A DNA stretch of 43,311 nucleotides, from the IMG/VR virus record IMGVR_UViG_3300037963_003546, positions 1-43,311 of that record; one strand, 5' to 3'. The notes under the pieces are model-generated. The model made no database searches. It saw nothing but the letters and a program-made list of their open reading frames with translations, and was not told the DNA's origin. Shown piece after piece: positions 1 through 43,311 of this stretch. The position numbers and the translations under genes are program-made. The first letter of the stretch is position 1. Each line of letters opens with the position of its first letter. The DNA is from a virus.

Positions 1-109
1 GCATCCCAGAACCCTACAAAAAAACCGCAATAATCGCAATTAATGCTTAACAACGGAAAATTTTTCCTGTAGAAAAAACGGACTACCACAAACGAAAGGA
101 AACAAAGAC
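1..109. other. Upstream region of the left operon
   Basis: This stretch is AT-rich and has no convincing gene. It holds a perfect short palindrome, GGAAAA-T-TTTTCC (55-67), and the purine-rich Shine-Dalgarno of the first gene. No clear sigma-70 promoter was seen, so the promoter may lie beyond the window edge. Confidence 0.4.
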
Positions 110-322
110 ATGATTGCAGCTTATACACTCGGGATGATTATCTCGCTAATACTCGGCCTCGCGCTCGGTTTCTGCGCCGCCGGATTTCTCATACATTGGG
201 TCGCCGTTGGCGGCATCACCTCAGCCATCCTGGCCGGCGCATTTTTCTTTTTAATGTGTTGCTTTGTGTGGATGTCCATCGACTTGCGCGATTGCGCCGA
301 CGCTGAAAGGCGGTGGGGTTGA
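110..322 (+). CDS. Small two-helix membrane protein
   Basis: A 70-residue protein that appears to be almost entirely two hydrophobic helices (about residues 3-28 and 33-55), followed by a short charged tail containing DLRDCADAERR. This suggests a small inner-membrane protein. The ATG has an AAGGAAAC-type ribosome site just upstream. Its TGA overlaps the ATG of the next gene (TGATG), so the two are probably translationally coupled. No family was recognised. Early membrane peptides of temperate phages are sometimes superinfection-exclusion or lysis-control factors, but nothing here proves either role. Confidence 0.6.
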   Translation: MIAAYTLGMIISLILGLALGFCAAGFLIHWVAVGGITSAILAGAFFFLMCCFVWMSIDLRDCADAERRWG

Positions 323-609
323 TGTTTGAACGCTTCACATATCATCGCGATTCGGGCCACGGTTGGCTCGAAGTCACAACCGCCCAGGTGGTCGAGGTCG
401 GCCTGACCTTGTCGGCCTTCTCTCAATACTCCTACCTTGATGACGGCGGCGTCCTCTATCTCGAAGAAGACATGGACATGGTGACCTTTTGTCGCGCTTA
501 CCAGCGGACACATGGTTACCTTCCGCCCATGGCCGTGGTCGATTACCCAGGCGATGCGCCGATGCGGCAACTGGATCACCTCCAGCCGATGACGGCGGCG
601 GTGGCCTAA
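322..609 (+). CDS. Hypothetical phage protein with HGWLEV motif
   Basis: A 95-residue acidic protein. The start is taken as the ATG that overlaps the stop of the preceding gene; a GTG nine bases earlier is in frame but less likely. The segments GHGWLEV, FSQYSYLDDGG and YLEEDMDMVTF resemble a small soluble family, common in phages and plasmids, whose members carry a GHGWL core and a LEED motif. The function of that family is not known to me. It forms a coupled pair with the membrane protein before it. Confidence 0.6.
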   Translation: MFERFTYHRDSGHGWLEVTTAQVVEVGLTLSAFSQYSYLDDGGVLYLEEDMDMVTFCRAYQRTHGYLPPMAVVDYPGDAPMRQLDHLQPMTAAVA

Positions 610-637
610 CCGCTGCAAAATCGCGCATCAAGCGCCC

Positions 638-668
638 ATGCCCGGAGCCGGAAACGGTGGCCGGGCAT
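638..668 (+). other. Nested intergenic hairpin
   Basis: ATGCCCGG (638-645) pairs with CCGGGCAT (661-668), and an inner CCG-GAAA-CGG tetraloop stem (648-657) nests inside it. No T-tract follows, so this is more likely an mRNA-stability, processing or attenuation element between the genes ending at 609 and starting at 701 than a strong terminator. Confidence 0.5.
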
Positions 669-700
669 TCGGGCATCTATCACACAGAAAGGGAAAGAAA

Positions 701-889
701 ATGGAACCCAAAGATTTATTGAAAGGCACGGACTCCACACACGTCCTGTACAAGACAGATTTTAAAGACCCCAGTTTTTGGGACTATCTGCTAACGGCGC
801 ACTATGCCGCAGTTACAGATGCCGACAAAAGCATAATGGACAGCGTCGAATCGGTGACGATTCGCGCGCACATTATCGACGCATCATAG
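701..889 (+). CDS. Hypothetical small acidic protein
   Basis: A 62-residue protein. The ATG at 701 was chosen because AGAAAGGGAAAG lies directly upstream, whereas an earlier in-frame ATG at 638 lies inside the hairpin stem. It is soluble, with a central FKDPSFWDYLLTAHYA stretch. No family was recognised. It sits in a run of four small same-strand genes with short gaps. Confidence 0.55.
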   Translation: MEPKDLLKGTDSTHVLYKTDFKDPSFWDYLLTAHYAAVTDADKSIMDSVESVTIRAHIIDAS

Positions 890-900
890 GGGGACAGCTG

Positions 901-1098
901 ATGGATATCCAAAAAGGTGACCGCATCACGTTCCGCGCCCCGACACGTTACGACTGCCGGACGGCTACGCGCATTGTGTCCGGCATTGTTCGTGATCGAG
1001 GAAAACTTCATCGCGTTTTGGTGCGCTACCACGGACACAAAAATTTTCGGGTCCGGGTTGGCGAGATTTTTGACATAGAGAAAATGGGGGGCAGCTGA
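901..1098 (+). CDS. Small basic protein, SH3-like barrel fold possible
   Basis: A 65-residue, strongly basic protein starting at the ATG after GGGGGACAGCTG. The alternation of a KGDRITFRAP segment, a short basic turn and two strands (IVSGIVRDRG, VLVRYHG) is what small SH3-like barrels often look like. That fold call is inference. Its TGA overlaps the next ATG (TGATG), and both junctions use the same G-rich CAGCTGATG arrangement. Confidence 0.55.
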   Translation: MDIQKGDRITFRAPTRYDCRTATRIVSGIVRDRGKLHRVLVRYHGHKNFRVRVGEIFDIEKMGGS

Positions 1099-1322
1099 TG
1101 ACCAACGTAGAACGCATCACGCACATCATGGATTTTTCGAAGGCTGGGCCAATGGCGCAAATGCTAGTCATGCACTCGGTCCGCACCGTTTGCGAAAACA
1201 TTGTTGCCGACGAGCAAAAGACCCTGGCAGCGATGGAGAACAATTTGATCGATGGCGCTGCCTGGATCAAAACGGCGCGAATTGTCCTCGAAGAATTGGA
1301 AGCGGAGGACTTCAGCCGATAA
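1098..1322 (+). CDS. Hypothetical small helical protein
   Basis: A 74-residue, mainly helical protein whose ATG overlaps the stop of the previous gene, with a GGGGGGCAG ribosome site. The C-terminal half (WIKTARIVLEELEAED) is amphipathic. No domain was recognised. It is the last gene before an intrinsic terminator, so it closes the first transcription unit of the left operon. Confidence 0.55.
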   Translation: MTNVERITHIMDFSKAGPMAQMLVMHSVRTVCENIVADEQKTLAAMENNLIDGAAWIKTARIVLEELEAEDFSR

Positions 1323-1346
1323 CCCCGCCCGGGATATTTGCCCACT

Positions 1347-1371
1347 AACCCGGCCTTAGTGCCGGGTTTTT
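1347..1371 (+). terminator. Rho-independent terminator
   Basis: AACCCGGC (1347-1354) pairs perfectly with GCCGGGTT (1361-1368) around a CTTAGT loop, and the T-run is at 1367-1371. It lies 25 bases after the stop at 1322 and ends the first group of small genes. Confidence 0.85.
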
Positions 1372-1406
1372 GGGTAGTTACTACCACCAGAAAGGATAAC
1401 AAGCCT

Positions 1407-2138
1407 ATGACACTTTCAACCCAAGAAATCAGCCGCAACGGCAAGTGCGGCCCGATCTCATCAACCTACCGAGCCGGAGGGGCATCGATGTTTGGCAGCT
1501 GCCCCAGCACGTGCAGCCTTTGCAGCAATCCGCAAGCGGCCGCCACCGACATCGACCACGACTACATGCGCGCCGTTTATGAGGCCGTACCGAGAGGCGG
1601 CGTGGCTTTCACGTTCACCCACTTCCACCGCAGCCGGTGGGCGCACCGCTACCCACCCAAGCAAGGCCGCACGACGATCAATCACAGCTGCGACAGCCTA
1701 GCCGTCGCTAAGGCATCCCTGGCCGCTGGTGTGCCAACGGCAATGAATATAACGCCGAGTGAATATTTGAAGGCTCGGGAACAAGGCGTAAAAGTGAAAA
1801 CCTGTCCGCTGGCCTCGATCTCGAAAAAATCCGACAAGAACAGTGGCCGCAATTGCAGCAACTGCGGCGGGAGTCGTGGCCCCATCTGCGCGTGGCCGGA
1901 TCGGGATTTCATCGTGGCATTCATCAACCACGGATCGGCTGCCAAGCGCGCCGCCGACCCGAAAGCACCCGGCGGGTGCTATGCTGAGAGTGGATATTAT
2001 ACGCGAATGCACTGGCATCAGCTGGGCAAGCGCGACCAGCCGGAGTCGGACAGCGTCAAGGTCCGAGCGTTTGCGAAGTCACTTCCGTGGGGCCGGGTGC
2101 TGCGCCATCACATCGCCGGAGATGTTGGGAAAATATGA
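1407..2138 (+). CDS. Cys-rich phage protein with CP..C motifs (putative metal or Fe-S binding)
   Basis: A 243-residue protein. The ATG at 1407 follows AGAAAGGATAAC; upstream in-frame codons run through the terminator and are rejected. The N-terminus has NGKCGPIS and then SCPSTCSLC. The middle has a histidine-rich stretch, a segment SLAVAKASLAAGVPTAMNI, then CPLAS, CSNCGG and ICAWP. This arrangement (NxKTGPI-like start, CP..C pairs, a segment about an A..G.P residue, a second Cys cluster) matches a widespread uncharacterised phage family. Eleven or more cysteines suggest a zinc or iron-sulfur site. The biochemical function is unknown. Confidence 0.65.
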   Translation: MTLSTQEISRNGKCGPISSTYRAGGASMFGSCPSTCSLCSNPQAAATDIDHDYMRAVYEAVPRGGVAFTFTHFHRSRWAHRYPPKQGRTTINHSCDSLAVAKASLAAGVPTAMNITPSEYLKAREQGVKVKTCPLASISKKSDKNSGRNCSNCGGSRGPICAWPDRDFIVAFINHGSAAKRAADPKAPGGCYAESGYYTRMHWHQLGKRDQPESDSVKVRAFAKSLPWGRVLRHHIAGDVGKI

Positions 2139-2145
2139 GGGACTT

Positions 2146-2163
2146 GCGGGGGTGCGCCCCCGC
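2146..2163 (+). terminator. GC-rich hairpin with weak T-tract
   Basis: GCGGGGG (2146-2152) pairs perfectly with CCCCCGC (2157-2163) around a TGCG loop and is followed by CTTT. It begins eight bases after the stop at 2138. The short T-run makes it at best a weak or partial terminator. Confidence 0.5.
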
Positions 2164-2167
2164 CTTT

Positions 2168-2198
2168 CCCCCAAGTGCTGACGCCCAGCATTTGGGGG
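2168..2198 (+). other. Long stable stem-loop
   Basis: CCCCCAAGTGCTG (2168-2180) pairs with CAGCATTTGGGGG (2186-2198) with one G-T wobble around an ACGCC loop, giving a 13-bp stem without a T-tract. It follows the hairpin at 2146 by only four bases. The tandem pair may form one leader or attenuator structure in front of the gene at 2234. Confidence 0.6.
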
Positions 2199-2233
2199 AG
2201 AGCAACCCGCCTCCACAATGGAAAGGAACAAAA

Positions 2234-2455
2234 ATGACCTGTAAACACAACGGAACCGAGACTTTTTACATTCCCCGTGGCTTCTCGCATCGCGAGGTCG
2301 AGGTTTCTTGCGGGAATACCAACCCTTTCGGGGGTCGTGCCGTGTGCGACAAGTGCGCGGCTGATCCGGCTGAGATGCGCCGGATTGAGCAGCACGAGGA
2401 AACCATCGAGGCCGATAACGCCGCGCTACGATCCGCTGGCTGGGGGGAAATGTGA
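2234..2455 (+). CDS. Small zinc-finger-like protein
   Basis: A 73-residue protein starting at the ATG after AATGGAAAGGAACAAAA. It has CKH near the N-terminus, then SCGNTNPFGGRAVCDKCA, so four cysteines and a histidine could form a zinc knuckle. A helical acidic tail (RRIEQHEETIEADNAAL) follows. It is probably a small nucleic-acid- or protein-binding accessory factor. No named family was assigned. The stop overlaps the GTG start of the next gene (GTGA). Confidence 0.6.
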   Translation: MTCKHNGTETFYIPRGFSHREVEVSCGNTNPFGGRAVCDKCAADPAEMRRIEQHEETIEADNAALRSAGWGEM

Positions 2456-2553
2456 AAGCATTTCTCGCCGATCTGGCCGACGCCCTGGCGCTGATCGTGC
2501 TGGCCGTGGTCGTGATTTTCGGATTGCCGATTTTAAAGATTCTTATCAACTGA
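2452..2553 (+). CDS. 33-residue single-pass membrane peptide
   Basis: This reading frame starts with GTG overlapping the preceding stop (GTGA), with a GGGGGG run four bases upstream as ribosome site. It encodes 33 residues: a short amphipathic N-terminus (MKAFLADLADAL) followed by a hydrophobic helix (ALIVLAVVVIFGLPILKILI). The overlap, ribosome site and clean transmembrane helix support a real gene. The function is unknown; tiny phage membrane peptides include lysis regulators and host-membrane effectors. Confidence 0.55.
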   Translation: MKAFLADLADALALIVLAVVVIFGLPILKILIN

Positions 2554-2559
2554 CGGGAT

Positions 2560-2590
2560 GGGCTGGCGAGGCTACCACACCTCCCAGCCC
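2560..2590 (+). other. Intergenic inverted repeat
   Basis: GGGCTGG (2560-2566) and CCAGCCC (2584-2590) form a 7-bp stem between the membrane peptide and the next gene. No T-tract follows. It probably affects mRNA folding or stability. Confidence 0.4.
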
Positions 2591-2622
2591 GTGACCGTCG
2601 CATGGAGAAAGGAACCACACTG

Positions 2623-2838
2623 ATGACGATAAATAATTGCTTACCATATCCCCTGCCGCCGGAAAAGTTCGCCGAGGCTTGCAGTGAAATTTTCGGCAGT
2701 GAATGGCGAAAGGAACTGAGTGAAAAAATCCGAGTGGATTACAGGTCAGTGAAAAATTGGGAAACAGGCAGAGTGAAAGTACCGGGCTCTGTTGTTTTTG
2801 CGTTGAATGTAGTGAAAAATCATTGCGGGAGAGGTTAG
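2623..2838 (+). CDS. Small helix-turn-helix protein (XRE/Aca-like)
   Basis: A 71-residue protein. The ATG at 2623 was preferred over 2602 because GAGAAAGGAACC is correctly spaced before it. The stretch from EKIRVDYRSVKNWETGRVKVPGSV reads as helix, turn and recognition helix, with the SVKNWETGR signature of XRE-type domains. It is probably a DNA-binding regulator of this small-gene cluster. In position and size it resembles anti-CRISPR-associated (Aca) regulators, which is analogy only. The next gene begins immediately after its stop. Confidence 0.6.
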   Translation: MTINNCLPYPLPPEKFAEACSEIFGSEWRKELSEKIRVDYRSVKNWETGRVKVPGSVVFALNVVKNHCGRG

Positions 2839-3087
2839 ATGACCAAACAAATTGAAAATGGCTACGCCTTTGGGCGTGAACTGGCCCTCGATGTCCTCGA
2901 AGCTGCTGACAACAACGGCAAAGACTATCGGCCTAACGATGTGTTCGCCGGAATTTTAACGACTTTAATGCACGGGCTGTACGCGATAGCCCCAACCGAG
3001 GAGGCAGCGGAGGATATCATTTCTTTTGCGACCTCAACAGCGTTGAGGGATTGGGAGGCAGAGAAGAAGAAGCGGGGAGAAGGATGA
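2839..3087 (+). CDS. Hypothetical small helical protein
   Basis: An 82-residue acidic protein whose ATG follows the TAG of the HTH gene directly, with GGGAGAGG as ribosome site. Two helical segments (FGRELALDVLEAAD, DVFAGILTTLMHGLYA) and a charged tail are visible. No family was recognised. Its stop overlaps the next start. The gene belongs to a coupled run of four unknown genes ending at 4107. Confidence 0.55.
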   Translation: MTKQIENGYAFGRELALDVLEAADNNGKDYRPNDVFAGILTTLMHGLYAIAPTEEAAEDIISFATSTALRDWEAEKKKRGEG

Positions 3088-3578
3088 TGGAAAGATTACC
3101 AACGCCTAATGACGATTGGTCGCAAGTCTACACTGTAATTCATACGCTCGTTAATGACTGGTTGGGTGAGACAAAGATGCTGGCAGAACCAGTGCGGCGC
3201 GATGGTGATGTGTCATTGATGCCAACGTCTGATGAAAAGTACGATGAGCGAACAGGCGACTATAAAAAACCGTCAACGTGGTGTGACCAAGACTTACTGT
3301 CAGATTTGATGGATGGCTGCACCGGAAACACGATTGCCACATACATTTCTGGCATGGGTTTGCGCTCAGAAAAAATCGGCGATGTACTGCAAGACAAAGT
3401 GCAAGACGCTATTGAAGACTTGTTTCTAGAGGTCAATTCAGTAGATGCCAGCGAGCGGTCCAACTTTGACTTTGAGCCTTACCACGATGACCTGCGTGAA
3501 ATGGCGTATGACGTTCTGGATGATATGAAAAATTACACCCTTCAATCTGTAGTTAATGAGACAAAGGGAGAAGGATGA
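3084..3578 (+). CDS. Hypothetical acidic protein
   Basis: A 164-residue protein. The start is the first ATG of ATGATG, which overlaps the previous stop and follows GGGGAGAAGG; the ATG at 3087 is an equivalent alternative. It is highly acidic, for example DFEPYHDDLREMAYDVLDDM near the C-terminus, and has no signal peptide or membrane segment. No family was recognised. Strong acidity is common among phage proteins that mimic DNA or bind host enzymes, but nothing specific supports that here. Confidence 0.6.
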   Translation: MMERLPTPNDDWSQVYTVIHTLVNDWLGETKMLAEPVRRDGDVSLMPTSDEKYDERTGDYKKPSTWCDQDLLSDLMDGCTGNTIATYISGMGLRSEKIGDVLQDKVQDAIEDLFLEVNSVDASERSNFDFEPYHDDLREMAYDVLDDMKNYTLQSVVNETKGEG

Positions 3579-3772
3579 TGCGAATTGTCCAAACCAAATT
3601 CACTGAGCATGGCCCTGTTCAAATACAGGATCACGGCTCTGCTTTCCTTGTGAGCTACCCAGATCAAAACAATCCTGGGCATCAGCGCGAAAAGACTTTC
3701 GACAAGATTTTTCCAACAGCATGGAACGACGCGCAAGCGTATGCCGCTGAGAAGCGTAGGGGAGAAAGGTGA
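3575..3772 (+). CDS. Hypothetical small protein
   Basis: A 65-residue soluble protein beginning at ATGATG within the same 15-base junction (GGGAGAAGGATGATG) as the gene before it. The sequence alternates short strands (RIVQTKF, PVQIQDHG, AFLVSYPD) with a C-terminal helix. No family was recognised. Its stop overlaps the start of the next gene. Confidence 0.55.
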   Translation: MMRIVQTKFTEHGPVQIQDHGSAFLVSYPDQNNPGHQREKTFDKIFPTAWNDAQAYAAEKRRGER

Positions 3773-4107
3773 TGAGCATCCGTGATGAATTGATGGACGA
3801 ACATAAAGAGTGCCTTGCTGACGAGGCATTGCGCGAACAAGCCAAGCAAGCCTTACCGCTTGCCAAAGAACGCTATGACCGCGCCCGTGGTAATGCTGAT
3901 TACCACGCCGCCGATACGGCAGCTGCTGGCGGCAGCGAAAGCCACTGGACAAACAGCGGCGGTGAAGACGCCTATGTCGGCGAACTTGTATCCCGACGGC
4001 ACTATGAATTGCTTAAAGCGTTTGTCGAAGGCCAAACAGAGTTGGGTAGTGTCGGCTACTTTATAAGGGATGATCTAACCAAAGCGATCACCAAAACAAC
4101 GGCCTAA
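3772..4107 (+). CDS. Hypothetical helical protein
   Basis: A 111-residue protein. The ATG at 3772 lies seven bases after GGGAG and overlaps the previous stop; the GTG at 3769 is also in frame. It is mostly helical and charged, with an N-terminal DELMDEHKECLADEAL stretch. No domain was recognised. It is the last gene of the coupled run and is followed ten bases later by a strong terminator. Confidence 0.55.
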   Translation: MSIRDELMDEHKECLADEALREQAKQALPLAKERYDRARGNADYHAADTAAAGGSESHWTNSGGEDAYVGELVSRRHYELLKAFVEGQTELGSVGYFIRDDLTKAITKTTA

Positions 4108-4116
4108 TCGGCCATC

Positions 4117-4148
4117 ACCCCCCGGCCCCGGCTGGGGGGTATTTTTTT
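4117..4148 (+). terminator. Rho-independent terminator
   Basis: ACCCCCCGGC and its partner GCTGGGGGGT (stem 4117-4140, one G-T wobble) are followed by a run of seven Ts at 4142-4148. It ends the 2623-4107 operon. Confidence 0.9.
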
Positions 4149-4395
4149 GCCAATTTTCAAAAATCCCGAAAAACCCGAAAAAACGATTTCTTCGAGAATC
4201 ATTTCATTTTTTCGGATTCAAAATCAGTGACTTAATTTTCCGACTCCCAAAAACCCGAGTGTTTCTGGGGCTTTCAGCCGTTTTTCAAAAAGTCGCGTGT
4301 TATAATGGGTCAACAAGCGGGGCAAATCCCGTCGCTATTTTACACTTTGAATATTGACCGTGTTGCCGTGGCTCTCACCATGAAGGGAGATTGTC
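4149..4395 (+). promoter_or_regulatory. Promoter and leader region for the 4396 gene
   Basis: This 247-base AT-rich gap holds an extended -10 element TGTTATAAT (4298-4306) without a good -35 box, which is typical of extended -10 promoters. It gives a leader of about 80 bases containing a GCGGG...CCCG small hairpin. Runs of A followed by CCCG recur between 4160 and 4200. No open reading frame is supported here. Confidence 0.55.
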
Positions 4396-4839
4396 ATGGT
4401 AACATTCCAAGAAAACGATGGTGGCCGCTCGGCTTACTTTAAGGGCCGTGCTGGTGACTGTGTCACCCGTGCCGTCGCCATCGCATCTGGCCTCGACTAC
4501 AAAGAGGTCTACGATACTCTTGCTGAAGGCAACGCCGCGCAGCGCAAATCAAAGCGCACTGCAAAGCGGACCCGCAGCGCGAGGAACGGCATCTACACCC
4601 AGCGCAAGTGGTTTAAGGACTACATGACCAGCTTGGGTTTTACCTGGGTGCCGCTCATGTCCATCGGGTCAGGTTGTCAGGTTCATCTGAAAAGTGATGA
4701 ACTGCCGACCACGGGTCGTTTGGTTCTATCTCTTTCTAAACACAATGCTGCTTACATCGATGGTGTGCTTCACGACACTTACGATTGCAGCCGCGAAGGC
4801 ACCCGGTGTGTTTACGGGTACTGGAGGAAAGAAGGATGA
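4396..4839 (+). CDS. Putative papain-like cysteine peptidase-fold protein
   Basis: A 147-residue soluble protein. GDCVTRAVAIASGLDYKEVY (Cys22) begins the long helix typical of papain/C39-like folds, and KHNAAYIDGVLHDTYD supplies His116 and Asp127 in the expected strand-turn-strand, so a Cys-His-Asp triad can be proposed. Similar short phage proteins with a DC..RA helix and a KH...DG..HD motif are common. Whether they cleave peptides, amides or nothing is not established. It has its own extended -10 promoter and an overlapping partner gene downstream. The middle (residues 48-64) is an unusually basic insertion rich in KRT and RS. Confidence 0.6.
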   Translation: MVTFQENDGGRSAYFKGRAGDCVTRAVAIASGLDYKEVYDTLAEGNAAQRKSKRTAKRTRSARNGIYTQRKWFKDYMTSLGFTWVPLMSIGSGCQVHLKSDELPTTGRLVLSLSKHNAAYIDGVLHDTYDCSREGTRCVYGYWRKEG

Positions 4840-5021
4840 ACATAAACGAACTCGATCCTGACACCCTCAAAAAACTTGGTTTGAAAAAACCAAGACAGAA
4901 AACATTCACTGCCGAACACGAACGCAAATATGCGATCAAGGTTTTGAATGTTATCCACGAACTCTCACAGACAGAGAGGTCGAGGGTCTTACGCCGCGCT
5001 GGTCAAATGAACAGCGCATAA
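4836..5021 (+). CDS. Small basic partner protein
   Basis: A 61-residue basic, helical protein whose ATG overlaps the stop of the peptidase-like gene (ATGA), with GGAGGAAAGAAGG as ribosome site. The C-terminal part (IKVLNVIHELSQTERSRVLRRAGQM) looks like a helix-turn-helix-like bundle. Coupled translation suggests it works with the product of the gene before it. No family was recognised. Confidence 0.55.
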   Translation: MNINELDPDTLKKLGLKKPRQKTFTAEHERKYAIKVLNVIHELSQTERSRVLRRAGQMNSA

Positions 5022-5094
5022 AGCAGAAGCGCCCAGGGCTGCAACCCTAGACGCCTCTCAGTAACTTCAAACACGCGACGGTAACACGGTCTTA

Positions 5095-5421
5095 TCACCC
5101 CGGTCCAGGCCGGGGTTTTCTTTTGCGTCCTTTGTCGGTGATTCGGTACAGCCATCCGGCCTCACGCACACCGGCCCCCAGGCGCAGATCGACCTTGGGC
5201 TTTTGATACCGCTCGACCCCTTCGAGGCGCAGCAGCCGAGCCAACGTGCCGTGGAGAATATCTCTGTCCATCGATAGTGACTTGCGGATCTGGGTTTGGG
5301 TGCGGAATAGCCCATCGTCCAGCAGATCGAGGATTGCAGCTGCATGACCCACGGTCCAATCGTAGTTATGATTGACCTTGTTTCCCTCGATATTTACCGA
5401 TCTGCGCTTCCATCCAGCCAT
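5095..5421 (-). CDS. Winged-helix DNA-binding protein (MarR-like fold)
   Basis: A 108-residue basic protein. The segment AAILDLLDDGLFRTQTQIRKSL, then RDILHGTLARLLRLEGVERYQ, then WLYRITDKGRKRK gives the helix, recognition helix and wing of a MarR-like winged helix. It is probably a regulator or replication accessory. It is the last gene of the leftward replication operon, separated from the primase/helicase by 302 bases full of AATTGT repeats, which it may bind. A plus-strand terminator overlaps its 3' end. Confidence 0.65.
   Translation of the reverse strand: MAGWKRRSVNIEGNKVNHNYDWTVGHAAAILDLLDDGLFRTQTQIRKSLSMDRDILHGTLARLLRLEGVERYQKPKVDLRLGAGVREAGWLYRITDKGRKRKPRPGPG
5097..5124 (+). terminator. 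Rho-independent terminator inside a convergent gene
   Basis: ACCCCGG (5097-5103) pairs with CCGGGGT (5110-5116) around TCCAGG and is followed by TTTTCTTTT. It terminates the plus-strand genes. The same bases encode the last residues (RPGPG) of the minus-strand gene that ends at 5095. Confidence 0.8.
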
Positions 5422-5472
5422 GAAATAACTGTATTTTTCTAAGTGATTGAAACTAAACAGTGAAACTTAGTT

Positions 5473-5721
5473 AATTGTAATAATTGTTTTTCATACAATT
5501 TTCTTACAATTATCTAAGTCGTTGTTTTCATTGGTCCGAATCGAGATAATTGTAATAATTGTCATTTTTTGGGGGGGTCACCATATTCTGCCTCTCTGAT
5601 CCTCATTTTGGAATATGACGCTACCCCCCTATTTATAGACAATTATTACAATTATTAAGAATAATATATATAAATCATATACTTAAATAATTGTAAGATA
5701 ATTGTACGGTATACAATTATC
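5473..5721. repeat. AATTGT box cluster with large interrupted palindrome (candidate ori/operator)
   Basis: Eleven copies of AATTGT or its complement lie in about 246 bases: direct at 5473, 5482, 5548, 5557, 5689 and 5700; inverted at 5495, 5506, 5639, 5648 and 5713. The unit AATTGTAATAATTGT occurs at 5473-5487 and 5548-5562 and as an exact reverse complement at 5639-5653. Around the centre, three arm pairs match in order: 5545-5563 with 5638-5656 (18 of 19), GGGGGGT 5572-5578 with ACCCCCC 5623-5629, and CATATTC 5582-5588 with GAATATG 5611-5617. A perfect 10-bp inverted repeat, GATAATTGTA/TACAATTATC, spans 5697-5721. It could be a replication origin or an operator array; the sequence alone does not decide. 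Confidence 0.8.
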
Positions 5722-5723
5722 TC

Positions 5724-7958
5724 TTATTTCACCTTGTATTTAGTGATTGGTTTGGTCCGACCCTCCTCAATCACGGCTGTTAGCTCTCCATGTTCGACCA
5801 TATCGGCCAGTATCTCTTCACGCCGTCGGCGCTCCAGCCATCTGGTGCGGAGAACCAGATCCGACTTAGTGAGCCCCCCGGCCTTCATAATGATGCGTTT
5901 GATCCGTTTGCGCTCGGCCTCGATCTTGTTATCGGCCATGTGTTCGATGATGTGGCGCGTAATCGTATCGGCGCAGCGTTCACTAATATGGTACGCCCAG
6001 TGAATCAGACTTAGGTCAATCTTTGGCGCGACAGGATCGATGCTTCCGGCACCGATCAAAGCAATTTTGAGCGCGTTTTCCATGATGCGTGTGAGAATCG
6101 GCTCGGCCACCGTGTTTGTGATTTCGCGCTGTTGATCGACCAGATCCCGTGATCGCTCATCGATGTACGCTTGCGCCTCGTTTGTAACCGGCACGGTCAT
6201 GGGTGAGGGAACGTGCTGCTGCGTTGCCACATTGCCCATGCCGCGCACCTGATCCTCGCCAATCTCATGTATCTGCTGAAGGTGCGCCAGAACGGCTTTT
6301 GGAGTCGCCACAGTGCGTGACTTAGCCGCATAGGGTATGTCCTCAGTCTGGAAGATCAGCAGCCGTGACAGTGAACCTTCAAGGCTGTTGGCGCTCGATA
6401 GTGAATTGTAGAAACTGCCCGGTGTGCTGAGTCCGTGGATGCACATATTCGGATGCTCGATCTCCCGCCGTTCTCTGTTTTCATCCGCATACTCGATACC
6501 GCGGAATTTACGGTTAGCAGCTGAATAAAGCTCGGTCATGTTATCGAGGATCTGCCGGAGGTGCGCCGGAGCCCTTTCACTATCGGCCATGTGGCCCATC
6601 ATCATGCCAAACTCATCCAGCTGAAACAGGATTGCTGGCTGTCTTGATACGGCTGCAATCATGGCCGGGCCGCTGCCGATCTTTGAGCCGCCCAGGTAGT
6701 TGTCGAGCATGGCCTCAGTGAGCAATCGATCCACGCAATTGATGGCGTGATTCTTCCCGGCGCCAGAGGGTGCGATACCGATACAATAGATGTTTGAACG
6801 AAGGCCGCTGGGTGTTTCGTACTTGCGGCCCATCACGGCCCCTAGCATGGCGAGTGCCGCGCCCAGGTATAGGGTTGGTTGCGGCCTGGGAGCGGTCAAT
6901 TCCATCCATTCGCATATGTCGCCCAGTATGCCGGGCGGCTTGTCGAAAGCCTTCGATTTGTGGATTTGGTCTAAAATCACCGTTTTTTTCGGGCTCTCTC
7001 GTACAGCTGAGAGAGAAATGTCGGGCATAGTATCGAGGAGATCGACGTGAGAGGTCATTCTCAGCCACCCTTTTAGGGTATTTGCGGCTGTTTCGAGGTC
7101 ACAGCTGCTTGCCAACATGACCACATCGATGGCGGTGTGACCCTTACCGGCCCCCCAATCCATGATGCCTTCTGGGTGAATTGATACGTTCGGATTCTCG
7201 ACACCGCGCCAGTGGGCGATCACTCGGTAGCTTCCATCGTGGCGCTGCTTGGTATCTGGGAAAAGTCGCGGCACCCATAGTGAGAGATTCAATAGTGCGG
7301 TTTCGTTGATCTCTTGCCAGATCGTTTGTGCGCCGTCTGGATCTGGATCTGAACGCTTCACATCACGCTCGTTTCTCTCGCGATCTGTATCATCCATGAA
7401 CGGCTGAAGCGCAGCCGTGATCCTGGCGTGGATGTCTTCCGGCAAGCGCGGGAGGTCTTCGAGCGCAACGTCCAGTAGTGAATCATTGGTCAGGTATGTG
7501 TAGGTCATGCCATCAGGATGCAGCGACGGCGGCATGACTGTTTGGTTCCCGTGGCTCAGTAGCTCGAACACACTCTCATTATTAATGAACCATTTTTTTG
7601 GCTTCTCGCCAGAGTACCGGAAGAAACTGATATAGCCTTTCGCGCCTCTCTTTCTGACCGGGCTTGGCGGCAGCACGGCCTCAACAGCGGCTCGAACCTC
7701 CGGCGATCCGTAATCGAAGTCACCGGCTACAACGCCGCTCTTTTCGCCGAGCGCCAAGCCAACACCAGCGTCGGGCCATTGCTCCCATTGCTGGTATTCA
7801 AACCTTGTGGGCAGCTGCGAACAGTATTTTTGCCAGCCGCTCATGCCTACCCATTGCTGATTCACAAATCTGCCGGGCCTTTTTTCACCTGGCAGTATGG
7901 GAATGGCCGAATACCCGGCGTCAATCAGATCGATACCGGCCTTGGCAAAGGCGCTCAT
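5724..7958 (-). CDS. Bifunctional primase-polymerase / DUF3987 replicative helicase
   Basis: A 744-residue replication protein. Residues about 5-150 resemble the prim-pol (archaeo-eukaryotic primase-like) domain: AGYSAIPILPGEKRPG, catalytic DFD at 80-82 (VVAGDFDYG), and SHGNQTVMPPSLHPDG near 135-150. A middle region (about 245-300) contains GIMDWGAGKGHTAIDVV. The C-terminal half is a DUF3987-type ATPase with Walker A APSGAGKN (396-403) and Walker B ILFQLDEF (443-450). It probably primes and unwinds phage DNA at the origin. No phage DNA polymerase is visible, so the host polymerase is likely used. It overlaps the upstream gene by four bases (ATGA). Confidence 0.88.
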   Translation of the reverse strand: MSAFAKAGIDLIDAGYSAIPILPGEKRPGRFVNQQWVGMSGWQKYCSQLPTRFEYQQWEQWPDAGVGLALGEKSGVVAGDFDYGSPEVRAAVEAVLPPSPVRKRGAKGYISFFRYSGEKPKKWFINNESVFELLSHGNQTVMPPSLHPDGMTYTYLTNDSLLDVALEDLPRLPEDIHARITAALQPFMDDTDRERNERDVKRSDPDPDGAQTIWQEINETALLNLSLWVPRLFPDTKQRHDGSYRVIAHWRGVENPNVSIHPEGIMDWGAGKGHTAIDVVMLASSCDLETAANTLKGWLRMTSHVDLLDTMPDISLSAVRESPKKTVILDQIHKSKAFDKPPGILGDICEWMELTAPRPQPTLYLGAALAMLGAVMGRKYETPSGLRSNIYCIGIAPSGAGKNHAINCVDRLLTEAMLDNYLGGSKIGSGPAMIAAVSRQPAILFQLDEFGMMMGHMADSERAPAHLRQILDNMTELYSAANRKFRGIEYADENRERREIEHPNMCIHGLSTPGSFYNSLSSANSLEGSLSRLLIFQTEDIPYAAKSRTVATPKAVLAHLQQIHEIGEDQVRGMGNVATQQHVPSPMTVPVTNEAQAYIDERSRDLVDQQREITNTVAEPILTRIMENALKIALIGAGSIDPVAPKIDLSLIHWAYHISERCADTITRHIIEHMADNKIEAERKRIKRIIMKAGGLTKSDLVLRTRWLERRRREEILADMVEHGELTAVIEEGRTKPITKYKVK

Positions 7959-8254
7959 ATTGGCAGATCCGCATCATCGGTTTTGTTTCTGAGTGTGTCC
8001 GTCCAGCCGGTTACGACACATTCGATAAATTGCATCCACTGTTCGCGTGAGCAGCTGACGGCGATGCCTTGTTCCTCGAAGTATTCGCCGCCATACCGGC
8101 TGGCCCCTTCCAGGGCTTCTGTTTCGCTCTTAGTCTTATCTCGCATCTTCAAGCACCTCATCGAACAGTAGTAAGTGTCATTGCCCGGCCTCTTAGCGAC
8201 TGCCGGAGAGAATCTAAACCCCCGGCTTTCACGGGTGCAGATGTGGCAAATCAT
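7955..8254 (-). CDS. Small zinc-finger protein, DUF6511-like
   Basis: A 99-residue protein with CHIC at residues 3-6 and CSMRC about 25 residues later, a likely four-cysteine zinc site. GASRYGGEYFEEQG and a C-terminal EQWMQFIECVVTGWTDTLR helix follow. This layout matches my recollection of DUF6511, a family of short proteins in alphaproteobacterial phages, often beside replication genes; the assignment is by pattern only. It overlaps the primase gene by four bases and begins four bases after the SF2 helicase ends, so it is within the operon. Confidence 0.65.
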   Translation of the reverse strand: MICHICTRESRGFRFSPAVAKRPGNDTYYCSMRCLKMRDKTKSETEALEGASRYGGEYFEEQGIAVSCSREQWMQFIECVVTGWTDTLRNKTDDADLPI

Positions 8255-8257
8255 TTT

Positions 8258-9901
8258 TCATCGGTGATCCATCTCATAGAGAAAATCGAAATCGTAATCG
8301 GTGATCTTGGAAAACTTGCCGTCTTGCTTGACCCAGATCCTCGACGGCGTCGGCAGGGCTCCGCTTTGTAATATCGCTTGCTTCACCAAGTTTGGGCAGG
8401 GGCGTTCTGGCATCCGGCCAGCCCACCACTTCTCGGCCTTGGTTCTGGCGTAACCTTCGTGTTGGAAGCAGATCCACTCGACGGCGACGGTGATAAGCCC
8501 ATCGAAGTAAGTGACGCGCATGGATGGCGGCTTGCCCGGTTTGTTATGGAGCGCGTACTGAGCGTGAGTGACTTTGTGCCATCTGGGTTTCTTCGAGTCC
8601 GACAGGATGTCAGCGAACGAGGCCGTGGCATCGATCTTTGTCTCAGCCGGGGGGAACTCATAACCACAATCGGGGCAAAGCGGCAGCGCGATCAGCACAT
8701 AAGATTTACACTGAGGACAAACCTTGCATGGCGCGCTGCCATCTCCGCGCTTTTCCTTGCTCCGGCCTTCTGCAAGATCCACCGGCCCGTGCCTCTCCAC
8801 GTTGCCAGCGAAGTCTAAAACAAGGCAGTTAGTCTTGCCGGGTGCGTTCCTCGTTCCCCGTCCCGCCATCTGGACATAGAGCCCGGTTGATGCTGTTGGC
8901 CGGAGCATCGCGATCAGATCCAGCTGTGGCGCGTTGAAGCCTGTCGTTAGCACATTCATCGAGGCTATGGCCTGGATCTTCTGATCCTTGAAGTCGGCGA
9001 TTATTCGAGCGCGTTCGTCTTTGTCTGTGTCTCCAACGATGGTTTCGCATTTGATTCCTCTCGATCTGACTTCGTCGCGCACGTTGAAAGCGTGATCAAC
9101 GCCACTACAGAACAGCGCCCAGCTTTTGCGATCATGGCCGTAGGCCACGATCTCATCGACGGCTGCGCGGGTGACTTCCTCGATATCAACGGCGGCTTGC
9201 AGCTGCTGCGGTATGTATTCCCCGCCGCGCTTGCCTACATCACTGATGTCGAGTTTTGTGTCTGGCGATTTACTGATCAAAGGGGAGAGGTAGCCTTGCT
9301 CGATCATGTCAGAAAGCGGAGCCTCGTAAGAGATCCCATCGAAGAGTGCGTTCTCGCCGCTAGTGAGCATCCCCGAATCCATCCGATAAGGTGTGGCGGT
9401 CAGGCCGACAAACTTCACCAGCGGATTGATCTCTTTTATGTCATCTAGGAACCGGCGATACATCGTGTCGCTGTTCGTGGGTATAAGGTGCGCCTCATCG
9501 ATGATAATAAGATCAGCCCACTTTAATTCGTAGGCGCGCTTATAGATCGATTGGATACCGGCGAAGAGAACCTGGGCGTTGATGTCGCGCCGTCCCATGC
9601 CAGCGGAGTAGATGCCGCTCGGACATTGGGGAAACAGGCCCATAGTCTCGGCGTAGTCCTGTTCGATCAGTTCCTTTACATGGGTGAGGACAACAATTCT
9701 GGTATTGCCCCATTGGAGTGCCTCACGGATAAACTGCGCCAGGACAACGCTCTTGCCTGTGCCTGTCGGCAAGACAATGAGCGGGTTGCCCTTTGCGTCT
9801 TGCCAGAATTTATAGAGTGATTGAATCGCGCCGTTTTGATAAGGCCGCAACTCAATCACGTTGTCCTCGATCTGTGTAGAGTTCACCGTTTCGTAGCTCA
9901 T
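8258..9901 (-). CDS. SF2 DEAD/DEAH-box helicase with C-terminal zinc finger
   Basis: A 547-residue superfamily 2 helicase. Walker A LPTGTGKS (44-51), DEAH (136-139), GLTATPYR (166-173) and motif VI QMAGRGTR in the second RecA domain are all present. A CxxC...CxxC zinc ribbon (CKVCPQC, LCPDCG) lies at about 400-425, and a C-terminal extension follows. The architecture resembles UvrB/RecG-like phage helicases that sit beside recombination nucleases. The start overlaps the 3' end of the nuclease gene by 50 bases; GGAGAGG precedes the ATG. Confidence 0.9.
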   Translation of the reverse strand: MSYETVNSTQIEDNVIELRPYQNGAIQSLYKFWQDAKGNPLIVLPTGTGKSVVLAQFIREALQWGNTRIVVLTHVKELIEQDYAETMGLFPQCPSGIYSAGMGRRDINAQVLFAGIQSIYKRAYELKWADLIIIDEAHLIPTNSDTMYRRFLDDIKEINPLVKFVGLTATPYRMDSGMLTSGENALFDGISYEAPLSDMIEQGYLSPLISKSPDTKLDISDVGKRGGEYIPQQLQAAVDIEEVTRAAVDEIVAYGHDRKSWALFCSGVDHAFNVRDEVRSRGIKCETIVGDTDKDERARIIADFKDQKIQAIASMNVLTTGFNAPQLDLIAMLRPTASTGLYVQMAGRGTRNAPGKTNCLVLDFAGNVERHGPVDLAEGRSKEKRGDGSAPCKVCPQCKSYVLIALPLCPDCGYEFPPAETKIDATASFADILSDSKKPRWHKVTHAQYALHNKPGKPPSMRVTYFDGLITVAVEWICFQHEGYARTKAEKWWAGRMPERPCPNLVKQAILQSGALPTPSRIWVKQDGKFSKITDYDFDFLYEMDHR

Positions 9902-10790
9902 ATATAATGTCCTCTCCGTCGATATCGGTTTGCTCCCCGGTCACCAGCTGGGGAATAAAACGGTGTTTGGTGCAGCCCTCCATTTGCAGCTGCAACCCGA
10001 TCTCCACTGGCTCTTTGCCGTGTTCGCAAAGCCAAGTGCCGTCATGTGCTGGCGTCGAGTGCATACAGGTCCGACAGTTCCGCGCTGGCAGCTGACCGCC
10101 GTGGCAGTTCTCCCAGTGGTCGCACCATTTGCATTTGTAGAAACTCGGATCGTCGCTCATGCGCGTTGGCGGCGTTGCGGAATTGATTATCCGGCCAGCC
10201 TTCTCCATGACGCGATCCGATAGCTCCTTGTCGTACTTGACTCGCTCACCGTACAGTTCGTCTGTGTTCTTATTGACCGCGAGGTAGAAGGCGCGGTGCA
10301 TCTCGGTCAGGTGCATATAGATTTGCATCTGGATGAAATGCTCCGGCTTGGCCTTCTCGACGCCGTCCTTTTTTAGTCGCTGAAATGATTTGTCGTTGTG
10401 CGTTTTAAACTCGCCAACGTGCCATGTGGCTGGCGCTTCGATCAGCCCGTGGATTGCGGCGTCCATTGAGCCGCCAAAATGTCCACCGTGTGCGGAGACA
10501 CGCCATTGCCGTCCAGTGTCGGGATCAACATCCATGCAAGTCGCACCCGTGGCGCGGATGTCGCGCACGAACCGGGGCTCCTCATGGTTGCCCGTATCAA
10601 ACAGTCGTAAGATTCTGCCTTCATGGTCTGCGATAGTGACCCATCGGAAGATCGACCAGAGTTCTCGGTCACACTCCCGGCCAATGACAGATGCGCCCAG
10701 GTGCTGCCGCCAGCCGTTGTCGGCTTTGATGCGGTAGGCTTGGTAGATCCGTTCAATTGTCGGTAGTAGGGGTTGAGAAATCGCGGCCAT
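9852..10790 (-). CDS. PD-(D/E)XK nuclease with AddB/Cas4-type Fe-S cysteine pattern
   Basis: A 312-residue exonuclease-like protein. The ATG at 10790 has GGAG six bases upstream; a longer TTG-initiated frame runs through a terminator and is rejected. Asp110 (GGSMDAAI) and E127-x-K129 (GEFKTH) form the nuclease core, followed by HFIQMQIYMH. Cys40 and C220-x2-C223-x5-C229 reproduce the one-plus-three cysteine pattern that holds a 4Fe-4S cluster in AddB and Cas4. A second cluster (C239, C242, C255, C273) resembles a zinc ribbon. It probably acts in DNA end resection with the SF2 helicase and Sak4-like annealase. Confidence 0.8.
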   Translation of the reverse strand: MAAISQPLLPTIERIYQAYRIKADNGWRQHLGASVIGRECDRELWSIFRWVTIADHEGRILRLFDTGNHEEPRFVRDIRATGATCMDVDPDTGRQWRVSAHGGHFGGSMDAAIHGLIEAPATWHVGEFKTHNDKSFQRLKKDGVEKAKPEHFIQMQIYMHLTEMHRAFYLAVNKNTDELYGERVKYDKELSDRVMEKAGRIINSATPPTRMSDDPSFYKCKWCDHWENCHGGQLPARNCRTCMHSTPAHDGTWLCEHGKEPVEIGLQLQMEGCTKHRFIPQLVTGEQTDIDGEDIIYELRNGELYTDRGQRD

Positions 10791-10802
10791 TTTGTACTCC
10801 AG

Positions 10803-10841
10803 AAAAAAAGGAGCCGCCGCCAAGAGGTAAGTGACGGCGGC
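10803..10841 (-). terminator. Intra-operon terminator/attenuator
   Basis: On the minus strand GCCGCCG (10841-10835) pairs with CGGCGGC (10819-10813), then TCC and seven Ts (10809-10803). It lies between the ssDNA-binding gene and the nuclease gene of one operon, so it probably reduces expression of the downstream nuclease, helicase and primase relative to the upstream genes. Confidence 0.75.
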
Positions 10842-10864
10842 CCCAAGTAATCATCAACTCGCGC

Positions 10865-11401
10865 CTAAGTCTGTTGCCAGGGAGGCACACCAGACCCCGG
10901 CTGCGTTGAAGTTGACGGCGCTGCACCAGTAGCAGGAGGTTCAACTGCTGGTGCAGCCGCTACCGGCGTTGGAGTGCCGGTCTGGACAGGAGCTAGAAGC
11001 TCCTTCGCGGTCTTGTCGAAGTCGATGACGTTCTTATCGTCGTAACCGTCTTTGCCTTTTTCAATTTTCACATAGGCGTAGAACGGCTTGTCGTGGACTT
11101 CGTTTGAATCGGTGAAGGCTTGGAGATTGAAGATCCGTTGAATGACCTTTAATTCACGCTGGCCTATGTTTTGAGTAGTCGTATTTTCGTGTTGAAAATT
11201 GATCAGCTGCCAAATCTTGCGCCCGGCATTGGGCTCGATTAGATCGATTTCAAATTTCACCCAGCTGCCATTGCCCTTACTGTTGGGCTGCACATCGGAA
11301 CCTACGATGTGCATATAATATTTACCGGGTGGAACAGGCGTGAACTTTTTATCGTCATGTTCAAGCTCAACGGTGGCGATATCCATTCCGAAATTAGCCA
11401 T
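10865..11401 (-). CDS. DUF669-like ssDNA-binding protein
   Basis: A 178-residue protein. PVPPGKYYMHIVGSDV, then SWVKFEIDLIEP, GRKIWQLINFQHEN and the ELKVIQRIFNL helix match the DUF669 family, phage proteins with an OB-like ssDNA-binding fold that accompany Sak4/RecA-like ATPases. The tail (about 138-178) is a Pro/Ala/Thr-rich linker ending in GVPPWQQT, like the flexible tails of single-strand binding proteins. Its start overlaps the end of the Sak4-like gene by eight bases. Confidence 0.8.
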   Translation of the reverse strand: MANFGMDIATVELEHDDKKFTPVPPGKYYMHIVGSDVQPNSKGNGSWVKFEIDLIEPNAGRKIWQLINFQHENTTTQNIGQRELKVIQRIFNLQAFTDSNEVHDKPFYAYVKIEKGKDGYDDKNVIDFDKTAKELLAPVQTGTPTPVAAAPAVEPPATGAAPSTSTQPGSGVPPWQQT

Positions 11402-12212
11402 TGGATTTTGTCTCCTTCTTTTGACTGAAATAGGGGATGTGTTCCGCGATGGCCGACCACTCCATCGGAAGTGTGTCGGGCATGGCGTAACGATTTTTAG
11501 CGAGATGCGTAGGCCGATCTGAGGTGTGAATTACACGCTCACCAGTGCCGACTGCGCGGTTGTGCTTTTTATTAAAGCCAACGTCAGCTTTGGTCGTGGA
11601 GACCTTATAGTTGCAGAACAAGACGCAATCGGAATGTTCTTGGAGGAGCGCAGATGCCTTCTTATGCATTTTGATCTCGTATCGATCATACGGATCGACC
11701 TCTGGATCGTTGTGCCGGACGATGGCGCTATGTGCGATCTGAAGAATCGTCATGCGCCTCTCGTCGCGTAGGTAGTTGATGCCATCGAGATACTTTTCTC
11801 TGAAGGTTTCGCTGGCGCGGAGATACCCCTTGCCGTAGCCCTCATCCTCGATGGATTTGTGACCACCTACTTTTGCAACATGCTGATGGAGTAGCGACTC
11901 CAACCAATCGCAAGAATCGACAACGAGGGTCTGGAAATCATGGTCTTCCTGGCCCAACGCAATAATGCACTCAAAGACGTTGTCGAAGGTGGTGCTAAGG
12001 TCGAAGGCTGCACCGCCTTTATTGGTTAAAGTTTCCATCATGGTCTTGCCGTCCGGCATCTTACCGTCCAGGCCGTCCTCAGTTCTGATGAACACGGGCT
12101 TGGGCGCGTCAATGCCCAAACAGCTTTTCCCAACGCCCGGCACTCCATAGATAAGGATGCGAGGCGGTTTAACCGTCGTTGACGAGTTAAGGCTTTTGAG
12201 ACTAACCGCCAT
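11394..12212 (-). CDS. Sak4-like RecA-fold ATPase (AAA_24), single-strand annealing
   Basis: A 272-residue RecA-fold ATPase. The ATG at 12212 (GGGAG six bases upstream) is preferred to a 20-codon longer frame. Walker A GVPGVGKS is at 23-30, a VFIRTEDGLDG strand follows, and LVVDSCDWLE (about 105-115) is the Walker B strand. HSAIVRHNDPEVDPYDRYEIKM and DCVLFCNYK match the phage nucleotide-binding/AAA_24 group that includes Sak4 annealases. It lies directly before the DUF669-like partner, the usual pairing. Confidence 0.82.
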   Translation of the reverse strand: MAVSLKSLNSSTTVKPPRILIYGVPGVGKSCLGIDAPKPVFIRTEDGLDGKMPDGKTMMETLTNKGGAAFDLSTTFDNVFECIIALGQEDHDFQTLVVDSCDWLESLLHQHVAKVGGHKSIEDEGYGKGYLRASETFREKYLDGINYLRDERRMTILQIAHSAIVRHNDPEVDPYDRYEIKMHKKASALLQEHSDCVLFCNYKVSTTKADVGFNKKHNRAVGTGERVIHTSDRPTHLAKNRYAMPDTLPMEWSAIAEHIPYFSQKKETKSNG

Positions 12213-12627
12213 TGCTATCTCCCATTTTCTCAATTGTGATTGTTGATTTTTGATTCTTAGTCGTGATGGCACGGGAGAGAGTAGCGAATAAGTCGGGTTT
12301 ATATCGCTTCAACTCTCGACAAAGTTTAGACGACACTTTGTACTTTTCCTCAATTGTTACCGGGTTCATTTCATCCGGCAGTTCTGTCACCGACAAGCCG
12401 TCAGTGACTACGGCCCACATATCAGGATCAACGCTGCGCGAGACTTTCGCGATCACCTTGATGCGGAAGTTCTCAACAAGATGGGTCTGAGTACCATCTT
12501 CAGAATCGCCGATCAGATAGAGCAATTCCTCTTCGAGCGCGATACGCTCCTGTTTGCATTTCTCCTCTTGCGCTTTTGCCCAGAGGAGATCCGACGCAAC
12601 CGCGCCGGGTGTTCGATTACTAAGCAT
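12202..12627 (-). CDS. Hypothetical recombination-module protein
   Basis: A 141-residue helical protein. The N-terminal half is a charged helix (LLWAKAQEEKCKQERIALEEELLYLI), then strands, and the end is KNQKSTITIEKMGDSN. Proteins with this helix-plus-KP/KS-x-v-x-I tail are regular neighbours of Sak4/DUF669 pairs in phages, but I do not know their activity. It overlaps the ATPase start by 11 bases. Its ribosome site (AGGAAAGG) lies downstream of a structured RNA. Confidence 0.6.
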   Translation of the reverse strand: MLSNRTPGAVASDLLWAKAQEEKCKQERIALEEELLYLIGDSEDGTQTHLVENFRIKVIAKVSRSVDPDMWAVVTDGLSVTELPDEMNPVTIEEKYKVSSKLCRELKRYKPDLFATLSRAITTKNQKSTITIEKMGDSNGG

Positions 12628-12676
12628 CTTTACCTTTCCTTTTTAACAGCTACCGCCTTTCCATTTTAGTCGGTGC

Positions 12677-12735
12677 AGGGGGAGCGACGGGGGAAAGGGA
12701 AACCGTCTTGATCCTGGGGAGAGGTTGCTCCCCCT
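12677..12735 (-). other. Structured intergenic RNA element
   Basis: A perfect 9-bp stem (AGGGGGAGC 12677-12685 with GCTCCCCCT 12727-12735) encloses a second stem (GACGG 12686-12690 with CCGTC 12703-12707). It fills most of the 116-base gap between the resolvase gene and the next gene of the operon. No T-tract follows on either strand. It may be a processing or translation-control structure. Confidence 0.55.
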
Positions 12736-12743
12736 ACATCGTT

Positions 12744-13214
12744 TTAGTGAATATTCTCGGCTCCTTCATATTCGACCAATGTCATCGATAGGAGAGCGAT
12801 GGCATCAGCCTCGTTGTCATCAACCGGCTCGAAGCCCCAGCTGCGAACAGCTTCAATCATCGCTTGCTTGTTCGCGTTGCCAGCGCCAGTTGTGAATTTT
12901 TTGATCGTGCCCACTGGGGTGCCAGCGTATGGGATTTCATGGTGTTCGCACCATGCCGTCAGCACGGCAAGGAAACCGCCGTATACATGGGCCGCATCGG
13001 TTCCGGCGTGACGGCGCACTTCCTCGAAAACAACAAGGTCGAAATCGATACCTTGTTTGATTTCGGTGAGCCATTTCTTAAAGCGCACATAGCGCATCCC
13101 ACCGCCTTCGTACCGGCCTACTTTAAAATCCATCACGCCGCTGATAATTGCCGTGTCCTCGCCACTAATCGCAAATCCCATCGTCGTGCCAAGATCAAGA
13201 CTTAATATCTTCAT
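12744..13214 (-). CDS. RuvC-like Holliday-junction resolvase
   Basis: A 156-residue RNase H-fold nuclease. The ATG at 13214 overlaps the previous stop (ATGA). Asp7 in ILSLDLGTTMGFA, Glu64/65 in LVVFEEVRRH, and the C-terminal VDDNEADAIALL (Asp132/133, Asp137) supply the four-acid active site. The segment TIKKFTTGAGNANKQAMI is the lysine-rich strand-helix seen in phage RuvC proteins. It would resolve branched replication or recombination intermediates before packaging. Confidence 0.85.
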   Translation of the reverse strand: MKILSLDLGTTMGFAISGEDTAIISGVMDFKVGRYEGGGMRYVRFKKWLTEIKQGIDFDLVVFEEVRRHAGTDAAHVYGGFLAVLTAWCEHHEIPYAGTPVGTIKKFTTGAGNANKQAMIEAVRSWGFEPVDDNEADAIALLSMTLVEYEGAENIH

Positions 13215-13483
13215 TCTTTGCACTCCCAACTCAGCGCCAAATAATTTATGGCGTCCCTTATTGTGTCTTTTAAGACTTCCTCGTCTGTGATGCCGCCAGC
13301 AATCCGCGCCATTTTTAGTTGCACCATTGCCAGTGCCGCTTTCTGCGCGTTTATTTCGATGCCCAGCTGCGGCCCCATGAGCGCACCCATGCGTTGATGC
13401 ACCTCCACCGCTTCGCCGTACTGCTTGTGCCGCTCGACCAATACATTTTTACACTCGGTCAGCAGGGCGCTGGCTTCACGCAT
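13211..13483 (-). CDS. DUF6378-like phage protein
   Basis: A 90-residue helical protein. The ATG at 13483 has GCGAGG upstream and overlaps the end of the Cro-like gene by eight bases. VERHKQYGEAVEVHQRMGAL, the INAQKAALAMVQLKMARI helix and a C-terminal KDTIRDAINYLALS match the pattern of DUF6378, short phage proteins likened to MazG-type nucleotide pyrophosphohydrolases. An all-alpha house-cleaning role is inference; the catalytic EExxE motif is not obvious. Confidence 0.65.
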   Translation of the reverse strand: MREASALLTECKNVLVERHKQYGEAVEVHQRMGALMGPQLGIEINAQKAALAMVQLKMARIAGGITDEEVLKDTIRDAINYLALSWECKE

Positions 13484-13685
13484 TTGAAACCTCGCCAATA
13501 GGCCAGAGATCTGAGTAGCTGATTAGGCCACCAGACGCTTTGACAATTTTCTTTTGTGTGGATACGCGAGGCTGAACGCTCTCGCCGTTAATGATTCGAC
13601 ATAGTGTCGATGTTCGTATTCCGCACTCGGCGGCAAAATCTGTCGCGGTCCGATTCGTGCGTTTGAGGTAGTCGGTGATCGTCAT
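13476..13685 (-). CDS. Cro-like helix-turn-helix protein
   Basis: A 69-residue protein with a clear HTH: TATDFAAECGIRTSTLCRIINGE. ITDYLKRTNR before it and VQPRVSTQKKIVKASGG after it fit a Cro/YdaS-type repressor. The ribosome site is weak (AAGATAAG). It follows the operator-flanked winged-helix gene and probably takes part in the lysogeny switch opposite the CI-like gene at 14540. Confidence 0.75.
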   Translation of the reverse strand: MTITDYLKRTNRTATDFAAECGIRTSTLCRIINGESVQPRVSTQKKIVKASGGLISYSDLWPIGEVSNA

Positions 13686-13771
13686 CGTTATCGTCTTATC
13701 TTCTGGTTATCAACCTCCCTTCATTTGCTATGACTTTTAGATAAGGAACAAATGGTAAATTCCCAGTTCAA

Positions 13772-14263
13772 TTATGGTTTTTTACCACTTTTTCTATTCG
13801 CCTCTTCGAGCGCCTGAGCCATGTTCGCCATCATGTTTGACCCGACGATGGATCGTGCAAGGTGCAGCAAATTAATGTCCGTGAGGACAGCCATAACGCC
13901 CGCATGAAATTCATCCTCAAGCCGTTTGGTTGGGCGCATTTCGTTATCAATGTAACCAGCTTTTTGGGCCGATTTGATTGTCCGCATGGCGTTAGAGTAA
14001 TCCATGCCTTTGGCGCTGCACTCCGCACTGACGTTCAATTCTTCGCCGGTCCAGTGTGCAACCATGATGCTGTAAAGCAGACCGCGACGTGCTAGACTTG
14101 TGCGGAAAAAATTCAACGCTGGAAATCGCTCCGACGTTCCAATCCGTTTATGGAAGGCGTCAATAAATTTTGTGAAGTGCAGAACGGCACCTTGCCGCAT
14201 GGCATCCGAAAATTCGCGTGTTCGCGGATTTCTGGATTCTGGGATTGCTTTAAATTTAAACAT
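13772..14263 (-). CDS. Winged-helix-like regulator or replication protein
   Basis: A 163-residue basic protein. The ATG at 14263 has GGAG six bases upstream; a longer in-frame start at 14299 would sit inside the operators. The region AECSAKGMDYSNAMRTIKSAQKAGYIDNEMRPTKRLEDEF reads as a winged-helix recognition helix and wing. It is the first gene of the leftward operon, divergent from the CI-like gene. The operator TGGTAAAAAACCA occurs twice before it and once at its 3' end, where it encodes part of the last residues (SGKKP). Autoregulation is likely. Confidence 0.6.
   Translation of the reverse strand: MFKFKAIPESRNPRTREFSDAMRQGAVLHFTKFIDAFHKRIGTSERFPALNFFRTSLARRGLLYSIMVAHWTGEELNVSAECSAKGMDYSNAMRTIKSAQKAGYIDNEMRPTKRLEDEFHAGVMAVLTDINLLHLARSIVGSNMMANMAQALEEANRKSGKKP
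13775..13787. promoter_or_regulatory. Operator copy 3 (TGGTAAAAAACCA, inverted)
   Basis: The complement of TGGTAAAAAACCA overlaps the last codons of the 14263-13772 gene and lies 90 bases before the Cro-like start. With flanking bases, 20 nt (GAAAAAGTGGTAAAAAACCA) match copy 1 at 14274-14293 exactly. It is a probable binding site controlling the Cro-like gene. Confidence 0.6.
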
Positions 14264-14476
14264 TTTGATCTCCGAAAAAGTGGTAAAAAACCACTCCAAT
14301 TATGGTAAAAAACCATTTTGCCTGTGGATAACTCGCATAATTCGCAACACCCGACAACAAAAATCTACACAAACTTTCAATTTTCAACAAGGCTGTTGCG
14401 ATTATTGCAATATTATGAGAGTTTTCATAGGACAATATTAGACATTTTTTGTGTGAGGATGGGGGTTAGCAATTAA
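14264..14476. promoter_or_regulatory. Divergent control region with operators
   Basis: This region lies between the leftward operon and the CI-like gene. It holds operators TGGTAAAAAACCA at 14281-14293 and 14303-14315 (each with TGGT/ACCA dyad symmetry), a DnaA box at 14323-14331, and a spaced inverted pair CGCAACA (14343-14349) and TGTTGCG (14394-14400). A leftward CATAAT next to the second operator may be a -10. I could not fix either promoter with confidence. Confidence 0.6.
14323..14331 (-). promoter_or_regulatory. Consensus DnaA box
   Basis: TGTGGATAA is the exact complement of the DnaA box TTATCCACA. It lies eight bases from the second operator. A single box can occur by chance in 43 kb, but its place in the control region is suggestive. 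Confidence 0.55.
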
Positions 14477-14539
14477 ATGTCAAAGAAGCCTACTAACGAC
14501 AAACGTCAGTTTCACAATTCGCCATCAAAGGGAGAAGAC

Positions 14540-14911
14540 ATGGAACTAGCGCCAAAAGAGGCCGTGCGCCGTGAATTTGGTAAGCGGCTGCAAGGTGCCA
14601 TGATAGATAAAGGTTGGAACCAGAGCGAACTTGCGCGTCGAGCCGGTGTAGGGAGAGATAACATTTCGGCCTACATTCGAGGGATCTCGATGCCGGGGCC
14701 AGTGATGCTACATAAAATCGCAGAAGCCCTACAAATGAAGCCCGAGGAGATTTTGCCGTCAAAGGCGATGCCAAGCATCGATCAGGTCGTACCGGCCCTC
14801 GATGTTCGAGACATTGGAAAAGGTCTTGCGTGGCTCCGCATCAATCAGGCGGTGCCTTGGGATGATGCCATCCAGATAATGAACATACTTAAAAGTGATG
14901 ATGAAGATTAG
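14540..14911 (+). CDS. CI-like XRE-family repressor
   Basis: A 123-residue protein from the ATG at 14540, which follows GGGAGAAGAC; an in-frame ATG at 14477 without a good ribosome site would give 144 residues. A textbook XRE domain, QSELARRAGVGRDNISAYIRG, is followed by SMPGPVMLHKIAEALQMKPEEILP. The short C-terminal region (DVRDIGKGLAWLRINQ...) lacks a visible LexA-type Ser-Lys peptidase, so induction by RecA cleavage is not apparent. It is probably the lysogeny repressor, acting on the divergent region next to it. Confidence 0.78.
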   Translation: MELAPKEAVRREFGKRLQGAMIDKGWNQSELARRAGVGRDNISAYIRGISMPGPVMLHKIAEALQMKPEEILPSKAMPSIDQVVPALDVRDIGKGLAWLRINQAVPWDDAIQIMNILKSDDED

Positions 14912-15194
14912 TCAGTTTGCAGCTGCCGTGGGTGTCTCTGTACGGACAATCGAGAGGGCCGTATCGAGCGGCCTGATCGATCCGGCCAGGACGCCCGGCG
15001 GTCATGCGCGGTTTTCAGAGGAGGATATCGAGATATGGCAACAAAGACGAGGCTCACCCCGTGGCTTGCTAAAAGAAAAGGAACAGGCATCTGGTACGCC
15101 TACTGGCCGAGAGAAGATCATCCCAAGCCAGGAAAGCTATCTCTTCGTACAACAGATACTAGAGAAGCGGAAGATCGTTTCGCGGCGTTTTTAA
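14898..15194 (+). CDS. MerR/excisionase-type HTH protein overlapping integrase
   Basis: A 98-residue product. GTG 14895, ATG 14898 and ATG 14901 are all possible starts, and all overlap the repressor gene end. Residues 1-52 are a classic MerR/Xis winged HTH: ISQFAAAVGVSVRTIERAV, PARTPGGHARFSEEDIEIW. It would serve as recombination directionality factor or regulator. The last 53 residues are coded in another frame over the first 160 bases of the integrase gene and show no recognisable fold, so the functional part may end near 15050. Confidence 0.65.
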   Translation: MMKISQFAAAVGVSVRTIERAVSSGLIDPARTPGGHARFSEEDIEIWQQRRGSPRGLLKEKEQASGTPTGREKIIPSQESYLFVQQILEKRKIVSRRF

Positions 15195-16159
15195 TTCAGA
15201 AAAGTAGGATTGTGGGAGCGTCAGATGTCGATTCAACCGACACTCTCACAGTCGAAATGGCGTGTGCAGATTATTTGGCTGAACACGTTATGCTGGAAGG
15301 TGAGGAGGAAGAGGTCGTTGCAAAAGACACGCAGCAATACAGTATTAATAATCTTGCTCCGTTTTTCTTCCCCATGATGATTAAAGATATCACTATCGAA
15401 GACTGCAAATTATATGCGCGGAGGAGGCGGCATGATCCCACGGTTTCGCCGTTGGGAAACAAATCTCAAAATGGAACAATTAGGCGCGAACTTGGAGTGC
15501 TTCGAGCGGCGATCAACCATGAAGCTGCGCGGAGAAGAATATCGGCGTCAGCAGTCCCAACCATTCATAGACCTAAAGCGCCGCCGCCAAAAGATCGATG
15601 GATCACAAAAGGAGAGGTTGCTGGTTTGATCAGCGCAGCTGCAAGGTCAAATCACAAATGGGCTTGGCGCACGAAACTGTTTATCGAACTCGCTTATTAT
15701 ACAGCACATCGTAAGACGCCTTTATATGAACTCACATGGTTTCAAGTTGATCTTCAGAACCTGACTATCAAACTCAATGCGAGTTATGACAAAATAAATA
15801 AGAAACTAATTGAGCGCATCCAGACAGATAAAAAACGGCCAATGATTCCGATTGTCCCAGAGTTGGCGCAGATCCTGAGAGAGGCCAAGCTAAAGGCTGA
15901 GACAGAGTATGTTCTCGGTTTCCCTGGCAGCTGCGATGAAAGTTTCAATACCTTGTGTAATGTTCTTGGCCTTGACGATGTCACACCGCACACAATGCGG
16001 CACACCCGTGCCGTGCATCTAGCCCAGGACGGTGTCGGACTGTACGCCATTGCCGGGCTATTAGGCGATAGCATTGCCACTGTTGAGAAGAATTATTTGC
16101 ACCATTGCCCAGATCATCTTAGGGAGGAACTGGCAAAATCGGGAAGGCTTCCGACATAA
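15035..16159 (+). CDS. int: Tyrosine recombinase (phage integrase)
   Basis: A 374-residue site-specific recombinase. A core-binding SAM-like domain spans about 68-165 and the catalytic domain about 185-370. Active residues visible are Arg226 (YYTAHRKTP), Lys266/267 (TDKKRP), H319-x-x-R322 (TPHTMRHTR) and Tyr354 (EKNYLHH). At the fifth position the usual LGH is LGD (Asp345), an unusual substitution. GGAGG lies ten bases before the ATG. It acts on the attP region that starts right after its stop codon. Confidence 0.93.
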   Translation: MATKTRLTPWLAKRKGTGIWYAYWPREDHPKPGKLSLRTTDTREAEDRFAAFLIQKSRIVGASDVDSTDTLTVEMACADYLAEHVMLEGEEEEVVAKDTQQYSINNLAPFFFPMMIKDITIEDCKLYARRRRHDPTVSPLGNKSQNGTIRRELGVLRAAINHEAARRRISASAVPTIHRPKAPPPKDRWITKGEVAGLISAAARSNHKWAWRTKLFIELAYYTAHRKTPLYELTWFQVDLQNLTIKLNASYDKINKKLIERIQTDKKRPMIPIVPELAQILREAKLKAETEYVLGFPGSCDESFNTLCNVLGLDDVTPHTMRHTRAVHLAQDGVGLYAIAGLLGDSIATVEKNYLHHCPDHLREELAKSGRLPT

Positions 16160-16183
16160 AACCCTACACAAAAAAACTGGGTC

Positions 16184-16208
16184 AAAAACTGGGTCCAAAA
16201 GACCCAGT
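16184..16208 (-). terminator. Late-operon terminator (leftward)
   Basis: On the minus strand ACTGGGTC (16208-16201) pairs perfectly with GACCCAGT (16195-16188) around a 5-base loop and runs into TTTTT (16188-16184), with another T-run at 16176-16170. It stops late transcription before the integrase gene. Confidence 0.7.
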
Positions 16209-16301
16209 GGGGTGTAGGATTTGTCGGGGTTTGTCGGGATTTTGATAGAATAAATGGCAGAAAACCGCAGAAAACCGCCTCTCTACAAATCCGACAGCGG
16301 T

Positions 16302-16341
16302 CTTAGCAGGGGAGCGCCTTCAGCCACTCGGCCACCTGTCC
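16302..16341 (-). other. attP core: 5' half of tRNA-Ser(GCU)
   Basis: The minus strand from 16341 to 16302 reads as the first 40 bases of a tRNA-Ser: acceptor GGACAGG, TGGCCGAGTGGCTGAAGGCG of the D-arm region, anticodon stem CTCCC, loop CTGCTAA with anticodon GCT (16307-16305), and the first G of the 3' stem. Similarity then stops; there is no variable arm or T-arm, so it is not a functional tRNA. It lies next to the integrase between repeat clusters, which indicates the attachment core identical to a host tRNA gene. Confidence 0.75.
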
Positions 16342-16461
16342 GTCCTATTTAACCCACTGTAAAACCTAGTTATTTTTGTCGGGTGCCTTGTCGAGAGAAA
16401 AGAACAGACACTGAACTGGGTCCGAATGTGGGTCCGAATGTTACCTTAAAATCTATTTCAC

Positions 16462-19400
16462 CTACCTAGTTGGCCGCGCCCAGCGGCTCGACTTACTCCC
16501 GCTCTTCTTATATGGCCCCGCCGTTGCTGACAAGAACACTTCCTTAGTTTTCCCAGCACCGGCAATCTGCGTAATTGCGGCCCCAGTGGCCCTGGCAATG
16601 GGACCAGCTGCTGGCCCGATCCGCTGGCTCAACTGGTAATTAAGCATCGGCTCCAGCGCCACATCGTAAAACGCTCTCATCATTTTGCGCTCTTGGGTGT
16701 TAGTAGTCGGGCTATCGTTTAGCGTCACTGCGAGGGTCGCGTCGGCTGCTTTACCGGCAGCACCAAGGCCGGGGCCAATCAGTGAATCAACGGCAGATCG
16801 ATTGTATCGGCTGCTGGCTTGCACAAGGTTTACAAATGGATCAGCTGCGCCAAACAACCCCGTCCTCGAAGCCCATTTTAAAGCACGGGTGGTGCCTGTT
16901 TCTTTTTTCCGGCGCTCCTCGTCCATCGTCAGTTCGTCGCGGATCTCGCTAATCGCGGCCTGGAAGGCGAAAAGTACAGGCAGCATTAATGCCGGTGCAA
17001 CCAACCGGGCTCGATCTGGAACGGATAATCCTCTCTCAGTAAATGCGCGTTTAGCCAATCGGCCGGAACGCTTCACGACTTGTTGATAGAAGGTCAAAGT
17101 GAACGCCTGGAGGTGATAAACGACTTGTCCCAAATTGCTGTTTGCCCATCTTGGCTTCACCGATTTGTTTGGACGCATGATGGTCTGATCTACAAATCGC
17201 CAGACTGCTTTCTTGTAAATTGCTCCCATCTCGCCGGAGATGTCGGTTGGGAATCCGTCAGACTTCATCATCCAGGCGCTAAACTCCTGGGCCTTCGCAG
17301 CTGGCACTCCAAGTTCTGCCAGAAACTCAGTGCTTAGTTTCGCCTGTTTGCCACCGGCAGCAATTCTTTTTGCCATCCGGCGAATAAATACGTTGCCAAT
17401 TTTGGTCGAGGACACACGTGTTGCTTCAGTGAATTGCTCCAGTCCGATACGCCGGAAATATCGATCAAGCACCCTCGCCGTCTTCTGGCCGGAGATGTCC
17501 TCTCCAGCGTAGCGAGAGGTCATAATTGATTCTCCCACATGGCCGGTAATAATTCCCAGATCCTCGGCCATGTCCCGCGCCTCGGATTTGTTCTGCTTGC
17601 GGAAACCTTTGATCGTTTCGGCGAAAGCGGAGCCCAGGTCGAGAGCATTGCCGGTGCGAACAGCTGGCATGACGATCTCGCCCAGTGACGATAAGGTAGC
17701 CCGTTCCAAATACATCAGCGCAGACCACATGCGGATGTTCTGGAGCATCTTGAGATCACCCCTTTGACCTCGCACAGCTGTGCCGGTCATCGTTTCGATG
17801 TGCGCGGCCAATTCGGGAATGATCTCGCCAGAGCCTTCGTCCTTCAGCTGCTGTTCCAGATCAGCCATGTTGGCGAAGTTATCGCCAAAGCGTCTGGCTA
17901 TCTCGGCGCGGCGAGTCGCCCGGCCCAAATACTGGGTAAGGCTTCCGACATGATCTTGGACGAGGAATTTATTTAAAGGATGGCTCTCGTTATCCACGGC
18001 CTTTGTAAAGACCCGGCCTCGGACAAAAGGCGCTGAAGCACCGCCACCTTGTCGAGGGCTATTAAGGTGACCAAAAATAAGCTCTTCGTATAACGCCGCT
18101 GCCGCATCCCTTGCTGCTTTTGCGTTCATGCCTGTCTCGCGATACGCCTGGGCAGCTGCTAACTCAAAACCACCTTGGTCCCGCATTACCATATCGGTGT
18201 CCATCTCTCTGGGGAAATACCCGGTCTTGACTTCACCGATTTCAACTCCGGCTTCGCGCATATATTCGAGGTTCTCATCGAGGATCTTGCGAACCTCGAT
18301 GGCCGCATCATGCAGAGGGGTGCCAGCGCGAAGCGCACGGGGATTGCCGCGCAACAATTTGACAATCTGTGCCACCGACTCAGCGTCATCGACATACTTG
18401 CCCAGCGCCTTGCTCAATTTATTATATTGCTCTCCGGCGCGGCTCTCGACGGCCTCGAAGAACGTCTGGTCAACCTCTCCGGCCTTTCCGGCTTCCGCAT
18501 GAAATATGTTGAGGATCTTCTCGGCTGTGGGCGTAAGCAGCCCACGCTCTTTCAGATCCGCTCTCATGTGCTGGTCACTGGCCGCGAGGGCAGTTCGTGC
18601 AATATTGCGAACAGGCCGGGTGACGGCGCTGGTTAATGACGTTGTCGCCTTGAGGACTTTCTTCAGATCCCGGCTGATGTCTTTGTAGACTTCTTTATCA
18701 AATAGGGGGCCGGGGAACCCATAGAGTTTTGGGCCGGTAGGGTTCTGGTTTACTTTTGTTTCGCCAGCTGTCTCAGTCGATCCCTCTCCTTGGGATCTCG
18801 CTCCTTGTTGGCGAGTCGTAGTATCGCCCTGTTGAGGATCGCCAGTTTGGCCTCGTCTGAAGAGGTCGCTTGTTTCTTGTCTTTTGCCACCTTGTCTCTC
18901 CTTCGCCTTACTTAAAATCTGTTCTGGAGAAACCTTCGCCTCTTCTCCAAACAGACCGGGGCCAGCCTGTTGCTTTTGCGCCTCATCAGCATAGAAACGC
19001 AACGCCTCGGCCACTTTATCGCGGCCTATATGTGATCTGCCACTATATTCTTTTGTATCTCGGAACATTAAGTCTAGGAATCTGCGCCCGGTTTTTGAAA
19101 TACCTTCACTACCAAAGATATCGCCCTGGCCGACAAACTCAGCCACGTTCCGTCCTTCTTGTCTCGCCTGACGAACTACCCTCACAGCTTCGAGGAGTTC
19201 TTGGGTAGCATCAAAGTTCGAGTCAACATTACCGCTTTGTATGGCCTGACGCATTTGTGACCACACACCGGCCACATCCATCATCGCGCCGCCAATCGCC
19301 TTTATATTATTATCGGCGCTTTCCGTCATTGCGGAGACAACATTCTCATCGCCAAAGGCTTTAGCCAGGAGCGCCGATTGGATGCGGCGTATGCCGTCTT

Positions 19401-22400
19401 GAGACAGTCTGCCTTCTTGTCTTATTGCGGCCTCATCTGCCCTTCCCACTACATCATCAATGAACCCTCTGACAAATTCAGCATTAGCAGCTGAATCAAC
19501 ATCACCGCCTTTATAAAGACTAACAACCTCATCTGACATGGCTTCAGCATCGGCCATTGCCTGTTCAGTCGAAGACATTGCCATTGTGTCGCGTTCATTA
19601 GCTTCACGGGCAATGCGTGGTAACTGGGTGGGGTCACCTCGATACACACGCACAAGGACAGGATTAACTTTATCATCTACGGGATAGCCCTGTTGTTCGA
19701 GGTGATCCCGGTAGTTGTTGGCTTTGTCATTATTATATGCACGGCGCAGCCCCAATGTCCGGCCATTGCCGCTCACAACAACACCCTGATCTGTGATAAT
19801 CATAGCGCCATCACTAGCCTTGGCTGATTTGTCCAAAAGCCGTGGATTGGGATCGTTGGCTATCTGCTGTATCTGCATTTCGGAGGCGCCACGGCTCCGA
19901 TCTCTCGGTTGAAATTTTTGCGGGTATCTTCGATTAGCCGTTCCATCATCGTTTTGAGATGCAACTAGTTCATCGGCTTCTACAATCGCATATTGCACGG
20001 GGAACTCTTCGCCACTGTTCAAAACTGCGGTGTCTGAGTCCATGACGTTACGCTTGATGATCTCAAGGGGTTCAGGCGTCGGCTCCGGCTCCGGCTCGGG
20101 CGTCGGCTGCGGCGCAGCCTCACGGGGCGCTGCCCCAATCGATTCCTTGACCCAGTTTGATAGCGCCTGACGCTGCTTGCCGATTCCCATGTTGGGGCCG
20201 GTAGTGCCGCCATATGTTTGGCCGGTTATCTTCTCGACAAGACCCTTATAGTCCTTACCGGCAGCAATAAAGACCTCATCATAGCCATCAAGAGTATTTC
20301 GGATTCGATCCGATTGCTCCTGGCTCTGTTCAATCTCTCTTGCGGATTCTTCATTAAGGCGCTGGTCATAGCGCGATATCGGAGTGGTTGAGTGAATCAG
20401 ACCATGCTTTGCCGACATGATAACAACGTCGATTCCGGCCTCGTCTAATTTCTTTAGATTTTCTTCCTGTTCGCGGCTTGCCCGGTCTGGGACGTAGCTG
20501 CCTTTACCGAATTTAAACCCAGCCGCTTTCTTCAATGTCTGGAACATTGAGCCCGTGTACATTTTAACAGCTGCCAAGGTGTCGGCCTTTTTATCCTTGT
20601 CGGCACAACATCCCATCACAATTAACTTCCGACCTTTTTTCGTCGCTGGGTTTGTGATGCTCTGGCTACCAAGCCGATCTGGCGCAACCTTTCGTAAGTC
20701 TCTGTTAGGATCTTTAGCTTGCTCGACTTCTTGGTCAGCTTTCGCTCGTTCTTGCGCTTGGCGAATCCGCTCATTTTCATTCAGTTGTTCAACTGTTGTG
20801 TTCAATCGCCTCGCTTGGGCTTGGTCCCGTGGGTCATTAGCATCCCAGAGCGGCTCTGTTTCCGGCTGTGGCTCCGGCTGTGGTGCTGGCTGTGGCTCTG
20901 GCGCGGCTTGCGAAGCATCCAGCTGTGCTTCTAACTCATCTGCAATTTTTCCGGCCACTAGTGAGAAATTGACATCTATTTCGGTATTGGCATTAAGTTG
21001 CTCAAATGCGTCTGCGGCCTCTAAAGCCTCTTGTTCATTCAGCCGTGCGTTAGGATCTTTGAGCGTCCTAAAAGTCTCAGGCGAAACCAAATTCTTTACA
21101 GCATTAATCAGATCTGGGTTTCTGTTAGATACGGTGAACCTTCTCGTAGGATCAGACTCTGGCTGCGGCCCTGGCGCGGCCTCTGGTTCCGGCTGTGGCT
21201 GTGGTTCTGGCTGCGGCTCCGGCTGTGGCTCTGGCGCGGCCTGTGGCTCTCCACCCGGTATGCCACGTTGCTGACCCGGCTCGGATTGGGCGCGGCGTCT
21301 GGCGTCAGATGCTCTCTCAGCTGCATCCGCTTCTGCAAAGGTAGCCCGGCGCGGATCTCCTCGATCAGCCCTTGGCTGTTCCTGGGCCTGTTCCTGGGCC
21401 TGTTCCTGGGCTTGTTCTTGCTGTGCCTCTTCACGAAGTGTTTCAACAACGGTAAATCGATTAGGCTTAGTCGGATGGGTTGCAATCTGTAACACCTGAT
21501 TGCCGGTCATATTTTTGTTTGCAACCTTCACAATCCATTTGGCTGCTTGTTTCTGATCACCAAATGTTATCGGCCCACCTTTATCAGATACGACATATTT
21601 CTCGCCGCGATATTCCTGGGTCGCATAGAATCCGTCTTTCCCGACCTTCGCTTTATTACTGGTCTTCTTGCCTTCAAACGGGTTTGGCCCTTCCTCTCTT
21701 GGCCCGGCCTCGCCACGGGCTTCTTGTTCTTGTCGGAATTGCTCTTGCCGTTTTTGCTCTTCTTCGTATGCACGGGCGCGGCGTATTGCATCCTCTTCGC
21801 CTGTTGGCCGCTCTTGCCACGGTGACGGGCCTTCATCTTGAGGAGGCCGATCCGCACGAACGCCCGGTCCTCGATCTTGCACATCGGTAAACGGGCCTTC
21901 TGCGCCTTGAACCTCTGGATCTGGCTCTGTCGTGCGATAAGTCTGACGGGGTAAATCTTGAAACTCGTCTATACGCTGGCCTTTAGCCTTTCCACGGGCC
22001 ACTCGGTCAACCTCTGATCGAGCTTCAACATCCTGTGCGCGGCGTGGTTCAGTAGCATATTGGCGCGTTGTGAGTTGGGCTTCCGGCACAATGTATTGTT
22101 CAGACCCAGGCTCAACCTCCCCTGTGCGCGGATCATAGCGTTCGACCAAGGCTAAGTTCTGCCTCGTTGCTTGGTCGTATTGTCTATCAATAATCCTAAC
22201 GGGAAAGCCTTGATCTAATACGACATCAAACTGAGCCGCGCCCTCCGGCCTACCAGCTGTCTGGGTGTCGGCTACGCCCTCACCGGCACGTTGGCGCTGA
22301 CGATCCGCAAGATCAAATGCTTGCTGGGCTCTCCTGTCCGTTTCCTGTTTAACATCACCGGCCATATCAATACCGGCAGCAGTTCCAGCATCTCCGACAT

Positions 22401-23739
22401 CGACTTGTCCTTCTGGTGTGACCGGCATCACATCCGGCAGAGGCTCTCGCACACGGCCAGTTTCTGGCGCAACTGCCGGGTCCATCTCACCTAGTGCAAT
22501 CTTCTCTTCTTGCTTCTGCTGGCGAACAACGTCTTCCCAGACACTTCCTCTCGGTTGCCTGTCTAATAACACTCCCTCTTTTGTTCGCCGGGCTCCCTGG
22601 TTATTAAACCCAGCGGCATCTTGCGGAGCCCCCCGTGCGGCTTCTTCCTCGCGCCGGGCCTCAACAATGTTCGCCATCTCTTGCTGACGGGTTTCATCTA
22701 TCGCTGCAATCTGCTCCTCAGACGCTCCTGTGCTGCGAAGGATCTCAGCTGCCGCCGTATTCCCTTGATTTGCTTCCTCGGCCACATCCTCGATAGTGAC
22801 ATCTTCCGGCGCTTTATTTTTGCGCTGTGCAATCTGCCGTACAGTTTCGACAGACCCTCTTATAGTCGCACCAGTTGGGCCACCCCCTACGGCTCCGGCC
22901 AGACCTCGATCAAGACTCTGCGCCAGCGTCCAGACCTTATTTGTGCCTAGAACCTCTGTCGCATAATCAATCTGTTCTTGCCCAAATTCAGTTGCAGCCT
23001 CTTTTACACCGGCCTTGCCAACCGCCTTTGCAGATTCTCTCAATGTTGTTTGCGCTGGCCGGGTAAGGATTTGTTTGCCGATATCTTTTGCAGAACGGCC
23101 AAGACCCAATGCCCCTCTACCACCAATGCGTTCCAGCGCAGCAGACGCTATCGCGCCCGGTAGGGCTTCGACATTCTCTTGCAACCCGGCAGTAGGCAGA
23201 CCTTTGTTCTCTGCCCTTATCGTTCCCAGTTCGCCGGAACGTGCCGTGATATACCCTGGCAAAGTGGCGGGATTAACCGCCGCAAGCATATCAGGAATAG
23301 ACCGAATCCCCTGTTCTGCGGCAAAGGTGGCAATGTTCCCAATGCTGGGATCTTCTTTAACAGCTTCCCAAGGCACTGTTGCCTCATAAAGAGGCTTTAC
23401 ATCCCTACGCACACCCTCGGCAGCAACCTTAAAAGGGTTTTCGACCCTAAGAAAATCCGGCGTTAAGGCTTCTGTGACCGCTGGAGGTACGAGACTTTCA
23501 ATGACATCCCCAGCTGATTGAACAACATTACCAACAACATCGGTAGCGCCAGCGCCCAATTCAGCGGCCCGTTGAAACGCACCAACCAACGGGTTGTTGC
23601 TCGGATCTGGGTTATCTAACTCATCAAAGGGATCGCCGCCGCTAATGAGGGCTTGTTGACTTGTTTGTGACCAATCCTGTTCCCACGGGTTGCCTTGTTG
23701 GCCTTGTTGGCTCCAATCCATATCCCAAGGATTTGCCAT
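16462..23739 (-). CDS. Giant polyvalent/ejection protein with DUF6884-like and DdrB-ParB-like domains
   Basis: A 2425-residue protein. The ATG at 23739 overlaps the previous stop (TAATG). The N-terminus has two NPWxxDWSQ repeats. Low-complexity linkers follow (QEQA repeats near 770-790, PEPQ repeats near 830-860 and 960-980). Residues about 1030-1200 resemble DUF6884/YaaA: KLIVMGCCADKDKK, YTGSMFQ, VVIMSAKHGLI, SRYDQRL. Residues about 1240-1600 resemble the DdrB-like ParB superfamily: VQYAIVEADELVAS, then VVSGNGRTLGLRRAY. The last 750 residues are a helical region with a hydrophobic stretch near 2250, like gp16-type ejected proteins. It is probably injected with the DNA and may help genome entry and anti-restriction; that role is inferred from P1 DdrB. 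Confidence 0.75.
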   Translation of the reverse strand: MANPWDMDWSQQGQQGNPWEQDWSQTSQQALISGGDPFDELDNPDPSNNPLVGAFQRAAELGAGATDVVGNVVQSAGDVIESLVPPAVTEALTPDFLRVENPFKVAAEGVRRDVKPLYEATVPWEAVKEDPSIGNIATFAAEQGIRSIPDMLAAVNPATLPGYITARSGELGTIRAENKGLPTAGLQENVEALPGAIASAALERIGGRGALGLGRSAKDIGKQILTRPAQTTLRESAKAVGKAGVKEAATEFGQEQIDYATEVLGTNKVWTLAQSLDRGLAGAVGGGPTGATIRGSVETVRQIAQRKNKAPEDVTIEDVAEEANQGNTAAAEILRSTGASEEQIAAIDETRQQEMANIVEARREEEAARGAPQDAAGFNNQGARRTKEGVLLDRQPRGSVWEDVVRQQKQEEKIALGEMDPAVAPETGRVREPLPDVMPVTPEGQVDVGDAGTAAGIDMAGDVKQETDRRAQQAFDLADRQRQRAGEGVADTQTAGRPEGAAQFDVVLDQGFPVRIIDRQYDQATRQNLALVERYDPRTGEVEPGSEQYIVPEAQLTTRQYATEPRRAQDVEARSEVDRVARGKAKGQRIDEFQDLPRQTYRTTEPDPEVQGAEGPFTDVQDRGPGVRADRPPQDEGPSPWQERPTGEEDAIRRARAYEEEQKRQEQFRQEQEARGEAGPREEGPNPFEGKKTSNKAKVGKDGFYATQEYRGEKYVVSDKGGPITFGDQKQAAKWIVKVANKNMTGNQVLQIATHPTKPNRFTVVETLREEAQQEQAQEQAQEQAQEQPRADRGDPRRATFAEADAAERASDARRRAQSEPGQQRGIPGGEPQAAPEPQPEPQPEPQPQPEPEAAPGPQPESDPTRRFTVSNRNPDLINAVKNLVSPETFRTLKDPNARLNEQEALEAADAFEQLNANTEIDVNFSLVAGKIADELEAQLDASQAAPEPQPAPQPEPQPETEPLWDANDPRDQAQARRLNTTVEQLNENERIRQAQERAKADQEVEQAKDPNRDLRKVAPDRLGSQSITNPATKKGRKLIVMGCCADKDKKADTLAAVKMYTGSMFQTLKKAAGFKFGKGSYVPDRASREQEENLKKLDEAGIDVVIMSAKHGLIHSTTPISRYDQRLNEESAREIEQSQEQSDRIRNTLDGYDEVFIAAGKDYKGLVEKITGQTYGGTTGPNMGIGKQRQALSNWVKESIGAAPREAAPQPTPEPEPEPTPEPLEIIKRNVMDSDTAVLNSGEEFPVQYAIVEADELVASQNDDGTANRRYPQKFQPRDRSRGASEMQIQQIANDPNPRLLDKSAKASDGAMIITDQGVVVSGNGRTLGLRRAYNNDKANNYRDHLEQQGYPVDDKVNPVLVRVYRGDPTQLPRIAREANERDTMAMSSTEQAMADAEAMSDEVVSLYKGGDVDSAANAEFVRGFIDDVVGRADEAAIRQEGRLSQDGIRRIQSALLAKAFGDENVVSAMTESADNNIKAIGGAMMDVAGVWSQMRQAIQSGNVDSNFDATQELLEAVRVVRQARQEGRNVAEFVGQGDIFGSEGISKTGRRFLDLMFRDTKEYSGRSHIGRDKVAEALRFYADEAQKQQAGPGLFGEEAKVSPEQILSKAKERQGGKRQETSDLFRRGQTGDPQQGDTTTRQQGARSQGEGSTETAGETKVNQNPTGPKLYGFPGPLFDKEVYKDISRDLKKVLKATTSLTSAVTRPVRNIARTALAASDQHMRADLKERGLLTPTAEKILNIFHAEAGKAGEVDQTFFEAVESRAGEQYNKLSKALGKYVDDAESVAQIVKLLRGNPRALRAGTPLHDAAIEVRKILDENLEYMREAGVEIGEVKTGYFPREMDTDMVMRDQGGFELAAAQAYRETGMNAKAARDAAAALYEELIFGHLNSPRQGGGASAPFVRGRVFTKAVDNESHPLNKFLVQDHVGSLTQYLGRATRRAEIARRFGDNFANMADLEQQLKDEGSGEIIPELAAHIETMTGTAVRGQRGDLKMLQNIRMWSALMYLERATLSSLGEIVMPAVRTGNALDLGSAFAETIKGFRKQNKSEARDMAEDLGIITGHVGESIMTSRYAGEDISGQKTARVLDRYFRRIGLEQFTEATRVSSTKIGNVFIRRMAKRIAAGGKQAKLSTEFLAELGVPAAKAQEFSAWMMKSDGFPTDISGEMGAIYKKAVWRFVDQTIMRPNKSVKPRWANSNLGQVVYHLQAFTLTFYQQVVKRSGRLAKRAFTERGLSVPDRARLVAPALMLPVLFAFQAAISEIRDELTMDEERRKKETGTTRALKWASRTGLFGAADPFVNLVQASSRYNRSAVDSLIGPGLGAAGKAADATLAVTLNDSPTTNTQERKMMRAFYDVALEPMLNYQLSQRIGPAAGPIARATGAAITQIAGAGKTKEVFLSATAGPYKKSGSKSSRWARPTR

Positions 23740-25397
23740 TAGATTTTCTTCCAATTAGCCCGGTTGTTTGGATCTCCTCCTAAAAACCTAAAACCCCCCA
23801 CGACTGTACCAACGGCTGGCCCTTGGGTCTGGCTCGGCGTTGTGGCCCTTACGGGGCCAGTTGTTTGGGCTCTCTCTAGATCATAACCGCCCCCCCCGAA
23901 AACATTAGGTGGATCTACCTGTACGCCCGATTCACGAATAGCTTGGTAGATAGCGATTGATGGAGAAACTTGTTGCGGTCCCGTAATTAGTTCTACGGCC
24001 CTGTTTGAAATCTCACCAATCATCGCCCCGCCGTCACTGATCGCTTGATCTGTCGGCACCCCAAGTGCGTTGTAGATGGCGTTGTTCAGAGCCTCCAAGT
24101 CATCCATGCCAACAGTTTGCGGCCCCCGCCTTTTGCCGATTTCGGCGATTCTCTCAGCTGAAGCGAGTCTGTCGGCTTGCAGTCCTCTGTCCACATCCCA
24201 TTTGTCGCGCTGAAGTCGGTTTCTGGCTTCTACGCCCAGTAATCTGGAAAGGTTGGTGTCTAGTTTGCCTTCCAGATTTTTATCCGCTGTGTATTTTGTG
24301 CCTGCAAGAGTGTTACCGGATATGAACTTGTCTGCGTCTGCACGAATGTTGGCAGCATCTACGGTGGCCCCCGCCTGGGTATTTGCTATGGCTTCGCCAG
24401 ATGCCGCCTTTATGTTGGCAATAACCTCATTAGCTGCGTTGTTCATTGAAACCCGCTCTTCTTGGCTGGCGTTGTTTGCAGTGGCGACATCAATGAGCGT
24501 TTTCTGAACTAGCTTATTTATTTCTTCCTTCGAGGCGTTATTTAATCTGGCGAGTTGTATTGCATTTTCTAACTTGGCTTTTGTAGCGTTTATTAAATCC
24601 GCACCTTTGAGTTTTTGTATTTTGACTTTTGCGTCATCGCCATACATACGCGCTTTAGCTTGTTCTTGCGCGATTTTAAACTTCACATCTTCGATGGCCT
24701 GTTGATGGGCTTGAGCATCCTCGCGCCCGGCCATGCTGACAGATTGGGTTGGCGAAATTGGCTTGCCTTTATTCAACGTGAATAAAGCGCGAAGCCTATC
24801 GTCATCAGAGCCTTGTGGCGCGGCCATGCCCATTGTACCGAATAAATTATTAAAATTAGCGCCCATCGTTTCGGGTGAAAGCCGCGCATACTGGGCCATC
24901 ATCGGGCCTAATCCCTGCATGACTTCATTATAGGTTGGATTCCGCATAGCTTCTGGCATTGGGCCAACCAATTCATTGCTATCTGGAACCACATTACTTT
25001 CATTGAAAGCGAGTAGGTCAGGGTCGCTTGTCGGCACAAATGTTGGTATGTACTCACCGTCATATAGACGTTGCCCAGTAGGTGTCCTTCCCGTTGGACC
25101 CGCGCCGGGCGCCACCATAGGACGAGGCATCTCGGCACCTGACCCGCGAGGGGCTAAAGCGTCCGTAATAGCATTGCCAAACAACCCAGCTGCTCTGTCT
25201 TTATCCGCAACTGCCTGTCGGGCCGCTTGGATCTGAGCCCGTACTTGTTCAGCCTCGGCTAACGCTTTTTCCGCTTGGGCCGCTTGGTATTGGCGCTTTT
25301 CAAATGAGCTTTGAGGCGTAAAAAAATCTCTTGCCAGATTTCCAAACGCTTGACCTAGTGGCGTTACATAACGGCTGCTGTATGGGTTCTGTCTCAT
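23739..25397 (-). CDS. Internal virion / DNA-ejection protein
   Basis: A 552-residue, Ala/Gln/Asn-rich, mostly helical protein. A long coiled-coil-like region (about 40-70) starts with SFEKRQYQAAQAEKALAEAEQ, and further helical stretches span about 225-420. It has no signal or membrane segment. Its position, between the short ejection proteins and the giant gene, and its composition match the gp15-type middle ejection proteins of podoviruses. It has AGGAAA before the ATG. The stop overlaps the start of the giant gene, so the two are probably made together. Confidence 0.65.
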   Translation of the reverse strand: MRQNPYSSRYVTPLGQAFGNLARDFFTPQSSFEKRQYQAAQAEKALAEAEQVRAQIQAARQAVADKDRAAGLFGNAITDALAPRGSGAEMPRPMVAPGAGPTGRTPTGQRLYDGEYIPTFVPTSDPDLLAFNESNVVPDSNELVGPMPEAMRNPTYNEVMQGLGPMMAQYARLSPETMGANFNNLFGTMGMAAPQGSDDDRLRALFTLNKGKPISPTQSVSMAGREDAQAHQQAIEDVKFKIAQEQAKARMYGDDAKVKIQKLKGADLINATKAKLENAIQLARLNNASKEEINKLVQKTLIDVATANNASQEERVSMNNAANEVIANIKAASGEAIANTQAGATVDAANIRADADKFISGNTLAGTKYTADKNLEGKLDTNLSRLLGVEARNRLQRDKWDVDRGLQADRLASAERIAEIGKRRGPQTVGMDDLEALNNAIYNALGVPTDQAISDGGAMIGEISNRAVELITGPQQVSPSIAIYQAIRESGVQVDPPNVFGGGGYDLERAQTTGPVRATTPSQTQGPAVGTVVGGFRFLGGDPNNRANWKKI

Positions 25398-25409
25398 GTT
25401 GCCAGTTTC

Positions 25410-26132
25410 CTAATAAACAATCGGCGAGTAAGAACTGGGCTTTAACGGGTGGTATGCCGCCGCCCCTGGCCCGACAACCAAGCCGCCAGGGCTTGAGCCG
25501 CTACCACCCCAGCCGCTGAATAGATCGCCGCCGGTCATGCCGTACATACTTCCCGCAGAACCCGCCATAGTCAGCAGATCGCCAAACATATTTGGCTGCT
25601 TGTAGGCGTTGTTCGCAGCCACTTGCTGTTCGAGGGGCAGAAGCTCGGCGCTGCGATTAGCCGTTGTGCTGATCTCGCCGAGCTTGCCGCCTTGCTGCGC
25701 CATAAATAGGTTGTTGCCAAACTGCTGATCGCCAAAAGCGCCCATTCGAGCCAAGCCTTGAGCGTATTTCTTGCCGGATTTCATGGCATCATTAACTTTC
25801 CGCGCAATCTCTGTGTTGACAACATCGGGCGCACTGCCGGTTGTTGGCGCAAATTGATTAGCTGCGCCGATAGCCTCTTGGATCTGCGTGTCCCTTTGAC
25901 GTTCAACATCTGCAAGACCGGCGTCTTGTTTTGTCTCATCCCAGTTTCCAAGGGACTCATCAAAATAACCGCTGGCTTCATCCTGATAGCCTTCCTGTCG
26001 AGACATTTCTGCAAGCGCAGCCTCGTTACGCGCTTGCTGCATCCGCTGCTGGTTTTTACCCATCTGCCGAGCGTTATACGCTTGCCCAGCTGCGCTGACT
26101 GCCATGCTGGCGAGAATTGTTGGACTACACAT
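25410..26132 (-). CDS. Internal virion protein (gp14-like)
   Basis: A 240-residue protein with an Ala-rich N-terminus (MCSPTILASMAVSAAGQAYNAR) followed by a long charged helix (QQRMQQARNEAALAEMSRQEG) and a Gly/Ser-rich C-terminus. This is the usual make-up of short T7 gp14-type ejection proteins, which form the outer-membrane part of the DNA channel. The ATG overlaps the preceding stop (TAATG). Confidence 0.65.
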   Translation of the reverse strand: MCSPTILASMAVSAAGQAYNARQMGKNQQRMQQARNEAALAEMSRQEGYQDEASGYFDESLGNWDETKQDAGLADVERQRDTQIQEAIGAANQFAPTTGSAPDVVNTEIARKVNDAMKSGKKYAQGLARMGAFGDQQFGNNLFMAQQGGKLGEISTTANRSAELLPLEQQVAANNAYKQPNMFGDLLTMAGSAGSMYGMTGGDLFSGWGGSGSSPGGLVVGPGAAAYHPLKPSSYSPIVY

Positions 26133-26749
26133 TAGCTTATGACCTTTGAAGATCCGGCACCTCTAGATGCCTGATTAAACAAACCTGTCCCTAAACCTCT
26201 GTAGCCAGCCCTTTCAGCGCGAAGCCCTGTGCCAATGTCATTAATGAAACTTGCAAAAACCGGCCCCAGAGCATCGTAAACTGGTGGAGCCGTAAGAGTT
26301 CCAGATCGCGCAACGGCGCTTGACGCAGCAGCTGATGGATCAGCAGCTGCGCGGTTTTGGGCGTAAAGGTCACTCCGCGCCGATTCAATGTCGCCTCTGG
26401 CTCTGTTTGCAGCGCCAATCGCACGGTCACCAAGCATGGCCGTGTTCTTCGCGTACAGTTCCTGTAAATCACCAAGACGCCGCGCTCCGGCTGAAGTGTT
26501 TAAATTGCCTACGCCAGCCAGCGATAGGATCGCCTTGCGCCGTGCATCATTAAATTGATCCGTAAGTTGCGGTTGATAGAAATCGAGATACCCGGTTCTT
26601 ATATTGTCGAAGTAGGGGTCATCAAATTGAGCAAATTCCGCATCAATTGCAGAACGGCCTTCGGCAATGTTTGCCCTGCGCTGTTCTTCCTTCTGTCTCG
26701 CGATTTCAGCTGAATTGTCTTTAGGCGGCGACGGCGGCGATAGGCACAT
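26132..26749 (-). CDS. Internal virion/ejection-associated protein
   Basis: A 205-residue protein. The ATG at 26749 follows GGAGAAGGGACA and overlaps the gene before it by 29 bases. AEGRSAIDAEFAQFDDPYFDNI, then YQPQLTDQFNDARRKAILSLAGVGNLNTS, is a pattern shared by ejection-region proteins of many marine podoviruses. The C-terminal half is Ala-rich. It is expected inside the capsid; no catalytic motif was seen. Confidence 0.6.
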   Translation of the reverse strand: MCLSPPSPPKDNSAEIARQKEEQRRANIAEGRSAIDAEFAQFDDPYFDNIRTGYLDFYQPQLTDQFNDARRKAILSLAGVGNLNTSAGARRLGDLQELYAKNTAMLGDRAIGAANRARGDIESARSDLYAQNRAAADPSAAASSAVARSGTLTAPPVYDALGPVFASFINDIGTGLRAERAGYRGLGTGLFNQASRGAGSSKVIS

Positions 26750-27209
26750 TGTCCCTTCTCCATACATAAAGGTGGAAATCTTCAGCTTCCCTTCCGTATT
26801 CTGGAAGCGTGGACTCCCGTTGCGCTCCGAGAAACTCAAGCCATTTTTGGGCGTCTTCATGCCCATCCATTGACTTGCACTCCACCCGGTGCGCTCCTGT
26901 CGCGGCCAGCGAAGGGATAATAACACGCTTTACGAATTTTGTAAGAGAAATTGCGATTCTTGAGAAATTGTCGGTAGCGAACATATGCACATTCCACACG
27001 CCAGGATGGCAAGGCCCGGCTCCGATAACAGCTATCGGTTCTGGATCTGAAGCAATCCAGCCAAACTCGCCCAGCCATACACAGTCTTGTGCAACATCAC
27101 TGGGGTCGTCATTCCACCGAGTGGCGTAAATCTCTTTCTTGTCCCATTCGCGCATGTTCGTTGCGACGAAAAGAGCCTCATTATATGTGACAGGTGACAT
27201 ACGCATCAT
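26721..27209 (-). CDS. gp13-like internal virion protein, GNAT-fold
   Basis: A 162-residue protein. The ATGATG start overlaps the tail-hub stop (ATGA), with GAGG upstream. VATNMREWDKKEIYATRW and the later strand-helix alternation (PIAVIGAGPCHPGVWNVHMFATDNF, HRVECKSMDGHEDAQKWLEFLG) match the T7 gp13/DUF2833-type phage proteins with an N-acetyltransferase-like fold. The acetyl-CoA loop is degenerate, so enzyme activity is uncertain. Such proteins are needed for virion morphogenesis. Confidence 0.7.
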   Translation of the reverse strand: MMRMSPVTYNEALFVATNMREWDKKEIYATRWNDDPSDVAQDCVWLGEFGWIASDPEPIAVIGAGPCHPGVWNVHMFATDNFSRIAISLTKFVKRVIIPSLAATGAHRVECKSMDGHEDAQKWLEFLGAQRESTLPEYGREAEDFHLYVWRRDNVPIAAVAA

Positions 27210-29608
27210 CCGGCCTCATTTGGATCTTCGTAGTGAACTACGAGATTACTCAATGTTGCTGCCCCAGCTGCGGTGCAGCTAAGTTTAGGCGCGAAGTGCG
27301 TAGTGCCGGTCTGTACGACGGCACGTTTAATCGGATATGTGGTTTCGGCAATTGTGCCGACATTTACTGTTGCTGCCGTATTTGTCGGATCGACTTGCAG
27401 CACTACCGTCCACTGGCCGCTTAATGCCGCATCAAAACCTTCGATGTTCTTAACCGTCCCAGGTGTTCCGGCAGTCAGAAATGGCAATTCAACAGTCACA
27501 GCTATCTCATCGGCACTGGGGTATGTGGTGCCAGCTGCGCCACCGTAAAGGTAAATCTTATCTCCAGATCTCGCGTATATCTTCTCGTCAACTCTAGCAA
27601 AGGCCGAAATGGCTGCGCCGACATCATCTGTCAGATCATAATATGACCACGCCGAAATCTTTGAACCTGGGAAATAGCTGAAGACAAAAATTCTAGTACC
27701 TACAGCCAGCCAGAAGCGGTCATCGATAGGCTCAAGCACAGCAACGGCATCTTCAATTACCGTGTCTGACAGGCCAGACAAATAGTCGGTGACAAGCGGA
27801 TCTATTGGTGTGCCGACATCGGACACATAAGCGGCATTTGAACTGTCCCTTGCGCGGATCGAGCGGATGCCGGAGTCAGCGAGATAGAAAACGTCATTAT
27901 CACCATAACTGGTAACACCTCGCCGGGATCTCGTTCCTGTGTTCTTTACAACTTGTAAAAAGGTGTTTGCGGCATCGTCAGCTGATACCGACCAGATCTG
28001 AATTGCCGACCTAGCAAACACGGCCAGATTGCCCTGATAAACCGCCGCTGCAAAAAGTTCTTCAGAACCCTCATCCTGTGCGGCCATGTTGATAAACCCA
28101 GCCCCAGGCGTGTCGTTATTGTCACGATCCCAAATTGTTGGCCCGTTCACCCCACAGAAGTGCATCATTGAACCAATGACGCTATAAATCTTTGTCTTAA
28201 ATGTCAGTGCAGTTTTGCCAACCGTGTCGGGGTTCCCGACATAACCAAAGTTTTTAGTTCCCAGCTGCACATTAAATTTATCTCCGACCTCGAATGTGCC
28301 GCCAACAGTAACCGTATTTATTTGCGGCTGGCCGGATACAGCAGCCACGCCTCCGGCAAAAGCAGTTGGGGTTGAAACAGCCACATCGCCGACAGTCGTA
28401 ACTGCTATTGTGAAACCGTTTGGCCCAATGCCAGTACCGGCGGCAGCTGAGATTGTAACTGTCGCAGCAGAGGAATCAGCGGTGTATTCTGGAGAACTAT
28501 TGTAAGTGTCAATCTGGGTCGCAATGTTGCTGGCAACCGCGGAGTTCGAGCTTGACCAATTAATCTGCGAATTGAGGATTTCAACACCGTCAACCGTAAT
28601 TGACGTTACTGCATTGGTCACGCCGCCGGACATATTCACATCTGTTTTGCCAATAGTGGTCACGTTAGAAACAACGGCAAACGTGTTTGCAGCTGCGCCT
28701 ACACTAGTTGCAGCTGATATTGTAATTACCTGACCATCAGCAGTGGCCGTATAATTCGGTGAGGAAGTGTGGGCGCTTATGTTAGAAGCAACATTCGTTG
28801 CCGTTTGAGTTAGGCTAGAGGAGTAACTTACGGCCCCTGATGTTATCGTAACGCCATTTACGGTAATGCTATCAACAGATCCAGATGATCCACTGTTCAG
28901 TGTCACTGTTCCAGTTGCAGCTGTATTCGCTGATCCAGCCGTAACATTAAAAGATCCCGTAGACAAAACCTCCGACACACCGGCCACTGCCGCCTGGGTC
29001 GTCCCTATCGTGAGGGTCTGGTTTGAGTTTCCACCTGTCTTGTTTTCAGTTGAAACCGCGATGTCAAACGCCGTGTTTGTTGCGCCTGTAATTGTCACAA
29101 TCGAGCCAGACCGGCCAGCGCCATACGCACTATCGGCATCAATCAGACCTTTAAGATGCTCTGCAATGCCGTCGTTGTTTGTCATGTCTGTTCGAGCAAC
29201 CCCATCGATCCAATCCGAAACAATGGTGCCATCATAGAAATGATAGATATTACTATCACTGTACTGAGCTATAGCGTAGATTTTGCCGTCGAAAGATTCC
29301 GTCATTAGAACCTTTGACATAGCAGTGCTGCCGTCTGGGTGCTGGAGTCTCTGATACGTCACACCTGACGGGATGCCGCCGGGCGCTGTGCCGCTTCCAA
29401 AAACGTACAGTGATCCACCAATGGCATGAAGACCAAGTGTCCCAGACGGCAACGTATGAGATACAACAAATTTTTTCCGGCGCTCAATTGCCCCGCCGCG
29501 AGTGATGTGGGCGTTGATAAGCTCCCATAAGGAACCGGGCGTCCCGTTGACTTGCTCTTTGCGACGATCAAGTCCCGACTTAAAGTCTTCAACAAAAACA
29601 TAGGCCAT
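27206..29608 (-). CDS. Tail hub / stabilisation protein with inserted repeat domains
   Basis: An 800-residue virion protein. The N-terminus (VFVEDFKSGLDRRKEQVNGTPGSLWELINAHITRGGAIERR) and the C-terminal beta-rich part (SIRARDSSNAAYVSDVGTP, AVLEPIDDRFWLAVG) resemble P22 gp10/T7 gp12-type tail hub proteins. Inserted between are two Thr/Ser-rich repeats of about 85 residues (about 247-329 and 337-420), each SITVnGV...YSSS..NIA...SSPeYTA...ITISAA...GGV, like adhesin beta-sandwiches. It probably closes the tail channel and exposes the repeats on the surface. Confidence 0.7.
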   Translation of the reverse strand: MAYVFVEDFKSGLDRRKEQVNGTPGSLWELINAHITRGGAIERRKKFVVSHTLPSGTLGLHAIGGSLYVFGSGTAPGGIPSGVTYQRLQHPDGSTAMSKVLMTESFDGKIYAIAQYSDSNIYHFYDGTIVSDWIDGVARTDMTNNDGIAEHLKGLIDADSAYGAGRSGSIVTITGATNTAFDIAVSTENKTGGNSNQTLTIGTTQAAVAGVSEVLSTGSFNVTAGSANTAATGTVTLNSGSSGSVDSITVNGVTITSGAVSYSSSLTQTATNVASNISAHTSSPNYTATADGQVITISAATSVGAAANTFAVVSNVTTIGKTDVNMSGGVTNAVTSITVDGVEILNSQINWSSSNSAVASNIATQIDTYNSSPEYTADSSAATVTISAAAGTGIGPNGFTIAVTTVGDVAVSTPTAFAGGVAAVSGQPQINTVTVGGTFEVGDKFNVQLGTKNFGYVGNPDTVGKTALTFKTKIYSVIGSMMHFCGVNGPTIWDRDNNDTPGAGFINMAAQDEGSEELFAAAVYQGNLAVFARSAIQIWSVSADDAANTFLQVVKNTGTRSRRGVTSYGDNDVFYLADSGIRSIRARDSSNAAYVSDVGTPIDPLVTDYLSGLSDTVIEDAVAVLEPIDDRFWLAVGTRIFVFSYFPGSKISAWSYYDLTDDVGAAISAFARVDEKIYARSGDKIYLYGGAAGTTYPSADEIAVTVELPFLTAGTPGTVKNIEGFDAALSGQWTVVLQVDPTNTAATVNVGTIAETTYPIKRAVVQTGTTHFAPKLSCTAAGAATLSNLVVHYEDPNEAG

Positions 29609-30304
29609 CTAGCTGACCCTGATAATCGTGTGACCGCGCAAAAGTTCTCTGTCGTCGCCACCGCCCATTACAGCGATTTCACTTGCGCCCTTTGATCTTC
29701 CTTTAAGTTTGAGGTATCGCGCATTGGCTTGCGCTAATTTGGCCTGTGCGTCCTGGCTCTTCTGTCGCGTCAAAATTTCAGCAGCGGCAAATAAAATTAT
29801 TAGCTGGCCGTCCAGATCAGCAGTGTCGGCCATATTTGTTAAGTCATTTAGCTTTCTAATTCCCTTGTACTGGATCTTATTGCTATTCGAGGAAGGTATA
29901 GGCCAGATCTCTAGCTGTTCCTTGGTGCCGGTATGGCGCACATCCCATTTTAACTGTGGATCTGAACGATCCCCACTATCAGAATCATACTGAGCGTAAT
30001 CACCAAAGCTAATACCGCGCTCCAGGCGATGCGGCTGGCCGCTGTACCAAACGACAACTTCTTCAATCCGCTCGTAATCAAGAGTGGCATCAAAGTCATA
30101 ATATCGTTGTCCCGCCGCCAAGTTCTTGGTTGGCTGAATCCTTAGATGAGGCCAATCGAAATCGTCATATAATGTTTCTTGGGTTCGCCGAATAATCTGT
30201 TTGATCGCCGGTAAATTATCGACGCCGACAGAAACACTGACGGCATGACCTACTTCGGCGCGTAATTCATCAATTAGCTGTGTCAGCTGCTTCCCACGCG
30301 CCAT
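29609..30304 (-). CDS. Head-to-tail adaptor protein
   Basis: A 231-residue protein. LIDELRAEVGHAVSVSVGVDNLPAIKQIIRRTQETLYDDFDWPHLR, then RYYDFDATLDYERIEEVVV, fits the head-tail adaptor family of podoviruses (P22 gp4/T7 gp11-like), including the DWPHL element. The C-terminal half is helical (AAAEILTRQKSQDAQAKLAQANARYLKL). It sits between capsid and hub genes, as expected for the ring below the portal. Confidence 0.7.
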   Translation of the reverse strand: MARGKQLTQLIDELRAEVGHAVSVSVGVDNLPAIKQIIRRTQETLYDDFDWPHLRIQPTKNLAAGQRYYDFDATLDYERIEEVVVWYSGQPHRLERGISFGDYAQYDSDSGDRSDPQLKWDVRHTGTKEQLEIWPIPSSNSNKIQYKGIRKLNDLTNMADTADLDGQLIILFAAAEILTRQKSQDAQAKLAQANARYLKLKGRSKGASEIAVMGGGDDRELLRGHTIIRVS

Positions 30305-30311
30305 GCCTTAC

Positions 30312-30644
30312 TCACTTTTCATCAGGTGCGGTCAAGGCATCGAGATCGTCGTCCGACAACTCATCGTCATCAACAAACTCAATGTTATCTAACTTGACCG
30401 GCAATTTTGTGTGATCTGGCCCAAACAAACTGAAAACTTGCTGATCGCCATACAAAGCGCCTAACCGAGCCCGTTCTTCTCCATGCGATCTCTTGTCCAT
30501 CTTGCGCTTCGCAATACGCACAACAGCATCTACGCCACCGTGGATTTTCTGGAGTAACATAACTTCTGGAGCCGTTAGATTCTGTTTAGGAACCTCTTGC
30601 ATCGGATTGCCGCTCAATCGAACAGTCGCATCATATAGCTGCAT
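30312..30644 (-). CDS. Hypothetical virion-region protein
   Basis: A 110-residue protein with AGAGG before the ATG. The N-terminal half is mixed and the C-terminal tail is acidic (FVDDDELSDDDLDALTAPDEK). It lies between the decoration and adaptor genes and downstream of a hairpin terminator. A head-completion or assembly role is possible by position. No family was recognised. Confidence 0.55.
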   Translation of the reverse strand: MQLYDATVRLSGNPMQEVPKQNLTAPEVMLLQKIHGGVDAVVRIAKRKMDKRSHGEERARLGALYGDQQVFSLFGPDHTKLPVKLDNIEFVDDDELSDDDLDALTAPDEK

Positions 30645-30668
30645 CTTTTTCCTCTCAGTTTAGGAGAA

Positions 30669-30692
30669 AGAGAGGGGCCGGAGCCCCTCTCT
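30669..30692 (-). terminator. Hairpin after the decoration gene
   Basis: AGAGAGGGGC and GCCCCTCTCT form a perfect 10-bp stem with a 4-base loop, followed on the minus strand by TTCTCC. The T-tract is weak, so it may be a partial terminator that lowers tail-gene expression relative to the capsid genes, or a 3' stabiliser of the capsid mRNA. Confidence 0.6.
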
Positions 30693-30702
30693 CTCACTCA
30701 GG

Positions 30703-31569
30703 TTAGCCACCGTACTGGGCAACACCTTTGTCGTCTGGATCTGGAAGAGCGCAGACCAAGGTGAAGTATTTCGTGCCATTGCAAGCCGAGTTCGGATCGC
30801 TAGTGCCTCGCACGTCACCAGTGGTTGCCGTAGCGGCAGCAGCATCAGCAGCGACGATAGTCGAAGCTGTGCCAGCAGCAGCGTTATTTTCCATATCCGC
30901 AATGACAAAGCCTGTGCCTGGGAGGGCAACGGGCAAGCCAAGTACGTCACCAGAGCCAACAGTGGCGCTAGTGATAGACGTTGATGAAGTTACAGCGGTA
31001 ATCGTTTTGAAAGCCTTCTTCCCGGCTAAAGAAGTGCCGGAGCCGGAGGTTTCAACAACCGTTACGCCGTACTCATCTGTTCCCGTAATGGTGATGGTGG
31101 CCGTGTTTGTCCAAGCCGCCACAACATTTCGAGGAACATCAAAGGTGGCAACGCCGCCGCTTGCTAAAGCGCCGTTTATCGTTCCCGTGGTGTTGATGGT
31201 TTGGGACTCACAGATACCATTTGGATCTTTGGTATCAGGTGCGCCAAGCCGAATTACGGTCAGGCCGGAGCCTACCGCACGATTGCCTTCAGCAAGGACG
31301 CCATCGCCACCCATCTGGCTCAAACCGATATGCACGGTAGTTCCAGCTGGGATGGTCGTTGAGCCGTTATACGTCAACGTGATGTCGGAAGCGCCAAAAG
31401 ACAATGAGATGTCTGCGGGGTCAGTAAAACGCGCCCCCATTGCATCCATCGTGTGGCCCGTAGCGCCAGTGAAGTGACCCGCATCCGTATTGTCTGGATA
31501 GGCCACGGTAATTGTCCCGGCAGAGGCCACAGCCCCCGACAGGGTTTGCTCAACAGCGTGATGTGTCAT
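30703..31569 (-). CDS. Probable head decoration protein
   Basis: A 288-residue, strongly Thr/Ala/Gly/Ser-rich, beta-strand-rich protein without membrane segments. GAGGAG precedes the ATG, and the gene starts 12 bases after the major capsid gene. Abundance-type ribosome site, composition and place indicate a capsid-associated protein such as a decoration or head fibre protein. Repeated short strands such as TATITITGTDEYGVTVVET suggest Ig-like folds. Confidence 0.6.
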   Translation of the reverse strand: MTHHAVEQTLSGAVASAGTITVAYPDNTDAGHFTGATGHTMDAMGARFTDPADISLSFGASDITLTYNGSTTIPAGTTVHIGLSQMGGDGVLAEGNRAVGSGLTVIRLGAPDTKDPNGICESQTINTTGTINGALASGGVATFDVPRNVVAAWTNTATITITGTDEYGVTVVETSGSGTSLAGKKAFKTITAVTSSTSITSATVGSGDVLGLPVALPGTGFVIADMENNAAAGTASTIVAADAAAATATTGDVRGTSDPNSACNGTKYFTLVCALPDPDDKGVAQYGG

Positions 31570-31581
31570 GTGCGATACTCC

Positions 31582-32625
31582 TCAAGCAATACTGTAGACG
31601 CCGTTGGCGTTACGCTGGTTGCAGATAAGACCGCCGGTCCACGTTACTGCGCGATAGATGACATACTTGTCTTCTGGCCGTGCAGGGTTGTGCTGTTTCA
31701 TGTCCTCGCCTTCCATAACCATCGGCATGATGGTTTTGCAGTCGAGAACATAGCCGTACTTGGATTGGCTATTATCATCCAAGGTTGGATCGTACATGAT
31801 CGACAGTCCCTTAAAGGACAAGTCGGCCATACCGGCGTCAGTGCGCCCGGCGTTCATAAAGCCGGTGTCACTGTAGTTGCCTTTCTCGCGGATCTCTTTT
31901 TCCAGAGCCTCGATAAAATCAGATCCAGCCAGGAAGTAGTCAGGCCGACCACCGTACCGGCGAAGCTGGCGAAACTCACTTTGAAGAGTGTTGACCAAGT
32001 TCTGATTTGAAGGCGTGGAAGCGTTAATGCTTAAAGAAGCACGATTGCGCCACCAAGAGCTTGCGCTTTGGTCGATCCCGGCAACCACGGTTGCGGAGGT
32101 AGGATCATCGAGGATGAAAGAGCGAAGACCAGGCACTTGTTTAGAGTCCTGAGTCCCGTCTTTCCAGAACATATCGTTCATGCCCCGCGCAGTGCCTTCC
32201 GACATATCTTCTAGCTTATCTTCCAGAAGATTCGCCAGCATGGTCATGTCGCGCTGGGAATGGTTTGACGTTCCTTTGCCGTTGGCTGAGTCAGTAACGG
32301 AGATGCCGTCCTTCTTCAGTTCAGTCATCGTAACGGATATACCAGCGTGGATTTCCTTCCAATCGTAGGTAGCCGTTTTGATGTTGGCTGGGTTTGCATA
32401 TGTGACAGTGTCATCATGCGTATAGCCCATGATCGTCGTGGTGTAGTCGCCCTTGGCACGAACAGTAATACTGTCCTTACCGCCAGGGAACGTCTTCTGC
32501 TTCGACATCATTTTCGCAAGAAGCGGCTTGTTCTGAATCGTGTTCGAGAACACTTTGCCCTTACGAAAATGGAAATCGATGGCAGCATTGGCGATGTTCG
32601 CCAGTTCGCTTGCTGTAAAAGCCAT
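31582..32625 (-). CDS. Major capsid protein
   Basis: A 347-residue protein with GAGGAAAG before the ATG. It lies directly after the scaffold gene. A basic N-terminal arm, the E-loop-like segment KDSITVRAKGDYTT, YDWKEIHAGISVTMTELKKDGI, a long helix (LANLLEDKLEDMSEGTARGMND) and the C-terminal strand pattern fit an HK97-fold capsid of the kind found in short-tailed phages. The A-domain segment GGRPDYFLAGSDFIEALEKEI is typical. Confidence 0.82.
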   Translation of the reverse strand: MAFTASELANIANAAIDFHFRKGKVFSNTIQNKPLLAKMMSKQKTFPGGKDSITVRAKGDYTTTIMGYTHDDTVTYANPANIKTATYDWKEIHAGISVTMTELKKDGISVTDSANGKGTSNHSQRDMTMLANLLEDKLEDMSEGTARGMNDMFWKDGTQDSKQVPGLRSFILDDPTSATVVAGIDQSASSWWRNRASLSINASTPSNQNLVNTLQSEFRQLRRYGGRPDYFLAGSDFIEALEKEIREKGNYSDTGFMNAGRTDAGMADLSFKGLSIMYDPTLDDNSQSKYGYVLDCKTIMPMVMEGEDMKQHNPARPEDKYVIYRAVTWTGGLICNQRNANGVYSIA

Positions 32626-32650
32626 CTTTACTTTCCTCTACAACGAATGA

Positions 32651-33640
32651 TTAAGACGCCGCTGCCAGACCTTGTTGCATAGCTTCCATCAAGGTCTGAG
32701 GTTCCGGCGTCGATTTCGGAGAAGAACCGCCAGTTACAGGAGTTACATTTCCCTTCTGTGGACGCAGCTGGCGAAACTCATTATCGACAGCCTTACGACA
32801 CGCTTCTGCTATTTGAACGGCATCTTCTTTGGTTTGTGGAGCGCCGTTCTTCAGCAAATGAAGTTCAATCTTTTCCATCACTTTTGGTTGCTTCAATTTG
32901 TAGTCAGGATCGTTCGATGACCATCCACGTTCCCATTCGCTAACCGCTCCACTAACCTCGTTAGCATGGGCGTCCAACTGTTGCTGCTGCTGGATTTGCT
33001 GGGCTTGAGCAGCTGCTCGTTGTGATGCCTGTTGAGCTAGTTGTTCCCTAGATCGCGATTGTGATAACTCACGGGCTGATTCTTCATCAATGTAACCCTC
33101 ATCGAACCGCTCTTGGATGTCGGGAGAAAGACGTACCCCGGTTTGCACTTCCATTTCTTGAATAAAAGGCGCAAGTGCTTCCAATGCAGCTTGAGGATTG
33201 TGCTTGATGTTTTTCATTATATCGAAACCAAGAGTGACTTCGTCAGAAGTCAAACCGTGTTCCGTCATATAATTTTTCAGACCTAGAAGTTCTTCGTGTG
33301 ATTGCTTGTAAGCATCACGCTCCGAAATCATCTCTTGCCATCTAGGATGCTCATGGAAAGGTGGATCATCATCACCAGCTTCCGCTGGCGGTTCTGAATC
33401 CTCACTAACACTCTCGGAATCGGACGAGGTTTCCTCAACCTGATCTTGCTCTATCGCCGCCGTAACAGCATCGAACAAGCTCTCTGGTTCTTCGTTAGCG
33501 TCCTGATCATTCGCAGTAGACGAATCTGCGGCATTAGCGTCTTCATCTTGAACGTCCGGCCCGACAGCTTCTTCGACAGATTCTGCCGATTCACTATCGA
33601 GTCCGACGCTCTCTTCCTCGGGTGTCGAATCCGTGGACAT
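32651..33640 (-). CDS. Scaffolding protein
   Basis: A 329-residue protein from the ATG at 33640 (GGAG nine bases upstream; an ATG at 33655 is possible). The first 100 residues are extremely acidic with many Ser/Asp/Glu. A helical part with FIQEMEVQTGV, a Gln-rich coil (AQQASQRAAAQAQQIQQQQQ) and a basic C-terminal end follow. This is the usual profile of a podovirus scaffold, and the gene lies between portal and capsid. It would be lost or cleaved on maturation. Confidence 0.8.
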   Translation of the reverse strand: MSTDSTPEEESVGLDSESAESVEEAVGPDVQDEDANAADSSTANDQDANEEPESLFDAVTAAIEQDQVEETSSDSESVSEDSEPPAEAGDDDPPFHEHPRWQEMISERDAYKQSHEELLGLKNYMTEHGLTSDEVTLGFDIMKNIKHNPQAALEALAPFIQEMEVQTGVRLSPDIQERFDEGYIDEESARELSQSRSREQLAQQASQRAAAQAQQIQQQQQLDAHANEVSGAVSEWERGWSSNDPDYKLKQPKVMEKIELHLLKNGAPQTKEDAVQIAEACRKAVDNEFRQLRPQKGNVTPVTGGSSPKSTPEPQTLMEAMQQGLAAAS

Positions 33641-33699
33641 ATTTAGCGACTCCATCTATGGGTATCTGACGCTTCACAGCGTTAGAGTTGTAGACCTAC

Positions 33700-33728
33700 A
33701 AATATCGCAAAAACCTACATTGTGTCAA
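33700..33728 (-). promoter_or_regulatory. Candidate promoter for scaffold-capsid genes
   Basis: On the minus strand a perfect TTGACA (33728-33723) overlaps the portal stop codon, with ATATTT 17 bases later (33705-33700). The leader then forms ACGCT-GTGA-AGCGT (33682-33669). It may boost capsid expression above the packaging genes. Confidence 0.45.
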
Positions 33729-35767
33729 TTAACGGTTGTTGGAAATGATGGTTGCGGCCCGGCTTGCGTTCTGTTCTCGGCAGCATTTGCCGAACCTTCT
33801 CCACCTTGCTGCGCCGGATCGCTCTCTGCATCGCCAGTAGCGGGTTCTGGATTACCGGCTAACTGATTCTGAGCAATCATTGATGGCATACCCTCAATAA
33901 TTGCTTCCTCGATATCGAGCCCGGTTTCATCCAGCCGCTCCAGCACCTGTTTGGCAAACCAAACCGGCGATATACCTGGGATCTGCAAGATTGTCGGCGC
34001 TGCACGTTCAAGGTTCGCAAGTTCCGCTGCCTTATTCGGACGGCCAGAGGAGCCAACCCTTACCTCAAGAAATAACTCTTCTGAGATTTCTGCACGGCTA
34101 AATTCCGGCCAAACAGCACCAGGGCCGACAATCTTCATTACGGTTTCTTGCGATAGTTCGAGAAGCATCAGCTGGCCGGTGGCTCTTGCCAGTTCACTCA
34201 ACATATCGTCAAGATCGTCAACATTGCTGGCAAGTGACGCGCTCCGGCTGTTCTCAGCGATACTGGTTTCTGTCGCCGTCGCCCCACTTACGCCGCCCAG
34301 GTTCGCTTCCTGGGTGCCGACAGTTCGCAAGATATCCTCGAACAGACTGTTGGTTTCATAGAGCGCCGGGTCGATAGGAACACCGCGCATCGGTTGAAGC
34401 AGCTGATCCACAGTCTCACCGGCCACCATCGAATTAAGTTCGAGTATGGCGTTGGCTGGGTGATTAGCGAGGATGTCTTTATCCTCCTCTTCCAGCCGCC
34501 CACGCGCTACCGCATATTTTGGCCTATTGGCTAATCTATGTTCACGCAATCCTTGCCGGGATCTGTTGTACTCATCTTGCATGGGCCGCAAGATCGACAC
34601 ATCCGAAATAGGATAAATTTCTTCCTCATCTTCGATGTCATTAAACGTCAGCGTGAAGAACGGCCAAAAACGCTCCAGCATAACGTCCGGCGTTGCTGGC
34701 TCTTTAAGCCAATCCTTATACCCATCAACAACGGTGAAACACGTTCCCGTGTCTTTATCCCAGACTTCCCAAACCAAGGCGAGATTGCGGTCATCTTCTT
34801 TCTCCTCGGTGTATACTCTTTGATCTGGGTTGTCTGGATTATAGTGTGTGTAATTCTTGCCAATGTCTTTTTCGTAAACCTCTTTAATTTCATCAGCCGT
34901 CATTGCCATCTCATGGCATACCCAGGTCGCGCCAATAAATCCGTTAAGATGGCGACATTTCGGATCGACAATAATCTCTGTTGATCTGGGAAAGTCGAAG
35001 ACAACGCCTTCACGGGCCACAATTAATTCCTTGGCCTGTAACTCTTCCATCATAATCTTCAGTTCTTCGACCTTGGCATCGTCTTCTTGGATCTCGCCGT
35101 CAGCGACATCAGCTGAGATCGCCTCGATCCGCGCAATTTGATTGGCAACATCTGCAATTTGAGATGCGTACTCTGGGCGTTTTTCCATGATCCGTTGTAG
35201 CCCCAGCTTCAAATAAGCCACGCCACAGACTTTCGCCCGGCGCACAACCTGTTTCATCTGGCGCTTAAAATTCGGCTGTTGCTCATCAAGATAATAGTGG
35301 AACAGAATCTCCAGCGTCTTCGCCAGCTTGTCCATCATGTCTTTTTGCTGCTGACCCGCTTGCACATCTTCAATCAGCATCATCGCATTGGGATCTGGGG
35401 CAACCCCGGCTTGCGCGGTCATCATTGCCGATTGAGATGCTTGCATCAGGCTCATCTGATCGCCGTCCCATAGCCGGTATTCCAGCCGGGTGCGGCGTTT
35501 CGCCACAGCGCGAGGGTTCTTCGCGTAAAGGTTTGCGACGGCCTGATTGATGTGGCGCTGGATAATATTCGCCACATACTTGTCATTGTTCCACTCTTTG
35601 GACTTACCCTTGAGCGCATAGTCCATGTCTTCGCGGATTCTTTGAAAAGCCTCTCTGTGATGGTTCTTTGCGTCCCGCAGCTGCTTGTGCCATTTGCTAA
35701 TTAAAGCCAGTTTCGCGCCATCCGTTTTTGGATCTTCGCGCTCAATTACTTTCTCTTGGTCTTCCAT
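33725..35767 (-). CDS. Portal protein
   Basis: A 680-residue protein starting at the ATG that overlaps the previous stop, with GGAGG six bases upstream. HREAFQRIREDMDYALKGK, IIQRHINQAVANLYAKNPRAVAKRR, then DFPRSTEIIVDPKCRHLNGFIGATWVCHEM and FWPFFTLTFNDIEDEEEIYPISDVSILRPMQDEYNRSRQGLREH match the large podovirus portal family, including the long helix after the stem region. It forms the dodecameric DNA gate that binds the terminase encoded upstream. The C-terminal tail is disordered (Gln/Ala/Glu-rich). Confidence 0.85.
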   Translation of the reverse strand: MEDQEKVIEREDPKTDGAKLALISKWHKQLRDAKNHHREAFQRIREDMDYALKGKSKEWNNDKYVANIIQRHINQAVANLYAKNPRAVAKRRTRLEYRLWDGDQMSLMQASQSAMMTAQAGVAPDPNAMMLIEDVQAGQQQKDMMDKLAKTLEILFHYYLDEQQPNFKRQMKQVVRRAKVCGVAYLKLGLQRIMEKRPEYASQIADVANQIARIEAISADVADGEIQEDDAKVEELKIMMEELQAKELIVAREGVVFDFPRSTEIIVDPKCRHLNGFIGATWVCHEMAMTADEIKEVYEKDIGKNYTHYNPDNPDQRVYTEEKEDDRNLALVWEVWDKDTGTCFTVVDGYKDWLKEPATPDVMLERFWPFFTLTFNDIEDEEEIYPISDVSILRPMQDEYNRSRQGLREHRLANRPKYAVARGRLEEEDKDILANHPANAILELNSMVAGETVDQLLQPMRGVPIDPALYETNSLFEDILRTVGTQEANLGGVSGATATETSIAENSRSASLASNVDDLDDMLSELARATGQLMLLELSQETVMKIVGPGAVWPEFSRAEISEELFLEVRVGSSGRPNKAAELANLERAAPTILQIPGISPVWFAKQVLERLDETGLDIEEAIIEGMPSMIAQNQLAGNPEPATGDAESDPAQQGGEGSANAAENRTQAGPQPSFPTTVN

Positions 35768-36243
35768 CACTGGCCTCCTATGGCTCGGTTCAGCATATAC
35801 CGACGCATCAAGTCACTTCCGTAGGTCTTCATTTCCGGCGTTGCCGTGCCTTGCCTCATTACAACGTCTGGGTTGGCACCAAAGCGTTCCGAAAAGTCCT
35901 GTTTCCACATCGTTGGATGGTTCATCGCCTTAAATTTTACAGGCTCCCGAAACGGTGGGTAATCGGCTTGTGTGAACCCGTGGATCTCCCGACTACCAGG
36001 GTCATAACCGGGTTTCGCACCCGACATCCACGCCAAGCGATAGTTATAGTCACCGCCAGGATCTGTGTTTGGAGGGCCACCAACCCTGCCAATGAATTGC
36101 TTTCGCCAATCACGCCATCCAGGCGCAAACATCATGTCAGTTTGAAACTGGTTCTCCAGATCTGGCGACAAGCGGTTAAATGCCGTTGTGTGCGTCAGTG
36201 AGCCCGGTTTCCCATGTGGCTGTGTGGCTGTTGGTGGACACAT
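35767..36243 (-). CDS. Hypothetical packaging-region protein with FKAMNHPTMW motif
   Basis: A 158-residue protein. The core DYNYRLAWMSGAKPGYDPGS, IHGF, ADYPPFREPVKFKAMNHPTMWKQDF resembles a short motif seen in head-region proteins of many phages (YDYR..., H..., K..NHPT...). The role is unknown, and membership of the virion or packaging complex is inferred from position between terminase and portal. It overlaps the portal start by one base. Confidence 0.6.
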   Translation of the reverse strand: MCPPTATQPHGKPGSLTHTTAFNRLSPDLENQFQTDMMFAPGWRDWRKQFIGRVGGPPNTDPGGDYNYRLAWMSGAKPGYDPGSREIHGFTQADYPPFREPVKFKAMNHPTMWKQDFSERFGANPDVVMRQGTATPEMKTYGSDLMRRYMLNRAIGGQ

Positions 36244-36246
36244 AAT

Positions 36247-36624
36247 TTAATTTCTCACCACATTCGCGCTCGATATGTTCCTAATTCTCGGTCTTGGCGC
36301 AGAATATCTCCGCATCATTTCACTAATCGCCCCTGCTGCTCCACGGCCAGCTTCTGCCCCAGACGGCAACACGGGAAGCTCAACAAAATCAGAAGTGCTA
36401 GGAATTGATGCCGGGCCTAAATCAACGGCCCTTCCAGTGGAAGTCCGGCCAAGATCACTTGGCATGGGAGGGGTTGCGGCTACATTAGATGCGCCAGCTA
36501 TCTGCTGCATCCTTTCGGGCGAATACTTTTGCGCCTCTATAACTGGATCTCTTGTAAAAAACGGATCAGCAGTCACGCCCATTGGCCGTTTCGGATCAAC
36601 AAGGGGATAGTTTGGATCACACAT
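36247..36624 (-). CDS. Hypothetical packaging-region protein
   Basis: A 125-residue protein. The ATG at 36624 overlaps the large-terminase stop (TAATG). It is Pro/Ser/Gly-rich and probably largely unstructured, with DPNYPLVDPKRPMGVTADPFF at the start and a basic end (MRRYSAPRPRIRNISSANVVRN). No family was recognised. Coupled translation with the terminase suggests a head or packaging accessory. Nothing resembles a small terminase HTH. Confidence 0.55.
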   Translation of the reverse strand: MCDPNYPLVDPKRPMGVTADPFFTRDPVIEAQKYSPERMQQIAGASNVAATPPMPSDLGRTSTGRAVDLGPASIPSTSDFVELPVLPSGAEAGRGAAGAISEMMRRYSAPRPRIRNISSANVVRN

Positions 36625-38228
36625 TAAAAACCTCCAGACGCCGCTTTGCGTTGACGATACCGCTGTTCGCGATTGTGCGCGGCCTTGATCCAGGCCATTG
36701 AGCCAACCTTGATGACATTCTTGTCCTGGGGCAGGGGATTGGACGCGCCAATCTCCCGGTCCAGGCCCAGCCCGATCCACGCCAGCCAATCGACAAAGTC
36801 ATCATGGGTTGCGTTTGGAAATTTAAGTAATTCGTTTTCTGCTTCCGGCCACCATGATGCAAACTTGGGAAACCGCACCATGTGCATCGACATACGGCCT
36901 TGGATGGATCGAGCCCTTGCCTTTTTGTCACGGCTAGGCGTCATCGGATCGATAGTGCAGTAAACCTTTTCTTCCATCATCCGCTTGCGGAGAAACGGGC
37001 CAATGGCTTTGCGGATAACATCATTCTCAGCCCACCAAACCATCGGCTTGTGAAAGCTCATCTGGGCAAGCAATTCCTCAACCGTTGCATCTGTTTCCAT
37101 GCGCTCCCATACAACGTCCGGCAAAACCCAAATAATGTCATTTTCATCAATTCCAACGCATCCCAAAACCGTAGCGTCATTCTCTTGCTTCTCGGTAACA
37201 GCATGATCTGAAGCTCCATACTTGCGTAGATTTTTCGGTAACTCATGCGGCTCATAGCCGACAATCATATCCTTCTTAAAGTAATCCCCGTCATCCGGCG
37301 CTGGCTTGCCCTGGTACAACGCAGAGAAGCCTCGCGGGTTCATGCGTCTGGCAGACTCCAGATGTGTGATAGGGAACCGTTTCGGCCATAGCGCATCGCC
37401 GGGCTCCTTGCCCAGCGCACGGGTTACATGGTCATCGCCCAAAATCGCGGGGATGTTTATGTACGTCCATTCCTTCGCAATATCTGGATCATGGTGCGGG
37501 TTGTCGGGATCACACAGTTTCCCAATGAGATCATCCTCATGCCAGCGCGTGTGGATGATCACAACCGCTGTTGCCGCATGACAACGTGTGAACGCAACCT
37601 TCGTGTACCACTCCCAAAGATCGTTGCGAATAGTAGGGGAACCGGCTTCTTTCGCATCTTTTAATGGGTCATCTATCAAGAAAAGATCTGCCGGTTTCCC
37701 TGTTCCAGACCCGCCGCGCCCCAGCATGGCTATCTGCCCACGCTGTGTCGTGACAAGGAAATCCTTGGCCTTCGAGCCCTTCAAAAACTTGGTTTTAAAC
37801 AACGTGCCGTACTGGGGCATCGTCATTATCTCGCGGATCTGAGATCCGAAATCATTGGCGAAATCCTGATTATAGGTGCCAATCATAATCTTTTTCCACG
37901 GCTGGCGGCCGATTACCCACGCCGGGAAGCGCCGTGTTGCGAGTTCCGATTTGCCGTGCTGTGGCGGCATCGATATAGCCAAGCGCAAGCACTCGCCGGA
38001 CTCAACTTTCTCTAGTGCCTCGGCCAGCAATCGATGGTGCGGCTCGATTTCAAACTGGGTCAATTCGACGTTATCAACGTCCTCTGGGTCCGGCATGGTG
38101 AACTGGGTAAAACCCAACAGACTATCCCGCGCATCCTCAATCGCCATGATGCGCTTAATCGCGGCCAGTTCCTCTTGCTTGGCAAGAAGGCCGCGCTGTT
38201 CGTCTGAGATGTTCTGTTCTTTATCCAT
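36624..38228 (-). CDS. terL: Terminase large subunit
   Basis: A 534-residue DNA-packaging motor. Walker A SMPPQHGKS (86-94), Walker B LFLIDDP (182-188) and coupling motif IIHTRWHEDDL (224-234) define the ATPase. The C-terminal RNase H-like nuclease is shown by ASDHAV...NDATVLG (first Asp), MVWWAENDVI and HDDFVDWLAWIGLGLD. The gene has no clear ribosome site and starts right after the lipoprotein stop, so it may depend on coupling. Confidence 0.93.
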   Translation of the reverse strand: MDKEQNISDEQRGLLAKQEELAAIKRIMAIEDARDSLLGFTQFTMPDPEDVDNVELTQFEIEPHHRLLAEALEKVESGECLRLAISMPPQHGKSELATRRFPAWVIGRQPWKKIMIGTYNQDFANDFGSQIREIMTMPQYGTLFKTKFLKGSKAKDFLVTTQRGQIAMLGRGGSGTGKPADLFLIDDPLKDAKEAGSPTIRNDLWEWYTKVAFTRCHAATAVVIIHTRWHEDDLIGKLCDPDNPHHDPDIAKEWTYINIPAILGDDHVTRALGKEPGDALWPKRFPITHLESARRMNPRGFSALYQGKPAPDDGDYFKKDMIVGYEPHELPKNLRKYGASDHAVTEKQENDATVLGCVGIDENDIIWVLPDVVWERMETDATVEELLAQMSFHKPMVWWAENDVIRKAIGPFLRKRMMEEKVYCTIDPMTPSRDKKARARSIQGRMSMHMVRFPKFASWWPEAENELLKFPNATHDDFVDWLAWIGLGLDREIGASNPLPQDKNVIKVGSMAWIKAAHNREQRYRQRKAASGGF

Positions 38229-38606
38229 CTAAATTTGTGTCTTTTCTGATACAGGACCGTGACTAATCACATTTAACCTGTCGCCCACCATAAGAAGGCA
38301 CATCGTGTCGTTGCGTGTTCGTGTCAGCGTGAAACGCCCACCAGCCCCGGCAAATATAGTTATAATGTCGCCGCCCTTTGCCGTTCCATGAATCAACGGC
38401 TGTTCGCGAAAATGTTTGTGCAGCTTTTTCACCATCACCTCTTTGTCTGTACAAGGAGGGATGATCGGCTCTTCCTGATTCTGAGAGACTGTGACAACAC
38501 TATTGGCATCTGCACTAGGCGCAGTGCTGGACAAACCATTAAACGGCACAGTCAACTTACACGCGCCTAATAAAAGCATGAGCAAAAGCATCGCCAAATT
38601 AGCCAT
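38229..38606 (-). CDS. Small lipoprotein (possible outer spanin)
   Basis: A 125-residue protein with signal peptide MANLAMLLLMLLLGAC; the LGAC lipobox gives lipidated Cys16. The mature part has a flexible Ser/Asn region and then IITIFAGAGGRFTLTRTR and CLLMVGDRLN, a short beta pattern often seen in phage lysis or periplasmic proteins. Its ribosome site lies inside the end of the small Lys-Pro gene. Location at the end of the lysis group suggests an outer-membrane spanin partner, without direct proof. Confidence 0.6.
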   Translation of the reverse strand: MANLAMLLLMLLLGACKLTVPFNGLSSTAPSADANSVVTVSQNQEEPIIPPCTDKEVMVKKLHKHFREQPLIHGTAKGGDIITIFAGAGGRFTLTRTRNDTMCLLMVGDRLNVISHGPVSEKTQI

Positions 38607-38609
38607 ACT

Positions 38610-38687
38610 CTACTTCCTTTTGCCGGGTCTCGGCTTGGGCTTGGGCTTGGGTTTTTTAGGCCCATAAGCCTTGCTGTAATTAGACAT
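38610..38687 (-). CDS. 25-residue Lys-Pro-rich peptide
   Basis: A short reading frame with a near-perfect ribosome site (TTAAGGAG five bases before the ATG). The product begins MSNYSKAYGP, continues with alternating Lys-Pro (KKPKPKPKPRP) and ends GKRK, so half of it is basic. The stop overlaps the ribosome site of the lipoprotein gene, which suggests coupling. The ribosome site, spacing and strict KP periodicity support a real gene. The function is unknown; nucleic-acid or membrane binding is plausible. Confidence 0.6.
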   Translation of the reverse strand: MSNYSKAYGPKKPKPKPKPRPGKRK

Positions 38688-38719
38688 ATCATCTCCTTAA
38701 ATATGAGGTTTTGTCGGGA

Positions 38720-38923
38720 TCATACTACCTCAACATTCTCTTTTAAGTCTAATTTTTCGAGAAGGCCGTGGTAAACAAGCATGTACGTTCCGCATTTCGG
38801 TTTAGAGCAAAGGTAATTTGAAACTATAGAGTAATCGCCATCCTCATCATCATGGTCACCGGCCCATGTCATTATCGATCCGCACTCGACACATAACAGC
38901 TGATATTTCTTATTCGTAGCCAT
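38720..38923 (-). CDS. Small zinc-ribbon protein
   Basis: A 67-residue protein. The ATG at 38923 lies ten bases after GGAGG and within the end of the endolysin gene (14-base overlap). LLCVECGSIMTW and NYLCSKPKCGTYMLVYHG provide CxxC and CxxxxC for a zinc ribbon of the kind found in small phage transcription-related proteins (Ogr/Com-like in outline only). The function is not determined. Confidence 0.6.
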   Translation of the reverse strand: MATNKKYQLLCVECGSIMTWAGDHDDEDGDYSIVSNYLCSKPKCGTYMLVYHGLLEKLDLKENVEVV

Positions 38924-39410
38924 CGAGAAAGAGCCTCCGCTCCTCTGCCCTGCGACGGACCAAGCCTGGAAGTATTTTGCCCAGCGCCCGACGCCACTTA
39001 GGCAGTTCATCCGCTGCGGCCAAATATTGGCCCCGGTTCATACGCATTCTGAGGCTGGATCTTTGAAGGTTTCCAGATCCGACGTTGTAGCAAAATGACA
39101 CTAAGCTGGAGAACATATTCGGCGTCATTTCCGCTCTGATAAGTCTTCTAACTGCCGCTTCAGAATGGCGCACTTCTCGCTTGAGGAGATACTCGCCTTG
39201 CTCTTTCGTGATGCTAGGGTGAGAAAGGGTGACAGGATCGCCGTCCAGATCCCAGCAGCTGCCATACCCGATTGTTGGCCTTCGCGCACTGCATAGGTAT
39301 GGCTCTGCGCGCCATCCCTCGTACTTCTTAATGAGTGCCAAACCGGCTTCATTAGTATGACCATCCCAGCCGGGATAGTGTTTCTCGATGAGTGCCTCAA
39401 AGTAGCTCAT
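38910..39410 (-). CDS. Endolysin, GH24 lysozyme
   Basis: A 166-residue muramidase. GLALIKKYEGWRAEPYLC, then RRPTIGYGSC, supplies Glu31, Cys40 and Thr46 with exactly the spacing of T4 lysozyme Glu11, Asp20 and Thr26. The aspartate is replaced by cysteine, a change known to keep activity in T4 lysozyme and natural in several phage lysozymes. The rest (FSSLVSFCYNVGSGNLQRSSL) is typical. There is no signal or anchor sequence, so release depends on the holin upstream. Confidence 0.9.
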   Translation of the reverse strand: MSYFEALIEKHYPGWDGHTNEAGLALIKKYEGWRAEPYLCSARRPTIGYGSCWDLDGDPVTLSHPSITKEQGEYLLKREVRHSEAAVRRLIRAEMTPNMFSSLVSFCYNVGSGNLQRSSLRMRMNRGQYLAAADELPKWRRALGKILPGLVRRRAEERRLFLDGYE

Positions 39411-39417
39411 AGTTAAC

Positions 39418-39858
39418 CTACTTCCGATTGAAGGTTCTCTGACCAAACCAGAAAGAAATGACGGCCCCGAAAATAGGTGCCATGCCATCAGCTGCCCACA
39501 AAAGCGCAAACATAGCGTTGTCGATATACCCAAACGCCAAGAACAAAACCAAAGCGACATAGGTAAAGAACATGAAGTAAGTAATCACCGGGCGCACAGA
39601 GGCAGAAAGGTTGATAACCCACTGGCTTCCCTTCTTGGTAATCTGCGCGTGTTCTTTATGAAGCGCCTCAGTCTCACGGATGTCAGCTTCGACATTGACC
39701 ATTTCTAACTTTTGGTTGCCGATCTGGATCTGTTGCTCCAGCTGCTTATCCATCATTTTTAGTTCGTGGGCTTGATCTCTTTTTTCCTCAAAGAAATTTA
39801 AAATCTTTGGAAGAAATGAACTCGAAAAGCCGAGAACGGATGACAATAATGTTATCAT
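39418..39858 (-). CDS. Three-TM holin (GTA-type)
   Basis: A 146-residue membrane protein. A short hydrophobic N-terminus (LLSSVLGFSSSFLPKIL) is followed by a charged coiled coil and then SVRPVITYFMFFTYVALVLFLAFGY and MAPIFGAVISFWFGQRTF. This matches the 3-TM holin family named after gene-transfer-agent release. The start overlaps the previous stop (ATGA) with GGAGTGAAGGA upstream. It forms the lysis trigger next to the endolysin. Confidence 0.8.
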   Translation of the reverse strand: MITLLSSVLGFSSSFLPKILNFFEEKRDQAHELKMMDKQLEQQIQIGNQKLEMVNVEADIRETEALHKEHAQITKKGSQWVINLSASVRPVITYFMFFTYVALVLFLAFGYIDNAMFALLWAADGMAPIFGAVISFWFGQRTFNRK

Positions 39859-40214
39859 TCCTTCACTCCTATTGCTGGATGTTTTCCGTTATGGATTGAC
39901 GAGAGATGATCGATCTGTGACTGCATCACCTTGAGTTGGGCCTGGATAGTTGCCATCTCACGGTTTTGATCGCGAAGCGCGCCAACGCTGTTAATCTCTT
40001 TCAAAACATCAATCTGCGATGTAAATACGGCTCTTTGGCTTTCAGCTTCATCGAGCCTTTGGTCAAATGCAGCCTTTGACTTTTCATACCGTGCAATGAA
40101 GTGTTCTAAGTCTTCCATGACCCGCGCCAGCTGGTTTTTCACAACGCTGTACCCGCCAGCAATCGTGGCAAGCATGATTGCCAGCTGCATTCCTAATTTG
40201 GCATCAATCTCCAT
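39855..40214 (-). CDS. Membrane-anchored coiled-coil protein (possible i-spanin or holin partner)
   Basis: A 119-residue protein with an N-terminal hydrophobic helix (LGMQLAIMLATIAGGYSVV) and a long charged coil to the end. N-in anchor plus periplasmic coil is the plan of inner spanins (Rz-like) and of DUF2730-like phage proteins. It has little ribosome site of its own and lies one base after the previous stop, so coupling is likely. Confidence 0.6.
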   Translation of the reverse strand: MEIDAKLGMQLAIMLATIAGGYSVVKNQLARVMEDLEHFIARYEKSKAAFDQRLDEAESQRAVFTSQIDVLKEINSVGALRDQNREMATIQAQLKVMQSQIDHLSSIHNGKHPAIGVKE

Positions 40215-40215
40215 G

Positions 40216-40752
40216 TTAATTCACCGCCGGTCCAGAGGTTGCCGCCCACCACAAGAATGATCCGATCCCGCCAGCAATGGCCGCAACGATTAAGCCTTTG
40301 GTAAGCTCCAATAAAAGCTGCTTCCGTCGTTCAGCCCGTTCTTCAGCCTCAATCTTTTCCCGTTTTTCACGTTCTTTTTTGTCGGCGACTCGTTTCTTGC
40401 GCTCATCAAGTATCAATTCCCAGGTCGATTTCTCGCCGGGTTTCGACGGCCACTTTGAGTTAATCTCTGCTTTTAAATCATCGAGTTGCTGCTGAAGTTG
40501 CTTTTCTTCTATAACAGCAGCGGCGCTGGCCGACATGGACGTTTCGGAGCCATCGTCCTTGGCGCGCTTTTGCAAGATGCTTTTATTCTTGTCGCCGATG
40601 CTGTTGCCGGGTTTGTGGCCCTTGTTCTTTTTGTGATCGTCTTGCGCCTGGAACACTCCGTCCAGGCCATGCACGATCTCTTGGACTCCACGCGCAGATT
40701 TAACGAGGGTGCGGACGGATGCTACGGCGGCGGCTACTGTGAGCGGGTCAAT
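40216..40752 (-). CDS. C-terminally anchored coiled-coil protein with probable ATT start
   Basis: A 178-residue protein if it starts at ATT (40752), which has AAGGTAGG six bases upstream and gives the N-terminus (M/I)DPLTVAAAVASVRTLVK. An MDP(L/I)T-type start and amphipathic helix is usual in phage proteins of this kind. The first ordinary start is a GTG at 40674 with poorer spacing and would lose 26 residues. The middle is a charged coil (KKREREK-type) and the end a membrane helix (LIVAAIAGGIGSFLWWAA). It belongs to the lysis group, function unknown. Confidence 0.6.
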   Translation of the reverse strand: MDPLTVAAAVASVRTLVKSARGVQEIVHGLDGVFQAQDDHKKNKGHKPGNSIGDKNKSILQKRAKDDGSETSMSASAAAVIEEKQLQQQLDDLKAEINSKWPSKPGEKSTWELILDERKKRVADKKEREKREKIEAEERAERRKQLLLELTKGLIVAAIAGGIGSFLWWAATSGPAVN

Positions 40753-40764
40753 AGTACACCTACC

Positions 40765-41088
40765 TTACGGCTTCGTAGGCCACGGGTCCGACACGCCGTC
40801 CTTGCCCTGTTCAAATTCGTTCCATTGATTCTGAAAAGCCACTGGGTCCGACGTGGTTTGCGGAACCTTTCGCAAATTGTCCCGATACGTTTTCATAGCG
40901 TCGGTAAGGGTCACATCGTTGAGAGCAAAGTAATCTGTTTCCTGTAGCCGCTTGTTCCGCTCTCTTCTAATTGACTCCAAACAAAGAGCGCTAGCACCGG
41001 CTTCACTCCGTGTCTTACGATCAAGCAGCGCTTTCTCTTCAGCGTCCGTAAGTGGGAACTCTTTTCCGTTGACAATTTTTGTCGTCAT
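40765..41088 (-). CDS. Tail fibre assembly/chaperone-like protein
   Basis: A 107-residue protein. SIRRERNKRLQETDYFALNDVTLTDAMKTYRDNLRKVPQTT fits the XkdW/DUF4376-type tail-fibre-associated proteins, which carry a R..RN.LL..tDw..l.D motif followed by YR..LR.vP. It probably helps fold or attach the fibre encoded by the gene before it. The stop lies next to the ribosome site of the ATT-start gene. Confidence 0.7.
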   Translation of the reverse strand: MTTKIVNGKEFPLTDAEEKALLDRKTRSEAGASALCLESIRRERNKRLQETDYFALNDVTLTDAMKTYRDNLRKVPQTTSDPVAFQNQWNEFEQGKDGVSDPWPTKP

Positions 41089-41097
41089 CGCGCACCC

Positions 41098-41829
41098 CTA
41101 AGTCACGTTGGTTCCATATAATTTGAAATGAATGTCGGTGAAATGGCCTGAGTTAGGGTAAATCTTAAACGCATCCATATCACCCTGAGAGCCGCCACTC
41201 GCATTATGAAACCATGCTCCGTTGCACCTGACAGGGGCATAACCAGCGTTGTGATAGCTCCAATCGTGCATACCACCTACATACAACTCTTCGTCTTTTT
41301 TACGATCAATAGTCATCATTCCGAAAAGGTTTGCTTGCGGTGCGCCAGCGGCTGGTTTGTAGGTACTGCTATACCCCGTAATCTCAGTTTCGCCAGAACT
41401 GGTTCCGTGTCTTCCTTCTGTGGCAATATCGCCATTATTTCTTGTGCAATGGTTTGTCGAATACCAGTCATTGGTGAGTGCCGTTGCTGCACCTCCAGCG
41501 TTTGAGTAGTTCGAACCGTTATCGTAAGAAATTGCAATCATCAGCGGTTCACTTGCGCTGATCTGCACATTCCACAAATGTAAGAAATAGATATCGTGAG
41601 TTAAATTGGTAAACGCCACTTCCGATTGTGTCGCTCCCGAATAACTGCCTTGAGAGTGGAGATCGTAAGTACCGCTGGCGAGGTCAAGAACACCTTGTAC
41701 AGTATCTCTTTTCGTTAGATTACTATCTCCCACGTCAGCGAAGGTAATGACATCTGAAGCAGTAATTGTGTGGTCGGTTAGGGATGTCCCTACACCAAGC
41801 ATACGTTGGTCTAATGTTGTTTGTGCCAT
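41098..41829 (-). CDS. Tail fibre protein (receptor-binding candidate)
   Basis: A 243-residue, Gly/Ser/Thr-rich, beta-rich protein with an N-terminal helical segment. Its C-terminal half (YKPAAGAPQANLFGMMTIDR, MDAFKIYPNSGHFTD) aligns by eye with the second fibre gene at 42095 (CIKIYPGSGNFSSG), so the two share a distal domain. Likely host-recognition protein. The ATG overlaps the stop of the preceding gene (TAATG). Confidence 0.65.
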   Translation of the reverse strand: MAQTTLDQRMLGVGTSLTDHTITASDVITFADVGDSNLTKRDTVQGVLDLASGTYDLHSQGSYSGATQSEVAFTNLTHDIYFLHLWNVQISASEPLMIAISYDNGSNYSNAGGAATALTNDWYSTNHCTRNNGDIATEGRHGTSSGETEITGYSSTYKPAAGAPQANLFGMMTIDRKKDEELYVGGMHDWSYHNAGYAPVRCNGAWFHNASGGSQGDMDAFKIYPNSGHFTDIHFKLYGTNVT

Positions 41830-42083
41830 TATAACTTACTCCGTTCTGTAGCAATTTCTGCTTCTTTGTTTTTTAGCCAATCACTATCAGTACCGAGGAT
41901 TGCCTCACGAATACGACGAAGTGTAATTTCAACTTCAAGTTCCAAAATCTTTTGTTTTATTGCGCGTTCAGATGCACCAGCCTCCCATGCGTTTTCAGCA
42001 GCAACGCACGCATCAATTTCAGCATCACTCAAATCAACCAACACGCCGTCGACCATCTTCGACTTATAGTCTTCTCTTGCCAT
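41829..42083 (-). CDS. Small fibre-associated helical protein
   Basis: An 84-residue charged, helical protein. MVDGVLVDLSDAEIDACVAAENAWEAGASERAIKQKI resembles, in part, the N-terminal region of DUF4376/XkdW-type tail proteins (V(D/N)G..v.Lt..E...). AGGAG precedes the ATG. It is inserted between the two fibre genes and may be an assembly factor for the first. Confidence 0.55.
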   Translation of the reverse strand: MAREDYKSKMVDGVLVDLSDAEIDACVAAENAWEAGASERAIKQKILELEVEITLRRIREAILGTDSDWLKNKEAEIATERSKL

Positions 42084-42094
42084 CTTAATTGCTC

Positions 42095-43057
42095 CTACGA
42101 CCTTGCACGCCGATAACGCCGAATAGTGCCGCCGCTAGAAAAGTTTCCGCTGCCGGGGTAAATTTTTATGCAAGTATTAGCTTCAGCAGTGTCATACCGA
42201 CCACCAGTAAATTCACCACAATTCAACGGTTGGTAATTGTAATAAATATTCTGACCAAACGTAGTCGTCTTTGTTGCTGCGTTTGCGGGGTTAAGAAGCA
42301 TTGTTTGCGAAAAGTACAGGTGTTCGTTAGAGCCTGTTCCTTCACCTGTCGCTAACATCACTCCAAAATTAGTTTCTTGGTTGTGATAAGTCCCTGTTCC
42401 ACGAATCCCTGCTACACTCATTAAATAGCCACTTGTGCGGTAAGTCGGACCAGCAACGCCGAGTTGAAAATAAATGCCTTGGCTATCTGATGCGATATCA
42501 ACATTCTCAAGCTGGATCATGTAGTCATATCCATCTGCCAAATCTGTAAAACTAATATCAGAAACGGCTGTGACGTTTGTGCTGTCTACAAACGAAAAGC
42601 CACCACTTGCTATAGTTGCCCACTCAGGGGCAGTTGCACCGCTGTTAATTCTTAGTTGTTGTAAAGCTGACCCTTTAGCTAATCGAACATAGTCAGTGCC
42701 GTTGTAATAAAGAATGTCGCCTTGGGCATCAGACCCCATTGCGATCTTCGCCCCATTGACTTGGTTATCAGCTATCTTGGATGTTACTATAGAGTTGTCC
42801 TCAATTACAGGAGCATTGCCAGCATCGTGGATAATCAGGCTAAAGACCTCTACACCTGATGTAACGCTGGATGTTGTTGTAATGGTTGTACCCGAAACAG
42901 AGTAATCCGTAGAGGGCTTTTGAATTATCCCCCCGATACTTAGCAGCACTGAATTGGTTGAAGCTGCCTTATCTAACGTAAAACTTGTGCCACCACCTGT
43001 ACCGTGGTTTTTAAAAGTTACACCAGAGTTGCCAGCAAAGTTTAAGAAGTTACTCAT
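42095..43057 (-). CDS. Tail fibre protein
   Basis: A 320-residue fibre. The N-terminus (FLNFAGNSGVTFKNHG, SFTLDKAASTNSVLLSIGGIIQKPSTDYSV) is the phage fibre module with a VxIGG..Q.P..dY pattern. IEDNSIVTSKIADNQVNGAKIAM is the trimeric fibre repeat seen in marine phages, and GDILYYNGTDYVRLAKGSALQQLRINSGATAPEWA is the linker motif. A host-binding beta domain ends in RRYRRARS. Confidence 0.8.
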   Translation of the reverse strand: MSNFLNFAGNSGVTFKNHGTGGGTSFTLDKAASTNSVLLSIGGIIQKPSTDYSVSGTTITTTSSVTSGVEVFSLIIHDAGNAPVIEDNSIVTSKIADNQVNGAKIAMGSDAQGDILYYNGTDYVRLAKGSALQQLRINSGATAPEWATIASGGFSFVDSTNVTAVSDISFTDLADGYDYMIQLENVDIASDSQGIYFQLGVAGPTYRTSGYLMSVAGIRGTGTYHNQETNFGVMLATGEGTGSNEHLYFSQTMLLNPANAATKTTTFGQNIYYNYQPLNCGEFTGGRYDTAEANTCIKIYPGSGNFSSGGTIRRYRRARS

Positions 43058-43058
43058 A

Positions 43059-43311
43059 TTATGCCCACCTTAATACAACGCCTGAGACGCGAATTTCTTT
43101 AGTGTTCAAAGTCGTAACTCTATACTTCATCGACGTGCCACTAGGCTGCCCTGAAATATCAACGGAACCCTCATAATTGATAAAATTGCTGTTTGTTGAC
43201 CCTTCAGCTAAAGTTACTTGTGTATAATTTGACCCGTTATTTCTGCTGATCTCGGCCTTGATGTCGGTATTTACCGTCACCGAACTGACCGGGTCGGCCT
43301 GCACGGTAATG
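43059..43311 (-). CDS. Tail fibre-like protein, truncated at window edge
   Basis: The reading frame is open to the right edge, so the first part lies outside the window. The visible 83 residues include SSVTVNTDIKAEISRNNGSNYTQVTL and DISGQPSGTSMKYRVTTLN and end near VVLRWA. NTD(I/L)...SR..G and SGQPSGT..(K/R)(Y/W)R are characteristic of the C-terminal part of phage tail fibre or glycan-binding proteins. It is the first late gene visible on this strand. Confidence 0.75.
   Translation of the reverse strand, partial: ITVQADPVSSVTVNTDIKAEISRNNGSNYTQVTLAEGSTNSNFINYEGSVDISGQPSGTSMKYRVTTLNTKEIRVSGVVLRWA

Follow-up and report, generated by a model that had tools for sequence, protein, structure and literature searches.

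The last late gene in a 43,311-base virus record from IMG/VR (the window, meaning the whole stretch of DNA analysed here) encodes a protein of 2425 residues in which a DUF6884 domain stands beside a DdrB-type ParB domain, and the question raised by this locus is what such a giant chain does for the phage that carries it. The reading that we consider probable is that of a large ejection protein of a temperate podovirus, polyvalent in kind, which would deliver a cysteine-dependent YaaA/DpdC-fold module together with a DdrB-type ParB module. The 2425-residue product of the original prediction was recovered as one uninterrupted ORF, but on the minus strand (Table 1), and the motifs quoted from it are all present (CCADKDKK at residue 1044, SAKHGLI at 1109, SRYDQRL at 1122, IVEADELVAS at 1252 and VVSGNGRTLGLRRAY at 1321; residue numbers of P0001 equal the ATG-based numbers plus 5). 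Chimerism or mis-assembly of the ORF was rejected as an explanation, given the absence of a stop in 2430 codons of a single frame, the skewed GC content of the three codon positions (0.65/0.46/0.50) and another environmental giant, L002 (IMGVR_UViG_3300008255_000259, 2131 aa), which matches the N-terminus, the ParB domain and the C-terminus in identical order. Pattern scans of IMG/VR with the whole protein returned no close relative of the full 2425-residue chain.

The placement of the gene at the end of the ejection genes agrees with the order of the late block, which runs from TerL (terminase, PHROG 38) through portal (PHROG 12082) and major head protein (PHROG 9953) to the internal virion protein gene (PHROG 308), several unassigned genes, the gene of a 552-aa protein and, last, the giant gene. 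The 552-aa product is probably a second ejected protein, judging from its sequence and place; its match to LPD38 is weak (E 0.012, under the cut-off). The position after portal, head and PHROG 308 genes recurs in the related podovirus MW202738. Because the window encodes an integrase and a Cro/CI-type HTH protein, we read the phage as temperate. Beside the integrase gene (15035-16159, plus strand) lies a stretch resembling the 5' half of a tRNA-Ser (16280-16345, minus strand; ggacaggtggccgagtggctgaaggcgctcccctgctaag), which probably serves as attP core when the phage integrates into a tRNA-Ser gene; neither ARAGORN nor Rfam reported a complete tRNA at this position. PADLOC returned a match to PDC-M57A, a name that was not traced in the literature searched.

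Table 1 Features of the giant gene and its neighbours in the window.
Feature	Position	Strand	Description
Giant-protein gene	16462..23739	-	ATG at 23739, stop at 16462; one open frame
552-aa gene	23739..25397	-	Directly upstream; its stop overlaps the ATG of the giant gene (TAATG); 0 Cys
PHROG 308 internal virion protein gene	26721..27209	-	E 3.2e-14
N-terminal region	22600..23739	-	Residues 1-380; phmmer matches to N-termini of giants
P/E/Q-rich linker	21130..21432	-	Residues ~770-870; composition scan
DUF6884 (YaaA-fold) domain	20131..20634	-	Residues 1036-1203; Pfam PF21818, E 2.9e-9
CxxxK motif	20596..20610	-	C1044-C1045-A-D-K1048; the only two cysteines of the protein
SAKHGL motif	20398..20415	-	Residues 1109-1114; SAK and G invariant across 45 aligned domains
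ddrB-ParB domain	19642..20016	-	Residues 1242-1366; Pfam PF18763, E 9.8e-32
GNGR motif	19759..19770	-	Residues 1324-1327; N and R invariant in alignment A2 with P1 DdrB
DdrB-type helical extension	18850..19641	-	Residues 1367-1630; PHROG 5143; alignment A2
C-terminal virion module	16465..18672	-	Residues 1690-2425 (736 residues); tblastn

Both ends of the chain match proteins of other phages. The N-terminal region is similar to the corresponding parts of two environmental giants by phmmer (1e-30 for L142 and 2e-5 for L002), and the C-terminal module, which contains one hydrophobic stretch by hydropathy (~2244-2266), matches L002 (5e-66) and, by tblastn, the giant of Microcystis phage Mae-Yong1326-1 (6e-30), the structural protein of KPP25/phiR18 (1e-17) and the particle protein of phage tf (4e-6). 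Its last ~700 residues are homologous to KPP25 ORF088, tf gp51 and the LUZ24 particle protein, and the label 'particle protein' in tf and its relatives rests on LUZ24 proteomics (PMC3517423, PMC3890496). The tf protein (tf_51, 1021 aa) is cysteine-free and, unlike the giant, has no recognised cargo domain. A gp16-like C-terminus, as had been proposed, was not confirmed: single-sequence hhalign probabilities were 1.2% for T7 gp16 and 0.2% for P22 gp16. The C-terminus also had no homologue among PDB sequences and no LPD38 similarity to L297. Between the two ends, the Q/E/P linkers are real, with up to 52% P+E+Q per 50 residues in the composition scan, and further ones lie at residues ~945-965 and ~1205-1226. 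Two unrelated Pfam domains in one large late-gene protein adjoining virion genes give the architecture of polyvalent proteins. Since the C-terminus is homologous to annotated virion proteins, the gene sits at the ejection-gene position and cysteine is excluded from the chain, the giant is very probably a multi-domain, virion-ejected protein, as was first suggested.

The cysteine pattern was compared across several protein sets. In the 2425 residues of the giant, C1044 and C1045 are the sole cysteines and fall inside the CxxxK motif of DUF6884, while the cysteine content of the other genes in the window (0.94%) predicts about 23 (P(<=2) ~3e-8). Among long-known ejected proteins are T7 gp15 and gp16, N4 vRNAP, and P22 gp7, gp16 and gp20. 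These controls have no cysteine in 6874 residues, against 60 in 9406 residues for 18 other virion proteins of T7, N4 and P22; T7 gp14 has a single one, at residue 2. In 31 giants with ddrB-ParB (84,428 aa), cysteine makes up 0.041% of residues versus 0.87% in the remaining ORFs of those loci, counted in stop-to-stop ORFs among which related sequences are not independent, and it is the sole strongly depleted residue (log2 -4.4, all others within ~+/-0.55). Counted likewise, 57 ORFs with an embedded DUF6884 have 0.033% cysteine outside the motif and 1.95 cysteines per protein within it. CxxxK itself is kept in 67 of 67 distinct embedded copies; in most of them a second cysteine stands at +5 (CxxxKC, as in L192, L302 and L294), while a few, including the giant of the window, have it at +1 (CC). 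One further cysteine each occurs in L306 (residue 1841), L307 (residue 2703) and L308 (residue 1256), in a PPC/APC-t-(d/s)-f motif which we take to resemble the catalytic motif typical of C5-cytosine methylases; that of L306 falls within a Pfam DNA_methylase match. Exceptions are L307, which retains seven more cysteines (3543-3756) without an obvious catalytic role, and L297, L301 and L302, where a small number occur beyond the motif. Shorter marine DUF6884 proteins are depleted in tryptophan as well as in cysteine.

This pattern suggests that ejected or polyvalent chains tolerate cysteine mainly where chemistry requires it, and C1044 is for that reason probably catalytic. Exclusion could reflect, for example, avoidance of disulphides while a chain is threaded through the envelope, and near-complete exclusion may be a general signature by which ejected proteins can be predicted. 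Narrow full-text searches returned no paper on this depletion of cysteine in ejected proteins.

Both predicted domains scored above their Pfam gathering cut-offs (PF21818, 37.6 bits against 30; PF18763, 110 bits against 27.6), and PHROGs 5935 (E 3.6e-8) and 5143 cover the same two stretches. Within DUF6884, C1044 and K1048 are invariant across 45 aligned domains, and the LSAxxG motif appears as MSAKHG, which keeps SA..G but, like many relatives, has M for L. AlphaFold run on the single sequence of residues 1020-1660 gave a useless model (pLDDT 38), and a joint alignment of DUF6884 and ParB was rejected since MAFFT placed DUF6884 rows over the ParB part; DUF6884 was accordingly folded on its own, with AF2 and an alignment that included 45 related viral domains. 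The resulting model (pLDDT 87.9, pTM 0.83) has a YaaA-like fold, in line with the domain named in the original prediction. Its top PDB matches by Foldseek were E. coli YaaA (5caj) and AF0587 (2q07), for which VIA-align gave Z scores of 9.1 and 8.9, with the next unrelated rows at ~6; we put the matches to FtsZ, PurE and thymine-DNA-glycosylase (Z 5-6) down to generic alpha/beta resemblance.

These fold matches agree with the Pfam authors' description of DUF6884 as distant kin of YaaA with CxxxK and LSAxxG motifs, and with the lesion binding of YfjM (PMC11701544). YfjM of B. subtilis, itself a DUF6884 protein, was identified as an interactor of abasic and RNA-base lesions, and a model of it contains a flipped nucleotide (PMC11701544). 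This would favour a different role for the domain in the giant: a YfjM-like repair or lesion-recognition function, unconnected with restriction, by which the entering genome is guarded against damaged or mis-incorporated bases. We regard this as doubtful, as the window has no lesion-repair context beyond ordinary replication and recombination genes, and the association of DUF6884 with DpdA operons, described below, would be left unexplained.

The second module is related to that of phage P1. P1 DdrB aligns with the ParB stretch of the giant and ~180 following residues at 33% identity (304 aa, E 1e-37), the PHROG 5143 match spans residues ~1237-1630 (E 2e-70), and the GNGR motif supplies the conserved arginine to which a ParB pocket role is assigned (PMC5512222). 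Like the giant, P1 DdrB combines ddrB-ParB with a following helical region, is encoded by a late phage gene and is cysteine-poor (2 Cys in 995 aa); in contrast, it lacks DUF6884, and the giant exceeds it 2.4-fold in length and ends in a podoviral virion module. The HExxH peptidase motif is absent from all 2425 residues and no peptidase Pfam family matched, so for want of the C-terminal metallopeptidase domain described for P1 DdrB the giant is filed as a domain relative of P1 DdrB and not as its whole orthologue. The DdrB-ParB domain is the hub of phage polyvalent proteins, with nuclease or NTP-sensing roles suggested (PMC5512222), and these proteins are, as here, large, multi-domain and encoded next to virion genes; a text search of that paper found no DUF6884 or YaaA module. 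In P1, 39 unique peptides place DdrB in the virion head, and its listed role is 'Aids DarB addition to capsid' (PMC9024508); according to PMC12810830, Dar proteins are ejected together with the DNA. Since P1 DdrB aids the addition of DarB, a DdrB-ParB domain alone is not a restriction blocker, and the earlier claim of a giant that blocks host defence, or modifies it, reaches further than the data.

The same role of P1 DdrB is consistent with a purely structural giant, an internal core or ejectosome component in which DUF6884 and ParB would be DNA-binding folds that order DNA or load partners, with no catalysis after entry. The C-terminal matches to structural proteins fit this, as does the description of YaaA as a DNA-binding protein with a positively charged cleft that is common to DUF6884 (PMC11701544). 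We consider it unlikely. The CxxxK cysteine is strictly retained in a protein class that otherwise loses cysteine, which argues for chemistry over mere binding, and the DUF6884 insert can be swapped: in L002 the flanks and the ParB domain are shared, but RadC and, read by eye, a lysozyme/transglycosylase-like stretch stand in place of DUF6884. From this replacement in an otherwise homologous giant, the domain behaves as swappable cargo. Beside the L002 giant, genes resembling PAPS-reductase/DndC-type and Dcm proteins were read by eye (L002:16308-17809, minus strand).

Two profile scans of IMG/VR yielded 152 DUF6884 ORFs in the loci collected. Many are long, with proteins of ~500-1265 aa and giants of 1.4-4.7 thousand residues. 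All six long ORFs scanned with Pfam contained DUF6884, and in several of the six it shares the ORF with InPase, LPD1, LPD23, LPD38, ART-PolyVal, GNAT, methylase or AAA_34 helicase domains; by these sequence matches DUF6884 recurs as a module in the giant polyvalent proteins of phages. On marine contigs (L192, L194, L226 and others) DUF6884 proteins of ~530-1265 aa share conserved 'MKDKAVNMTRxPQGIEPFIKF' ends and look like virion cargo proteins, and in L194 (7638-9233) the gene sits between terminase and portal. An ART-like appearance of the C-terminal part of these marine proteins found no support (hhalign probability 0.1%). In a tree of 62 domains, parsimony needs five changes between 'embedded' and 'free' states, of which well-supported branches force two; the domain of the window groups with 26 embedded marine copies (SH-aLRT 96, in a quick tree with long branches). 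The combination had been called unusual, and the pairing is indeed rare: no second ORF with both domains was found among 152 DUF6884 and 152 ddrB-ParB ORFs, and no other fusion in class-wide samples of 385 + 369 = 754 genomes (two classes). The individual modules are not unusual in phage virion-type giants.

Small free DUF6884 genes were found beside deazaguanine DNA-modification genes. In Acinetobacter phage HD01 (L270:4986-9014) one adjoins QueE-QueC-QueD-FolE and a queuine-transglycosylase (DpdA-type) gene, and in Halorubrum virus HRTV-29 (L187:1881-3006) a small one adjoins DpdA. Both proteins score >55 bits against DUF6884 profiles built without them and are candidate viral DpdC-like proteins. 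DpdC of the 7-deazaguanine DNA systems is annotated with DUF6884 (PMC11888242), and PMC12839542 presents the DpdB of these systems as a ParB-like ATPase and their DpdC as the dPreQ0 hydrolase. With AF0587 as one of the two nearest folds, the domain of the giant could accordingly be DpdC/ArcS-like: Cys/Lys would attack the nitrile of the 7-cyano-7-deazaguanine base in DNA, and the virion-delivered enzyme would convert deazaguanine marks of host or phage, leading a Dpd-type system to confuse self with non-self, while the ParB-fold neighbour would take the part of DpdB. We judge this very unlikely. TGT/DpdA (PF01702) had no match in the 43-kb record, which is possibly incomplete, and matched in 14 of 14 control genomes; no queuosine-pathway gene appeared among the scanned ORFs, and 151 of 151 other ddrB-ParB ORFs lack DUF6884. 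Because the window has no TGT match, a deazaguanine role for its giant is a possibility only. The fold (YaaA, Z 9.1) and the CxxxK and SAxxG motifs are common to the giant and the YaaA/DUF6884/DpdC superfamily, whose members are free cytoplasmic proteins, whereas the copy studied here is embedded in a virion-type giant of a phage without a DpdA match. A broader proposal, that cysteine is selected against in ejected giants as chains threaded across the envelope, that the kept cysteines are catalytic and that DUF6884 is an unrecognised, virion-delivered, cysteine-dependent and swappable cargo for DpdC/ArcS-like editing of modified DNA bases on entry, seems improbable to us as a whole.

We therefore return to the polyvalent ejection protein with a cysteine-dependent module. 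Its N- and C-terminal parts would be the virion and delivery parts, with DUF6884 and the DdrB-type ParB with its helical extension between them on disordered P/E/Q linkers. The head would hold the packed chain, which would thread into the cell along with the first DNA, and nearly all cysteine would have been purged from it because of this packing and threading. DUF6884 would then act in the first minutes, as a cysteine-dependent nucleic-acid enzyme, on incoming or host DNA, with a modified or damaged base as its target, and C1044 (with K1048) would have been kept because the domain is such an enzyme. The ParB module may dock to DNA or nucleotide, or help to load partners like DdrB in P1. Against this, YaaA-fold proteins may only bind DNA, and the known role of P1 DdrB is the loading of other proteins. 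We infer packaging, ejection and catalysis, and a plausible benefit would be that entering DNA is protected from restriction or damage.

On this basis DUF6884 would join the cargo domains of polyvalent proteins that the virion delivers, and marine and other environmental viruses supply many examples of it. Cysteine exclusion provides a simple sequence test in which each kept cysteine of an ejected protein points to an active site. The test makes the function of a DUF testable by single mutants (C1044A, K1048A) and helps to spot ejected effectors in unannotated phage genomes.
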